This document shows, one piece after another, positions 1 to 57,985 of a stretch of DNA of 57,985 nucleotides. The translations under genes and the position numbers were made by a program. Source of the DNA: Porticoccaceae bacterium (GTDB lineage Bacteria; Pseudomonadota; Gammaproteobacteria; Pseudomonadales; Porticoccaceae). Each line of letters begins with the position of its first letter. Positions within the stretch are counted from its first letter, which is position 1. The notes below the pieces were generated by a model. That model was given only the letters and a program-made list of their open reading frames with translations, did not search any database and was not told the origin of the DNA. The DNA lies in the NCBI GenBank assembly GCA_029252555.1, contig JAQXBF010000012.1, positions 1 through 57,985 on the forward strand, read 5' to 3'.

Positions 1-19
1 AATAAACTGGAGATGCAAT

Positions 20-373
20 ATGAAGAAGATAGTAAGCCTAGTCCTGATGGGTTTGATGTTAACAACACCAGCCTTAGGCGCTGAGAAGTACATGGTTTCG
101 AAGATAAAGAACCTTCTAGTTGCTAGTGATGGTGACTTTGGTAACTGCATGGTTGAGCTTTATGTAAGCCCTACAACAGTCCTTTCAAGCTGCGCTGATG
201 GTTGGGTTAGCTTTAGCTGCTCGGGGACCTTTGCGGCCAAGTCAGATGCCAAAGGCATGATGGAAATGGCTCAGCTAGCGTTTCTGTTAGACAAAGAAGT
301 GAATATTGGTGTGGACGACTCTAAGCTCCACAACGGATATTGCTTGTCGAGTTATCTGGCCATTCTTCAGTAA
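20..373 (+). CDS. Secreted four-cysteine 117-aa protein, copy 1
   Basis: Function unknown. Residues 1-21 form a signal peptide (MKK start, hydrophobic core, cleavage near ALGA/EKY). The mature part of about 96 residues has four cysteines, in GNCMVEL, SSCADGW, FSCSGTF and NGYCLSS, which would allow two disulfides in the periplasm or outside the cell. The RBS ctggagatgc lies just before the start. The 19 bases ahead of the gene (aataaactggagatgcaat) match the end of the TSP3 tail gene found before copies 2 and 3, so a tail gene probably ends right at the window edge. The mature protein is identical to the copies at 2587 and 4457. The size and Cys pattern would suit a small OB-fold or B-subunit-like secreted protein, but that is only a guess. 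Confidence 0.85.
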   Translation: MKKIVSLVLMGLMLTTPALGAEKYMVSKIKNLLVASDGDFGNCMVELYVSPTTVLSSCADGWVSFSCSGTFAAKSDAKGMMEMAQLAFLLDKEVNIGVDDSKLHNGYCLSSYLAILQ

Positions 374-398
374 TTACTTAATAACTCATGGAGAAGCT

Positions 399-2426
399 AT
401 GTTTAACTTCCTAGCTGTTTGGTCAAAGACTCTGTGCTTTATAGTGCTTTTGTCATTTTCGTCACTAGGTTTTGCTGCAGATACAGATGGAGATGGCTAC
501 CCAGACGACGATGAGCTCGACTGGGGCAGTGATCCCTTGGATGCTAACTCTGTTCCAATGGGTGGTTTAAGTCTTACTCTGATAAAGGCATTCTTGGATA
601 AGCAAGAGGAGAGTGAGTCTGCCGCCGCCAATGGGACTTTAATCATTGGAAAATTATTATCTAAATATAATATTGGCGCAAATGTTTGCGCTGACAAAGA
701 TTTATCACTTACTTGCGATCCTCAAGAAGATATTGCAGTAACAGACGCAGACGGAGCATATAAACTCAACTTGACTAATCCGATAGATCAAGGATTTTTA
801 CTTGCCGAAATCAGCTCTCAAAATACAAAGGATACTTCTGGATTAAAGCCTGATAATTCATACGCACTTATGGCTCCTGGGATAATTATAGGGGGTACTC
901 AATCGAACAATATCTCTGTTTATACTACTATTCTAGCTGGATTGTTTCTTGACGACCCTTCAATTGAAAACTCCGAGTCAACATTCAACAGGGTTCAGAG
1001 GACACTAGAGTCTTCGATCCAATTGAAGTCTAAAATTGATGAAGACTTCATTGCTAACGATGATTCAAATGCGCAGTCCGCATCAGAGACCTTTCAAGGG
1101 ACTATTGAGGAAGTGCAGATTGATCTTGCTGATAGGGCGCGCTCTATTCTTCAATTAGCAAAAGGTGACACCTCTGGCTTAAGTATTAATCGCTCGGCAT
1201 ATACCTTCGCCGTTGATTTGGCTGCTCAGCAGGCAATCTATGAATTCTACTTGCAAGAGTCAGATGACGCATCGAGACAAGTCAAGGCAGCCGAGAAAAG
1301 TTCCTTTAGCAAATCTTCTAAGACCTCTGTTGATGTGAATCAAAGTGCCGCTTATGTGGCATCGGATGTGTCTGGTGGGACTGAAGAAATAAATCCGATG
1401 GCTGATACTTTGAGGAATCATGTAATAGTCGCCGGCTCTGGGATAGTAGCAAAATCATATGGAGGCCAGTGCAATTATGATTCGTCTGAAGATTATACTC
1501 AGATTGATTATTTGTCTTTTGACAATAACTCTGTAGCGGCTACAAATTTTTATCTTGACGGCGAAAGCTGGTTTCAGCCTTGCACAGGAGCGCCTGAAGA
1601 CTCGGATACTTATGTGTTATCAGCCTCAGGATGGGTCTTAGAGCAGCAATTTGGCTTAAATGGGTACGCGACTGAAGATAACTGTTTGATTGAGAATGAA
1701 GTCCCAGATCATTCAATAAAAAGGAAATATTGTTCTACAACTCGCGACTACTCTGGTGAAAGAATATCTATGGTTTTGCCAGATGTTGAGGGCCTGCCTG
1801 AAGCTGATACGTTTCCATCGGACTCCATAGCATTCGATGTGACCTGGACTAGAGAGGTCGACAGAGTTGAAATCTATACGATTTTTGCAGGATCAAATGG
1901 CGCTCTAGATTTTTCTTCTGATAAAAGCTCGTTAGTTGATTTCTTAAATCATAAAGTGGATAGAAATAAGCAAGGCAACTATGCTGACTTCTGGTGGGAA
2001 AAAAATACTCACCTACGTATCGTCAGCTTTGATGAGTCGTTAAAAGAGGGCTCTGCTTTATGGTATGACTCTAGTAAGGGCACGCCTGAAAATCATCAGA
2101 GTGGTAGTGGTGAAGGATGGGAGGTAAGGCCTTTTAGGGTGCAAGACGTTTTCGGAGTACCGATAGCAGTTTTTGATCGTAATGGGTACTCAATGGTTTC
2201 ATTCTCGTCCCCTGAATCATTTAACGATATTCCAGTGCTCGCATATCTTAGTAGTGAAGATGCTAATGGGATTTCTTCGGGTGTTTATCGAGGAGCCTTG
2301 GAGGGGCCCAACATTCCGTCTCGTCATAACGTAGGGCGATCTGATCTAGATAGATTCACCAATCTAACCTTTATCAATGCCGTCTTTGACTCTTTAGGAT
2401 TGCCTAGGTTACCAGTTCAGAGGTAG
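399..2426 (+). CDS. Mosaic TSP3-repeat surface/secreted protein (675 aa)
   Basis: No function recognised. I chose the ATG at 399, not the upstream frame opening at 306, because it has a good RBS (ggagaagct), starts after copy 1 ends and begins with a clear signal peptide (FIVLLSFSSLGFAA). Directly after it come one Ca2+-binding TSP3/EF-hand-like repeat (DTDGDGYPDDDELD) and the tail motif PMGGLSLTLIKAFLDKQ at about residues 50-66. The remaining 600 residues hold a carboxypeptidase-regulatory-like stretch (VTDADGAYKLNL) and Ser/Asp-rich sequence without a family I know. In the cupredoxin gene at 3615 the same TSP3-plus-tail module is at the C-terminus, so this gene looks like a fusion of a tail module with a different body. 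Base composition is A+T-rich compared with the core genes. Confidence 0.8.
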   Translation: MFNFLAVWSKTLCFIVLLSFSSLGFAADTDGDGYPDDDELDWGSDPLDANSVPMGGLSLTLIKAFLDKQEESESAAANGTLIIGKLLSKYNIGANVCADKDLSLTCDPQEDIAVTDADGAYKLNLTNPIDQGFLLAEISSQNTKDTSGLKPDNSYALMAPGIIIGGTQSNNISVYTTILAGLFLDDPSIENSESTFNRVQRTLESSIQLKSKIDEDFIANDDSNAQSASETFQGTIEEVQIDLADRARSILQLAKGDTSGLSINRSAYTFAVDLAAQQAIYEFYLQESDDASRQVKAAEKSSFSKSSKTSVDVNQSAAYVASDVSGGTEEINPMADTLRNHVIVAGSGIVAKSYGGQCNYDSSEDYTQIDYLSFDNNSVAATNFYLDGESWFQPCTGAPEDSDTYVLSASGWVLEQQFGLNGYATEDNCLIENEVPDHSIKRKYCSTTRDYSGERISMVLPDVEGLPEADTFPSDSIAFDVTWTREVDRVEIYTIFAGSNGALDFSSDKSSLVDFLNHKVDRNKQGNYADFWWEKNTHLRIVSFDESLKEGSALWYDSSKGTPENHQSGSGEGWEVRPFRVQDVFGVPIAVFDRNGYSMVSFSSPESFNDIPVLAYLSSEDANGISSGVYRGALEGPNIPSRHNVGRSDLDRFTNLTFINAVFDSLGLPRLPVQR

Positions 2427-2476
2427 ACAAAATTCAGCGAGTGATAAAAAGTGGGATTATAGGAATCCAAATAAAA

Positions 2477-2572
2477 GGCACTGACCTATTAAATGCTTGT
2501 TCAGCTCCTATGGGCGGATAAAGGCTTATCCTAATTAAAGCGTTCTTAGATAAACAAAAAGCAGATGAATAA
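2477..2572 (+). pseudogene. Relic of a TSP3-tail gene 3' end
   Basis: Read in one frame this stretch gives GTDLLNACSAPMGG, stop, RLILIKAFLDKQKADE, stop. It aligns without gaps to the C-terminus of the 3615-4442 gene (GTDPLDANSAPMGG then LSLILIKAFLDKQKADQ). A TTA-to-TAA change kills the frame. No start or upstream domain remains, so only the 3' end was carried along with copy 2 of the 117-aa gene. Confidence 0.75.
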
Positions 2573-2586
2573 ATCGGAGATGTAAT

Positions 2587-2940
2587 ATGAAGAAGATAAT
2601 AAGCCTGGTCCTAATGGGTTTGATGTTAACAACACCAGCCATAGGTGCTGAAAAGTACATGGTATCGAAGATAAAGAACCTCCTTGTAGCCAGTGATGGT
2701 GACTTTGGTAACTGCATGGTTGAGCTTTATGTAAGCCCTACAACAGTCCTTTCAAGCTGTGCTGATGGTTGGGTTAGCTTTAGCTGTTCCGGTACCTTTG
2801 CGGCTAAGTCAGATGCCAAAGGCATGATGGAAATGGCTCAGCTAGCGTTTCTGTTGGACAAAGAAGTGAATATCGGTGTGGACGACTCTAAGCTGCACAA
2901 CGGATATTGCTTGTCGAGCTATCTGGCAATTTTGCAATGA
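2587..2940 (+). CDS. Secreted four-cysteine 117-aa protein, copy 2
   Basis: Same protein as the copies at 20 and 4457. Only signal-peptide residues differ (MKKIISL, PAIGA), and the mature sequence with its four cysteines is identical. RBS atcggagatg. The stop TGA overlaps the ATG of the next gene (ATGA at 2937-2940), so copy 2 is translationally coupled to the unknown protein at 2937. Long stretches of DNA identity with copy 1, from about 2700 on, next to more diverged stretches would fit gene conversion between copies. Confidence 0.85.
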   Translation: MKKIISLVLMGLMLTTPAIGAEKYMVSKIKNLLVASDGDFGNCMVELYVSPTTVLSSCADGWVSFSCSGTFAAKSDAKGMMEMAQLAFLLDKEVNIGVDDSKLHNGYCLSSYLAILQ

Positions 2941-3452
2941 AGTATGTGTCATTGGGTGTCGCCTTTTTAATTGCTTTGTCTTTTCACCTTTTGAAAGAGG
3001 AGGTAGAAGTTGCATCCATAGCTGCGAAACCTGCATGGGAAGCTCGAAATAATGTAAGTGCAACTCTCAAAGGTGTTAGCAAAACAGACCCAGCGAGAGC
3101 GCATGATGGGAGCGTATTATCTTTGGAATCCAGGTCAAAGCTATTCTCTACTGTGGTCAGAATAGGTCCAGATTTAACTGTGCCGAATCACAGTGACCGC
3201 CAGAACGTTGAGGTCATTAGCATAGGTGAAATAAAGACTGTAGGTACGGTTGATCACAGTAGGTATTTTACTGATGAGGTTGAAATCGACGGCGAACTAA
3301 AAGACGTCTCTGAACTTATTGATGACGGTGTAATCAAGGAAGTTAAAATTGATGGTAGTTTAAAAGTAGCTGGGGCCCTAGACTACTCTTTTTCAAACGG
3401 GCCACCAGTAGTTGTCGGGAAAACTAAATTTGTGGAAGATAATGCCCCCTAA
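2937..3452 (+). CDS. Hypothetical membrane-anchored protein (171 aa)
   Basis: No family recognised. The start is the ATG that overlaps the stop of the 117-aa gene by 4 bp. An upstream in-frame start at 2907 would lie inside that gene and is less likely. An N-terminal hydrophobic segment (YVSLGVAFLIALSFHLL) suggests a signal anchor or an uncleaved signal peptide. The rest is hydrophilic with short valine- and aspartate-rich strands (EVEIDGELKDVSEL, VKIDGSLKVAGAL) that hint at a repetitive beta structure. Because it is coupled to copy 2, it may be a partner of the secreted protein. It does not appear beside copies 1 or 3. Confidence 0.65.
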   Translation: MKYVSLGVAFLIALSFHLLKEEVEVASIAAKPAWEARNNVSATLKGVSKTDPARAHDGSVLSLESRSKLFSTVVRIGPDLTVPNHSDRQNVEVISIGEIKTVGTVDHSRYFTDEVEIDGELKDVSELIDDGVIKEVKIDGSLKVAGALDYSFSNGPPVVVGKTKFVEDNAP

Positions 3453-3614
3453 ACATTTTTAGGTTTAACATGCTCTGTAATCGGCCAGAGGCACTAATGG
3501 GGGAGCATTAAGTTGTAGGAACTTGCCCAATTGCCGCGTTAAGAAATTAGCCGTTCAGCATAATCCAAAAAATGTTACGCCCCGTATCCTCAACGTTATT
3601 CATGGGGTATTGTG

Positions 3615-4442
3615 ATGTTTCCAAAGATAAGGGTTCCTCTAAGCAGCTCTAAATCAGGCTCTCAAGTTCAAGGCCGGTGGGCCTCCGGAATCATAGTTTG
3701 GTGCCTGATTGCCGGGTCCGTGAGCGCAGATGACATCTATGTTCGCTTAAATTCTAATCCCTTTTCGTCTCCTTTCTATATCTTTTCGTCTAGCGAAAAT
3801 GGTGTCTCAGAATCAATCGAACTCACCAAGGGTTCAACCTATGTTTTTATTCGAACGGATTCAGGGCACCCTTTTAATGTAGGTTCAGGCTGGCGAACAG
3901 CTCATCCAGAGCTAACCTCGAGTAGCACGGCGTCGGGTGATGCGGTCTCTGGGGTTGCTTCGATAGAACGCGGAGAGAGGTTAACGGTAACAATTCCGGA
4001 GAACTTTAGCGGCAGCACCGTGGCGTACTACTGTTTCCCTCATTCATCTATGGTTGCGAACATTTCAGTGGTAAGTGCTCCCGCTGGCCTAGATACAGAT
4101 TCTGATGGTATCTTAGATTCAAACGACCCAGACGACGATGGAGACGGTTTGTCAGACGCGCTGGAAGCTACCATCGGAACCAATCCCCTGATAGTTGATT
4201 CGGATGATGACGGTGTTGACGATGGATCAGACGCCTTTCCCCTGAATCCAAACGAAACAACTGACACCGATTCGGACGGAATCGGAGATAATTCGGACAG
4301 TGACGATGATAATGATGGTTACACAGATGCCGAAGAAGCAAATGAAGGTACTGATCCACTCGATGCTAATTCAGCCCCTATGGGTGGCTTAAGTCTTATT
4401 CTAATTAAAGCATTCTTAGATAAACAAAAAGCAGATCAATAA
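3615..4442 (+). CDS. Cupredoxin-like domain fused to TSP3 repeats
   Basis: Predicted secreted copper-binding protein with a Ca2+-binding tail. After a long n-region, a hydrophobic stretch (IIVWCLIAGSVSA) ends near residue 37. Residues about 40-150 resemble a cupredoxin: a first histidine in SGHPFNVG and a late Cys-His-Met cluster in YYCFPHSSM give the ligand set of a type-1 copper site. Residues about 160-250 are Asp-rich TSP3 repeats (DTDSDGILDSNDPDDDGDG and similar). The C-terminus is the tail PMGGLSLILIKAFLDKQKADQ. A GTG at 3612 is an alternative start. Copy 3 of the 117-aa gene follows 14 bp later. The electron-transfer partner, if any, is unknown. Confidence 0.75.
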   Translation: MFPKIRVPLSSSKSGSQVQGRWASGIIVWCLIAGSVSADDIYVRLNSNPFSSPFYIFSSSENGVSESIELTKGSTYVFIRTDSGHPFNVGSGWRTAHPELTSSSTASGDAVSGVASIERGERLTVTIPENFSGSTVAYYCFPHSSMVANISVVSAPAGLDTDSDGILDSNDPDDDGDGLSDALEATIGTNPLIVDSDDDGVDDGSDAFPLNPNETTDTDSDGIGDNSDSDDDNDGYTDAEEANEGTDPLDANSAPMGGLSLILIKAFLDKQKADQ

Positions 4443-4810
4443 ACCGGAGATGTAATATGAGGAAATTAGTAAGCCTAGTCCTAATGGGTTTGATGTTAAC
4501 AACACCAGCCATAGGCGCTGAGAAGTACATGGTATCGAAGATCAAGAATCTCCTTGTAGCGAGTGATGGTGACTTTGGTAACTGCATGGTTGAGCTTTAT
4601 GTAAGCCCCACAACAGTACTCTCAAGCTGTGCTGATGGATGGGTGAGCTTTAGCTGTTCAGGCACCTTTGCTGCTAAGTCTGATGCCAAGGGTATGATGG
4701 AGATGGCTCAGCTTGCCTTTCTGTTAGATAAAGAAGTAAACATCGGTGTTGACGACTCCAAGCTACACAACGGGTATTGCTTGTCGAGCTATCTCGCCAT
4801 ACTGCAGTAG
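4347..4810 (+). repeat. 464-bp direct repeat, unit C (tail + 117-aa gene)
   Basis: Partner of the unit at 2477-2940 with the same length. Here the tail part is intact and forms the end of the cupredoxin-TSP3 gene, so this is probably closest to the original arrangement. Confidence 0.8.
4457..4810 (+). CDS. Secreted four-cysteine 117-aa protein, copy 3
   Basis: Third copy of the protein at 20 and 2587, with signal-peptide changes only (MRKLVSL). The mature part is unchanged at protein level, although I count about 30 silent differences from copy 2. RBS accggagatg. It sits 14 bp after the cupredoxin-TSP3 gene and is probably co-transcribed with it. The 240 bp that follow, to the OMP gene at 5053, hold no gene that I can see. 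Confidence 0.85.
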   Translation: MRKLVSLVLMGLMLTTPAIGAEKYMVSKIKNLLVASDGDFGNCMVELYVSPTTVLSSCADGWVSFSCSGTFAAKSDAKGMMEMAQLAFLLDKEVNIGVDDSKLHNGYCLSSYLAILQ

Positions 4811-5052
4811 TCGTCCCTAAACTGCTGCCAGCGTTCTAGCAGACCGGAGGAAGGGCCTTACGTGACCTTAGCCACATTGCCAGATGTGTTTGCTAGTTCC
4901 CTCTGCATCCTTCCTGAAGCGCAGGACATACGTTTGGCTTTATAATATCACCAGTTTTAAAGAAAAAACGATTGCTAACACGACTCGTTGGCTATTACGA
5001 ATGCAGTTTTAAAAACTCTCAACGCAAGCTGGTTTTTTGTAAGATTGAAACT

Positions 5053-5931
5053 CTAAAAGCGAAACAAGAATCCCGCTCTAAAATTCCAGAAATCGTCCCT
5101 AGATCTTAGTTTGCTAAGTCTTTGGGCTTCAAGAGGAGTATAGGAGCTCGCTAAAGTAAGGCTCGATGATGAATTAATATCGTAGATCAAACCCACGCTA
5201 ATGGTTTGAACTGATCCACTAGAAGAAATAAAGGCTCGCTCACTCCCTGCTTTAAGTTGAGCTTCAATTGCAACAGACATGTCTAGATAGCTCGAGGAAA
5301 GAGATACCCATGGGCGCAGCTCTGATGGATTATTAAGTGACAAAAACACTTCGACTCCTTCGTGATCCATTTTTAAGTTATCATTAGATTCGCCAACGCA
5401 TCCAACAATATTTTCTGGGGTGTAGGGCTCAAACCTAGTTGTATCCGAACTACAGGTTACACTTGCTGTAACACCACCTCTAAGCAAAAATACACGCATC
5501 CCCACAGCGAATTTTTCACTGCTAATTAAAGGGCTTGAAACTGCCGCACCCCATAAACTTTTAGGTCTACTACCATTAATTTGGACAGGTGGTGTCCATG
5601 ACATTTCCGCGCTTAAATTCCATGGTAGCCCAATAGTAGCTCTTAATCTTCCAAACGCTGGGGATTTGTTTAAGTCCTCAGCCTTGAAGCCTCCGAAACC
5701 AATTTTTTGCTGCTCTCTAGTAAGGTGTGGAATAGAATTTAGCTCAGCAGAAATTGCTATTTCTTTAAAACTTGAGGCTTGAGGTGGTGTCTGCCCTAAA
5801 TTTTGTGTAGAGGTAGTCATGAATGCCATAGCCCATCCTTCTGGGCTATTGAGGTCTACTTTTTGATCTCCATATGTCATACAAGGAAAACAAACCACTG
5901 TAGAAAGTGCGGCTAGTCTTAATTTCATCAT
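5053..5931 (-). CDS. Outer-membrane beta-barrel-type protein (292 aa)
   Basis: Probable outer-membrane protein of unknown substrate. It has a signal peptide (MKLRLAALSTVVCFPCMTYG), alternating polar/hydrophobic strands throughout (FAVGMRVFLLRG, WVSLSSSYLDMSVAIEA, VQTISVGLIYDI, SSLTLASSYTPL) and ends in phenylalanine (FRAGFLFRF), the usual signal for barrel assembly. Two Met codons adjoin at the start, and aggaaaaaag in front serves as RBS. The pattern resembles FadL/OmpW-size barrels, but I cannot name a family. It faces away from the cassette region and has no co-directional neighbour, so it is probably transcribed alone. Confidence 0.7.
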   Translation of the reverse strand: MMKLRLAALSTVVCFPCMTYGDQKVDLNSPEGWAMAFMTTSTQNLGQTPPQASSFKEIAISAELNSIPHLTREQQKIGFGGFKAEDLNKSPAFGRLRATIGLPWNLSAEMSWTPPVQINGSRPKSLWGAAVSSPLISSEKFAVGMRVFLLRGGVTASVTCSSDTTRFEPYTPENIVGCVGESNDNLKMDHEGVEVFLSLNNPSELRPWVSLSSSYLDMSVAIEAQLKAGSERAFISSSGSVQTISVGLIYDINSSSSLTLASSYTPLEAQRLSKLRSRDDFWNFRAGFLFRF

Positions 5932-6253
5932 CTTTTTTCCTGAGGGGGTAGTTAAAGATATGTGTGATATTGTACCAACGCTCTGTTACAAATGTTGTGC
6001 ATGTAGATACCTCGCTAATGACTTTCCAATTTCCGCTGCTAAAGTGTCTTAAATTAGTTGTCTTGATACTAATAGCTTTGGAAAGTGGATTGCAGCTATT
6101 TATTGAAAAGGGCTTACCTTGGATGGTAGATGTTCACGCGAACTAGCCCTCATTTGACTGGATGGGGTATTTAGTTATGATTAAGAAATTTTCTATTAAA
6201 GACAGCACCTATGAAGCATATTATTACTGGAATCGTTTTGGGTAACTCTCTAA
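5932..6253. other. Stretch without a convincing gene
   Basis: A+T-rich. It contains a GTG-started 60-codon frame (5964-6146) with a hydrophobic segment and a 22-codon frame (6177-6245), neither with a good RBS. The first is followed directly by hairpin element E1 (6147-6167). Broken small genes are possible. Confidence 0.4.
6147..6167 (+). repeat. Hairpin element E1
   Basis: Shares CCCTCATTTGACT followed by ATG-GG with the element at 6677. The two halves CCTCATTT and GGATGGGG pair only with G-U wobbles, so folding would be at the RNA level. It lies right after a small frame that stops at 6146. Confidence 0.5.
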
Positions 6254-6646
6254 GTGTTTCTTTATTGGTTACTACTGCATCTCAATTGGTACACTAACCT
6301 CCCATCAATTAATATCAAGAGTGGCACTAGTTCTAACTATTTTGGGATCTTCCTCTGTTTTTTGTTAGGAGCATTTGTTGTTGGCTTATGGGAAATGGTT
6401 AAGAAAGTCTATATCGAGAAACAATGTGAAAAGTGCGGTTTATCTCGCAAAGTGACTTATCAATCAACTTTATTATCCTCTGTCGAGAAGGAAAAGTTAT
6501 TTAAAGAAAAACCTGGTCTATTCGCAAAGATAAATATTAATTTATCTCTATCACTTGAGAGTAATGTCACTGAAAATCAAACTATTTGTGTTAATTGTAG
6601 CCATGTGCGAAACCTGAGGCTTTCGAATGATGCACATCTTGTGTAA
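6254..6646 (+). CDS. Hypothetical small membrane protein with CxxC pairs
   Basis: Unrecognised and doubtful at the N-terminus, because the only start is a GTG at 6254 without a clear RBS. The frame codes for a hydrophobic segment (YFGIFLCFLLGAFVVGLWEMV, about residues 29-49) followed by a cytoplasmic-looking part with two cysteine pairs (QCEKCGLS, and later ICVNCSHV) that could bind zinc. Codon use is very A+T-rich, unlike the core genes. The start of the gene may have been lost, or a frameshift may separate it from the small frame at 6177. Confidence 0.45.
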   Translation: MFLYWLLLHLNWYTNLPSINIKSGTSSNYFGIFLCFLLGAFVVGLWEMVKKVYIEKQCEKCGLSRKVTYQSTLLSSVEKEKLFKEKPGLFAKININLSLSLESNVTENQTICVNCSHVRNLRLSNDAHLV

Positions 6647-6676
6647 ATGAGAATCTCATGAATACTTCTTCTCTTA

Positions 6677-6697
6677 CCCTCATTTGACTAAATGAGG
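6677..6697 (+). repeat. Hairpin element E2
   Basis: Perfect inverted repeat CCTCATTT-GACT-AAATGAGG. It shares a 13-bp core with E1 at 6147 and, like E1, follows a small frame (stop at 6646). There is no T-run after it, so it is not a standard terminator. Confidence 0.6.
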
Positions 6698-6797
6698 ATT
6701 ATTGCGGTCACACGGGGGCGATAAAACTTATCTCAAACTAGCAAGGTTTTTTTGAGGTGGACATTTATAATCTAGAAACGAAGGCTTTTGGGAAGTT

Positions 6798-6807
6798 GGG
6801 GGGGGGG
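6798..6807 (+). repeat. Poly-G tract (10 G)
   Basis: Ten consecutive G in an otherwise A+T-rich intergenic stretch (6647-6928) that holds no gene I can support. Such tracts slip during replication or sequencing. Confidence 0.9.
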
Positions 6808-6928
6808 TAAGCCACAGAGTTGCAATACCTGGTGAAAGCTAAGTGGAAGCGCGGTTGCTCGTGCCTGCCTGATATGAGATTTTGCGCTCACAACTGTAAC
6901 TCTACAGTATTTTAAATACCCATAACCG

Positions 6929-6953
6929 AAAAAACCCCAGCATTTGCCGGGGT
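6929..6953 (-). terminator. Rho-independent terminator of the tRNA-Ser gene
   Basis: On the minus strand, CCCCGGC-AAAT-GCTGGGG (one G-T pair) is followed by TTTTTT. It lies just downstream of the tRNA 3' end at 6969. Confidence 0.9.
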
Positions 6954-6968
6954 ATTAACGATACTTCT

Positions 6969-7059
6969 TGGCGGTGAGAGAGGGATTCGAACCCTCGAAA
7001 CGCTACAAACGCTTACACACTTTCCAGGCGTGCTCCTTCAGCCACTCGGACACCTCACC
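6969..7059 (-). tRNA. tRNA-Ser (GGA)
   Basis: Acceptor stem GGTGAGG pairs with TCTCACC, discriminator G, CCA encoded. The long variable arm and T-loop GGTTCGAATCC are visible, and the anticodon loop CTGGAAA gives anticodon GGA. It is nearly identical to enteric tRNA-Ser(GGA) as I remember it. Its 3' end faces the accessory block, the usual side for island integration. Confidence 0.97.
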
Positions 7060-7250
7060 ATAAACTTTTGCCGTTTTCCATCCTTAAGATCGGGCAGGCG
7101 CTCGGCACGCTCGCTGCTTCAATGGTTCCGAGGCTTACAGCCCGTTTTGAAGCGTCGCAACTGTACACAAACGTACCCTATAAAGCAATCAATGCTGAGG
7201 GCCCCAGCAGGATTCCGACGCTGGGCAAAAGTCGGTGCTAGACTAAAGTC

Positions 7251-7823
7251 ATGATATGGAAAGAGATCATTTACCCGTCGCCAAAACTGCAGGAGCTCTA
7301 TCGGCTAGCGCTATGCTTGTGTGGGGCCATTATTTTATTGGGAGCCTGGAATGATATCGGCTACCACCCTGCTCTTCTAGCCTTACTACCTACTTTGGTT
7401 CTCTATCAACTTAGCAGCTATTTCAACGCCAAATCACTCGCCTTCAGCCCAAAAAAGCAGCGACTGTCGCTTTTATTGGACTTTGTGGACGGCATCCTGA
7501 CTGGCGTGCTCATCGCCTTTGTTAGCTTTGATCTCATACTCAGCCTAGCGCTGGGAATGGCTTTTTTGATCGCCATTATTAGCGCTATGAAAGCCACCGC
7601 TCCTCTTGACCTATTTGGCCTTTTTGTTGGTCTGCTGCTGACCTATTGGCTATCTCCCGTTACCATTATCCCCAGCCATAGAGCTCAGCTAATGATACTG
7701 GTTGTTGTGGCTGGCTACTGGTTGTGGCTGGCTACTGTCTGCTGCAATCAAATATGGCGCGTCATACTCACGATATGCTTGCTGAACAGCACGATTCTGT
7801 TTTACGCCGAAACGAATGGTTAA
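7251..7823 (+). CDS. MASE2-type membrane sensor half of an interrupted adenylate cyclase
   Basis: The 190 residues form several transmembrane helices (ALCLCGAIILLGAW, LLALLPTLVLYQL, FVDGILTGVLIAFVSF, LALGMAFLIAIISAM, DLFGLFVGLLLTYWL, MILVVVAGYWLWLATV) in the layout of the MASE2 sensor domain, which normally precedes a class III cyclase in one protein. Here the frame ends at 7823. In another frame, from about 7802, the sequence reads on through a linker (LRRNEWLTLRTFRL), a TGA at 7844, then [12 protein letters not shown] and the cyclase domain. The simplest reading is a frameshift in the TTTT run at 7800-7803 plus a nonsense codon in an originally continuous gene. A separate membrane protein is less likely. 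Confidence 0.65.
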   Translation: MIWKEIIYPSPKLQELYRLALCLCGAIILLGAWNDIGYHPALLALLPTLVLYQLSSYFNAKSLAFSPKKQRLSLLLDFVDGILTGVLIAFVSFDLILSLALGMAFLIAIISAMKATAPLDLFGLFVGLLLTYWLSPVTIIPSHRAQLMILVVVAGYWLWLATVCCNQIWRVILTICLLNSTILFYAETNG

Positions 7824-7879
7824 CCCTTCGAACATTTCGGCTATGAAAATACCTCTCGCCGCCACTGCGCAAAGCAATT

Positions 7880-8572
7880 TTGACAGGCAAGGATGTTAGC
7901 GCTGAAACTCAGGAAAAGGCGCTAACAATCTTTTTCTCAGACATGGAAGGCTTTACCAAACTAGCGGAGAAGCTTGACCCAGAGCAGCTTACCTCACTGC
8001 TCAATACCTACTTGATCGTCATGTCTGAAATTGCCTTTCGCTTTGGTGGCACTATCGACACAGTTATTGGCGATTCGATTATGGTGTTCGTTGGGGAACC
8101 CGATAGCCGCGGTGTGAGATCTGATGCCATCACCTATGTGTCTATGGCCATTGCGATGAGAAAGGCCATGAAAGATTTACAGCAGCGCTGGCAAGCTGAG
8201 GGCATAGAGTACCCGCCTGCACTGCGTATGGGCATTAATAGCGGGGTCTGTAAAGTGGGCAATTTCGGCACTGAGAATCGGCTAGACTACATCTTACTTG
8301 GTCGTCCGGTGAACCTGGCCAGCCGCATTGAATCCTCTGCCGAGAGCAATGAGATATTGCTCTCTGAGGACACCTATGGCCTAGTGCGTGAAGCTATTTA
8401 CTGTATCGACAAAGGTCAAATCTCTATTAAAGGATTTGCACAGCCAGTTAATGCCTGCAGTGCCGTCGATCTGCACAAGCATCTAAAAACCTACTACCCA
8501 CCCATGGTGACAGAGCCTGCAGTTGCTCAGGCACAAACTAGTACCGGCAGGCTACTCATAGTCTGCTATTGA
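7880..8572 (+). CDS. Class III adenylate/guanylate cyclase catalytic half
   Basis: Makes cAMP (less likely cGMP) from the nucleotide triphosphate. Catalytic marks are present: first metal Asp in FFSDMEGFT, second in GDSIMVF, nucleotide-binding region [13 protein letters not shown], and Asn and Arg of VNLASRIES for transition-state binding. The frame begins at a TTG without a clear RBS, and conserved linker residues (KYLSPPLRKAI) lie just upstream, after the TGA at 7844. It was therefore probably the C-terminal half of the MASE2 protein at 7251. It might still be made by reinitiation. Its 3' end overlaps gcvP, on the other strand, by about 20 bp. Confidence 0.75.
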
Positions 8573-11425
8573 TGGGCAGGAGCAAACCAGATTGCGGTCA
8601 CCAAATACATGGTCAAGGCGCCCAACTGGGGGCCAGTATTTACTCTCTCTCACGGAATCTAAAGGATAAGCTGCCTGACTTCTGGAATAAGCTCGTTGCC
8701 ATTCGTCGGCGCTGACCATAGCCGCCGTGTGCGGAGCTCCGACTAAAGGGTTATCGTTTAGCTGGAATTCCCCATTAGTAACCTGGTTAATCTCGAGCTT
8801 AATAGCAATCATCGCATCACAAAAACGATCTAACTCTGCCTTAGACTCACTCTCGGTGGGCTCAATCATCAATGTGCCTGCCACTGGGAATGACATGGTA
8901 GGCGCATGAAAACCATAGTCGATCAGACGCTTGGCAATATCGTCCACGCTTATACCAACCTCATCTTTGATAGGCCGCACATCAAGAATGCACTCATGGG
9001 CCACACGGCCATTGCTCCCCGTATAGAGTACCTCATAGTATTCTCGCAGCCGATCTGCCATATAGTTAGCATTGAGTATCGCTACCTCAGTCGCCTGTTT
9101 AAGCCCTGTGCGACCCATCATACGAATGTACATCCAGGTGATCGGCAAAATACTTGCACTGCCATAAGGTGCCGCAGATACCTGAGCGCCCTGACGCTGA
9201 CCATCAGCGGTTTCCCGGGGTAAAAAAGGCGCCAAATGCTCACCAACACCTATGGGCCCAACGCCGGGGCCACCGCCGCCATGGGGAATACAGAAGGTTT
9301 TATGTAAATTAAGATGAGACACATCGCCGCCAAATTTGCCCGGCTGACAAACACCGACCATCGCATTGAGGTTGGCACCATCAATATAAACCTGCCCCCC
9401 ATGGTTATGGACGATGTCACATATCTCAGTGATACGCTCTTCAAACACGCCATGGGTTGATGGGTAGGTGACCATAATCGCGGCTAAATTATCTGCATGC
9501 TGCTGTGCTTTGGCGCTGAGATCATCAACATCTACATTGCCGCGATCGTCACATTTCACTACCACAACCTCCATACCACACATCTGAGCTGAGGCTGGAT
9601 TGGTGCCATGGGCTGAGCTTGGTATTAAGCAAATATTGCGCTGGGAATCGCCCCGGCTTTCATGGTATCCGCGAATCGCCAACAGGCCTGCATACTCACC
9701 CTGAGAGCCTGCATTGGGCTGCAAGGACATCGCATCATAACCAGTTGCGGCGCAGAGCATAGATTCCAGATCGTCGATCAAAGCGCGATAACCTGCCGTC
9801 TGATCTGCTGGTGCAAAGGGGTGTATATTGGCAAATTCCGGCCAGGTAATCGGCAACATCTCAGCGGTGGCGTTGAGCTTCATGGTGCAGGAACCGAGAG
9901 GAATCATTGCCCGATCCAATGCAATATCTTTATCTGAAAGCTTGCGCAGATACCGCAGCATTTCAGTTTCTGAGCGATAGCGACTGAAGGTTGGGTGAGT
10001 TAGAAAACTATCTGTGCGCATAAGGTTGCCTGGCAGCCCCCCTGACACCTCTTCAGCCAACTCTTTGAAAAAGGCGTCCCCATCAAAGTTGTTGTCGCCA
10101 ATAAGAATATCCCACAGGGCGATAATATCGTCTGAACCCGTGGTTTCATCCAGTGAAACACCAATGTTATTGGCATCAATTTGGCGAAGATTAATCTTGC
10201 GCTGCGTTGCAGAGGCGATCAACTCAGCAGTTTTGTCACCAGTATTAAGAGTCAAGGTATCAAACCAACTGCTATTTGTTGGCGCCAGGTTATATAGCTT
10301 CAGTCCTCGGGCCAGAACAGAGGTCAACAGGTGCACTCGCTGGGCAATACGTGTCAACCCCTCTGGCCCATGATAAACAGCGTACATACTGGCAATAACG
10401 GCTAGCAGCACCTGTGCAGTGCAGATATTCGAGGTTGCCTTCTCGCGACGAATATGCTGCTCGCGGGTTTGCAGGGCCAGCCGATATGCTGGCTCGCCAT
10501 TGGCATCTTGGGAAAGCCCCACCAGACGGCCAGGCAAATTGCGTTTATAGGACTCCCGTGTAGCCATATACCCCGCATGGGGCCCTCCATAACCCAGTGG
10601 CACGCCAAAACGCTGGGTGGAGCCAATAGCCACATCTGCTGCCAAAGAACCCGGTGATTCAAGTAATACCAAACTGAGAATATCCGCAGCCATCACTACC
10701 AGGCCTTTGTTTTCCTGAATACGCTGAATCAGCTCGCGATAGTCACACACCTCACCACTGGCGCCTGGATACTGCAGTAGCACTCCAAAGGCATCGCCCT
10801 CAAAATCATCCGGATTGCCAACTTCAACCTCAATCCCCATGGGCTCGGCTCGGGTTTTAATAATCTCGATCGTTTGCGGCAGGCAGTCGCGATCAGCTAG
10901 GAATCGCACAGATTTTGATTTAGACATACGTTGGCACAGTGCCATGGCTTCTGCAGCAGCAGTGCCCTCATCGAGCATTGAGGCATTGGCTATTTCCATA
11001 CCTGTCAGGTCAGTGATCATAGTCTGGAAATTAATCAGCGCTTCTAATCTGCCCTGAGAAATTTCTGGCTGGTACGGAGTATAGGCGGTGTACCAAGCTG
11101 AGTTTTCCAGAATATTCCGCTGAATCACATTGGGCGTAATGGTGCCGTAGTAGCCCTGCCCTATATAGTTTTTGAACACCTGATTTAACTCTGCTATTTG
11201 GCGCAATTCAGCCAAGGCCTGAACCTCTGTGCAGCCGCCGACAATCTCTAAACTTTCGGTCATAGCAATGGCTTCTGGTACTACCTGATCGGTAAGTTCC
11301 GTTAAGTTGCTGCAGCCCAATGCTGCCAACATCGCCTGTTGGTCATTCTCATTGGGACCAATATGACGGGCAGTAAATTCTGCCGCATTCTCTAGATCAG
11401 TGATCGTGCGTTTCTTTTGTAACAT
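8552..11425 (-). CDS. gcvP: Glycine dehydrogenase (decarboxylating), P protein
   Basis: P protein of the glycine cleavage system. It decarboxylates glycine with PLP and passes the aminomethyl group to the lipoyl arm of H protein. The 957 residues are the usual length for the single-chain P protein. The N-terminal half carries RHIGP and [10 protein letters not shown] and the C-terminal half carries [15 protein letters not shown]. The PLP lysine sits at about residue 709 in [16 protein letters not shown]. It lies 26 bp after gcvT in the same direction, so both are one operon. The usual middle gene gcvH is absent here. Its end overlaps the cyclase gene convergently. Confidence 0.98.
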
Positions 11426-11451
11426 TAACTAGGCTCCAATAACTTAAGGGA

Positions 11452-12585
11452 TTAACCGCGAAAATAACGTTGTTTTACTAGGGGCATTTTTGTCACTGTG
11501 ATAGGCCGCTCCTTGCCGCGCACCAGTGCATGCAGCTGTGTACCAACAGCAGATAGCTCCGTTGGCACATAACCCATCGCAACAGGTGCCTGCAATGTAG
11601 GCCCAAATCCGCCGCTGGTGATCTGACCCACAACCGCACCATGCTTATCGATAATATCTGCGCCTTCACGAACGGGTGCCCGCCCCTCAACCAAAAAACC
11701 AACACGCTTTTTCGCGACGCCATTGGCTATATGGTCAAGAATAATATCGGCCCCAAAAAAGCCACCAGCCTTCGCACCACCGGGACGGCGAGATTTGCTG
11801 ATGCTCCAAGCAATGCCTGCCTCTATCGGGGAAGTCTCTAGGTTCATGTCATGGCCATAAAGGCATAGGCCAGCCTCAAGACGCAGAGAGTCTCTAGCAC
11901 CCAGACCAATCCATTTAACCAGGCTATAGGAGAAAATCTTGTCCGCTAGCATGAGAGCATCTGAGTCTGCAACAGAAATCTCAAAACCATCTTCCCCTGT
12001 GTAACCAGATCGAGTGATATAACAATCCATACCATCAATAGCAACGCGGCAACCATTCATAAATACTAGTTTATTTGCCTCTGGTGCAAGTTCAGCCATC
12101 ACCTCTTTAGCACGTATGCCCTGTAAGGCCAGCAACTGGCGATCTGCCAGACAGGTCACGTCAATATGATTTGCATGGACATCAAGATGAGTTTTAAGGT
12201 GCGCTATGTCCTGCGTTTTACAGGCAGCATTCACCACAAGGAAAAAGGACTCTTCCGACCAGCGGGTAACAATCAGATCATCAGAAATGCCACCAGATTC
12301 AGTGGTGAAGGTTGAGTAGGTTTGCTGGTTAATCTGCAGAGCCTCAAGGTCAACAGGCATAAGCCGCTCTAGTGCCAGTGCAGCCCCCTCTCCACTCACC
12401 AGTACCTGGCCCATATGGGAGACGTCAAATAAACCGGCATTATCTCGGCAGTGTAAATGCTCCTGCATAATGCCATCGCTATACTGCACAGGCATCAGAT
12501 AGCCAGCAAATGGCACCATTTTGCCACCCGCTGCTAAGTGGTGATGGTAAAACTGAGTCTGCTTTAGGTCTATCTCTTCAGGCAT
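11452..12585 (-). CDS. gcvT: Aminomethyltransferase, T protein
   Basis: T protein of the glycine cleavage system. It releases ammonia from the aminomethyl-H protein and makes 5,10-methylene-THF. At 377 residues it is of standard size, starting MPEEIDLKQT with the typical HHLAAGGKMVPFAGYLMPVQY and GLFDVSHMGQV motifs, folate-binding EDGFEI in YTGEDGFEIS, and the C-terminal barrel GQITSGGFGPTL. It is the first gene of the gcvT-gcvP operon, and its upstream region is shared with the divergent LysR gene and its inverted repeat. No glycine riboswitch is seen in the 109-bp gap. Confidence 0.97.
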   Translation of the reverse strand: MPEEIDLKQTQFYHHHLAAGGKMVPFAGYLMPVQYSDGIMQEHLHCRDNAGLFDVSHMGQVLVSGEGAALALERLMPVDLEALQINQQTYSTFTTESGGISDDLIVTRWSEESFFLVVNAACKTQDIAHLKTHLDVHANHIDVTCLADRQLLALQGIRAKEVMAELAPEANKLVFMNGCRVAIDGMDCYITRSGYTGEDGFEISVADSDALMLADKIFSYSLVKWIGLGARDSLRLEAGLCLYGHDMNLETSPIEAGIAWSISKSRRPGGAKAGGFFGADIILDHIANGVAKKRVGFLVEGRAPVREGADIIDKHGAVVGQITSGGFGPTLQAPVAMGYVPTELSAVGTQLHALVRGKERPITVTKMPLVKQRYFRG

Positions 12586-12645
12586 AGCAGCGCGCTTTTA
12601 GGGCTATGAAAAGATAATAATAGAGCTTGGACCATGATTTGTTAA

Positions 12646-12672
12646 ATTAATACATATAATGTTAGTATTAAT
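12646..12672. promoter_or_regulatory. Inverted repeat, probable LysR-type operator
   Basis: ATTAATAC-N11-GTATTAAT, a perfect 8-bp dyad between the divergent gcvT and lysR genes and 22 bp before the lysR start. It fits the T-N11-A rule of LysR-family boxes. Autoregulation and control of gcvTP are likely but inferred. Confidence 0.7.
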
Positions 12673-12694
12673 ATTTTAAATACTTTGGTACCGC

Positions 12695-13549
12695 ATGAAA
12701 AACATGCCAATGGAATTACTCAGGGCCTTTGTCTCGGTGGCTCAGCTGGGCAGCTTCACCAAAGCTGGTGAAATACTTGGCAGGTCTCAACCGGCTGTGA
12801 GTTTGCAGATTCAGAGGCTAGAAGAACTAGTGGATGAAGCCCTGCTGACTCGCAATGGCAGAAACTTGGAACTAACAGAAGCTGGTAATAACCTCTACAG
12901 TTATGCCAATCAAATTCTGTCATTAAATGATCTGGCGATTAGCGAACTATCGAAGAATGCTATTGCCGGTAAAATTCGGTTGGGCATTCCCAGTGAATTT
13001 GCCACCATCCTGCTGCCAAAAATTGTCAGTCGCTTTGCCAAAGCCTACCCAAATATTACCTTGGAAGTGAACTGCGAGCTGAGTAAAAATCTGTTGTCTA
13101 AATCGGGCAAACAGAACCACGATCTTATACTTGCGTTGGAGGATAACCCGTCAAAAACCTGGTCCGATTTAGTGAAAACTGATGATTTGGTCTGGGTCTC
13201 CAGTGCCTATCACAGCTCCCATAGGGCCCCAATTGTGCCTCTGATCGCCGCAGCTGAAGGCTGTATTTATCGACATCGGGCCACGTCAGTACTAGATCAG
13301 ATAAAGCAGCCTTGGCAGATTGTGTATACCATCCCCGATCTAACCGGAATCCAGCAGGCAATACAAGAGGGGCTTGGGGTAACTGTGTTGGCCACAAGTA
13401 CAGTGCCAGACAACCTTAGAATACTCCCGCCATCACCGCGATTTCCTGATCTGGGCAAAGTAGGTATTAGTTTGCTGGCCTCTAGTCGCAACAAGAAAAA
13501 TGAGGCTGTGCATTTGCTGGCTGAATTTTTGAAAACCAGCCTAGCCTAA
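12695..13549 (+). CDS. LysR-family transcriptional regulator
   Basis: 284 residues. N-terminal winged helix-turn-helix (LLRAFVSVAQLGSFTKAGEILGRSQPAVSLQIQRLEEL, about residues 7-45) and a C-terminal substrate-binding domain (IRLGIPSEFATILLPKIVSRFAKAYP). The head resembles the LrhA/HexA-type branch (GRSQPAVSLQI) more than enteric GcvA. It is divergent to gcvT, with the inverted repeat between them, so it may control glycine cleavage. The effector is unknown. Confidence 0.9.
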   Translation: MKNMPMELLRAFVSVAQLGSFTKAGEILGRSQPAVSLQIQRLEELVDEALLTRNGRNLELTEAGNNLYSYANQILSLNDLAISELSKNAIAGKIRLGIPSEFATILLPKIVSRFAKAYPNITLEVNCELSKNLLSKSGKQNHDLILALEDNPSKTWSDLVKTDDLVWVSSAYHSSHRAPIVPLIAAAEGCIYRHRATSVLDQIKQPWQIVYTIPDLTGIQQAIQEGLGVTVLATSTVPDNLRILPPSPRFPDLGKVGISLLASSRNKKNEAVHLLAEFLKTSLA

Positions 13550-13555
13550 CCAAGA

Positions 13556-14374
13556 CTACTGCCGCACCTGCCTATAACTCGGCGGAATACTGTGCACGGT
13601 ACTGCGATAGGGGTTGATATCCAAACCACCTCGACGCATATAACGAGCGTAAATACTGAGCTCTGATGGCGCGCAGCGCTCCAAAATATCGGTAAATATC
13701 TTCTCAACACATTGCTCGTGAAAATCCTGATGCTGGCGGAAAGACACTATATATTTTAGCAGCCCTGCCCGATCAATAGCCGGCCCGTTATAGTTAATAT
13801 ACAGGGAAGCCCAATCCGGCTGGTCTGTTACAGGGCAGTTAGTTTTCAACAGGTGGGAAAATAGCGTCTCCGTGACCACTGAATTTGAATTGGCTGACAA
13901 AAAGCTGGGCTCTGGCTGATAGGTATCTACCGCTAGCCGCTGTTTGTCGATACACACACCCTCTGGCTCTGAGATTGGTTTAAAGCCATTGTACTCGCCA
14001 ATATCATAGAGCACCACATCGACTCTGGAGTTTGTCACTGCCGATAAATCAGCTGCCAATATCTCATTCACTTCCTGCATTGAAGTGTATTCGGTTTGGA
14101 TAAATGAATTCAGATACAACTTAAATGACTTGGACTCAACAATGGCCTTGCTGGTACAGGGAAATACGAATTCGCCAATCGCCAACTGAGGCAAACCATC
14201 AGTATTTAGCCAAGAAATCTCGAAACCAGTCCAAAGATCTACCCCAATAAAAGGCAGTGAGGCCTCATCGCTGCCACGGGCCTTAGCCCGAGGAATTGGG
14301 CACAGCAGAGAAGCGTCATATTGATCACTGTAGACTGTGTCTTTGCCTAGCCCTGTATCTGAGTAATCCGCCAT
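13556..14374 (-). CDS. queF: NADPH-dependent 7-cyano-7-deazaguanine reductase
   Basis: Reduces preQ0 to preQ1 for queuosine in tRNA. The 272 residues are the long, two-T-fold-domain type of Gammaproteobacteria. Visible marks are FPCTSKAIVESKSFKLYLNSF (QueF motif) in the N-terminal half and the catalytic cysteine at about residue 180 in LLKTNCPVTDQPDW, with its Asp partner seven residues on. The start ATG overlaps the yadH stop (TAATG), so it is the last gene of yadG-yadH-queF. Convergent to the LysR gene. Confidence 0.96.
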   Translation of the reverse strand: MADYSDTGLGKDTVYSDQYDASLLCPIPRAKARGSDEASLPFIGVDLWTGFEISWLNTDGLPQLAIGEFVFPCTSKAIVESKSFKLYLNSFIQTEYTSMQEVNEILAADLSAVTNSRVDVVLYDIGEYNGFKPISEPEGVCIDKQRLAVDTYQPEPSFLSANSNSVVTETLFSHLLKTNCPVTDQPDWASLYINYNGPAIDRAGLLKYIVSFRQHQDFHEQCVEKIFTDILERCAPSELSIYARYMRRGGLDINPYRSTVHSIPPSYRQVRQ

Positions 14375-15147
14375 TAGCTGCGCAACCTTGAGCCTTTCTC
14401 TAGCAAGCGCAGAGCAAGCCCAAACAAAACCACTGAGAACAGCGCCACCATGCTAAATGACCAGACGACATTGATATCGGTAATACCCACCATGCCATAG
14501 CGAAACGCGTTGACCATATAGAGTATTGGGTTAATCAACGACACAGAGCCCCAGAAGTCACCCAGCATATCAATGGAATAGAACACACCACCCAGATAGA
14601 TCAGCGGTGTTAAAACAAAGGTGGGAATAATGGAGATATCATCAAAGCTTCCAGCGAAAATCGCATTAATTAACCCCGCCAAAGAGAACATAAGTGAGGT
14701 CATAAGAACAATGCCAATAGTAATCGGCAAACTATGCAGGCTAAAGTCAGCAAAATAAAGGGACAGCAATGTCGCCATTGCACCCACGCCCAAGCCTCGA
14801 CTCATACCACCGACCACATAACCCAGCAAAATAATCCAATTTGGGGTTGGCGAAACCAGAAGCTCTTCGATATTGCGCTGGAACTTGGACCCATAGAATG
14901 ACGACACCACATTGGAATAGGAGTTGGTAATAACCGACATCATAATCAAGCCCGGCGCCACAAACTGTATATAGGGCAGCTCTGACATTTCACCGATACG
15001 CGAGCCAATCAATCGTCCAAAAATCACAAAGTAAAGTACGATGGTAATAATTGGCGGCACCAATGTCTGGGGCCATATACGCAAGAAGCGATGTATCTCA
15101 CGGCGCACAATAGTGCTAAAGGCAATCCACTTCTGTCCATTATCCAT
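14374..15147 (-). CDS. yadH: ABC-2 type transporter permease, YadH-like
   Basis: Membrane part of an export-type ABC transporter of unknown substrate. The 257 residues contain six predicted helices and the ABC-2 signature region (FQRNIEELLVSPTPNWIILLGYVVGG). It starts in RREIHRFLRIWPQTLVPPIIT as in the enteric YadH family. It overlaps yadG by 8 bp and queF by 1 bp, pointing to coupled translation. Confidence 0.92.
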   Translation of the reverse strand: MDNGQKWIAFSTIVRREIHRFLRIWPQTLVPPIITIVLYFVIFGRLIGSRIGEMSELPYIQFVAPGLIMMSVITNSYSNVVSSFYGSKFQRNIEELLVSPTPNWIILLGYVVGGMSRGLGVGAMATLLSLYFADFSLHSLPITIGIVLMTSLMFSLAGLINAIFAGSFDDISIIPTFVLTPLIYLGGVFYSIDMLGDFWGSVSLINPILYMVNAFRYGMVGITDINVVWSFSMVALFSVVLFGLALRLLEKGSRLRS

Positions 15148-16087
15148 TTTTCTTCTCCTGCAAATTTTTCTCCACCAAATCGAAGAATAATTCCTCTAAC
15201 CGATTAGTCTTATTGCGCATGCTTAAAATATGAATTCCCTGCTCTGTTAAAGCGGTAAATAACCCGTTAACAGACTGCGATTTTTCAATCGCCACTTCCA
15301 TACTGTTGCTGTCAATCAGAGTCAGAGGATAGCCCTCAACCACCGGGCAGCCAGCCAGCTCTTCTCGGGTATCCAGTAAAAAGGTCTCTTTATTAAGCTG
15401 TTTTAAGAGTTCGCGAATACTGGTGTTCTTAACGATTTGCCCATGATCAATAATCGCTATATTACGACACAGGCTCTCTGCCTCTTCCAGATAATGGGTT
15501 GTCAAAATAATGGTGGTACCCTGCCGATTAATCTCCTTGAGAAATTCCCACATAGAGCGGCGTAATTCAATATCGACACCAGCTGTAGGTTCATCCAACA
15601 CCAATAACTTGGGCTTATGGATCAGCGCACGGGCAATCATCAGGCGGCGCTTCATGCCTCCAGACAAGGTTCTCGAGGCTGTATCTCGTTTATCCCACAG
15701 GGCCAACTGCTTTAGATATTTCTCCGCACGCTCATAGGCGACCCCAGCTGGGATACCGTAATACCCCGCCTGGTTAATCAAAATATCTATGGGCTTTTCG
15801 AACTGATTAAAGTTAAATTCCTGGGGCACCACGCCAACAAACTGTTTAGCGGTACTGAAATCTTTATCTATATCATGGCCAAAGACTCGGACTGAACCGG
15901 CTGTTTTGCGCACCAGCGAACAGATAATGCCAATGGTCGTAGACTTACCCGCACCATTGGGCCCAAGCAGCGCGAAGAAATCTCCGGGGGCCACATTGAG
16001 GTCTATACCTTTGAGGGCCTGGAAGCCGTCTTCATAGGTTTTGCTAAGCTGGCTAATGGCCAGAGCGGGCTCGATTGTCTGTTTCAA
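15140..16087 (-). CDS. yadG: ABC transporter ATP-binding protein, YadG-like
   Basis: ATPase partner of the YadH permease. Walker A GPNGAGKST, signature LSGGMKRRLMIARAL, Walker B LLVLDEPTAGVD and H-loop TTHYLEEAE are all present. At 315 residues it matches the family size. First gene of the yadG-yadH-queF run. It faces a divergent DUF2062 gene across a 147-bp promoter region. Confidence 0.93.
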   Translation of the reverse strand: MKQTIEPALAISQLSKTYEDGFQALKGIDLNVAPGDFFALLGPNGAGKSTTIGIICSLVRKTAGSVRVFGHDIDKDFSTAKQFVGVVPQEFNFNQFEKPIDILINQAGYYGIPAGVAYERAEKYLKQLALWDKRDTASRTLSGGMKRRLMIARALIHKPKLLVLDEPTAGVDIELRRSMWEFLKEINRQGTTIILTTHYLEEAESLCRNIAIIDHGQIVKNTSIRELLKQLNKETFLLDTREELAGCPVVEGYPLTLIDSNSMEVAIEKSQSVNGLFTALTEQGIHILSMRNKTNRLEELFFDLVEKNLQEKKNG

Positions 16088-16234
16088 TGGATAGTTCCAA
16101 ATAGGTTTAAGTTCTCGAGCGGTTATTGTATATCGGAGCTGAAATTATGTCTGGTTTTAAGGGACTTTTTCACTAGTTACGGTTAAATATTGTGGGCATA
16201 ATGTGGGCTGTGACTGTCGAGTAAAAGAGGCTCC

Positions 16235-16759
16235 ATGCCGCGCAAAACCATTCATCGCTTTCTCCCGGATATCGGCAAACTGCTGCAGCGGCGCTCTCTG
16301 CGCTGGGTCAATTCTCTAGCCCATGACCCAAACCTGTTTCACCTTAATCGTCACTCGGTATCTCTAGCCGTATTTGTGGGTGTTTTTTGCGCGTTTATAC
16401 CGCTGCCGATCCAGACATTAATCGCCACAATGATGTGTTTTTGGCTCGGGGCAAATCTGCCTATTGGCTTGATGACAATCTGGATCAGTAACCCAATTAC
16501 CATTCCACCTATGTTCTACCTTACCCATCAGCTAGGTAGCTTTTTACTGGGTAGCGAACCGATCAACTTTACCGTGGCATTAACCTGGGAATGGTTTTTA
16601 AATCTGGGTTCCGGAATTTTGCTGCCCCTGGTTGCCGGAAGCCTACTGTGCGGTGTTATTCTGGCCTCGATGGGCTATTTCTTTATCCATTACCTATGGC
16701 GCTGGAAGGTAGTAAAAAACTGGGAAACCCGCAAGAATATCCGGCAGCCCGACACTTAA
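16235..16759 (+). CDS. DUF2062 membrane protein
   Basis: Inner-membrane protein of unknown role. The family core is clear: HSVSLAVFVGVFCAFIPLPIQT, then GANLPIGLMTIWISNPIT, and two further hydrophobic helices near the C-terminus. The 174 residues are of normal length. RBS gaggct before the ATG. It is convergent to lolE with a gap of about 30 bp. Confidence 0.9.
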   Translation: MPRKTIHRFLPDIGKLLQRRSLRWVNSLAHDPNLFHLNRHSVSLAVFVGVFCAFIPLPIQTLIATMMCFWLGANLPIGLMTIWISNPITIPPMFYLTHQLGSFLLGSEPINFTVALTWEWFLNLGSGILLPLVAGSLLCGVILASMGYFFIHYLWRWKVVKNWETRKNIRQPDT

Positions 16760-16790
16760 AGGCTGTGGCCTGAAGCACTAGCCCGAAACT

Positions 16791-18014
16791 TTAGCCCTCA
16801 AAGCGCAACTCCTCTGCTGGAACCATGCGGCTAGCACGCAGCGCCGGGTAAATTGTCGCAACGATATTTAATGAAATCGCAACCGCAGCAATACTTGCCA
16901 CATCCTGCCAGCGCAAATCGACTGGAATATAGTCAATCGGGTATACCGCTGTATTTAAGAAACTGGCACCCATCAATGACTCAACCCAGAGCACTAAATC
17001 AGCCACCCAGTAACAGCCAGCGATGCCCAAAAGCATCCCTAAGCCTATGCCAAATAGCCCAATCATGGCTCCCTGGATTAAAAATACTCTTACCAGACTG
17101 CCTCTGGATAATCCTAGCGTCTGCAATATAGCTATATCTTTGCGTTTATTAACCACTGACATCATGAGCATCGAAACTACATTAAAGGCCGCAATCGCGA
17201 CAATCAAAAAAATTAGCAGACCGACTAAATTGCGTGATAGCTGGATGGCCTGATAGAGGTTGCCATGGGTCTGAAACCAGTCGCGAAAGCCATAACCAAA
17301 TGGCAGCTGTTCTAAAAGCTGGTACCCTATTTCACGTGCATTAAACTGGTCCTCAACCTGCAATCTAAACCCCTGCACTAGGCCCGGAGCTCCAGCGATA
17401 TCGCCCACCTGAGATAGCGAAGCCAGGCCTAACACCTGATCCAGCTCTGTATGAGTAGCGAAGATACCTTTGACCACAAAGGCATAGGCAGCGGTCTTAG
17501 TACCATTGATAGCGGGAATAATAACGGTTACCCGCTGACCCAGAGTTACATTTAGATCTTCAGCGAGAGGTTTGGGGAGCAACAATTCATTCACGCCAGG
17601 CAGAGCAAGATTATCCGCCTGTAATACACTTCCTAACCCCGCTGGCAGTGCCTCCGCAGATATACCTAAAAGTTGCACTGGCCGAGTCCGCTGACGGCTG
17701 TGTATAAGCCCCTCCGCTTCATTGTAGGCTGTCACCTCAGTGACCTGATCAAGGCCAGCGATAAGCTGCCGCTGTTGCCGCCAGTCTTTGACACCCACTC
17801 CGTGAATCAACTGCACATGCGGTACCACAGAGAGAATCCGCTCGCGCAATTCCCGGTCAAAGCCATTCATAACTGAGAGCACCAGAATTAATAGCGCAAC
17901 CCCCAGGGCCAAACCGGCAATCGCTAACATAGAGATAAACGAGACCAAAAGATTGCCCCGCCCGCCTGCGGTGAAATAACGCAGGCCAATAAATACTGGG
18001 ACAGACTTAAACAA
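16791..18014 (-). CDS. lolE: Lipoprotein-releasing system permease LolE
   Basis: Part of LolCDE, which extracts outer-membrane lipoproteins from the inner membrane. The 407 residues begin VPVFIGLRYFTAGGRGNLLVSFISMLA, with one N-terminal helix, a long periplasmic domain and three C-terminal helices around NVVSMLMMSVVNKRKDIAILQTLG. It is the last gene in lolC-lolD-lolE and overlaps the lolD end by 8 bp. C/E naming rests on gene order. Confidence 0.92.
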   Translation of the reverse strand: MFKSVPVFIGLRYFTAGGRGNLLVSFISMLAIAGLALGVALLILVLSVMNGFDRELRERILSVVPHVQLIHGVGVKDWRQQRQLIAGLDQVTEVTAYNEAEGLIHSRQRTRPVQLLGISAEALPAGLGSVLQADNLALPGVNELLLPKPLAEDLNVTLGQRVTVIIPAINGTKTAAYAFVVKGIFATHTELDQVLGLASLSQVGDIAGAPGLVQGFRLQVEDQFNAREIGYQLLEQLPFGYGFRDWFQTHGNLYQAIQLSRNLVGLLIFLIVAIAAFNVVSMLMMSVVNKRKDIAILQTLGLSRGSLVRVFLIQGAMIGLFGIGLGMLLGIAGCYWVADLVLWVESLMGASFLNTAVYPIDYIPVDLRWQDVASIAAVAISLNIVATIYPALRASRMVPAEELRFEG

Positions 18015-18696
18015 TAGCGGGCTCCAATAGACCCTCGACTAAGCAGACTGTACGATCCATACGCGCAGCGATTGCTGGGTCATGAGTAACCATCACAAAA
18101 GAAATCCCCAGTGTTTTATTCAGCTCCATTAGCAAGTCCAACATGGCAGCTGCCGTATGAGGATCAAGGTTACCCGTTGGCTCATCCATCAGTACCACCG
18201 AGGGCTGAGTGACCAAAGCGCGGGCTATGGCAACACGCTGACGCTCACCACCTGAGAGTTCTGCCGGCTGATGTTGCAAGCGCTCGGCCAGGCCCACACG
18301 AGTTAATAACTCTCTAGCCCTCTCTCGAGATTCTTGTACCGAAGCACCGCCAATCAGTAGGGGCAAGGCTACATTTTCCAAAGCTGAAAATTCACTCAGC
18401 AGGTGATGAAACTGATAGACAAAACCCACATGCTGGTTGCGCCAACTGGCACGCTGAGAGGCGTCTAAACTCTGCCAATCAGTCCCACAAACCACAACTG
18501 AACCGGAGCTGGGATCATCCAGACCACCAAGCAGATTGAGCAAAGTGGTTTTGCCAGAGCCTGAGACACCAATAATAGCCAGTTTTTCCCCCGACTGAAT
18601 ATCGAGATCAAGCCCCTGTAGCACTAGCAAGTCATTACCCACCTGCTGATAGGAGCGGCAGAGATTACGGGTAACTAATACAGATTTATCGGTCAT
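18007..18696 (-). CDS. lolD: Lipoprotein-releasing system ATPase LolD
   Basis: ATPase of LolCDE. I start it at the ATG of MTDKSVLVTRNL (18696), because the longer frame to 18828 runs into lolC. Length is 229 residues, as usual. Walker A GVSGSGKTT, signature LSGGERQRVAIARAL, Walker B VVLMDEPTGNLD. The start overlaps the lolC stop by 11 bp. Confidence 0.95.
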   Translation of the reverse strand: MTDKSVLVTRNLCRSYQQVGNDLLVLQGLDLDIQSGEKLAIIGVSGSGKTTLLNLLGGLDDPSSGSVVVCGTDWQSLDASQRASWRNQHVGFVYQFHHLLSEFSALENVALPLLIGGASVQESRERARELLTRVGLAERLQHQPAELSGGERQRVAIARALVTQPSVVLMDEPTGNLDPHTAAAMLDLLMELNKTLGISFVMVTHDPAIAARMDRTVCLVEGLLEPAIV

Positions 18697-19933
18697 AGCG
18701 CAGTGCCTCAGCGGGAAGCACCTGGCCTGCTCGCCAAGCAGGATACAGAGTAGCCAAGAAGCTAATCGCACTGGCGCCAAGTACCACACCAGCCACATCG
18801 CTAAAGACCAACTGCGATGGCAGCGCACTGATCAAATAAACTGACGGGTCAAAAAGATAAACCCCAATAACCGTTTCGATAAACCCCACAATATCTCCAA
18901 TAAAAAAGGCCAATAGGCAACCCAACACTGTCCCCGCAACAATACCGGCCAACCCTACCGCCAGCCCCTGCACCACAAACACCTTCATTACCAAACTTGA
19001 AGGTGCACCCAATGTTCTTATCACAGCAATATCTCTGCGCTTGTCCGACACCATCAACACCAAGCTAGCGATAATATTAAAAGCGGCCACCGCAATAATC
19101 ACCGATAGCAACAAACTCACCACCAACTTCTCCATACGCATGGCCTGAAATAAAGTACCCATGGATTCAGTCCAGGAGCGCCAATTATATCTGGGCAACA
19201 GATTCTTATGGGCGGCCATCCAGCGGTCGGCCTGATAGGCATCGCCCATCTTTATCTGAACCCCTTGGTATCGGTCTCCCAGCTGCAATAGCTTGCGCGC
19301 ATCCTGTTGGTGAACAAAGCTAACCGAAGAATCGACCTGAGCGCCCACCTGAAAAATGCCTGTCACCACAAAGCTTTTAATGCGCGGGAAAATACCCGCT
19401 GGCGTCACCGTCACTTTTGGCAGTGTTAATTGCAACTTATCGCCCACAAATACACCCAGCCTGCGAGCTACCTGACTACCCAAAATAATACCAAACTCAC
19501 CGGGCTGTAACTGCCCTACGTAACCACTTAGCATATGGTCTTTTAGCAGTTCAGCACTGGCCCAATCTGGATCAACCGCCTGCATCATCACTCCAATTTG
19601 CTGAGATTGATAGGACAGCATCACAAAGCTCTGCACCATAGGTGTCAGACTTTGCACAGGAGATTCCTCCTCCGTTAATTTATCTCGCAACTGAATAATC
19701 TCTGCCTCTGAAATACCACTCGGAGAGGACCCTGTAATATGAGGCACCACCTGCAACAGACGGCTCTTGATCTCCCTATCGAAGCCATTCATGACCGACA
19801 ACACAACAATCAATGCCATAACCCCCAGCGCCATCGCAAATAGCGAAAAGCCGGAGATAAAGGAGACAAATCCTTCGCGGCGTTTACTGCGGGTATAGCG
19901 CAAGCCAATAAAGAGAGGAAGGTTTTTAAGCAT
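18686..19933 (-). CDS. lolC: Lipoprotein-releasing system permease LolC
   Basis: First permease of LolCDE. The start at MLKNLPLFIGLRY fits the family. A TTG-initiated extension to 19957 is possible but atypical. It has one N-terminal helix (FISGFSLFAMALGVMALIVVLSVMNGFD), a periplasmic domain and three C-terminal helices (AFNIIASLVLMVSDKRRDIAVIRTLG). Paralogue of lolE at 16791. Confidence 0.92.
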   Translation of the reverse strand: MLKNLPLFIGLRYTRSKRREGFVSFISGFSLFAMALGVMALIVVLSVMNGFDREIKSRLLQVVPHITGSSPSGISEAEIIQLRDKLTEEESPVQSLTPMVQSFVMLSYQSQQIGVMMQAVDPDWASAELLKDHMLSGYVGQLQPGEFGIILGSQVARRLGVFVGDKLQLTLPKVTVTPAGIFPRIKSFVVTGIFQVGAQVDSSVSFVHQQDARKLLQLGDRYQGVQIKMGDAYQADRWMAAHKNLLPRYNWRSWTESMGTLFQAMRMEKLVVSLLLSVIIAVAAFNIIASLVLMVSDKRRDIAVIRTLGAPSSLVMKVFVVQGLAVGLAGIVAGTVLGCLLAFFIGDIVGFIETVIGVYLFDPSVYLISALPSQLVFSDVAGVVLGASAISFLATLYPAWRAGQVLPAEALRYDR

Positions 19934-20063
19934 GCAGAGATTAAACCCGAAACCCAAGCCACAAACAACATTGAGTCGATATCAGTAATGCTAACCAATC
20001 TAGGTTTTTCGCGGCACTATTGCCTACAATTAGGCCCGTAAAGAATCAAAAAACAGGATGTTG

Positions 20064-20393
20064 ATGATGAAAAATTAGGTTGTATCGATATTGTCAGGTC
20101 TAGCCCTAATATGGGCTGGTGAAAGTTTGGCAGAGCGATTCAAAATCCCTATAGGTGAACAGACTCGCAACAGCATGCTATACCTGCCCAAGCGGGGCCT
20201 GACCAAAGATCAGATAGCCAGCCAATTTGGTGAGCCCGAGACCAAACAGGCCTCGGTGGGCACACCACCGATCAGTATCTGGATTTATAGCGAGTTTAAG
20301 GTCTATTTTAAAAAAAATTTGGTGCTTTACGCGCTGGTGAAAAGAGAGAGTGCTAGCGCTGCTTATCTCCAAAGTGCCGATGCTGACGGCTGA
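20064..20393 (+). pseudogene. Small periplasmic SmpA-like protein with amber codon in signal peptide
   Basis: From the ATG pair at 20064, which has an RBS (acagga), the frame reads MMKN, TAG (20076-20078), then VVSILSGLALIWAGESLAERF and a small domain with RGLTKDQIASQFGEP and PPISIWIYSEFKVYF. The second half matches a short family of secreted proteins I remember from Gammaproteobacteria, with an SmpA/OmlA-like motif. The stop interrupts an otherwise normal signal peptide. A TTG at 20091 could restart translation but would leave a short, positively uncharged leader. The 3' end overlaps sthA, on the other strand, by about 40 bp. Confidence 0.6.
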
Positions 20394-21780
20394 TACGGTT
20401 AAGACCATTCATTGAGGCTATACGATAGGCCTCTGCCATAGTCGGATAGTTAAAAGTGGTGCGCAGGAAGTACTTGATGCTATTGGCCTCACCCTCTTGA
20501 TTCATAATGGCCTGGCCAATATGAATAATCTCGGCAGCCTCGGCACCAAAGCAGTGAATACCCAAAATTTCCAATGTATCCTGATGGAAAAGAATTTTTA
20601 ACATACCCACTTGTTCGCCGGAGATATGTGCTCGGGCAGTATCCTTAAAGTAGGCTCTACCAATTTCGTAGGGAATTTTTTTCTCCGTCAGCTCGGCTTC
20701 ATTCTTACCCACATAGCTAATCTCTGGAATAGTCCAAATTCCAGTCGCAACATCTTCAACGCGATACTGGTCTTCAGTGCCACACATATGAGCTGCCGCA
20801 AAACGCCCCTGATCGTAAGCCGCACCAGCCAGTGCTGGCCAACCCATAACATCACCAGCGGCATAGATATGGGGCACAGAGGTCTGATAATCCTCATTCA
20901 CCGCAAGCTGGCCACGCTCATCAGCCTGTAGGCCTACATTCTCTAAGCCAAGGCCTTTGGTGTTACCCGAGCGGCCATTGCTCCAAAGTAACGCCTCGCC
21001 ATGGATACGCTTGCCAGATTTTAGCTCCACAGTAATACCATTATCACTGGTGGTAACTCGCTCATATTCTTCATTGTGGCGCACCATCACGTTTAAATCT
21101 CTCAGGTGATAGCTCAGCGCATCGGAGATTTCATCGTCGAGAAAGCTCATCAGCCATTCTCTAGTGTTAATCAGATCTACCCTAGTATCCAATCCTGAAA
21201 AGATAGAGGCATATTCACAGCCTATGACACCGGCACCATAGATAATAATATTTCTTGGGGTGCTGTCTAAATCAAGAATAGTGTCGCTATCAAAAATACT
21301 CGGGTGATCAAAGTCGATATCATCGGGGCGATAGGGGCTGGAACCAGTAGCAATCAAAAAGTGCTTTGAGCTAACACTGATCTTCTTGCCATCTTTTGCT
21401 GTCACCGAAATCTCATGGGAACCTTCAAACTTGGCGCGGCCAATATGCATCTGCACACGGTAGCGCGCATATCCTTTAGTGCGGCCCTGAACTTGCTTAG
21501 TGATCACATCATCAGCTGCCTTCATTACCTCAGGAAACGAAAACCATTTAGGGTCGCCCACAGCACGGAACATGGGCATGGTGTTGTACTGCATCATGCG
21601 TCGCACAGAGTGACGCAATGCCTTGGAGGGGATCGTGCCCAAATGAGTACAGCCACCACCAGCCATTGACCGTTCATCAACCACTGCAACTCTCCAACCC
21701 AGCTTAACAGCACTCATTGCAGCGCCTTCACCGGCAGGGCCACTGCCAATTACCACTAGGTCATAGGAAAAATCTGACAT
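20353..21780 (-). CDS. sthA: Soluble pyridine nucleotide transhydrogenase
   Basis: FAD enzyme that interconverts NADPH + NAD+ and NADP+ + NADH in the cytoplasm. The 475 residues show the FAD site [15 protein letters not shown], the SthA-specific [17 protein letters not shown] (one cysteine only, so no redox disulfide as in lipoamide dehydrogenase), the NAD(P) site [14 protein letters not shown] and [13 protein letters not shown]. It starts 2 bp after the nqrM stop, so it reads as the last gene of the nqr operon. Confidence 0.96.
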
Positions 21781-21782
21781 TC

Positions 21783-22025
21783 TTAAAGGTCATCCCTGAT
21801 AGATGCAGCAGCATTGTAAGCCATAGTCTCACCGGCAGAATCGGCTTGCTCCTCACATTTATTCGGATCGCCGCCACAGATATCGCAGTTGTAATTGGCT
21901 TCGCCCAACGCAGCCCCAACACCACCGCAGGAACCCGCGATAGGTTTACCGCCCATCAGCACACCGATGGCCATAGCTGCGATCAGCAGACCAAACATTA
22001 AAATTGCCAGTAAAATCTCAGCCAT
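21783..22025 (-). CDS. nqrM: Na+-NQR maturation protein NqrM
   Basis: Small membrane protein needed to build the iron centre between NqrD and NqrE. One N-terminal helix ([23 protein letters not shown]), then the cysteine cluster [16 protein letters not shown]. The 80 residues fit the DUF539 family. Placed between apbE and sthA, 15 bp after apbE. Confidence 0.95.
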
Positions 22026-22039
22026 TGGGTCAAATCTCT

Positions 22040-23164
22040 CTACTTTGGTTCCTTTGGTATTACTTGTTCTGTTGGTTGTTCTGTTACTTGCTCTGACACT
22101 TGGGGTGCCTGTGCCGTTAAGTAGGGCTCAAAAGCTTTGCTGTTAATCGCCCTAAAGTCTTCGCCATCTTTCACCAGCATATATATGGCCAGCCCCAAGT
22201 GATCTGCCAGTAACATGCCCTGCTCTTCACCCATTACCATAAGCGCAGTGGCCCAAGCATCAGCCTCAGCACAGGTCTTCCCAACCACAGTTACCGAGGC
22301 TAGGCTGTGGCGAATCGGACGCCCTGTTCGAGGGTCAATGGTGTGGGAATAACGCACCCCATCCTTTTCAAAATAGTTACGGTAATCTCCAGAGGTGGCA
22401 ATCGCCACATCATAGGCCTCAATTACTCGCTGCGCCTGAGGCATCATTGCCGGCAATTCTACTGCAATACGCCAGGGCTGCCCTTTGGGGTTTGACCCGC
22501 CGAGACGCATCTCGCCACCCACTTCGACCAAATAGTCTGGTAGCGCCAGAATCTCAAGCAAGTCTGCAATCTGGTCAACAGCGTAGCCTTTGGCCACTGC
22601 CGACAGGTCCAGACGAATAGGCGCCGCTTTGCTAATGGTTTGAAGATCGATATTGAGGTGCTGGTAACCAATATTTTCCAGTGCCGAGGCAATCTGCTCA
22701 TCCTCGGGAATCACATCACCTGTTGGCTCAGGGCCAAAGCCCCACATATCTACCAGAGGCCCAACAGTCGGATCAAATGCACCACCAGTCTGCTGCCAAA
22801 TAAGTTTGCTCACGTCCAAAACATCCGCAAATTGCGGGCTAATCATCTGGGTTACCGCCACATCTAAGCGATTAAAGTGGCTAATTTCAGAATCCGCTTT
22901 ATAGGTCGACATAGATTGGTCAACCTCATTGAGAACGGCCTCGATACGCTCTGCCAAGTCGTCCGGTGCGGGCTGATCTGCCACCACAGTAATATGGTAG
23001 CTGGTACCCATTTTGGTACCCGAGAGTTTAATAATCTCCGGCCTTGAATCGCAGCCAGCCAGACCCAGCAGGCTAAATACAAACAGCGCATAAAGCAAAA
23101 ACGAGGCTCTTTTAAAAGGCCCCGTTAGAGAGTTAGTTATTTTGATATTACCCACCGAAGTCAT
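22040..23164 (-). CDS. apbE: FAD:protein FMN transferase ApbE
   Basis: Lipoprotein that attaches FMN to threonine in NqrB and NqrC. Signal peptide ends in the lipobox LAGC. Family motifs are [50 protein letters not shown] and [13 protein letters not shown] start at 23164 (MTSVGN), overlapping the nqrF end. A GTG three codons later is possible. It follows nqrF directly, as usual for Na+-NQR loci. Confidence 0.95.
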
Positions 23165-24371
23165 CGAGGAAAATATTCTCCTGCTCAACACCCAGGTCTA
23201 CTAACAACTTGACTACTGCAGCATTCATCATTGGCGGCCCACACATATAGAACTCACAGTCCTCTGGTGCCTCATGATCCTTAAGATACTGTTCGTAGAG
23301 AACATTATGAATAAAGCCAGTGAGCCCATCCCAATTATCTTCCGGCTGAGGGTCAGACAGAGCCAGATGCCAATCGAAGTTATCATTGTCTGCGGCGAGC
23401 ATGTCGTACTCGTCATCGTAGAAGCATTCCCGCAATGAACGGGCACCGTACCAAAAGCTGATCTTGCGATCAGACCTAATGCGCTTGAGCTGATCAAAGA
23501 TATGTGAGCGCATGGGGGCCATACCAGCACCACCACCCACAAACACCATCTCATTGTCAGTGTCCTTGGCGAAGAACTCACCAAAGGGGCCATAAACCGG
23601 AATTTTATCTCCGGGCTTAAGGCTGAAAACGTAGGACGACATTTGCCCCGGCACAATGCCGGTCGACCCTGGAGGCGGTGTCGCAATACGAATATTAAAC
23701 TTAACTACGCCCTTCTCATCCGGGTAGTTTGCCATTGAATAAGCGCGTATAACCGTCTCTTCAACAATTGACTCATGTTTGAAGAACTCAAAACGCTCCC
23801 AGTCACCGCGATACTCTTCTTCGATAGCGAAGTCGGAATACTTGATATGGTGGGGTGGGCACTCGAGCTGCACATAACCACCAGCACGGAACTTAACATC
23901 TTCACCTTCTGGCAGCTTTAAAGTCAGCTCCTTAATAAAGGTTGCCACATTGGGGTTGGATTCCACTTCGCATTCCCAACGCTTAACGCCAAACACCTCT
24001 TCTGGCACCTGAACATGCATGTCCTGCTTCACAGGAGCCTGGCAAGAAAGTCTCCAGCCTTCTGTCGCTTCGCGACGATTAAAGTGGGCCTCTTCTGTAG
24101 GTAGCATTGAACCGCCACCTTCGGTGATAACACATTTGCACTGGGCGCAACTTCCACCGCCACCGCAGGCTGAAGGCAAGAACAGACCTGCATTGGATAA
24201 TGTCTGCAATAGTTTATCACCTGCCGGCACAGTGATCGTTTTCTCACCATTTATCACAATATTGACGTCGCCAGAGGATACGAGCTTGCTGCGGGCAGCC
24301 AGAATAAACGCCACCAGCGCCAGAATCACGACGGTAAACATGCCTACGCCAAGAATAATTTCTGTATTCAT
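23148..24371 (-). CDS. nqrF: Na+-NQR subunit F (NADH-oxidising)
   Basis: Entry subunit of the Na+-pumping NADH:quinone reductase. One membrane helix at the N-terminus ([17 protein letters not shown]), a [2Fe-2S] ferredoxin domain ([14 protein letters not shown], fourth Cys in RLSCQAPV), FAD site RAYSMANYP, and NADH site [11 protein letters not shown]. 407 residues, as typical. It is separated from nqrE by a 60-bp gap that holds a hairpin. Confidence 0.98.
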
Positions 24372-24407
24372 ACTATGTTACATCTCCGTTATTACAGGTC
24401 TCTTTAC

Positions 24408-24430
24408 TACAGGTCCCCCAAGGGCCTGTA
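24408..24430 (-). other. Stem-loop between nqrE and nqrF
   Basis: Right after the nqrE stop the mRNA reads TACAGG-CCC-TTGG-GGG-A-CCTGTA, a near-perfect stem with one bulged base. No T-run follows, so it is not a classical terminator. An RNA-processing or stability element is possible. Confidence 0.55.
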
Positions 24431-24431
24431 C

Positions 24432-25040
24432 TTAGATGTCGATGCCGCCAAAGGACATAAAGCCCAACGAAATCAAACCCACGGTAATAAATACGATACC
24501 CAAGCCCTGAAGGCCTTCTGGAATATCACTATATTTCAACTTTTCGCGAATACCTGCGAGAACCGCAATCGCCAGTGCCCATGAGGTACCAGACCCAATG
24601 CCGTAAACCACCGATTCAGCCAAATTAAAGCCACGCTCCATCATCAGCAACGAACCACCGAGAATTGCGCAGTTCACTGTAATCAGCGGCAGAAACACAC
24701 CCAGTGCGTTGTAAAGAGCAGGCACATATTTATCTAGCACCATCTCCAGTATCTGCACTATTGAGGCGATAACACCGATAAAGCATAGGTAGACCAAAAA
24801 GCTAAGGTCTACGTCTGGCAGACCAGCCCAGGCCAGTGCACCGTCAGCCAGCAAATAGGTCAGCAGAAGATTGTTAACCGGTACCGTAATGGTCTGCACC
24901 ACGATAACCGCGACACCCAGACCAATGGCCGCGTCAATTTTCTTCGACAATGCGATAAAGGTACACATACCCAAAAACATACTCAGGGCGATATTGTCGA
25001 TAAAGATCGAGCGTACTAACAAACTCAGATAATGTTCCAT
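24432..25040 (-). CDS. nqrE: Na+-NQR subunit E
   Basis: Membrane subunit with six helices, 202 residues. Cys26 (LGMCTFIAL) and the second Cys in TVNCAILGG are the known ligands that share an intramembrane iron-sulfur centre with NqrD. It shares its start base with the nqrD end (overlap 1 bp). Confidence 0.98.
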
Positions 25041-25702
25041 TAGGCTACCTCGCTCGCACGACTATTGGTGGTAATTTTAAAGTCCGGCGCTTCAACCTGC
25101 TTTTTATCCCTGATACGAATCACCCAAATCAAAAGGCCGATCAGGAAGAATGCACTGGGTGGCATCAGCATCATGCCATTGGCCACATACCAGCCACCGT
25201 CGGTGGTTAGAGCGAATACTTCGTAGCCCCAAAGTTTGCCCGCACCGAATAGCTCGCGGAAAAATGCCACCACCATCAATACCATGCTGTACCCCAAACC
25301 ATTGCCTATGCCATCGTAGAAGCTGGCCATTGGTGGGTTTTTCATGGCGAAGGCTTCAGCGCGACCCATCACAATACAGTTTGTAATAATGAGACCGACA
25401 AATACTGACAGCTGTTTACTAATATCGTAAGCCACCGCCTTCAATACCTGATCCACTACAATCACTAAGGAAGCGATAATGGTCATCTGCACAATAATGC
25501 GGATACTGCTGGGGATATGATGGCGAATAATTGAAACAAACAGGTTTGCAAAGGCCGCTACTATGGTCAGCGCCAGACACATGACAAATGCCACTTTCAT
25601 ACTTGAGGTTACTGCCAGCGCTGAACAGATTCCCAGAATCTGCAGTGCCACTGGGTTATTGGCAACAATAGGCTCCAATAAGGTGTCTTTAACTTTCGAC
25701 AT
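25040..25702 (-). CDS. nqrD: Na+-NQR subunit D
   Basis: Membrane subunit, 220 residues, paralogous to NqrE. The iron ligands are visible as GICSALAV and [13 protein letters not shown]. It begins 3 bp after nqrC. Confidence 0.98.
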
Positions 25703-25705
25703 TGT

Positions 25706-26473
25706 TTAGGCCTCCCCAGATTTTAAAGAATTGATTAGCGGTCTAAAGCCCTGATCGCCCAGCCAGTAGCGCACCAGATTATCCACGCCTCTGGTGGTCA
25801 ATGTGGCACCGGCCAGACCATCAATCTGTGACTCAGAACCAGCGCGGTTCATATCGGCCTTGCCTTTTAACACGGTAATCGTCAGCTCTCCCTGGTTATA
25901 GGCCTGCTTGCCCACCCAACTGGCTTTCCATCGGGGGTTATCCACTTCGCCACCCAGACCCGGTGTCTCGGTATGTTCGTAGAAACCTATGCCGGCGACA
26001 GTCTCAAGGTCTGCTTCCAGAGCCAAAAATCCATACAGGGTAGACCACAGGCCATAACCTTTTATCGGCAGGATCATTTTTTCAATTCCCTGCTCACCTT
26101 CAACCATGTATACAGTGGCGTAATTGGCGCGGCGCTTAATCTTGGCCGGATCCTGCTTGGGATTTAACGCTATGGAAAGAGCTGGATCTTTTGATGCCTT
26201 GCGCTGATCATAAGTCGCCGCATCGACCGCATCGGTAAACTCACCAGTCTGCAAATCCACCACACGTGAGCTGATCTGCTCAAACTGAGTCTCAATAGAA
26301 ACGCCCTCTTGCAGCAGCCCTGCAGAGGCGAGAATATTAGCTTTAAGATCTAGAAGCTTATTCACTTCCTGAGTCGGCCTCAAAACCACAGCGGCACTTG
26401 AAACCACTACAGCGCAGACCACGCAGAGTGCCAGAGCAACACCAAATGTTTTAGAAATACTATCATTACCCAC
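25706..26473 (-). CDS. nqrC: Na+-NQR subunit C
   Basis: FMN-carrying periplasmic subunit with one membrane helix. I start it at the GTG of [16 protein letters not shown] (26473), which overlaps the nqrB stop in GTGGGTAA. The 23 codons upstream lie inside nqrB and do not look like NqrC. The flavinylation site is [10 protein letters not shown], with Ala where Ser is more common three residues before the flavin-bearing Thr. Confidence 0.96.
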
Positions 26474-27659
26474 GGGCCAGTCTCCTCTTAATATTGCCTT
26501 GCACAACCCAGTGGTCGAACAGTGGCGCAAATAGATTGGCAAATAGGATCGCCAGCATCATGCCCTCGGGGAATGCCGGATTCACCACACGAATCAGAAT
26601 AACCATCACCCCGATCAGAATGCCATACCAGAACTTGCCTGTATTGGTCATGGCCGCAGACACTGGGTCCGTCGCCATAAAGATTGCTCCAAAGGCAAAG
26701 CCACCAATGACCCAGTGCCAGTAAAATGGCAGAGCAAACATTGGGTTAGTGGAATCAATATTATTAAACAGCATGGCCAATGCGGCAGAGCCGATCAGCA
26801 CACCAGAGATAATGCGCCAAGAAGCGATTCGCATAACCAACAACAACACCGCACCCATCAGGATAGCCAATGTCGAGGTCTCACCAATAGAACCCTGAAT
26901 GGTTCCAATAAAGGCCTGCGTCCAGGTGACGCTCTCTTGCAGTGCAGCCATACCGTCAGCAGCGGCCACAGAGAGCATGGTAGCCCCAGTGTAGCCATCC
27001 ACTGCAGACCAAACTGCATCACCAGACATGTAGGCTGGGTAAGCAAAGTACAGGAACGCTCGGCCGGTAAGAGCCGGGTTAAGGAAGTTTTTACCAGTAC
27101 CGCCAAATACTTCTTTACCAATTACAATACCAAAACTAATACCCACAGCGACCATCCAAAGAGGCAGGTCAGGTGGGCAGCACAGAGCAAACAGAATCGA
27201 GGTGACGAAGAAGCCTTCATTTACTTCGTGACCGCGCACTGCAGCAAACATCACTTCCCAAAAACCACCCACAATAAAAGTAGTCATGTAGATAGGCAGA
27301 AAGTACGCTGCGCCGTGAATCATATTATCCCAGGCACTGTTCGCGTCATAGCCGGCTAATAGCCCAATAAACAGACCGCGAAGGCCCTCTTGGGAGACCA
27401 TGCCCATATCGGCCATGATGGTATTGGCCTGAAAACCAATATTCCACATGCCGAAAAACATGGTCGGAAAAGTAGCCAACCAAACGGTGATCATTACACG
27501 CTTCAGGTCGATGCCATCGCGAACATGGGAGCTGTTCTTGGTTACATCAGAAGGCTTATAAAGACCAGTATCTACCGCTTCAAAAAGCGCATACCACTTC
27601 TCCCACTTGCCACCCTTATGAAAGTTAGGCTCTAATTTATCTAGAAGATTACGCATCAT
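26466..27659 (-). CDS. nqrB: Na+-NQR subunit B
   Basis: Large membrane subunit with covalent FMN and riboflavin, part of the Na+ path. Start at 27659 ([13 protein letters not shown]) behind a strong RBS gaaggagggt. The extra seven codons upstream overlap nqrA. FMN site DGYTGATML and long hydrophobic helices are present. 397 residues. Confidence 0.97.
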
Positions 27660-27663
27660 GGGC

Positions 27664-29004
27664 TTAACCCTCCTTCTCAATTCTAGTTAGATTATCGCGA
27701 AGAATAGCGCCGTACTCATATTTACCTACGCATACATAGGTGTATAGGCCCACATCCTCCTCATCCAGTTCCAGACAACCCAGTTTCTGAGCCATCTCTG
27801 TATCTCCAACAATCAGCGAACGCAGAAGCTGAACTGGCAGCAGATCGAGAGCAGTCACATCTTCATAACCACCCACGGGAACCATCGCGCGCTCGCTGCC
27901 ATTGGTGCTGGAGGTCATATTAAATAGTTTCTTGGTCAAGGAAGAAAAAAAGATAGGCAGTGCGGAGTGCTTGTTGACACCGGCACGGAGGTAGTGCAAA
28001 AACTCACGCTCGCGACCTTCGCGAATCACCGACACCTGATTGTGGTAGCGGCCCAGAAAAGCAAACTCCCCCGCAGCCTTGCGGCCAGCCAGAACAGAGC
28101 CTGAGACAATACGGTTTTCATCATTGGCCAATTCACCAATAACCAGCTGGTTGAGGTTGGCACCAAGCCGAGTCGACACCAGCCGGGGCTTGACCACCTG
28201 AGGACCAGCCAGTGCAACAACTCTGGCACTGTCTAGTTTACCGGAGGTAAACAGTGCACCCGTGGCAATCACATCTTGGTAGCCAATAGTCCAAACGGTT
28301 TTGTCTGCACTCACTGGGTCTACATGGTGGATATGAGTACCGGGCAGGCCAGCTGGGTGGGGGCCGCTAAAACTAATTTCGCGAACGCCATCAACTTCTT
28401 CACCGGGAACACCAGAATTTGGCGCTGTACAAAGATTGACTGGCCCTTCAGTAAGATGGGTCAGCACAGTCAAACCATTGATAAAGTCTTCGCTGCGCTC
28501 GGCAATAATCACTGCGGGATCTGCCGCTAATGGGTTGGTATCCATGGCCGTAACAAAAATAGAAGCCGGAGTGGAATCAATAGCGGGCACTTTTGCGTAA
28601 GGTCTGGTGCGTAGAGCGACCCACTGACCGGAATTGACTAAGTTATCAACCACTGCTGCGCGGTCTAAACCAGACAATTTAGCGGCGCTATATGACTTAA
28701 ATTTTTCTGCCTTATCCCCATCGATGTCTATCACTAGGGATTGAAACAGCCTTCGCTCACCACGGTTTACAGCAACAACCTTGCCTGCTGCTGGCGCAGT
28801 GAATACCACACCTTCGTTCTTTTTATCGGCAAACAGCACCTGACCCCGAGTAACGCGATCTCCTTCACGTACCGCCATGGTGGGCTTTACACCAGGGTAA
28901 TCGGAACCGACCACCGCCACCTGACTTATCTTGGGACCATCTTGGACAAGCTGCTCCGGCGCACCGGCAATAGGCAGATCTAATCCACGACGAACTTTGA
29001 TCAT
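27664..29004 (-). CDS. nqrA: Na+-NQR subunit A
   Basis: Peripheral subunit, quinone-related, first gene of the operon. I start at [18 protein letters not shown], the family N-terminus. A GTG four codons earlier is in frame. 446 residues, no membrane helix. The nqrB RBS lies in its last codons. Confidence 0.97.
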
Positions 29005-29183
29005 AGGAAATACCACTAGTCTAATTTAAATTCTGGCTGCAACACCAAGCTCTAGCGGCCAGTCACATAGCCGCGTCTCAAACTCAAAATTTAGGCTCGA
29101 AAACTTTGCGCATTACGTTGTAGTCTCGCCCAATCGGTGACCGCAACAGAGGGGTCAAAATTGGTCGATTTAGATAGCGCGGG

Positions 29184-29212
29184 ATTATAAAGGTCTAGGC
29201 GCTGTGATTCCA
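29184..29212 (-). promoter_or_regulatory. Possible sigma70 promoter for nqrA
   Basis: Perfect -10 TATAAT at 29184-29189, with TGGAAT 17 bp upstream as a weak -35. A small dyad (GGCGCTG/CAGCGCT, 29198-29217) overlaps it and could be an operator. This lies in the 294-bp gap between gloB and nqrA, about 180 bp before the nqrA start. Confidence 0.4.
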
Positions 29213-29298
29213 GCGCTGTAGCACTTTAAACGTCAATCTGTGGGTTTTTTTTTGCCTAAAACATCAATGACTGGGGAATAGCAGCCAATAGCGCTGAT

Positions 29299-30078
29299 TT
29301 ACCAGCTATTGCGTCGCTCACGGAGGGCCAAAAATACTTCTTTGGGGGTTGCCGATGCAGCCAAATCGGAGAAGTTTTTGATAATCTCAGTGCTACTGGT
29401 TCGGAAAAAGGTATTGATCTGCCGCTCTTGGCCAAGATTGGTAATCAGAGCATCATTGGGATCCTGACCTTGAACCTGCTCCAGTAAAGCCTGGGCAGCT
29501 AAATTATTAGGCTCGCGATCAAGGGTAAAACCCAAGTTATTAATAATATAGTCATGGCCAGGATAAAGCAGGGTTTCATCTGGCAATACATCCATTTGTT
29601 TAAACACCGTTTTTGCCAGCACCTCTGGATCACCCCCGGCATGGCAGTGCCCCACCCCAGCATTAAACAATGTGTCACCACTAAACAGAGCTGGAACCTC
29701 AGTTTTTGACAGCAGACAGACATGGCTCATGGTATGACCGGGCGTATCCAATACCTCCAGCTCAACTAAGCTACCCACCTTTACCACCGCACCCGCCTGC
29801 AGCCCCGTATCCATGTTGGCAATTTTATCGCGAGCATTGGCATGGGCCAGCAGGGTAGCGCCAGTAGCAGCAATCATCGCCTGATTGCCATCAATATGAT
29901 CAAAATGCTCGTGGGTATTAACAATCTGGGTGATCTTCCAGCCGAGTGCCTCGGCGCGCTGCAATACCAGCTGATGATCAAAGGGATCTATAGCCAGAGC
30001 CTCAAGGGTCTCTGGACAGGCCACCAGATAATGGAAATTCCGCAATGGGTTATCTGTCCAGATTTGCTCTACCAGCAT
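29299..30078 (-). CDS. gloB: Hydroxyacylglutathione hydrolase (glyoxalase II)-like
   Basis: Metallo-beta-lactamase-fold thiolester hydrolase that would split lactoylglutathione in methylglyoxal detoxification. Metal motif THEHFDHIDG, then DTPGHTMSHV, FSGDTLFNAGVGHC and YPGHDYIINNL. 259 residues, and the C-terminus ALRERRNSW resembles the conserved end of GloB. It lies 4 bp after gap, so the pair links glycolysis with removal of its toxic by-product. Confidence 0.8.
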   Translation of the reverse strand: MLVEQIWTDNPLRNFHYLVACPETLEALAIDPFDHQLVLQRAEALGWKITQIVNTHEHFDHIDGNQAMIAATGATLLAHANARDKIANMDTGLQAGAVVKVGSLVELEVLDTPGHTMSHVCLLSKTEVPALFSGDTLFNAGVGHCHAGGDPEVLAKTVFKQMDVLPDETLLYPGHDYIINNLGFTLDREPNNLAAQALLEQVQGQDPNDALITNLGQERQINTFFRTSSTEIIKNFSDLAASATPKEVFLALRERRNSW

Positions 30079-30082
30079 AACG

Positions 30083-31543
30083 TCAGCCTTCTAAGGGATA
30101 GCTGGGCCAAACAACACCAGCAAATTTTTCCAAACAGCGCACAACCTGGCAGCTGTAACCAAATTCGTTGTCATACCAGCAGTAAAGAACACAGCTATTA
30201 CCATCGACGATAGTCGCCTGAGAGTCCAACACACAGGCTTGGCGTGAACCCACAAAATCAGTAGACACCGCCTCCGTAGAAACCGTATAGCCAATCTGCT
30301 GCTGCAGGCTTGAGTGCAGTGCTTTCTGGCGCAGAAACTCATTGAGCTCCTCGACGCTGGTATCTCTGGCAAGCTGTAAGTTGAGAATCGCCATAGACAC
30401 ATTGGGTGTTGGCACACGTATAGCGTTGCCGGTTAACTTGCCCTTAAGCTCAGGAATAGCTTTGGCTACCGCTTTAGCCGCTCCGGTAGAGGTGAGCACC
30501 ATATTAAGCGGCGCACTGCGCCCACGGCGATCACCTTTGTGGTAGTTATCAATCAGATTCTGGTCATTGGTATAGGCGTGCACCGTTTCCACATGGCCAT
30601 TATTAATACCGTATTCATCAAGCAGGCATTTGAGCACCGGCACAATCGCATTGGTGGTGCAGGAAGCCGCAGAGATAATGGTTCGCTCTGGCGTAATTTC
30701 ATGGTGGTTAATACCATAGACAATATTAGGAATGTCATCCCCCGCCGGCGCAGTCAAAAGCACCTTTGCAGCACCGGGGCGCAGGTGGCCTCCGAGACCT
30801 GCATTATCCTTCCACACACCAGTGTTATCGACGATCAGCGCATCGTTGATGCCATACTCCGTATACTTAATTTCCTCTGGGCTATTGGCGTAAATCACCT
30901 TGATAGGGTTGCCGTTAATCACCAATGTATTGCTTTCACTGATCACTCGGATAGTTCCTTTAAAGGAACCATGCACAGAATCTCTTCGCAGCAGCGCCGC
31001 GCGTTTTTCCAAGTCATTATCCAGCTTGCTTTTGCGAATCACGATAGCGCGCAAGCGCAGCACATCGCCACCACCAGCTTTATCGATCAAGATTCGCGCC
31101 ACCAGACGACCAATACGGCCAAAGCCGTAGAGCACAATATCCTGAGGCTGAGGCAGCGGCTTAACATCTGAGCCGACAATATCGGCCAACTCGTCTCGCA
31201 CAAAGTCATCCACGGAGCGGCCATTGCCACCCTTCTGATGCTTCACCACCATTTTGCCCAGATCCAGATGGGCTGGGCCAAGTTGTAGCTTGCTTACAGC
31301 ATCCAGCATAGGTGCCGTATCAAACTCACTGAGTTCATTCATCTCTACCTGACGTACAAAGCGATGGGCCTTCATCAAGTCTGTAACCGACTTGTTAACC
31401 ATATTATTGCCATACATATAAGTACTGACATTCCGCTCGCGATAGAGCTTGCCAATCACAGGTATCATGCCTTCGGCAAGGGCTTCTCGCTGTTTCCAAT
31501 CCTTGAAGAAATCGTCTGGTAATGGTCTTTTTTGCTCGGTCAT
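30083..31543 (-). CDS. gap: Glyceraldehyde-3-phosphate dehydrogenase, long form
   Basis: Oxidises glyceraldehyde 3-phosphate with NAD(P)+. The 486 residues include about 125 extra N-terminal residues as in the long GAPDHs of pseudomonads (REALAEGMIPVIGKLYRERNV). The Rossmann motif YGFGRIGRLVARI follows, and the catalytic cysteine is in SAASCTTNAIVPVL. It is divergent from mfd across 195 bp and is followed by gloB. Confidence 0.93.
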   Translation of the reverse strand: MTEQKRPLPDDFFKDWKQREALAEGMIPVIGKLYRERNVSTYMYGNNMVNKSVTDLMKAHRFVRQVEMNELSEFDTAPMLDAVSKLQLGPAHLDLGKMVVKHQKGGNGRSVDDFVRDELADIVGSDVKPLPQPQDIVLYGFGRIGRLVARILIDKAGGGDVLRLRAIVIRKSKLDNDLEKRAALLRRDSVHGSFKGTIRVISESNTLVINGNPIKVIYANSPEEIKYTEYGINDALIVDNTGVWKDNAGLGGHLRPGAAKVLLTAPAGDDIPNIVYGINHHEITPERTIISAASCTTNAIVPVLKCLLDEYGINNGHVETVHAYTNDQNLIDNYHKGDRRGRSAPLNMVLTSTGAAKAVAKAIPELKGKLTGNAIRVPTPNVSMAILNLQLARDTSVEELNEFLRQKALHSSLQQQIGYTVSTEAVSTDFVGSRQACVLDSQATIVDGNSCVLYCWYDNEFGYSCQVVRCLEKFAGVVWPSYPLEG

Positions 31544-31738
31544 TCCATAGGTCCTTTAATATGGTTCAGAGGCTGAGTATTATCAGGCAGCCCATCGGCT
31601 AGAACAATACTCAATTATTTAAACACTTTGATAGACAATATTTCTACAATCAATACCCTGAGATAAGTAGAATAGCGTCAACTAATTTTTTGTTACTTCG
31701 TCACTGGCCACATCAACAACACAGATAGCCCCTTATTT

Positions 31739-34700
31739 ATGAATATTATTCAGCGCCCCCCCGCAACAAAACCCGGCGACAGGCAACATTGGGGAGAATT
31801 ACGTGCGGCTGGCCGCGCGCTAGCGGTGGCCGAGGCCGCCCTAAAATATACTGGCTTGACCATGCTTATTACCGAGACTGCTCGACAGGCCGCAGAGCAA
31901 ACTCGGGCACTCCAATTTTTTACTGCCCAGCAAAAGCTGCCTATTTATAGCTTTCCCGACTGGGAAACGCTGCCATATGATATCTTTTCTCCCCACCAGG
32001 ATATTATTTCTGCGCGACTACAAATACTAGCTAATTTACCATCCGCTCAGCGCGGTGTAATTATTGTACCCCTTTCAACAATAATGCATCGTATTGCCCC
32101 TACTGACTTTGTTGCCTCGCGCACCTTTAGCTACAAGGTGGGAGAAGACCTAGACCGAGTGCAGTTGCACGAGCAGCTGAGCCGTGCGGGCTACAAACGG
32201 GTGGAGACGGTTTTTGAGCATGGTGAATTTGCTTTTCGCGGCTCTATTATTGATATCTTTCCAATGGGCGAAAAAAGCCCATTTCGCATTGACCTCCTCG
32301 ACGACGAAATTGAATCCCTGCGCTTATTTGATCCAGAGACCCAGCGTACCGAGAAAACTGTTGACCATCTTATACTTCTACCAGCGCGGGAATTCCCGAT
32401 CGATGCCGAGGCAACCAACCAGTTTCTCAATAACTGGCATGACCATTTTGACCATGACCCGAGCAAATGCTCAATCTACAAAGATATCAAAGATGGCATA
32501 GCACCTCAGGGCATTGAGTACTACCTGCCATTATTTTTTGACCAAACAGCAAGCTTATTTGATTACCTACCAACCGAGGTACAGCTATTTACCCATGCCG
32601 GGATCGAAGAAGCCGCAGACTATTTCTGGCAAGATATTAATAGCCGTTATGAAGAGTACGGTGTTGATCCTGAGCGCCCCATTCTGCCCCCAAGCGAAAT
32701 CTTTATTTCGGTCGATAGTGTGTTCCAACATCTAAAGCAGCTTCCCAGAACTATTATCAGCCATGAATTGCTAGAGCAACGGGCGGGCTATAGCAACCTG
32801 CAACTGCATGCTGTGCCTGATGTGGCAGTCAACGCCAAATTGATTAACCCCCTGTCCAACCTGCAGGCCTTTATCGCCGATCGCCCACCTGAGACTCGAA
32901 TTTTGTTTTGCGCAGAGTCTCCCGGTCGCCGCGAGGTGCTTGCCGACCTTTTAAAAACTGTCGATATAAAGCCTGCAGAAGTGGACCACTGGCAACAGTT
33001 TCTTGATACCCAGACTGGTTATGGCATCACCACCTACCCAATAGATCAGGGTGTCTACTGCCCAGAGCAAAATATCTGCCTGATCACCGAGGGCGAACTA
33101 TTTGGTCAGCAGGTGATGCAACGCCGGCGCAGATCAAAAGCCTCTGAGTCACCGGACTATGTATTCAAAAATTTAGCCGAACTCAAAGTTGGCTCACCCG
33201 TGGTGCATATAGAGCATGGTGTAGGCCGCTATCAGGGCTTGGTGACCTTGGAGGTGGACCGAGCTGTTCAAGAGTTTCTCATGCTCACCTATGCCGACGA
33301 TGCCAAGCTCTATGTTCCGGTCTCCTCCCTACACCTGATTAGCCGCTTTGGCGGCGGTGATCAAGTTGCAGCGCCCCTAAACCGACTGGGTACCGACAAA
33401 TGGGATAAGGCCAAAGAAAAAGCCGCCAAACAGGTGCGCGATACCGCGGTGGAATTACTGGACATCTATTCCCGTCGCGCTGCCCGAAAAGGGTTTGCCT
33501 GCAAGGAAAATGAAGAGGACTATCGCAAATTTAGTAGCGACTTCGCCTTCGAAGAAACAGCCGATCAACAAGAGGCCATAGATGCGGTGCGCCGCGACCT
33601 GTTGAGCGCACAGCCAATGGATCGCTTAGTCTGCGGTGACGTGGGCTTTGGCAAAACCGAAGTGGCGATGCGAGCAGCCTTTACCGTTGTCTCCAGCGGC
33701 AAACAGGTGGTTATACTGGTGCCTACTACCCTGCTAGCCCACCAGCATCTGCAAAACTTTCAGGATCGTTTTGCCAGCTGGCCCGTGCGTATCGAGGAGC
33801 TATCTCGCTTTAAAACTAATAAGGAACAGGACGATATCATTGCCGCCACCGAGGCGGGTAAAGTCGATATCTTAATCAGCACCCACAAGTTACTCCATGC
33901 AGAAATAGATTTTAGCCAGCTGGGGTTGATGATTATTGATGAAGAACATCGCTTTGGTGTGCGCCAAAAAGAGAAAATCAAATCCCTGCGCAGCTCCGTT
34001 GATATTCTCACCATGACCGCTACGCCTATTCCCCGCACCTTGAATATGTCCATGCACAGCATTCGTGATCTATCTATTATTGCTACCCCTCCTGCCAAGC
34101 GACTGTCGGTAAAAACCTTTGTCCGCAAGCAAGAATCAAGAGTTACCAGAGAGGCCATATTGCGCGAGATACTGCGCGGCGGTCAGGTGTATTTTCTGCA
34201 CAATAATGTCAAAAGTATTCAGCAAGTGGCTGACGAGCTCGCCGCGCTAGTGCCCGAGGCACGTATTCAGATAGCCCATGGACAGATGCGCGAGCGCCAG
34301 CTAGAACAGGTTATGTCCGACTTCTACCATCAGCGCTTCAATGTGCTGGTCTGTACCACCATTATCGAAACCGGTATTGATGTCCCCAGCGCCAACACCA
34401 TATTGATTGAACGGGCAGATAAGTTTGGCCTCGCTCAGCTGCATCAACTTCGCGGCCGCGTCGGGCGGTCCCATCATCAGGCCTATGCCTATTTGATGAC
34501 TCCTCAGGATAAAAAACTCACCGCCGATGCCACCAAGCGACTTGAGGCCATTTCTGCTGCCGATCATTTGGGCTCAGGCTTTACACTGGCCACCAATGAT
34601 TTGGAGATACGTGGTGCCGGAGAACTGCTGGGTGAAGAGCAAAGTGGCCATATTCAGGCTATAGGGTTTACCCTCTACCTTGAAATGCTAGACAGAGCGG

Positions 34701-35194
34701 TTAATGCTATTCGCAACGGAGCCAAACCCGATCTGGACGCGGCCCTGCATCAGGGAATTGAAGTTAACATGCACCTGCCAGCCCTGATCCCAGACGATTA
34801 TTTGCCCGATGTGAATATGCGTCTGACACTGTATAAGCGGCTCTCTAATTGTGAGACCAAAGAACATCTCCATGAGTTGCAAGTGGAAATTATTGACCGC
34901 TTTGGCCTGCTACCGGACCCGGTAAAAGTATTGTTCCAACTCGCAGAACTGCGCCAGCTCGGCGAAAAATTAGGCCTGAAAAAGATCGAGGCCGGGCCCA
35001 ATGGCGGGCGCCTGCAATTCACCGCGAATACCCTCGTAGAGCCTATGGCAATTGTGACTATGGTGCAGAGCCAGCCAAGCATTTTCCGCTTGCAAAACAA
35101 TGACCAACTGAGTTTCACTATGGCCATGGACAGCCCTGCGGCTCGCTTTGAGCAGGTCAATGACATTCTGCAACAGTTACTCTCAGCGGCCTAG
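31739..35194 (+). CDS. mfd: Transcription-repair coupling factor
   Basis: Removes RNA polymerase stalled at DNA lesions and recruits UvrA. 1151 residues, full length. UvrB-like N-terminal modules, RNA-polymerase-interacting domain (GSPVVHIEHGVGRYQGL), helicase motifs Walker A GDVGFGKTEVA, DEEHRFGVRQKE, TATPIPRTLNMS and GRVGRSHHQAYAYL, and a C-terminal TRCF domain. Followed by csiV, a gene order I know from Vibrio. Confidence 0.98.
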   Translation: MNIIQRPPATKPGDRQHWGELRAAGRALAVAEAALKYTGLTMLITETARQAAEQTRALQFFTAQQKLPIYSFPDWETLPYDIFSPHQDIISARLQILANLPSAQRGVIIVPLSTIMHRIAPTDFVASRTFSYKVGEDLDRVQLHEQLSRAGYKRVETVFEHGEFAFRGSIIDIFPMGEKSPFRIDLLDDEIESLRLFDPETQRTEKTVDHLILLPAREFPIDAEATNQFLNNWHDHFDHDPSKCSIYKDIKDGIAPQGIEYYLPLFFDQTASLFDYLPTEVQLFTHAGIEEAADYFWQDINSRYEEYGVDPERPILPPSEIFISVDSVFQHLKQLPRTIISHELLEQRAGYSNLQLHAVPDVAVNAKLINPLSNLQAFIADRPPETRILFCAESPGRREVLADLLKTVDIKPAEVDHWQQFLDTQTGYGITTYPIDQGVYCPEQNICLITEGELFGQQVMQRRRRSKASESPDYVFKNLAELKVGSPVVHIEHGVGRYQGLVTLEVDRAVQEFLMLTYADDAKLYVPVSSLHLISRFGGGDQVAAPLNRLGTDKWDKAKEKAAKQVRDTAVELLDIYSRRAARKGFACKENEEDYRKFSSDFAFEETADQQEAIDAVRRDLLSAQPMDRLVCGDVGFGKTEVAMRAAFTVVSSGKQVVILVPTTLLAHQHLQNFQDRFASWPVRIEELSRFKTNKEQDDIIAATEAGKVDILISTHKLLHAEIDFSQLGLMIIDEEHRFGVRQKEKIKSLRSSVDILTMTATPIPRTLNMSMHSIRDLSIIATPPAKRLSVKTFVRKQESRVTREAILREILRGGQVYFLHNNVKSIQQVADELAALVPEARIQIAHGQMRERQLEQVMSDFYHQRFNVLVCTTIIETGIDVPSANTILIERADKFGLAQLHQLRGRVGRSHHQAYAYLMTPQDKKLTADATKRLEAISAADHLGSGFTLATNDLEIRGAGELLGEEQSGHIQAIGFTLYLEMLDRAVNAIRNGAKPDLDAALHQGIEVNMHLPALIPDDYLPDVNMRLTLYKRLSNCETKEHLHELQVEIIDRFGLLPDPVKVLFQLAELRQLGEKLGLKKIEAGPNGGRLQFTANTLVEPMAIVTMVQSQPSIFRLQNNDQLSFTMAMDSPAARFEQVNDILQQLLSAA

Positions 35195-35202
35195 AATTGC
35201 AT

Positions 35203-35226
35203 AAAGAGCTAAAGAGCTAAAGAGCT
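35203..35226 (+). repeat. Three tandem copies of AAAGAGCT
   Basis: Exact 8-bp tandem repeat in the 73-bp gap between mfd and csiV. Likely slippage-made. The csiV RBS (aaggaacga) is about 35 bp further on. Confidence 0.9.
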
Positions 35227-35267
35227 AAAGGGCAGCAGGTCAAGGCTGAAAAAAACAAGGAACGACA

Positions 35268-36611
35268 ATGAACCAGAGCAGTATCCACACAGAGGTCACA
35301 GGAGTATTGAATACCCGAATACCTAGCCATGGGCTATGTAACCTCTGTCTCGCTTTGGCTTTAAGCTCCTCGGCAATTTCGGCACCAGAGACCCCAGAGG
35401 GCGAGCAACACATAACCCCGCCAGAAAACTGGTATCAGGTCGAGGTGATTGTGTTCACCCAACAGGGTAACAAAGGTAGCGAAGCAGCCCCCCAAGATTA
35501 CCAACTTGATTTCCCCGATAGCTGGCAAGAATTAATAGACCCTCGCCTTGCGGGTTATGATAATGGGTTTCCCCTCGCCGAAGGTGCTCTGTTAAGTATT
35601 CCTGATACTGAGGATACAGTGCCCGATGCCCAGCTGAGAGTGATTCCTCGCGCCCAGGTTCTGGACCCTGCTATCAGGGCCGCCGAAGGCTATTCAGCAC
35701 AGTCTGAGTTAGTTTCAGAAGCAGAAGAAATAGCAGAACCAGTTACAGATGCCCTGTTACTAGCCCAGCAGAGACTGGCTGAAGCTCAGGCACTGGACAA
35801 AGAAAATCTACAACTCAGTAACTATAAACCCAGATACGAAACCCAATTAATATTATTGGACCGCGAATTCAGAGATCTCAATGAAAGTGCATATGCTTTG
35901 GATCGCCGGGGCTACAATGTGGTTTTCCACAATGCTTGGCGCTTTGCAAGCGAAGGTGAAGAAAACGACCAATGGATTCTGTTAAAAGCAGGCCAGCGCC
36001 TGGAAGACCGTCATCAAATTGAAGGCTCAATACGCTTTTACAAATCCCGTTTTCTGCACTTTCAAACAGACCTATGGCTTCTGCAGTTCGGTAATGACAA
36101 TAGCCATCTAGTAGAGCTACCAGACTTCCCCGTGAAGCCCCAACTCGACACCACAAAGCCCAAACCTGGCAATGGATTTTTCAATATGGATATTAACAGC
36201 CCCGAGCTTGCGAAAGTAAACAGCCCTGAGCTAGGGGAAATAAACAGCTCTGAGTTTAGGGAAGGCCCTGCCTACTCCGAATTAGAAGACATGGTTCATT
36301 TTAATATAGATAACGCTAAACGTTTTGGCTTAGCCAGTTTCAAGAATCTGCAGGCCAACAGTCTGCAGCCCCTGCATTCACAACTCTATCCAACAGCAGA
36401 AAAGTCACAGCCCACAGGGCCCAAGAATTATCCGGTATCAGACCTCTGGACATTGAAAAGGTCAATGCGTCTGGATGAACAAGAGGTCTACTATATTGAT
36501 CACCCCAGAATGGGGATTATGGTTAGCATCAAAAGCCACGAGCCCCTGTTGCTAAATCCGCAGCCCGCAGCAGATCTGGAAGCTGAAACTTCTGAGCTAA
36601 TCACAGAGTAA
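35268..36611 (+). CDS. csiV: CsiV-family peptidoglycan-binding protein
   Basis: Periplasmic protein. CsiV of Vibrio helps keep cell shape and binds peptidoglycan. The family hallmark NWYQVEVIVFTQQG follows a signal peptide (LCLALALSSSAISA), and two further blocks, RYETQLILLDREFRDL and LDEQEVYYIDHPRMGIMV, fit. RBS aaggaacga. Residues about 310-333 are three 8-residue tandem repeats (NSPELAKV and variants), coded by three 24-bp units at 36195-36266, which looks like recent local expansion. Downstream of mfd on the same strand. Confidence 0.85.
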   Translation: MNQSSIHTEVTGVLNTRIPSHGLCNLCLALALSSSAISAPETPEGEQHITPPENWYQVEVIVFTQQGNKGSEAAPQDYQLDFPDSWQELIDPRLAGYDNGFPLAEGALLSIPDTEDTVPDAQLRVIPRAQVLDPAIRAAEGYSAQSELVSEAEEIAEPVTDALLLAQQRLAEAQALDKENLQLSNYKPRYETQLILLDREFRDLNESAYALDRRGYNVVFHNAWRFASEGEENDQWILLKAGQRLEDRHQIEGSIRFYKSRFLHFQTDLWLLQFGNDNSHLVELPDFPVKPQLDTTKPKPGNGFFNMDINSPELAKVNSPELGEINSSEFREGPAYSELEDMVHFNIDNAKRFGLASFKNLQANSLQPLHSQLYPTAEKSQPTGPKNYPVSDLWTLKRSMRLDEQEVYYIDHPRMGIMVSIKSHEPLLLNPQPAADLEAETSELITE

Positions 36612-36628
36612 CCCCCCAGATAAATGCC

Positions 36629-37153
36629 TTATTGCACGCCTCCTGATTGCCGGACATAAATCAAAGCCTGGGTATCAAAGCCCAACGCCTCAGACTGATC
36701 TAAAAAACGTTGCATAATCTCTACAGAGACCTGGGGGGTCCTAGCCAGCAACCAGAGATAATCGGTGTTATTGCCTGCCACAAAAGCGTACTGGTAATCT
36801 TCCAGGTCCAGATCAAAAATAATATAAGAGCCAAAAAAAGGCCCAAAGAAAGAAACCTTTAGATAGCCGCGATCTTCTCCCTCAACAAAATAAGCTCGCC
36901 CTTCTGCGTCGTTTACCTCTCCCGTCTTCTTAGATCGGCCAGAGTTAATGACTCTTACCCCCCCGTCTTCACGGAGAGAATACTCCGCCACCACATGGTC
37001 CAGGCCTCGCTCAAATGAATGGTCGAGGCGGGCAACTTCATACCAGCGGCCTAGATATCGATCCAGCTGAAAGTCATTAACCGGCTCCACTCCCTCTGGA
37101 GCACCCAGGCAACCAGCGAGACTGAGGCACATGACAATAAACGCGAAACGCAT
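36629..37153 (-). CDS. blc: Outer-membrane lipoprotein lipocalin Blc
   Basis: Lipocalin that binds lysophospholipid in the envelope. I start at MRFAFIVMCLSLAGC (37153) because of RBS aggaagtg and the lipobox LAGC. The longer frame has no signal peptide. Lipocalin motif YLGRWYEVARLDHSFERGL, and the Blc-type SFFGPFFGSYIIFDL and YLWLLARTP follow. 174 residues. Confidence 0.93.
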   Translation of the reverse strand: MRFAFIVMCLSLAGCLGAPEGVEPVNDFQLDRYLGRWYEVARLDHSFERGLDHVVAEYSLREDGGVRVINSGRSKKTGEVNDAEGRAYFVEGEDRGYLKVSFFGPFFGSYIIFDLDLEDYQYAFVAGNNTDYLWLLARTPQVSVEIMQRFLDQSEALGFDTQALIYVRQSGGVQ

Positions 37154-37200
37154 AGACACTTCCTGTAAAGACTGTGTGATCATTATACGCCGCAAAACAA

Positions 37201-37431
37201 CTAGGGTCGCCATTCTCCAGAGAGTAAGTATCGGCAGTCTGGGCACAGAGCTGGCTCAAGCTCAAACTCAACTCGCCAGCAGGCATCCATCCAGAAAATA
37301 ATCAGAGCGGCAAAGAAGCAATGAATATTAATCAGTTCCTGCATCGAGTTTACAAAAATAAAACAAACTGGGGCTGCCAAAAAAACAATACCCACAACAA
37401 TGAGCTTGGCGACTAGAGAGCGATCAAACAT
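37201..37431 (-). CDS. Small two-helix membrane protein
   Basis: 76 residues, unknown. Two hydrophobic segments (LIVVGIVFLAAPVCFIFV and HCFFAALIIFWMDACW) and a C-terminal CPDCRYLL that could bind a metal. It lies 47 bp ahead of blc on the same strand, so it may be co-transcribed. RBS is weak. Confidence 0.45.
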   Translation of the reverse strand: MFDRSLVAKLIVVGIVFLAAPVCFIFVNSMQELINIHCFFAALIIFWMDACWRVEFELEPALCPDCRYLLSGEWRP

Positions 37432-37528
37432 TTTTTAAACAGTTTAAAATCTCGTGAACCTGAGCTGATTAACACATCAGTCTTAGAGGTAATCAGCCAG
37501 TAGGATAAATAAAACAGCAACCCGGCTG

Positions 37529-38212
37529 TTAACACATGAGCTCAACCGTTTCATGGACCCGCAGTGGCGCCTCAAAGGGATATGACAACTTGCTGTTATC
37601 AATAAGCCAGTATACGTTAAAGTAGCCAAGAGCCAGCATTCTCACCAGATTGTTATAAATGCCGGCAATGCTAATCACAATGGTAAGCCCGATATAAAAC
37701 AACAGCATAGGGCCGTCAATATCCTCTATGAGCCACCAGCCCACTCCAGCTGTGAGTACCAGCAAAGGTGCACCAATACAGAAAAGGACATCGGCAGTTT
37801 GGAAAAGTACTGAATAAGCCTGCTTTAGCGCTCCAGTTAATACCTCGCGACATCGAGCTAACAAGCCGCTGCCGGGCAAACTCTGGGTAATTGAGCACAT
37901 CAGTGCTTTGATTGGCTGGCTGCCCCGAGAAAAAGTCAGAGCACTGGCGATACCTGTACCAAGTAACCCGCCATATATTTGCCTGAGCCGCGACCCAGAC
38001 ATGATATTGAGTAATTCTGAAGCTATAAAGTCAAAGACTGCGAGGCCCAACAAAGTCCAACCAAGACTCATCAGTACCAGCATACTGTTGAAAAACAGTG
38101 ACCGCTGCGCCGCCACTAACATGAGATTTGACCACAAAAACAAATAGCTAAAGCACACAAGCCGAGTTACCCAGTGCGGGTTGAAGAGCCCATGAACTGA
38201 TATCTTTATCAA
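37529..38212 (-). CDS. Hypothetical multi-helix membrane protein
   Basis: 227 residues with about five hydrophobic helices (SYLFLWSNLMLVAAQ, MLVLMSLGWTLLGLAVFDFI, ADVLFCIGAPLLVLTAGVGWWLI, MLLFYIGLTIVISIAGI). No family recognised. Low content of charged residues and position between blc and the MscS gene give no clue to function. Gap of about 150 bp to the channel gene. Confidence 0.6.
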   Translation of the reverse strand: MIKISVHGLFNPHWVTRLVCFSYLFLWSNLMLVAAQRSLFFNSMLVLMSLGWTLLGLAVFDFIASELLNIMSGSRLRQIYGGLLGTGIASALTFSRGSQPIKALMCSITQSLPGSGLLARCREVLTGALKQAYSVLFQTADVLFCIGAPLLVLTAGVGWWLIEDIDGPMLLFYIGLTIVISIAGIYNNLVRMLALGYFNVYWLIDNSKLSYPFEAPLRVHETVELMC

Positions 38213-38367
38213 TCAGACTGCGAGTACTTGCTCAATTGCAGGCTGTCTACGTCTGCCCCTTGAAACATCCATGTTACTTTAAGGGAACCATCAAAATTTG
38301 GATCAATTACTGCTTACAATAACCCCGTACATGAGAAATGTAGTTGCAGATAGATCAAAATTCCAAC

Positions 38368-39462
38368 TTAATTTTCAGGCTGGGCTTCAATACCGCCTTC
38401 AATATGAAGAGTTGATGTGGGGAAGGCAATTTCCGCATGATTGGATTCTATGATTGCCGCCACTTTTAATAATACATCCTGTTTGATTTTATGAAACCGA
38501 ATCCAGTCTGTGGTCTTGGTAAAGGTGTAGACAAAAAAGTCTAGTGAGCTTGCAGAAAATTTATTGAAATTCACGATCATGGTTTGCTGGGTATCAATAT
38601 CCGGATGCTCGAGCAACATATTGGTTACCTGATCAATAATGGCATCCATTACTTTGATATCTCTGTAACGAACACCAACAGTTTCATAGATACGGCGATT
38701 GCTCATACGCGACGGATTTTCAACCGATATGCTGGCAAAAACCGAATTGGGAATATACAGCGGGCGCTTATCAAAGGTTCTTATTCTAGTGAGACGCCAA
38801 CCAACATCTTCCACTGTGCCCTCAATTTCTTTATCAGGAGAGCGCACCCAATCACCGACAGAGAATGGGCGGTCTAAATAAATCATCAGGCCACCAAAGA
38901 AGTTAGCCAATAAGTCTTTAGCGGCAAAGCCAACCGCAATACCACCTATGCCACCAAAGGCTAGCAAACCAGAGATGCTGTAGCCAAATAATTGCAGAGC
39001 TACCAGTATGGCGGTAATAATAACCGAAGCCCGAAGCAGTTTACCTACGGCGATAACGGTAGTCGCATCCATAGGTTTAGCCATGTAGTCTGGGTGCACC
39101 AGATTGCGCTCAGCCCGTTTAATAAAGTTAGTAACAAACAGCGCGCCAAGAAAAATAACAGCCAAGCGATTAATGGGATCTATCAGAGCCTGAAGTGGCG
39201 AGCCCATTTTTTGTGCCGCGACACTGGCGGCAAAATTGACACCTAAAATCCAAATCAGCCATATCGCTGGCTTTCGGCAGGCTTCAATCAGAGCGTCGTC
39301 CCACACGGTTTTTGATTTCTCTGCCTGAAGCTCTAAGCGATCGATTATCTTGTTGAGCATGTAACCGGCGGTCAGAGCCGCCAATACAATAATAAACAAA
39401 TTTGCGATCCACAAATTCTCATCGCCAGCCAAGTTAACAAGCCAATTTTCAAAGGTATTCAT
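38368..39462 (-). CDS. MscS-family mechanosensitive channel
   Basis: Ion channel that opens on membrane tension. N-terminal helices (LFIIVLAALTAGYML, PAIWLIWILGVNFAAS, LAVIFLGALFVTNFI), the pore helix ISGLLAFGGIGGIAVGFAAKDLLANFFGG and the cytoplasmic beta domain DWVRSPDKEIEGTVEDVGWR. The 364 residues and N-terminal layout recall the YbdG/YnaI branch. Start chosen at ATG 39462, 5 bp after the nagZ stop. An in-frame GTG at 39471 overlaps it. Confidence 0.92.
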   Translation of the reverse strand: MNTFENWLVNLAGDENLWIANLFIIVLAALTAGYMLNKIIDRLELQAEKSKTVWDDALIEACRKPAIWLIWILGVNFAASVAAQKMGSPLQALIDPINRLAVIFLGALFVTNFIKRAERNLVHPDYMAKPMDATTVIAVGKLLRASVIITAILVALQLFGYSISGLLAFGGIGGIAVGFAAKDLLANFFGGLMIYLDRPFSVGDWVRSPDKEIEGTVEDVGWRLTRIRTFDKRPLYIPNSVFASISVENPSRMSNRRIYETVGVRYRDIKVMDAIIDQVTNMLLEHPDIDTQQTMIVNFNKFSASSLDFFVYTFTKTTDWIRFHKIKQDVLLKVAAIIESNHAEIAFPTSTLHIEGGIEAQPEN

Positions 39463-39467
39463 CACAA

Positions 39468-40487
39468 TCACTCGCTTCCACTTATTTCTGCTAATTTTTG
39501 AATGGTATTAATACGTCTGGGGTCCGCACCTAGGCTATCCCAATCCACAGCAGCCCTGCACCGCATAGAGGCAATCCTATCAGAACCCTCTATCATTTGG
39601 CTTTCCATAAAACTCAATACTTCCAGCGCACCCTCTGGGCAGTTACACACCAGAATCATATCGCACCCAGCATCCAACGCCAGCTTTGCTTTATCAATAA
39701 AGCCACCAGCTACATCTGCACCTTTCATGGTCAGGTCATCACTGAAGATAACCCCATCAAAACCAAGCTGTTTGCGCAGCACCTCCTGTAACCAAAATCG
39801 CGAGAAACCGACAGAGTCAGGGTCTACCTCTGGGAAGGTGATATGGGCGGGCATAACCCCATCCAAGGCCTGAGATAACTGTGCAAATGGTTTTAAATCA
39901 TGGCCCTCTAATGCCTGCCAACTTCTATGGTCAACCGGAGCCTCAAGATGGCTGTCAGCCACTATGCCCCCGTGACCGGGGAAATGCTTGCCGGTCGCTG
40001 CCATGCCAGCTTCATGCATACCGGCGATAAAGGCATTAGCCACTGCGACCACTGCCTCGGACTGATCAGAGAAGGCGCGGTCGCCAATAATACTGCTGGT
40101 ATCACGATCTACATCCAACACAGGGGCGAAGCTAATATCGAAGCCACAGGCAAGCACTTCCGAGGCCAGCAGCCAGCCCACATCTTGGGCTAAGGCTAAA
40201 CCGGTATCAGGGTTCAGAGCCACAAAATCACCTAGCTCTTGCATGGGTGGGAAAGCGGTAAATCCATCTCGCAATCGCTGAACTCGACCGCCCTCTTGAT
40301 CCACAGCAATCAAAAGCTGGGGCGAGCCCTGTCTGATCTCGGCTGTCAGTGCACTGACCTGCTCTCGACTTTGAATATTGCGCGCAAATAAAATAACACC
40401 ACCCACCTGGGGGTTCTGCAATAAGTGATGCTCATCGGCTGTTAACTCTGTGCCAGCCAAATCGAGCATTAAACGTCCATATGCCAT
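39468..40487 (-). CDS. nagZ: Beta-N-acetylhexosaminidase NagZ
   Basis: Cytoplasmic GH3 enzyme of peptidoglycan recycling that removes GlcNAc from anhydromuropeptides. 339 residues. The single-domain GH3 motifs are KHFPGHGGIVADSH, the nucleophile Asp in VIFSDDLTMKGA, and VDQEGGRVQRL. It is directly upstream of the channel gene and may be co-transcribed with it. Confidence 0.95.
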   Translation of the reverse strand: MAYGRLMLDLAGTELTADEHHLLQNPQVGGVILFARNIQSREQVSALTAEIRQGSPQLLIAVDQEGGRVQRLRDGFTAFPPMQELGDFVALNPDTGLALAQDVGWLLASEVLACGFDISFAPVLDVDRDTSSIIGDRAFSDQSEAVVAVANAFIAGMHEAGMAATGKHFPGHGGIVADSHLEAPVDHRSWQALEGHDLKPFAQLSQALDGVMPAHITFPEVDPDSVGFSRFWLQEVLRKQLGFDGVIFSDDLTMKGADVAGGFIDKAKLALDAGCDMILVCNCPEGALEVLSFMESQMIEGSDRIASMRCRAAVDWDSLGADPRRINTIQKLAEISGSE

Positions 40488-40737
40488 TGGGAGATTTCCT
40501 GTTTAGACGGATTTATTATTTAACCAAGTAGCGCTATTCCAGAAAGCTATTTTAACCATTAAATAAATATCAGCCCAGAAAAAATAATATTATGTTTTAG
40601 AGTGGCTTAGGTAATCTATGTAAAAATCTACTTCTATTTTGCGCGCCTACTTAGATATTCGGCGAAAAAATATTAGCCATGAGAGTGTCGCTGATTAGTG
40701 ATATTTTTATTTTCACACTGTAATCAGGAGAATCATT

Positions 40738-40920
40738 ATGGCCACTCAATTGCCAACCATTGGCCTTTGGACTCAGGATATCGCTATCAATCGGTTATTC
40801 GAGATTATCGGCCTTGACCAATATTGCGCAACAATCGATATTCGGTATGAGGATGGAGAAATTGATGAGCTGGACCTGGAGCTTTGGGCTCAAATGGCCC
40901 TAACTCAGCCGCCTCATTAG
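40738..40920 (+). CDS. Small acidic protein (60 aa)
   Basis: Unknown. Strong RBS (atcaggaga, spacing about 8) and a sensible acidic composition (YEDGEIDELDLELWAQ) support it as a real gene. It overlaps the 3' end of the LOG pseudogene on the other strand by about 116 bp. Confidence 0.6.
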   Translation: MATQLPTIGLWTQDIAINRLFEIIGLDQYCATIDIRYEDGEIDELDLELWAQMALTQPPH

Positions 40921-41557
40921 ATGCACTCGTACGAATATGGCGCGGAATTAGCTGCGCGGCCTCCTCGCTGCTGTCCACCAGTTTAAAAAGCTCCAGCTCC
41001 TCCTCAGAGATGCAACTCTGTTCCAACATACGCGCCACTATCCAATCTACCAGCCCAGACCAATAATCTACGTCCACCAACACAATAGGAAATGGGACCA
41101 CCTTGCCTGTTTCCAACAGCGACAGCGCCTCAAACTACTCATCCAAAGTGCCATCGCCTCCAGGGAAAATCACAAAACCAACCGCATGCTTTATAAACAG
41201 GTACTTGCGGACAAAGAAATATCGGAAGTCTAAGGATATATTTTGGTAGGGATAACTGGTCTGCTCAAAGGGTAATTCAATATTTAGCCCCACGGAGGAG
41301 GCTTTGGTAGCAACGCAGCCGCGATTGGCTGCCTCCATAATGCCCGGCCCACCGCCAGTAATAACCGCCACCCCCTCCTTACCCAGTATGTCTCCAAGAG
41401 CCTTTGCCTCCTAATAACGACGGCTATTAGACTCAAACCTGGCCACGCCAAACACATTAACAGCAGCCCCTAACTAAAGAGGCCTATCTGTTCCATAGAC
41501 TAATTCAGACTGTATACGCAGCACGCGCCACGCTTCTTGTACTTTTGCTTCAAGCAT
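40805..41557 (-). pseudogene. LOG-family (TIGR00730-like) protein with three in-frame amber codons
   Basis: The family hydrolyses nucleoside monophosphates, including cytokinin precursors. One continuous frame of 250 codons from ATG 41557 carries AVITGGGPGIMEAANRG and PGGDGTLDE, the two hallmark motifs. It is interrupted by TAG at 41474-41476 (after DRPL), 41411-41413 (after SRRY) and 41135-41137 (within GTLDE-x-FEAL, normally Leu). No frameshift is seen. lexA, mfd and other intact genes here end in TAG, so TAG is a true stop and this is most likely a young pseudogene. Divergent from lexA. Confidence 0.85.
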
Positions 41558-41608
41558 TTTTTAACCTCTGTTTTCTTTTAAATATAGACCCTCTTGCCAT
41601 TTTATGGA

Positions 41609-41628
41609 TACTGTATATAATCACAGCT
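41609..41628 (+). promoter_or_regulatory. LexA-binding SOS box
   Basis: TACTGTATATAATCACAGCT, with the core CTGT-N8-ACAG, 22 bp before the lexA start. It matches the gammaproteobacterial consensus and implies autorepression of lexA. It could also affect the divergent pseudogene promoter. Confidence 0.95.
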
Positions 41629-41649
41629 AGCTAACAAAAGGAAAAGGTT

Positions 41650-42255
41650 ATGGAACGTCTTACAGCCCGACAGCAACAGATTTTTGATTTAATTAAAGAT
41701 AATCTCGATGAGACCGGCTACCCTCCGACCAGAGCAGAAATCGCTCAGACCCTTGGGTTTCGTTCAGCGAATGCAGCGGAAGACCATCTGCGTGCCCTGG
41801 CCCGCAAAGGCGTTATTGAAATGATTCCCGGAGCCTCCAGAGGCATTAGGGTTGTCGATCAGTTTAACGGCATCCCCATAGTAGGCCGCGTTGCTGCTGG
41901 TGAGCCGATCCTGGCCGAGCAGAATATTGAAGACTACCAGGAAATGCCCGCCGGCAGCTTCCACCCCCATGCTGACTATTTCCTCCGCGTACAGGGCCAG
42001 AGTATGGTCGATGTGGGCATTATGGATGGTGATTTATTGGCCGTGCATCAACAGCCTACCGCTGAAAATCAGCAAATCGTGGTGGCAAGAGTCGATGGTG
42101 AAGTCACCGTTAAACGGCTTAAAAGAACTCGCAGCAAGCATGAAATTCACCTGCTGCCGGAAAACCAGAACTACTCTCCCATACTGGTCGATCTGCGCGC
42201 GCAGGACTTTGCAATTGAAGGGTTGGCCGTGGGTGTTGTAAGAGTTGCCATCTAG
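41650..42255 (+). CDS. lexA: LexA repressor
   Basis: SOS repressor, 201 residues. N-terminal winged helix ([27 protein letters not shown]), self-cleavage bond Ala83-Gly84 in VAAGEPI, and catalytic Ser118 (GQSMVD) and Lys155 (TVKRL). The autoregulatory box lies at 41609. RBS aaaaggaaaagg. No sulA follows. The next gene is on the other strand. Confidence 0.98.
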
Positions 42256-42334
42256 TTGGGCCAAACTCACAATTACAGATGGTGCAACCTACTGAGGGCT
42301 GTGCTGCCTTTAGCTTGATTTAACAACCACCCAC

Positions 42335-42691
42335 CTAAAGATTGGTTTGGGCAAAAGCGTAATCGTCAACTGGATTGCCCACAAGCACGTGCTCCTGCAA
42401 GATACGCTCGATGACCTCAGGGCTGCAACTGTGGTACCAGGTACCATCTGGGTAACTTAGCATAATTGGCCCCTGACGACAGATTCTAAGACAGTCTACT
42501 TTGGATCTGTATACCCCAGACTCGACATCCAAAAGGTTTAACTCACGGATACGCCGCTTTAAATACTCCCAGGATTCATTGGCTTGCTGTGCAGGGGCAC
42601 ATTTACCTGCGGTACAAATCATCAGGTGCTGGCGAAAACTAGAAACCTGTCGTTGCTCTGCCAGTTTTTTTAAAAGATCAGTGTTATCCAT
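42335..42691 (-). CDS. [2Fe-2S] thioredoxin-like ferredoxin
   Basis: 118 residues. Cysteines in HLMICTAGKCAP and VDCLRICRQGP give the C-x4-C and C-x3-C pattern of thioredoxin-fold [2Fe-2S] ferredoxins. Ends in DDYAFAQTNL, typical of the gammaproteobacterial branch as I remember it. Electron partner unknown. Convergent with lexA. Confidence 0.85.
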   Translation of the reverse strand: MDNTDLLKKLAEQRQVSSFRQHLMICTAGKCAPAQQANESWEYLKRRIRELNLLDVESGVYRSKVDCLRICRQGPIMLSYPDGTWYHSCSPEVIERILQEHVLVGNPVDDYAFAQTNL

Positions 42692-42811
42692 AGGTATTCA
42701 GCGGTCAGAGTAATCTGACTAGATTTAAGGCTTTAAATTTATTCTTGGGCACTGCCGTTTAGTGAGACTAACGCTTGAGTAGACCGCTACGTCGCAGCTC
42801 TAAAGTTTACT

Positions 42812-43057
42812 TTAATGTAGCGTATGGCGAGTATCATCGACATCTGCGGCCACAGGCGCGCGCTCTTCATTGATATCAAATACGGTTTGAATCCCCGCAT
42901 CCATCATACTTTTGGCTACTTCTAAATGCTTGCCGTCCAGATAGTCTAAAACTTCCCCTGAAAAAGTAATACGTACTAGAGGTTTATCTGAGCCGGAACG
43001 TTGCAGCGCAACCTCCCCATCTTCCAACATAACTAATTCAAACTCTGTCAGAGCCAT
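42812..43057 (-). CDS. Conserved small hypothetical protein (81 aa)
   Basis: No domain recognised. Acidic, soluble, with one internal DNA-unrelated repeat-free core (EVALQRSGSDKPLVRITFSG). It lies between the ferredoxin gene and the topA group on the same strand. Function not inferred. Confidence 0.65.
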   Translation of the reverse strand: MALTEFELVMLEDGEVALQRSGSDKPLVRITFSGEVLDYLDGKHLEVAKSMMDAGIQTVFDINEERAPVAADVDDTRHTLH

Positions 43058-43124
43058 TTTACAGTTCCTAACTATTATTTATTTGTGCCTTGTATAGCAG
43101 TTTAGCAGCTATTGATGCCAAGCG

Positions 43125-43637
43125 TTAAAACTCCAACATCATGTCTCTATGCCGGTCCACAAGCTCATTCATTTTCTCCAGCCAGTTTTCCGCTACCCGA
43201 GAATGCCAATCCACTCTGTGTGAGCCGTCTGCAGAAAGGCTATCTACAGCAATCATTGGTAATCGGTCTGCGTCCATTTCAGCTTTACGAATCTCTGGCA
43301 ATTGATACAGCTGAGCATAGGCAAGGTGTAACTCGGATACCCAAGAATTTTTGTCCGAGACCAAAGCCTGCATCTCCACGGCTTCAGCTGGGCACTTGCC
43401 ATCTGCTTCAAGCAGAGCTAACAAGTTCTCTGAGTTAGTTACCAATTCTGGGTCAGCTAATTTATAGGTGCTGGCGATATCACGGAGGTGCCATTGCCAG
43501 GCCTGATAAAGTTGCAGCGCAACAGACTGCACCAGTGCCACGGTCTGATGACTATTTTTATCATTGACCATAGCCAGTAACTGGGCGGCAAAAAGACACT
43601 TCTGACTGACCGCTGAGAGGTAGGTCGAAAACGCCAC
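43125..43637 (-). CDS. DUF6586-like protein
   Basis: 170 residues, all-helical by look, no membrane segment (YLSAVSQKCLFAAQLLAMV, ALQLYQAWQWHLRDIAS). Resembles the short helical protein encoded beside topA in pseudomonads, which I know as DUF6586. It starts 5 bp after topA, so the two are one operon. Role unknown. Confidence 0.65.
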   Translation of the reverse strand: MAFSTYLSAVSQKCLFAAQLLAMVNDKNSHQTVALVQSVALQLYQAWQWHLRDIASTYKLADPELVTNSENLLALLEADGKCPAEAVEMQALVSDKNSWVSELHLAYAQLYQLPEIRKAEMDADRLPMIAVDSLSADGSHRVDWHSRVAENWLEKMNELVDRHRDMMLEF

Positions 43638-43642
43638 GTCTG

Positions 43643-46309
43643 CTAGTTACTGCCTTTTTCAGCAGGCTTCCAGCTACCATTGCTGTAAAAGGCACTCCAG
43701 CCTGTTGGCTTGCCATCATCCTCGCTGCGCACATACTGCTCTTTGGTTTTACGACTGTAGCGGACCACAGTTGGCTTACCCTCAGGATCCAGCACAGGGG
43801 CTGTGAGCAAGAACTGATACTTCTCATCAATACGGTCTTTATAGGGCAGTAGCTCTTCTACCGTTGGTGCCCGAGTCTCCCTGTGACGAGGGAACTGGCT
43901 GGCGGCGAGGAATATACCAGAGGCACCATCCCGCAGAACATAATGGTCTTCAACTTTGACACAGCGCAAGTCTGGCATGGCAATGGGATCAACCTTGGGT
44001 GGTGCCGCTTCGCCATTGCGCAGTAACTTACGGGTATTCTTGCAGGGAACATCTGGTTCGATTTCCCCGGTACAGCCGAAGTACTTGCCAAAACGACCGG
44101 TTTTAAGCTGCATGTCGCTGCCACATTTATCGCATTCAATCACTGGGCCTTCATAGCCTTTGATTACATACTGACCAAATTCTACCTCATGGCCAATGCA
44201 ATCCGGATTGTTACCACAGACATGCAGTTTGCGAGTTTCATCAAGCAGATAGCTATCCATAGAAGTATTACACAGCTTGCATCTATGTTTGTGTAAAAGC
44301 AGTTTGGATTCCGCTTCATCATCTTCATCGATATTCACGGCTTCATCCCCAGCCGTAAGGTTAACGGTATGCTTGCAACGCTCTTTGGGGGGCAATGCAT
44401 AGCCAGAGCAACCTAGGAATACACCGGTTCCTGCGGTTCTAATCATCATTGGCCGGCCACATTTAGAACATGCAATATCAGTCTCTGACGGGCTGTTTGG
44501 GCGCATGCCAGCTTCAGCATTCTTGGCACTGCTGACCTTCTGACTAAAATCAGAATAGAAGCGATTCAGAAGCTGTTTCCAGTTGAGTTTACCCTCGGCA
44601 ATCTCATCCAGCTGCTCTTCCATGGTGGCAGTGAAGCCATAATCCATAAGGTCAGTAAAGCTCTCGCTCAGGCGATCAGTAACAATGTCACCAATTTTCT
44701 CAGCAAATAACCTCTTGTTTTCAATTCGAACATAGCCGCGATCTTGAATGGTCGAAATAATCGATGCATAGGTAGAAGGTCGGCCAATGCCACGCTTCTC
44801 TAACTCTTTGACCAAGGCAGCTTCGGAATAGCGAGCTGTAGGCTTGGTGAAATGTTGCTGAGGAATAAGCGCCAGCATTTTCATGGCATCGCCCTGCTGA
44901 AGATCCGGCAGCTCGTCGTCCTCATCTCTGGCAGGCATCACAGCTAAATAACCATCGAAGCGGGTGACGCGACCTTTGGTGGTCAGTTCGTAATCTCCGG
45001 CTGCTACCGTAATGGTGGTGGCTGTAAATTCCGCAGGGGTCATTTGGCAGGCCACAAACTGCTGCCAAATCATCTGGTAAAGCCTGCGCGCATCAACTTC
45101 AACGTCGCTGAGGCTTCCCGGTGTAATATCAATATTTGAGGGTCGAATGGCTTCGTGAGCGTCCTGAGCACCGGACTTACTACTATATATGGTCGGCTGC
45201 TCCGGCAAATATTTAGCACCGTGGCGCAGCTTGATATACTCGCGACACGAGGCAACTGCATCAGCGCTCAGATTCGTTGAGTCCGTTCGCATATAGGTAA
45301 TATAGCCCGCTTCGTAAAGTCGCTGGGCCATCATCATGGTTTTCTTAACCCCAAAGCCAAGCCTTGTGCTAGCAGCCTGCTGCAATGTGGAGGTGATAAA
45401 TGGTGCTGAAGGCTTGGATTTAGTGGGCCTGTCTTCGCGCTTACTGACGGCGTAATCGGCTGTGCGCAGCAGCGCCAGCGCGGTATCTGCCTCATCTTTA
45501 TTAACCGGGCGGAAAGCATAGCCTTGGAACTTCTTGATATCAAAACGAATTTTGATATCTTCATCACCTCCGCTATCACCGGCGTCTTTGCGGTCTTCAA
45601 GATCCGCCTGAACTGTCCAGTACTCCTCAGGAATAAAGGCCCGAATCTCACGCTCACGCTCAACAATCAGGCGCAGGGCGACCGACTGTACTCGCCCTGC
45701 GGATAGGCCTCGGCCTACTTTTTCCCAAAGCAGTGGCGACACCATAAAGCCCACGACACGGTCTAGAAAACGGCGTGCCTGCTGGGCATCAACCCTGTGA
45801 GTGTTCAAGGTACCTGGAGCTTCAAAGGCTGTGCGGATAGCCTTCTTGGTGATCTCGTTAAAGACTACACGCTTGTAGCGGCTGTCATCGCCACCGATAA
45901 CCTGAGTTAAATGCCAGGCAATGGCCTCTCCCTCTCTGTCCATATCTGTCGCAAGGTAAACGGTGTCAGCGTTTTTAGCCAGTTTCCTTAGCTCTGCAAC
46001 CACTTTTTCTTTGCCGGGCAGAGTGGCATATTCAGCTTTCCAGTCATTGTCTGGGTCGATACCCATACTGTTAATAAGCTGGGCTTTCGCTTTTTTCTCT
46101 TTGTGAATAATCTTTTCTTCGGGAGACATCTTGCGCGTGAGCGCAGCCAGACGGGCGCGCTCTTTAGGGTCGGTTGTGGTGCGATTGGCTCCAGTCGGCA
46201 AGTCTCGAATATGCCCAATACTGGACTTCACCACATAATCATCACCCAGATAGCGATTGATTGTTTTAGCTTTGGCGGGTGATTCTACAATGACTAAAGA
46301 TTTGCCCAT
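43643..46309 (-). CDS. topA: DNA topoisomerase I
   Basis: Type IA topoisomerase that relaxes negative supercoils. 888 residues. Toprim motif [17 protein letters not shown] and [13 protein letters not shown], active-site Tyr in [13 protein letters not shown], and C-terminal zinc-finger modules ([37 protein letters not shown]). Followed closely by the DUF6586-like gene. Confidence 0.98.
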
Positions 46310-46433
46310 AGGAGGAAATGTTCCTTAAAACCGCTAAATAATGTTAAATCCATCACCAAAAATCCCGCTTTCGGCACAATTCATGGAGTCGAAGGACGCA
46401 TATATACGTGCTAGCCTGCCCTTTGGTCAAGCT

Positions 46434-46919
46434 TCATAGGCAAATTTCTTCAGCTTTTTGTCGCAGCCTCAGCAAAAAATCACAGATTTTTCCTACGTCC
46501 GATGCCTCTCCACGCTCGTCCCAAATCATACCAATACCCTGATGAGTGGCGACAATCGCGCTAACGCCAATAGGCAAGTTGGCAATTGTGTCAGCCAGCA
46601 GTTCATGCCATTGAACCCCCGCCTGCTCCACTATCCATGACCAGCCATCGTGCTCTGAGGGCCAACCCCGCTCACTGGCCTTATGTAATACCCAGTTTTG
46701 CCGACAGTCGGTATTCTGCCAGGGTAACCGGTAGCAGACAGAGTCGAGGAGGTTTTCGTCAGCTCTGGCATCCGGTCTCCGGTGCAAGCTAACTTTGAGT
46801 GACACAACACTTGCCTGCCGACGCAATTCAGTAATGCGCTTTTGATGGGGCGATTGCTTGAGCCACATCAGGGGTGACAATACAATCGCTGTACCAAAAA
46901 CTATTAACAACCAAGTCAT
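46434..46919 (-). CDS. Single-helix membrane protein upstream of topA
   Basis: 161 residues. N-terminal helix (LLIVFGTAIVLSPLMWL) then a basic stretch (SPHQKRITELRRQASVV) and a soluble domain. I recall similar proteins near topA in pseudomonads, with no known function. 124 bp before topA. Confidence 0.7.
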   Translation of the reverse strand: MTWLLIVFGTAIVLSPLMWLKQSPHQKRITELRRQASVVSLKVSLHRRPDARADENLLDSVCYRLPWQNTDCRQNWVLHKASERGWPSEHDGWSWIVEQAGVQWHELLADTIANLPIGVSAIVATHQGIGMIWDERGEASDVGKICDFLLRLRQKAEEICL

Positions 46920-47034
46920 TTCGTACTACTCTTAACAAGAGGGCTTTTTTGCACTCTGCAATCAAAACAAAGTTTTTGCTTATATAAGATGGTGCACTCC
47001 TTCAGATAACGCATCCGAGACAGAGGTAATTGTT

Positions 47035-47469
47035 ATGTCTAGTTACAAACATATTTTAATCGGTCTGGATTTATCCACAGAATCACAGCAAGTGGTAGAT
47101 CGCGTCAAGTTTCTTTTTGGCGCCAGCGATACAAAAATTTCTCTGTGTCATATTTTAGAGCCACTCGCTTTTACCTACGGCGGTGATATCCCTGTAGATC
47201 TCTCAGATGTGCAGTCGCAGCTGCAGGCCCAGGCCAAAGAGCGCCTGGCCAGCCTCGCTAAACAACTCGATGTCCCCTCTGACGACCAGCATATTATTCT
47301 TGGTCATCCCGCTCAAGAGATGCACAGGATGGCTGTGGACGAGAATATAGACCTGATTATTGTCGGTAGTCATGGGCGCCATGGTTTGGCACTTATCTTC
47401 GGCTCTACAAGTAACTCGGTATTGCATGGCGCTACCTGCGATGTACTGGCGGTCAGAATCACAGATTAA
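47035..47469 (+). CDS. Universal stress protein, UspA family
   Basis: 144-residue single Usp domain. Starts YKHILIGLDLSTESQQV, and the ATP-binding loop GSHGRHGLALIFGSTSNSVL is complete, so it should bind ATP. RBS gaggtaatt. Divergent from the topA group. Confidence 0.95.
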   Translation: MSSYKHILIGLDLSTESQQVVDRVKFLFGASDTKISLCHILEPLAFTYGGDIPVDLSDVQSQLQAQAKERLASLAKQLDVPSDDQHIILGHPAQEMHRMAVDENIDLIIVGSHGRHGLALIFGSTSNSVLHGATCDVLAVRITD

Positions 47470-47535
47470 GGGTAATAGCGCAGTGAACACTTAACTCTGG
47501 GGAGCAATGGTTAGGTTTTATTTTTAGGTCGCATT

Positions 47536-47610
47536 ATCCCTGCTTTACTGGTACTTTCTGCTTGTAGAGATCAAAAGACCGACCGCGTAACCTAATCAGC
47601 AAGCAGGGAT
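47536..47610 (+). other. 10-bp inverted repeat over the slt ribosome-binding site
   Basis: ATCCCTGCTT (47536-47545) and AAGCAGGGAT (47601-47610) are perfectly complementary, 55 nt apart, with a CTG/CAG extension. The second arm contains the slt RBS (cagggatg, start at 47614), so folding would hide it. Confidence 0.55.
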
Positions 47611-47613
47611 GTA

Positions 47614-49641
47614 ATGTTCAGCACACAGCCAGTTTACAACTTATTGATGCTGCTGGCTCTACTGCCTGCTGTGGTGACAATCAGCCCGTCGCCCGCTAAC
47701 GCAACAGCCTCAGATAACAGGGCTCAGCTCGCTCCGGCCAGTGCACCCATTGCCACAGATCAGCAACTTAAAGCCCAGCGCGCCCTCTATGCTCAGAGCA
47801 TGAAGTTGGTTCGTGATCGGGACTGGAAAAAACTCCGCCGCCAAAGAACTCAGCTAGTCAACTATCCCCTCTACCCGTACCTGATTTATGCCGATTTAAT
47901 TGCGGATCTAAGCTATGCAAGACGGCATGAGGTCAGCAATTATCTGCGCCGCTATGCAGGGTCGGTCAAGGCACAGCATCTTCGTGCTCGCTGGCTAGAC
48001 TATCTGGCTAGACGAGCCTACTGGACCGCCTACACAGAATATTATGAACCTCAAACCGCTAGCATAAGCCGTCAATGTCATTTTTATTTAGCGCAATATC
48101 GGCTAGACAACAAACCTCTAGCCATCAGTGAAGGGCTTAAAATTTGGTCTCGGGGAAAATCTCAACCAAAGACCTGTGACAAGTTATTTGGCATCCTGAT
48201 TAAAGAAAAACATATTAGTGAGAGCCTTGCATGGCGGCGATTCAATGCTGCCCTGTTGAACCATAACTTCCAGCTAGCCCGCTACTTAAAAAGATTTTTG
48301 CACAGTTCAGAGTATCTGCAACGGCATGAACTTTATTATGATATCGAGCGCAACCCCAAACGGTTGAGCCAACGAGCACTTTTTTCCAGCAACAGTGTTG
48401 AAGAGCGACAGGTAATTGAACATGGCTTAACCCATCTGGCGCGCATGGACCCCAACCTGGCGCTAAAGCACTGGTCACGCTATCAGCAGAGCCATGAATT
48501 TAGTCATCAGTCTCAGGCAAAAATTGCCAGTTCTATTGTCAAAGGGTTGCACAAAAAGGGGCATACAAAGGCGGCAGACAGCTATTTTGTCGACCATCTA
48601 TCACTGCTCAATCAAACCCTCGAGGGAGAGCTAACAGAATGGCGCATCCGTCAGTCTCTGTCAGAGTTAGACTGGCCCGACGCAAGGGTATGGCTGTCGC
48701 GGCTGCCCGATGCCAATCAGCAGAAAACAGTCTGGCGCTATTGGGCAATACGCAGCATGGAGAGTGACCCTGCCACCACATTAAGTCCAGAGCTAAACCA
48801 GCTAACTCAATCTCTGGCGAGAGAGCGTGACTTTTATGGATTCTTGGCCAGTGAAAAATTAGGCAGAAGCTATAGTATCAATCACAATCCGGCGATTGTT
48901 GAGCATAGCCTGCTCCGATCTATCGCTGGAATACCTGCAATGCAGCGAGCTCGAGAGCTACACTTCCATGGCGACAGCCTCGATGCTAACCGTGAGTGGT
49001 CCGCCGCCAGTAAAAATTATCAACAGCAGGACTGGGTGGCGGCAGCTGTTCTAGCCAGCCAATGGCAGTGGCACAACAAAGCAATCGCCAGTATGGGCAG
49101 CGCCAAATATTGGGACGACCTTGAAATCAGATTTCCACTGGCCTATGCGGAACCCATTAACCAAGCCGCTAAAAAGGCTGGTATAGAAAACTATTTGCTG
49201 TTTGCACTGGCGCGTCAGGAAAGCGCATTTAATGCTTCGGCAACCTCTGGTGCCGGTGCCATGGGTCTCGTTCAGGTGATGCCGGCAACGGCTAAATCTA
49301 CTGCACGAAAACACCGCCTGCCTTATCGCAGTAAAAAACAGTTGCACTCAGCGTCCATTAATTTACCGATTGGCTCTAGCTATTATGGGGATATGCTTGA
49401 GCGATTTGGCAACAATCGAATATTGGCAACAGCTGCTTATAATGCAGGCCCTTCTCGGGTCGACCAATGGTTGCGCAAAACCGATGGCAAGCTGCCTTTT
49501 GATGTTTGGATGACTCTTATTCCGTTTAAAGAAACACGTATTTATGTGCGTAATGTAATGATGTATTCGGCTATTTATTCGCGCAAACTCGGCTTAACAC
49601 CGCCCATGCTTTTGCAACATGAACGGGATATGCTGCTGTAA
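47614..49641 (+). CDS. slt: Soluble lytic murein transglycosylase
   Basis: Periplasmic enzyme that cleaves glycan strands to anhydromuropeptides, the substrates later handled by NagZ. Signal peptide (LLMLLALLPAVVTISPSPANA), long helical superfamily domain, C-terminal catalytic domain with Glu in ARQESAFNASATSGAGAMGL, VQVMPATAK and TAAYNAGPSRVDQWL. 675 residues as for Slt70. See the inverted repeat over its RBS. Confidence 0.96.
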   Translation: MFSTQPVYNLLMLLALLPAVVTISPSPANATASDNRAQLAPASAPIATDQQLKAQRALYAQSMKLVRDRDWKKLRRQRTQLVNYPLYPYLIYADLIADLSYARRHEVSNYLRRYAGSVKAQHLRARWLDYLARRAYWTAYTEYYEPQTASISRQCHFYLAQYRLDNKPLAISEGLKIWSRGKSQPKTCDKLFGILIKEKHISESLAWRRFNAALLNHNFQLARYLKRFLHSSEYLQRHELYYDIERNPKRLSQRALFSSNSVEERQVIEHGLTHLARMDPNLALKHWSRYQQSHEFSHQSQAKIASSIVKGLHKKGHTKAADSYFVDHLSLLNQTLEGELTEWRIRQSLSELDWPDARVWLSRLPDANQQKTVWRYWAIRSMESDPATTLSPELNQLTQSLARERDFYGFLASEKLGRSYSINHNPAIVEHSLLRSIAGIPAMQRARELHFHGDSLDANREWSAASKNYQQQDWVAAAVLASQWQWHNKAIASMGSAKYWDDLEIRFPLAYAEPINQAAKKAGIENYLLFALARQESAFNASATSGAGAMGLVQVMPATAKSTARKHRLPYRSKKQLHSASINLPIGSSYYGDMLERFGNNRILATAAYNAGPSRVDQWLRKTDGKLPFDVWMTLIPFKETRIYVRNVMMYSAIYSRKLGLTPPMLLQHERDMLL

Positions 49642-49711
49642 CACTAGTTTATAGCCCGACCAGAGCTCCTGTAGCGCAGCCTAATGGCGGTGCAAACCAA
49701 GGCAACCACCT

Positions 49712-50515
49712 ATGATAGATATTGGCGTAAATCTCTCCAGCAAGCGATTTAAAGGCGATATAGGCGAGGTTCTAACGCGAGCTCGTGAGGCGGGTGTTCA
49801 GCAGATGGTTCTGACTGGTACTTCTCTAGACGAGAGCCAGCTGGTTATCGATATTTGCGACGAGTACGCTGAGCAGTTCCCAGCCATGCTTTTCGCCACT
49901 TGCGGCATTCATCCCCATGATGCCAGTTCGTTTAACAATGAAAGCCTAGCCGCACTGCGCGACCTCTCCACGCACCCTCAGGTGGTTGCTATCGGAGAAG
50001 CGGGCCTCGACTTTAACCGTAACCTCTCCTCAGCAAAACAACAGGAAGTCGCCTTTGAAGCCCAGCTGGAATTGGCGGCCGAATTACAGATGCCCGTTTT
50101 TCTCCATGAGCGCGATGCCGCCAAACGTCAGCTGGAGATTCTTAATAGCTATCGCGATGCCTTTAGTGAAGGTGTAATCCATTGTTTTACCGGCGACGAA
50201 AAGACATTATTTAGCTATTTGGATATGGACTTACATATCGGCATAACCGGATGGGTGTGTGACGAGCGACGAGGTCTTGAATTGAAGGGGCTGGTCAAAA
50301 ATATTCCCCTAGAACGCCTGTTAATAGAGACCGACTCACCCTATTTACTGCCAAGAAATATGCACCCTGTGCCTAAGGATCGCCGCAATGAACCGGCTTT
50401 TTTGCCCTTTGTTCTGTCGGGCATTGCCGATGCAAGAAAGGAAACTCCTGAAGAGATAAAGTCAGCCACTAGCGCCAATGCGGCACGTTTTTTTAAGTTA
50501 CCGGTAGCGGATTAA
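49712..50515 (+). CDS. tatD: TatD metal-dependent DNase
   Basis: 267 residues. Metal ligands in GIHPHDA, GEAGLDFNRN, VFLHERDA, IHCFTGDE and IETDSPYLLPR. The N-terminus IDIGVNLSSKRF matches enteric TatD rather than YcfH. Likely 3'-5' exonuclease or DNA repair. Ends with a few bp overlap against the MOSC gene. Confidence 0.95.
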   Translation: MIDIGVNLSSKRFKGDIGEVLTRAREAGVQQMVLTGTSLDESQLVIDICDEYAEQFPAMLFATCGIHPHDASSFNNESLAALRDLSTHPQVVAIGEAGLDFNRNLSSAKQQEVAFEAQLELAAELQMPVFLHERDAAKRQLEILNSYRDAFSEGVIHCFTGDEKTLFSYLDMDLHIGITGWVCDERRGLELKGLVKNIPLERLLIETDSPYLLPRNMHPVPKDRRNEPAFLPFVLSGIADARKETPEEIKSATSANAARFFKLPVAD

Positions 50516-50979
50516 CTCTCTATGCTATCGCCAACGGCGATTATACCGGCGCCCCGAATCTGGGCACGCAGCCCGCCCTTGCCCACAAGGTCAGGGAGAA
50601 TTTTATAGGCCAAGCGCTTTTGCAAACTGGCACAGGGTTCACAGAGTTGTACTCCATAGCATTCAAGACCATTAACCCTAAAAGTCTTGCCCACTAAATC
50701 GTTGAGCCGAATACCCTCGGTAACAACATTGCGTCGAAAGTCGCTCTCGTGAAATGTATTGCCGGTAGCACTATTAAAGTTCTCTACTACTTCTGACTCT
50801 ATCAGGGTGATTTCCCAATCCGGCTGGCCTTTATAATTCGATCTGTTTTTCCCCGTCTCGGAATAGTATCGGTCACCTACAATGCCCTTGCCCGCTCTGA
50901 TAAGAACTTTTTCGTGGCCACTGATGCCGTCGCCAGCTTTAGCTGCGATATAAATTCCCTTTATTTTACCCTCTGACAT
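50512..50979 (-). CDS. MOSC-domain protein
   Basis: 155 residues, MOSC fold that in relatives binds molybdenum cofactor sulfur via a cysteine. Motifs GIVGDRYYSETG, ITLIESEVVENFN, FRRNVVTEGIRLNDLVG and the Cys in LCEPCASLQ. Start 50979 follows RBS aaggggtgg. A GTG six bp earlier is in frame. 9 bp after the HD gene, so co-transcribed. Confidence 0.88.
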   Translation of the reverse strand: MSEGKIKGIYIAAKAGDGISGHEKVLIRAGKGIVGDRYYSETGKNRSNYKGQPDWEITLIESEVVENFNSATGNTFHESDFRRNVVTEGIRLNDLVGKTFRVNGLECYGVQLCEPCASLQKRLAYKILPDLVGKGGLRAQIRGAGIIAVGDSIES

Positions 50980-50988
50980 AGCCACCCC

Positions 50989-51561
50989 TTAACTGTCCAT
51001 TAAGTCTTTATAAATACTGGATTTCGGCTGACTAAATACCGAGCGTACCATGGGTTCGAATAGGGACAATTCCATCTTCGGCATACTGGGATCAAATGAC
51101 GGATCATCATATTTGGCAATAAATCGTGCCGTGCGCTTAAAGTTTTCATTTTCAGCAAACTGATCGCGCATATTGCGATCGGCACCCAAAAAGTGAAAGA
51201 AATTATAGCCCTGAAAAATAGCATGATGCTTGATCATCCAGTGATTTTCTTCAGAGATAAATGGCTGCAAAATAGCGGCGGCCACATCAGCGTGATTCGC
51301 GCTACCAAGAGTGTCACCAATATCATGCAATAGCGCACAGACAATATATTCTTCGTCTTCGGCCGCTTCAGCGGCACGATGAGCGGTCTGCAGACTATGC
51401 TGGAGACGGTCTACCGCAAAGCCGCCATAGTCACCGTTTAACAATTCCATATGGCTGAGAATACGGTCTGGCAATTTCTGAAAAAATGCCAGTTGCTCCG
51501 GCATAATAATTTCCCAGTCTTCTGAGGTGCTTGCAGACATTTTAGTAAAAGATGCTTTCAT
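50989..51561 (-). CDS. HD-domain protein, PhnZ-like
   Basis: 190 residues. Ligand pattern RLQHSLQTAHRA, ALLHDIGD, HADVAAAIL and MIKHHAIF gives H, HD, H and H, close to the mixed-valent diiron oxygenase PhnZ rather than to a nucleotide hydrolase. PhnZ cleaves an aminomethylphosphonate. Whether this one is an oxygenase is inference. RBS gcagggaaatt. Forms a pair with the MOSC gene. Confidence 0.75.
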   Translation of the reverse strand: MKASFTKMSASTSEDWEIIMPEQLAFFQKLPDRILSHMELLNGDYGGFAVDRLQHSLQTAHRAAEAAEDEEYIVCALLHDIGDTLGSANHADVAAAILQPFISEENHWMIKHHAIFQGYNFFHFLGADRNMRDQFAENENFKRTARFIAKYDDPSFDPSMPKMELSLFEPMVRSVFSQPKSSIYKDLMDS

Positions 51562-51687
51562 AATTTCCCTGCTATAACTGATTTTTTAATTATTAGAATA
51601 ATTCAGATATTAGCAGCACGGAAAGGATTTGGCTATGTGGGCAGCAGCGATGCTGTTCCGGGTAGGTGGGGATACTGGTTGGGATCA

Positions 51688-51752
51688 AACGCTGCAGGCT
51701 CCTCATAACGCTGCAGGCCCCGAAAAGGACCCTTGCCCCCGAAAAGGCAGCA
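51688..51752. repeat. Short direct and inverted repeats downstream of the GH3/HD genes
   Basis: AACGCTGCAGGC occurs at 51688 and 51707, and CCCCGAAAAGG at 51718 and 51737. CCCTTGC and GCAAGGG flank the latter (near 51730-51755). A weak terminator of the GH3 gene is possible. The gap 51562-51771 holds no gene. Confidence 0.6.
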
Positions 51753-51771
51753 AGGGATTTAACGCGAATGT

Positions 51772-54282
51772 TTAGGCTTCCAGATCGCAGTACTCGATCA
51801 GGTCTGCCGGTGCATTAGGTACGATGCGGACATCTTTAATAGTCACTGCAAAAGAGCGAGATGTTGCCAACAGGAATGGCGTGGTCACTTTTTCAAGATC
51901 CGCGCCAACGGCTTTAAAGCACTTGAGGCTAATACCACGCGTCACCCACTCACCTTTTGGCGCGCGACGGAACATTTTGGTCACGTCCTGAGCGCCATGG
52001 CAGGGCCAACCGCAATCCATACGCTGGGTCACTTTGCCTCTTGGGCGTTTATCCACTCTAAACTCAACCATCACGGCACCGTTTTTGTCGGACATATCAG
52101 ATAGGCTAAGGGCATCTTCAGACTGCCAGAAGAACTGGCTCTCGCGCTTGCCTGTCCATTTAACCAAGCGGGAATCTTCCTGCAATGTACCATCTACAGT
52201 GGTGACCGTAAGATCACCAAACGCAGATTTTGTCTTGGAGCCTTCAACTAGTCGAGACCAGTCACTGCTATCGCCTATAAAAGCTTTAAATGGCGCGCGA
52301 TTACTGCCATTAAAAACAATTTGTGCAACCGACAGCCCCTCCGTCATAGAAACTTCGTTGAGTTTGCCCGCGATAAGCTCTTTATCCCCATAGGCCAGGC
52401 CCTGGCCGAGAGTAAATAACAAATCAGCAACGGGTTGCGATTTGTCAGTTTTATTTTGCTCCGCAAACGGCCAGTCGAAAGAGAGCTTGCCGGTAAAGTC
52501 ATAACGAGGCTGGCCTTCGGCATCTGCTATCAGCACATCGGCGATACCACCGCCTTCAGTTCCTGGCAACCAGGCAACAACAAAGGCATCGGAACTATTG
52601 ATCTCTGCGTTCATCCACAACGGGCGCCCGGTTAAAAACACTGCAACCACAGGAATATTTTGCTTCTTTAAACTTTGCAAAAGTTTTAGATCAGTCTTGT
52701 CACCATCGTTAAAGACCAGCGACTCAATATCTCCAACACCTTCAGCATAGGGCTCTTCTCCGAAAACCACTACAGCCACATCAGGCTTTTTGGTCCAGCT
52801 ACCATCGACACTAAGTTCGCTGGTGCTACCAATATTTTTTAGCCCAGATTCAAGGCCTGCATAAATTGAGGTTGCACCGGGAAACTCACTATTTTTATTT
52901 TCCGTTCCCTGCCAAGTGATGGTCCAGCCACCATTTTGTTTGCCAATATTGTCTGCGCCATCGCCAGTTACCAACACATGCTGGTTTGGTTTCAGCGGCA
53001 ATATCTGGTTTTTATTCTTTAACAGTATCAGAGACTTGCGCACAGCTTCACGGGCCACTGCTCTGTGCTCTGGAGCCCCAATAAGTGCGGTTTTACCTGC
53101 AACTTTTCTGGTCGATGGTGCGCCCTTTTCGTAGAGGCCAGCTCGAATTTTGACCCGCAGAATTCGTGTTACCGCATCATCAATTCTAGACATGGCGATT
53201 TCACCAGACTTAACCTGAGCGATGGTATTAAATAGCAGCGCCTTCCAATCTTCTGGGGCCATGATCATATCGACACCGGCATTCACGGACTGAGCGCAAC
53301 TCTCGTTGTTACAGCCGTCGACCTGGCCAATACCATTCCAGTCGCTCACCACAAAACCATCAAAGCCCATGGAGCCCTTCAATACATCGGTCAGGAGCTG
53401 CTTATGGCCGTGAAGCTTTACGCCATTCCAACTATTAAAAGAGGCCATAACGGTCTGAACACCAGCATCAAGTGCCTTGTAGTAACCCTGACCATGCTCC
53501 TCTAACAACTGCTCGAGATCCATTGTCACTTCGCCTTGATCAATGCCGCGATACGTGGCGCCATCGCCAATAAAATGCTTTGCGGTACCAATAACCCTTT
53601 CTGAATTAGTACGCAATTCACCAGGCTCTCCCTGCATACCTTTAACAATCTCACCGGCGTAAGATCGAACAATGGGCGATTCGCTACTGTAGCCCTCGTA
53701 GGTGCGCCCCCAGCGGTAGTCTTTCACTACGGCAACTGTGGGTGCAAAAACCCAATCAATACCAGTCACAGCAACTTCACGAGCAGTAATCTCACCGATT
53801 TCTCTCATTAAAGCGGGGTCGTTGGCTACGCCGAGGCCTATATTGTGGGGGAACAAAGTTGCGCCAATAACATTGTTGTGTCCGTGCACCGCGTCTGTAC
53901 CCCATACCAATGGTATACCGGCACCACCGCCACCGCGGTCCAGTGAGGCGTGATAATAACTGTCGGCAAGCTGCAGCCAATCATCGGCACTAGAGCCCTT
54001 GTTTTGATTGGGGAACGAACCACCACCATTCAGCACTGAACCCAGGTGGTACTTGGTTACATCTTCTGGAGTGACCCATTTGATCTCACCCTGAATCATC
54101 TGGCCAACTTTTTGCTCGAGGGTCATATCCTGCAAAATACTCTGCACCTGCGCCTCAACTGCTTTGTCGGCTATAGCAGTGCTAGTTGACAGGCTAAAAA
54201 AGGCGATCACCACCGTTCTAAGTATGTGTTTTACAGACATTAATGACCGATTTAACAGGCCAGCTTTCAATTCAACAAACAT
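51772..54282 (-). CDS. Secreted GH3 beta-glucosidase / glucan glucohydrolase
   Basis: 836 residues. Two GH3 domains: N-terminal barrel with KHFIGDGATYRGID and the nucleophile Asp in GFVVSDWNG, C-terminal sandwich with VVAVFLTGRPLWMN and WLPGTEGGGIAD, then a C-terminal extra domain as in ExoP-type glucan exohydrolases. Signal peptide (FFSLSTSTAIA). I use ATG 54282 (gagagttgtg before it), and 54240 is a plausible shorter start. Substrate is probably a beta-1,3/1,4 glucan. An inverted repeat lies 110 bp upstream. Confidence 0.9.
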   Translation of the reverse strand: MFVELKAGLLNRSLMSVKHILRTVVIAFFSLSTSTAIADKAVEAQVQSILQDMTLEQKVGQMIQGEIKWVTPEDVTKYHLGSVLNGGGSFPNQNKGSSADDWLQLADSYYHASLDRGGGGAGIPLVWGTDAVHGHNNVIGATLFPHNIGLGVANDPALMREIGEITAREVAVTGIDWVFAPTVAVVKDYRWGRTYEGYSSESPIVRSYAGEIVKGMQGEPGELRTNSERVIGTAKHFIGDGATYRGIDQGEVTMDLEQLLEEHGQGYYKALDAGVQTVMASFNSWNGVKLHGHKQLLTDVLKGSMGFDGFVVSDWNGIGQVDGCNNESCAQSVNAGVDMIMAPEDWKALLFNTIAQVKSGEIAMSRIDDAVTRILRVKIRAGLYEKGAPSTRKVAGKTALIGAPEHRAVAREAVRKSLILLKNKNQILPLKPNQHVLVTGDGADNIGKQNGGWTITWQGTENKNSEFPGATSIYAGLESGLKNIGSTSELSVDGSWTKKPDVAVVVFGEEPYAEGVGDIESLVFNDGDKTDLKLLQSLKKQNIPVVAVFLTGRPLWMNAEINSSDAFVVAWLPGTEGGGIADVLIADAEGQPRYDFTGKLSFDWPFAEQNKTDKSQPVADLLFTLGQGLAYGDKELIAGKLNEVSMTEGLSVAQIVFNGSNRAPFKAFIGDSSDWSRLVEGSKTKSAFGDLTVTTVDGTLQEDSRLVKWTGKRESQFFWQSEDALSLSDMSDKNGAVMVEFRVDKRPRGKVTQRMDCGWPCHGAQDVTKMFRRAPKGEWVTRGISLKCFKAVGADLEKVTTPFLLATSRSFAVTIKDVRIVPNAPADLIEYCDLEA

Positions 54283-54394
54283 AAATCACAACTCTCTTCC
54301 AAAAGTACCCAATAATAAAATTCAATAAGCACATCGCCCGCGATGAGCGCCAGCTTCTCAGAAATCTGGCAACTATACGCAAACAGATAGGCAT

Positions 54395-54417
54395 GTAACC
54401 CAACAGTATTAGGTTAC
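54395..54417. promoter_or_regulatory. Inverted repeat upstream of GH3 gene
   Basis: GTAACC-N11-GGTTAC, perfect 6-bp arms, 110 bp before the GH3 start and 130 bp after the LytTR gene. It could be an operator. LytTR sites are usually direct repeats, so the factor is unknown. Confidence 0.45.
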
Positions 54418-54549
54418 GAGATCAGGTTGGCACGGTCTTGAATTTAGGGGAAGTGCATATGCGGCAGCCTGCTTGTGCCGTGCGATAAACGGGATTATGG
54501 GCCTTGTTTCTAATGGGCCAGGAGCTGTGGACCAGAGTACAGCTCTCGC

Positions 54550-55356
54550 CTATTGAAATAAATTGCGAATCGACTCGCGGTAGTTACGACTAACCTTTAA
54601 CGAGCCTCCATCCGAGAGGTGAAGAAGGCTGCCACCCTTTTGCAACGGCGTCACACTGACTACTCTCTCGACATTAACGATGGTTGAGCGGTGTATTTGC
54701 ACAAATAGTTTGTCGTCTAGTTTAGTTTTTAATTCACGTAAGGTGCTTCTAATCACATGGGTCTCACCCACAGCATGAACACACATATAATCGCCGGCGG
54801 CGTCTACCCAGTCAATGTCGTCAAAGGGAATCACTTTGACTACGCCAGAGTCGCGTACCAAGAGCTTTCGCTTCATACCGTCGGGCAAACTTTCACTGCT
54901 GTTGTCCGCAGACTTATCCGAGGCCATGCGCTCGGAGATTGCGTCAATCGCCCCGATTAATGGGGTTTTAAAGCTGATATCAGACTCGGTTTTCAGCCTG
55001 TCCAATGCACGTTCAACTGACCGTCGAATGCGGTCTTCGTCTAGGGGCTTCAACACATAGTCAACCGCATGAAGATCAAAGGCATCCACAGCGTACTGAT
55101 TAAAAGCGGTGACAAAAATAACCATCGGCATAATATCCGACTGCAGTGTTTTAACCACATCAAAGCCGTTCATGCCGGGCATCTGAATATCCAAAAATAG
55201 CAGTTCAGGCCTGAGCTCCAGAGCTGCATCAATAGCCTCTCTGCCATTGGAACACTCGGCAATAATCTCGACATCATCAAACTCCGACAGGAGTAAGCGC
55301 AAAAACTCTCGGGCGAGGGGTTCATCATCGACAATCATGGTTCTTAGCTTCTGCAT
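54550..55356 (-). CDS. LytTR-family response regulator
   Basis: 268 residues. Receiver domain with phosphoacceptor Asp in LFLDIQMPG and Lys in YVLKPLD, then a LytTR DNA-binding domain (DIDWVDAAGDYMCVHAVG, FVQIHRSTIVNVERV) of the AlgR/LytR type. 17 bp after the kinase gene, so a two-gene system. Confidence 0.95.
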   Translation of the reverse strand: MQKLRTMIVDDEPLAREFLRLLLSEFDDVEIIAECSNGREAIDAALELRPELLFLDIQMPGMNGFDVVKTLQSDIMPMVIFVTAFNQYAVDAFDLHAVDYVLKPLDEDRIRRSVERALDRLKTESDISFKTPLIGAIDAISERMASDKSADNSSESLPDGMKRKLLVRDSGVVKVIPFDDIDWVDAAGDYMCVHAVGETHVIRSTLRELKTKLDDKLFVQIHRSTIVNVERVVSVTPLQKGGSLLHLSDGGSLKVSRNYRESIRNLFQ

Positions 55357-55373
55357 AATTGCTCTTTCAGTGG

Positions 55374-56513
55374 TTAAATGGACTGTTTCTCTAAAGGCAA
55401 ACGCATAAACACGGTCAGCCCTTTGGGTTTGGCATGCTCCAGCCTAAAACTATAACTATCACCATAAAACTCGTGCAGGCGATCAATAGTATTTCTCAGG
55501 CCGACACCAGTAGATTGCATCTCTACGGTTAAATTATCCAGACCAGGGCCTGTGTCCGTAATCTCTATCTCCAAATACTCGCCGTCTAATCTGGCCGCAA
55601 TGGTTAATTTACCACCAGTCTCAGTGGGAGCAATGGCATATTTGATCGCGTTTTCAATCAGCGGCTGGAGTATCAAGCTTGGCACCAGAACGGCACTGGC
55701 TTGAGGTTGAATATCAAACTGCATCTCCAGTCTATCACCAAAGCGTGTCTGCTCAATATTCAGATACAGCTTCAGAGCATCCAGCTCTTGCTCCAAACTC
55801 ACCCTTTTAATGGGATCATTATCTAGGGAGTAGCGCAGGAAATCACTCAGCTGCACAATCATGCTATTGGCTGTCGCTGCCTGCTTAACTTTAACCAGCG
55901 CTGAAATGGCATTCAGGGTATTGAACAAGAAATGTGGGTTGAGCTGATAACGCAGCATTTTTAACTGAGCCTCATGGGCTATGGTTTCAGCCTTTGCACG
56001 GCGCAACTGCTGCTCCTTATTTTCTGCTGCGACCATCAACAATGTCTCGTGCTCATTTTGCAGTAGCTGGTAGTACTTAACCCCATGATAAAAGGCAACC
56101 CAGCAGACAAAAATCAAAATCGAGCCAAATAACCAGCCTCCAAAATCAGACCATAAATCCGCTTCACCGGTCATGGCCATAAAGGTGGTCATACGCAAAA
56201 TAGTCCAGATCAACGAGCAACCAATAACACCTGCTACAGCGGCTGAAATACGGAATATAACGCTGTCGTACCAGAAATAGTGGAACACCCAGCGCAATGG
56301 CCATGAGACGCACACTCCGAGAGCCGACTGCAGCAATGTGTGGGCTATATAAGCGGCGCCCTGTTGGTTATACCAGAGGGTTAAGCTAAGAAAACTAATG
56401 AGAGATAAGCCGAACCAGCCGACAAACTGTAATATCCAGAACTGGTAATTACTGTTGCGATAAAGCTCCCCGATAAAAGGGTGATAACTTGATTCAACCG
56501 ATGATTCAGCCAT
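55374..56513 (-). CDS. LytS-type sensor histidine kinase
   Basis: 379 residues. Four to five membrane helices at the N-terminus (WILQFVGWFGLSLISFLSL and others), then a coiled linker and the His_kinase domain with the phosphorylated His in YQLNPHFLFNTLNAIS, and an ATPase N-box LILQPLIENAIKYA and DTGPGL. Signal unknown. The neighbouring GH3 gene suggests carbohydrate, by inference. Confidence 0.94.
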   Translation of the reverse strand: MAESSVESSYHPFIGELYRNSNYQFWILQFVGWFGLSLISFLSLTLWYNQQGAAYIAHTLLQSALGVCVSWPLRWVFHYFWYDSVIFRISAAVAGVIGCSLIWTILRMTTFMAMTGEADLWSDFGGWLFGSILIFVCWVAFYHGVKYYQLLQNEHETLLMVAAENKEQQLRRAKAETIAHEAQLKMLRYQLNPHFLFNTLNAISALVKVKQAATANSMIVQLSDFLRYSLDNDPIKRVSLEQELDALKLYLNIEQTRFGDRLEMQFDIQPQASAVLVPSLILQPLIENAIKYAIAPTETGGKLTIAARLDGEYLEIEITDTGPGLDNLTVEMQSTGVGLRNTIDRLHEFYGDSYSFRLEHAKPKGLTVFMRLPLEKQSI

Positions 56514-56676
56514 AGCCCGGATCTGTTTTGTTGGTTATTAGTTATTTGATTCGCCATCGGAATCAGGGAAGTTTAAAATAGCATATTTACAGCTATAGAG
56601 GCAGTGTTGCCAGCCTATTAATCCAGCTTATCCATTTGCGGATAAAATCATTGTAAAGCTTATCGAATCAGAAATT

Positions 56677-57309
56677 ATGTCTCAATGTAAAAACACCCCA
56701 AAGCCTCACTATATAGAATATTTGGGAATTAAAGCTCTTAAATCCAGCCACCCTGGTGTGCGTAAATTGAAGCGTCAACAACAGGGGCATAGCGCCCATG
56801 GCAATAAGGTCTGGCGGTCGAGCTTTGTGCTGATGGACTATTTGACCACCTACCCGCCTGAGCAGTCTTCCCGCGTGCTGGATATAGGCTGCGGCTGGGG
56901 TTTGACCAGCCTTTTTTTGGCCAAGCAATATTCCGCTCAGGTCACCGGCCTGGATATTGATGAATCCGTAGCACCTTTTCTGGCACTGCAATCTGAGATC
57001 AATCAATGTGAAATGCATTTTGAAGCTCGCAGCTTTGAATCTCTAACCCGAGAAGAGCTATCTTCGTACCAAACTATTATCGGCACTGATATCTGTTTTT
57101 GGGATGAGATGACAACACCCTTATTTGATTTACTTGGCCTGGCCCTCAGAGCTGGAGTAGAGAGAATTATTATTGCAGACCCCGGCCGGCCACCCTTCTG
57201 GGACCTTGTAGATCGCTGCGCGCAAGCTTTTGGCGCAGAGGTGGTTGCCCGCCGTATTTATGAGCCTTGGAAAACAGAAAAGTACGTGCTGGTTATTGAG
57301 CAAGCATAA
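56677..57309 (+). CDS. SAM-dependent methyltransferase
   Basis: 210 residues. Motif I VLDIGCGWGLTSLFLA and motif II-like GLDIDESV. The head HGNKVWRSSFVLMDYL resembles protein lysine methyltransferases of the METTL20/Methyltransf_16 group, but the substrate is not shown. Divergent from the kinase gene. Confidence 0.85.
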   Translation: MSQCKNTPKPHYIEYLGIKALKSSHPGVRKLKRQQQGHSAHGNKVWRSSFVLMDYLTTYPPEQSSRVLDIGCGWGLTSLFLAKQYSAQVTGLDIDESVAPFLALQSEINQCEMHFEARSFESLTREELSSYQTIIGTDICFWDEMTTPLFDLLGLALRAGVERIIIADPGRPPFWDLVDRCAQAFGAEVVARRIYEPWKTEKYVLVIEQA

Positions 57310-57340
57310 AAAAACCGCGCTGCAAGAGCGCGGTTTTTTT
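57308..57340. terminator. Bidirectional terminator
   Basis: AAAACCGCGCT-GCAAG-AGCGCGGTTTT with A- and T-runs on both sides, between the convergent methyltransferase and repeat-protein genes. Confidence 0.95.
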
Positions 57341-57358
57341 GTATGGGATAACTAACTA

Positions 57359-57985
57359 CTACTGCTTAGCTAGTTTAAATCTCCAGTAACCACCACCGGC
57401 AATTTCGATATCCAGTGTCATCGTGGTATCAGTCATCGCTGTAATTGTATAAACGATATCTGATACGGCATCAGCTGGGCTAGCCAACTCACCACCGTTG
57501 TAGACTTTCGCTAAGCCAATATGAGCTCCTAAACCGGAAACAGCCAATGTACTGGCAGCCTCGTCATATACGAAGGTAGCCGCATTGGAACCATCATGAG
57601 GCGCTACAAGGGCACCACAAGCATCTGTGGCCGCACCCTGCCAGGCTTCGATCCAGCTCTCATCGCCCATTACATTGGAGAAGGTACCATCAGTACCAAA
57701 ACGATAGATATCATCGAATAGACAGGCTCTTCCAGCAATATCAGCTTCGCCACTGGCGTACCAGCTTGTATCTCCCAATGCTGGACCAACGCCGAAAGCG
57801 CCAGCTTCAGGAGAAAGTTTCCAATCTCCTGTGACTGCCGAGGCTACAGCAGGCATATCTTTGACCAGCTTGAATCTCCAGTAACCACCACCGGCAATTT
57901 CGATATCCAATGTCATAGTGGTATCAGTCTGTGCCGTAATGGTGTAAGTGATGCTCTCTTTGGCATCAGCTGGGCTAGCCAACTC
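57359..57985 (-). CDS. Tandem-domain secreted protein, 3' end (partial)
   Basis: The gene runs off the window at its 5' side, and no start is visible. The last 208 codons contain one full domain of about 155 residues (TGDWKLSPEAGAFGVGPALG to GGYWRFKLAKQ) and the end of the one before it. The closing stretch ELASPADA to GGGYWRFKL occurs twice. I recall such domains in marine polysaccharide-binding or laminarinase-associated proteins, but did not check. Two Cys in the domain (ACLFDD, DACGA) may pair. Confidence 0.75.
   Translation of the reverse strand, partial: ELASPADAKESITYTITAQTDTTMTLDIEIAGGGYWRFKLVKDMPAVASAVTGDWKLSPEAGAFGVGPALGDTSWYASGEADIAGRACLFDDIYRFGTDGTFSNVMGDESWIEAWQGAATDACGALVAPHDGSNAATFVYDEAASTLAVSGLGAHIGLAKVYNGGELASPADAVSDIVYTITAMTDTTMTLDIEIAGGGYWRFKLAKQ

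What the first reader, a model, noticed from the sequence alone, without database searches (positions are those of the whole stretch)
1..4810. Recombining cassette: tail module plus secreted 117-aa gene in three copies
Two 464-bp units (2477-2940, 4347-4810) have the same length with no indel, and a third unit is cut by the window edge at 1-373. Each unit couples a TSP3 tail end with the same secreted gene, while the genes between units differ (mosaic TSP3 protein, unknown membrane protein, cupredoxin fusion). This looks like a mobile or duplicating gene pair that picks up new neighbours. No transposase or integrase is in the window, so the mechanism is open.
Basis: partly seen in the sequence, partly recalled or inferred. 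Interest (0 to 1): 0.75.

Follow-up and report, generated by a model that had tools for sequence, protein, structure and literature searches.

The report
Frozen secreted protein in triplicate
A bacterium carries three old copies of a small exported protein whose mature part has stayed letter-for-letter identical, beside rod-like exported proteins and a membrane protein; similar genes recur together in some relatives, so this looks like part of an undescribed cell-surface module rather than a recently copied jumping unit.

Summary
The repeats are real: two 464-bp units and a third cut at 1-373 by the contig end. Recent mobility of the unit is not supported. The three 117-aa genes differ at 7-12% of bases, dS 0.34-0.82, dN about 0.01; their mature parts, and that of a relative, are identical; DNA beyond the units is unalike. 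These are old copies under strong purifying selection.

The gene belongs to a family without curated match in the libraries searched, found in 35 other genomes of four families plus one named MAG. Of 39 loci, 23 have a one-helix membrane protein with GE[FY]IDPD-type repeats within 2.5 kb and 10 a TSP3 protein, fused in frame in three. The window holds scattered pieces of such loci. The array lies 3' of tRNA-Ser; in a congener this tRNA bounds an 8.9-kb integrase element with 20-bp repeats. No integrase or second repeat was found here, so island origin is likely, not shown.

Mechanism (inferred): the small protein is a periplasmic adaptor between tail-bearing rod cargo and the repeat protein. 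Untested.

The parts
20..373 (+). copy 1 of the small secreted protein gene (SSP, 117 aa; its upstream tail is beyond the contig edge)
399..2426 (+). gene B, 675 aa: signal peptide, one TSP3 repeat (just below Pfam cut-off), tail GSDPLDANSVPMGGLSLTLIKAFLDKQ, then a long region without convincing family match; N-terminal 69 aa shared with L007, the rest not
2477..2569 (+). remnant of a TSP3-protein tail with one in-frame TAA
2587..2940 (+). copy 2 of SSP
2937..3452 (+). 171-aa protein with N-terminal hydrophobic stretch; its ATG overlaps the SSP stop (ATGA); possible diverged member of the GE[FY]IDPD-repeat partner family
   Evidence: 2 of 200 shuffles reach its score, but 11 unrelated ORFs outrank it
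3612..4442 (+). 276-aa protein: signal peptide, cupredoxin-like region (sub-threshold), TSP3 repeats, C-terminal tail GGLSLILIKAFLDKQKADQ
4457..4810 (+). copy 3 of SSP
6969..7059 (-). tRNA-Ser(gga); its 3' end faces the array; integration site in a congener

Best explanation
The array is a scattered, partly decayed set of pieces of an undescribed cell-envelope module. Its core is a small exported protein (SSP, about 97 mature residues, four invariant cysteines). Elsewhere SSP recurs beside a one-helix membrane protein with one to five GE[FYW][IL]DPD-type repeats and, less often, beside or fused to exported TSP3-rod proteins, some of which end in a short hydrophobic/basic tail. Shown: the copies, their age, their purifying selection, the family, the recurrent neighbours and the fusions. 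Inferred: SSP is the periplasmic adaptor that binds the tail or rod of the cargo, the repeat protein tethers it to the inner membrane, and different cargo (cupredoxin-like, subtilase, others) shares one SSP design, which is why the copies are frozen. The block probably came with a genomic island at tRNA-Ser; old duplication and decay of neighbours gave the present layout.
For: Selection: mature SSP is identical in four copies although 45 sites vary, 44 of them third-position. Gene B's N-module beside it has 12 of 23 changed codons non-synonymous against 0 of 23 in SSP for the same pair (Fisher p 7e-5). Family: A3, 45 sequences, invariant G and four C, near-invariant W. Partner within 2.5 kb in 23 of 39 loci, in 18 of these overlapping or within 50 bp; no ORF farther off in these loci passes the same criteria. 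L081's partner was found although not in training. TSP3: 10 of 39 loci, with in-frame SSP-TSP3 fusions in L028 (two), L087, L088. L080: subtilase-TSP3-tail, SSP, partner with gaps of 28 and 9 bp. Tails. Island: 0 of 49 other congeners have SSP at E<=0.01; GC 0.426 left and 0.487 right of tRNA-Ser; att-flanked integrase element at the same tRNA in L136.
Against: No interaction data. 16 of 39 loci lack a recognisable partner and 29 lack a TSP3 gene by my criterion, for which no background rate was measured. Loci are not independent: L029/L089/L090, L031/L101, L071/L082/L083/L084 and L097/L100/L102/L106 share neighbours. The partner score limit of 15 was set after seeing the ranking. The window's own partner candidate scores 3.5 bits; 11 ORFs that I do not count as partners outrank it. 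Tail patterns were recognised after looking: the GWRL form is at the C-terminus of 4 distinct near ORFs against 0 of 740 far ones (p 0.011, one of the four on the opposite strand), but the SLLLK form is not enriched (2 of 353 near, 2 of 740 far). The fold could not be predicted (pLDDT 38). No integrase or second att copy here. GC also drops by 0.035 or more left of this tRNA in 6 of 10 relatives, so GC says little about this array. Several SSP loci lie among polysaccharide genes.
Confidence: 0.45

Rival explanations
1. A mobile or recombining cassette: the 464-bp tail+gene unit itself moves or is copied by recombination and picks up new neighbours.
For: Same unit with different neighbours in the window and in L007; L007's SSP is slightly nearer to copies 2 and 3 (27 and 28 differences) than to copy 1 (29), while its downstream gene matches copy 1's.
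Against: Old divergence (dS 0.34-0.82), no similarity beyond the units between window copies, no inverted repeats of 12 bp or more around units 2 and 3, MaxChi not significant (lowest p 0.07).
Confidence: 0.1
2. SSP is an exported effector or toxin-like protein and the membrane protein its immunity partner; copies are kept as weapons.
For: Small, cysteine-rich, exported, gene-overlapping with a membrane protein; patchy distribution; one of 45 members has a weak match to a B-subunit-like NCBIfam model, E 0.0069.
Against: The copies are frozen, whereas effectors tend to vary (general knowledge); the partner is a repeat of a short motif, unlike immunity proteins that I recall; ten members rescanned at full length did not show the weak match. 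No PADLOC scan was made.
Confidence: 0.1
3. SSP is an accessory of surface-polysaccharide export or decoration, and the TSP3 link is secondary.
For: Of ten neighbour proteins that I picked from seven loci, nine match glycan-related or transport families: ABC-2 (L029), acyltransferase (L030), RmlD (L031), flippase-like below cut-off and glycosyltransferase (L032), ManC-like (L074), nucleotidyl transferase (L095), epimerase and glycosyltransferase (L105).
Against: The ten were hand-picked, so this is no rate; in-frame SSP-TSP3 fusions in three genomes.
Confidence: 0.15
4. An ordinary old tandem array of surface-protein genes, perhaps in a genomic island, with no functional unity between SSP, rods and membrane protein.
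For: Diverse neighbours; partner missing in 16 of 39 loci and TSP3 in 29; weak likeness of the window's own partner candidate.
Against: The same companions recur in distant families, with gene overlaps and in-frame fusions.
Confidence: 0.2

Closest known systems
C-terminal sorting tails for surface proteins (PEP-CTERM, GlyGly-CTERM/rhombosortase, type IX CTD; recalled, not fetched)
   Same: variable exported cargo ending in a short constant tail, with a dedicated partner encoded nearby
   Different: no membrane helix plus basic cluster at the tail; no sortase or rhomboid family among the eight left-end window proteins scanned; NCBIfam scan of five window proteins gave no such tail model
Bacterial TSP3 (PF18884) rod proteins
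   Same: window protein 3612-4442 and neighbours in L071, L080 and L082 carry TSP3_bac repeats
   Different: here beside the SSP family, in three genomes fused to it in frame
tRNA-integrated genomic islands with tyrosine integrase
   Same: array on the 3' side of tRNA-Ser; the same site in congener L136 holds an integrase element between 20-bp repeats
   Different: no integrase or second att repeat found in this genome so far
DUF5992 (PF19454)
   Same: three of 45 SSP members match weakly; the two seen in detail (15.0 and 14.2 bits) align residues 30-77 and 34-74
   Different: below the curated cut-off of 23.8; a lead only

Membership tests
mobile gene cassette or transposon | recombinase gene or terminal inverted repeats with the unit | tested here: not met
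   no inverted repeats of 12 bp or more in 2300-3100 or 4200-5000; no recombinase family in the eight left-end proteins scanned
mobile gene cassette or transposon | recent, near-identical copies with sharp junctions | tested here: not met
   dS 0.34-0.82; similarity ends at the unit ends
tRNA-site genomic island | location on the 3' side of a tRNA used as integration site | tested here: met
   tRNA-Ser 6969-7059, 3' end towards the array, 2.2 kb away; 20-bp 3'-end repeat and integrase in L136
tRNA-site genomic island | own integrase and second att copy | tested here: inconclusive
   not found in the window nor in 76 other contig-end stretches; contig interiors were not seen and the array contig is cut on that side; the two near-matches are 3' ends of other tRNA-Ser genes
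TSP3_bac protein (PF18884) | Pfam gathering score | tested here: met
   3612-4442 at 53.2 bits against 25; gene B at 23.8, just below
SSP as a member of a described protein family | match to a curated family above cut-off | tested here: not met
   Pfam scan of 45 members: best E 0.0007 (DUF2695, 20.1 bits against 25, 19 residues); NCBIfam scan of 45: best E 0.0069; PHROGs: none for the one window copy scanned; PDB sequences: E 0.2 or worse
AB5-type B-subunit fold | OB-fold and pentamer | tested here: inconclusive
   one of 45 members at E 0.0069 to a B-subunit-like model; AlphaFold model too poor, pLDDT 38, so no fold search was made

The most novel reading that the evidence does not exclude
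A new bacterial cargo-display system: TSP3-rod proteins carry a portable hydrophobic tail, at the C-terminus or just after the signal peptide; a frozen four-cysteine adaptor binds it, and an inner-membrane scaffold with several GE[FY]IDPD docking motifs arrays the adaptors, much as a scaffoldin arrays dockerins.
Probability: 0.2. Interest if true: 0.8.

Novelty: new variant of a known kind. Interest (0 to 1): 0.5.

Why it matters
It gives a profile and companions to a protein family that the curated libraries searched here lack. It is a strong case of an exported protein whose mature part shows no amino-acid change at dS up to 0.8 in triplicate, which implies a demanding, shared job. If the adaptor reading is right, it adds a new way for Gram-negative bacteria to attach variable proteins to the envelope, testable with three small genes.

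Tried and rejected
Recent duplication or assembly artefact: unlikely. Recombination between units: MaxChi on nine triplets, lowest p 0.07, uncorrected. Phage or plasmid origin: tblastn of SSP at E<=0.1 finds none in 50,697 phage and 72,556 plasmid records; the single IMG/VR hit L008 lies in an exonuclease-like ORF (my reading) and is spurious; a second IMG/VR scan with A2 found none. Fold: single-sequence AlphaFold failed, so no fold search was run. Contig bridging: no overlap of other contig ends with position 1 and no integrase there; two att-like 20-mers are 3' ends of tRNA-Ser(tga) and tRNA-Ser(gct). Weak matches dropped as partial or stop-ridden: G045, G132, G196, G024, G030. SSP places found but not fetched: G820:C7, G860:C157, G982:C72. 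tRNA genes near other SSP loci: 11 in 9 of 41 stretches, three within 150 bp of an SSP or its partner; no background test. Literature: five searches, listings and abstract starts only, nothing on such a module; this is no proof that it is unpublished.

Full report
Observation. Three ORFs of 117 aa lie at 20-373, 2587-2940 and 4457-4810; repeats D1-D3 reproduce the units and a shorter tail copy at 525-605. The own genome (2,297,964 bases, 40 contigs) has exactly these three copies. The window is contig C38 in full, so the left end is an assembly break.

Age and selection. Pairwise differences over the 354-bp gene are 25, 42 and 39 among the window copies and 27-29 to the only relative found in genome contigs, L007 (3,126-bp contig of MAG SI034_bin143, titled Piscirickettsiaceae). 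NG86 dS is 0.34-0.82 and dN 0.004-0.011. Amino-acid changes fall only at positions 2, 4, 5 and 19, in the putative signal peptide. The mature 97 residues are identical in all four, despite 45 variable sites, 44 at third positions. Between window copies the 60 bp beyond the units show 20-27% ungapped identity, whereas copy 1 and L007 continue at 90%. Equal length and absence of indels therefore fit coding constraint on two segments and a short spacer with a conserved GGAGATG. By the counts, copy 1 groups with 2 and copy 3 with L007, while L007's downstream gene matches that of copy 1; exchange between units is possible, but MaxChi gives p 0.07 at the lowest in nine uncorrected tests.

Gene B. 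Window 399-2426 and L007 551-2239 share 69 N-terminal residues (signal, TSP3, tail) and part right after LIKAFLDK; L007 continues into FG-GAP repeats. In that shared module 12 of 23 changed codons are non-synonymous, against 0 of 23 in mature SSP for the same pair (Fisher p 7e-5).

Family. With the single protein, 8 of 390 genomes of the order match at E<=0.01, of which five are convincing, the own one included. With profile A2: class draw 2 of 369, own included; family of G110 28 of 200; family of G148 1 of 3; family of G493 5 of 24. With profile A3: order draw 5 of 381, own included; phylum draw 1 of 398, the own one. Of 50 genomes of the genus only the own one matches at E<=0.01. That makes 35 other genomes in four families, some hits being fragments at contig ends. 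These searches score a capped number of candidates per genome, so absences are not absolute. Alignment A3 (45 rows) has invariant G21, C23, C38, C47, C88 and near-invariant W42, V43, S46, G49, A67. No match in Pfam, NCBIfam, PHROGs or PDB sequences is convincing; DUF5992 in three of 45 members, below cut-off, is a lead.

Companions. Around relatives I took 41 stretches; three further places found were not fetched. In L094 the SSP frame holds a stop and L104 overlaps L087; both are left out, which leaves 39 loci. Some are plainly orthologous (see evidence against). A one-helix protein with repeats such as IGEYIDPD lies within 2.5 kb in 23 of 39, in 18 of these overlapping or within 50 bp, and no ORF farther off in these loci passes the same criteria. 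The motif profile was trained on ORFs near SSP and the score limit set after seeing the ranking, so the near count is partly circular; L081 was found although not in training. By a criterion of three or more TSP3 motifs, 10 of 39 loci have a TSP3 gene, fused in frame to SSP in three (L028, L087, L088); no background rate was measured. In L080 the order is subtilase-Ig-TSP3-tail, SSP, repeat protein. In L071 and L082-L084 it is SSP, TSP3 protein, repeat protein. In the window, copy 2 is followed by a 171-aa protein whose start overlaps the SSP stop; 2 of 200 shuffles reach its motif score, but the score is low (3.5 bits) and 11 ORFs not counted as partners outrank it, so its membership rests mainly on position and layout. 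Copy 3 follows the 276-aa rod protein; copy 2 follows only a tail remnant.

Tails. Some neighbouring large proteins end in short hydrophobic/basic tails: GGLSLILIKAFLDKQKADQ (window), SGSLLLKIVPALIEQG (L080), SSLLLRIIPRLLDD (L099, 1.9 kb away), and a GWRL form in L031, L072, L087 and L096. The GWRL form is at the C-terminus of four distinct near ORFs and of 0 of 740 far ones (p 0.011); the SLLLK form is in 2 of 353 near and 2 of 740 far, no enrichment. I noticed the patterns before counting them.

Setting. A tRNA-Ser(gga) lies at 6969-7059 with its 3' end towards the array. GC is 0.426 left and 0.487 right of it; six of ten relatives show a drop of 0.035 or more too. The gene right of the tRNA is found in 18 of 27 other genomes searched. 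I fetched 12 of these regions (four are under 10 kb) and scanned 11 for tRNAs: 10 have tRNA-Ser(gga). None of five left-side window proteins has a tblastn match at E<=1e-3 in the 12 regions. Left neighbours differ in most, although L140 and L142 share theirs; in L138, L139 and L143 other genes stand between the tRNA and this gene. In L136 a 20-bp repeat of the tRNA 3' end at 4168 and 13102 encloses an 8.9-kb element that begins with a DUF6538/phage-integrase gene. This shows that the site is used in the genus. For the own genome no second att copy and no integrase like that of L136 appeared in the window or in 76 other contig-end stretches.

Verdict. Observation confirmed; recent mobility of the unit not supported; coupling to TSP3 tails supported and widened. 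The best reading is an undescribed envelope module with a frozen, adaptor-like protein. The adaptor mechanism is inference.

Noticed in passing
window 7251-7823 and 7880-8572: A gene that is one open frame of 406-471 aa in 17 of 18 congeners with a match (370 aa in the other) is split into two ORFs here.
   Followed up: no
L136:4168-13102: An 8.9-kb element in a congener, integrase first, carries a 1,494-aa protein with Big_9, cadherin-like, subtilase and P-proprotein domains.
   Followed up: partly
L077:4660-5285, L079:5456-6475, L096:4520-5173: SSP or its partner lies within 150 bp of a tRNA gene in three relatives.
   Followed up: no
L029, L030, L031, L032, L074, L095, L105: SSP genes of relatives lie near polysaccharide, nucleotide-sugar or export genes (hand-picked neighbours).
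   Followed up: partly
L028:4977-6131: A 384-aa protein next to SSP carries GGWRVILL near its N-terminus, as gene B in the window carries its tail near the N-terminus.
   Followed up: no
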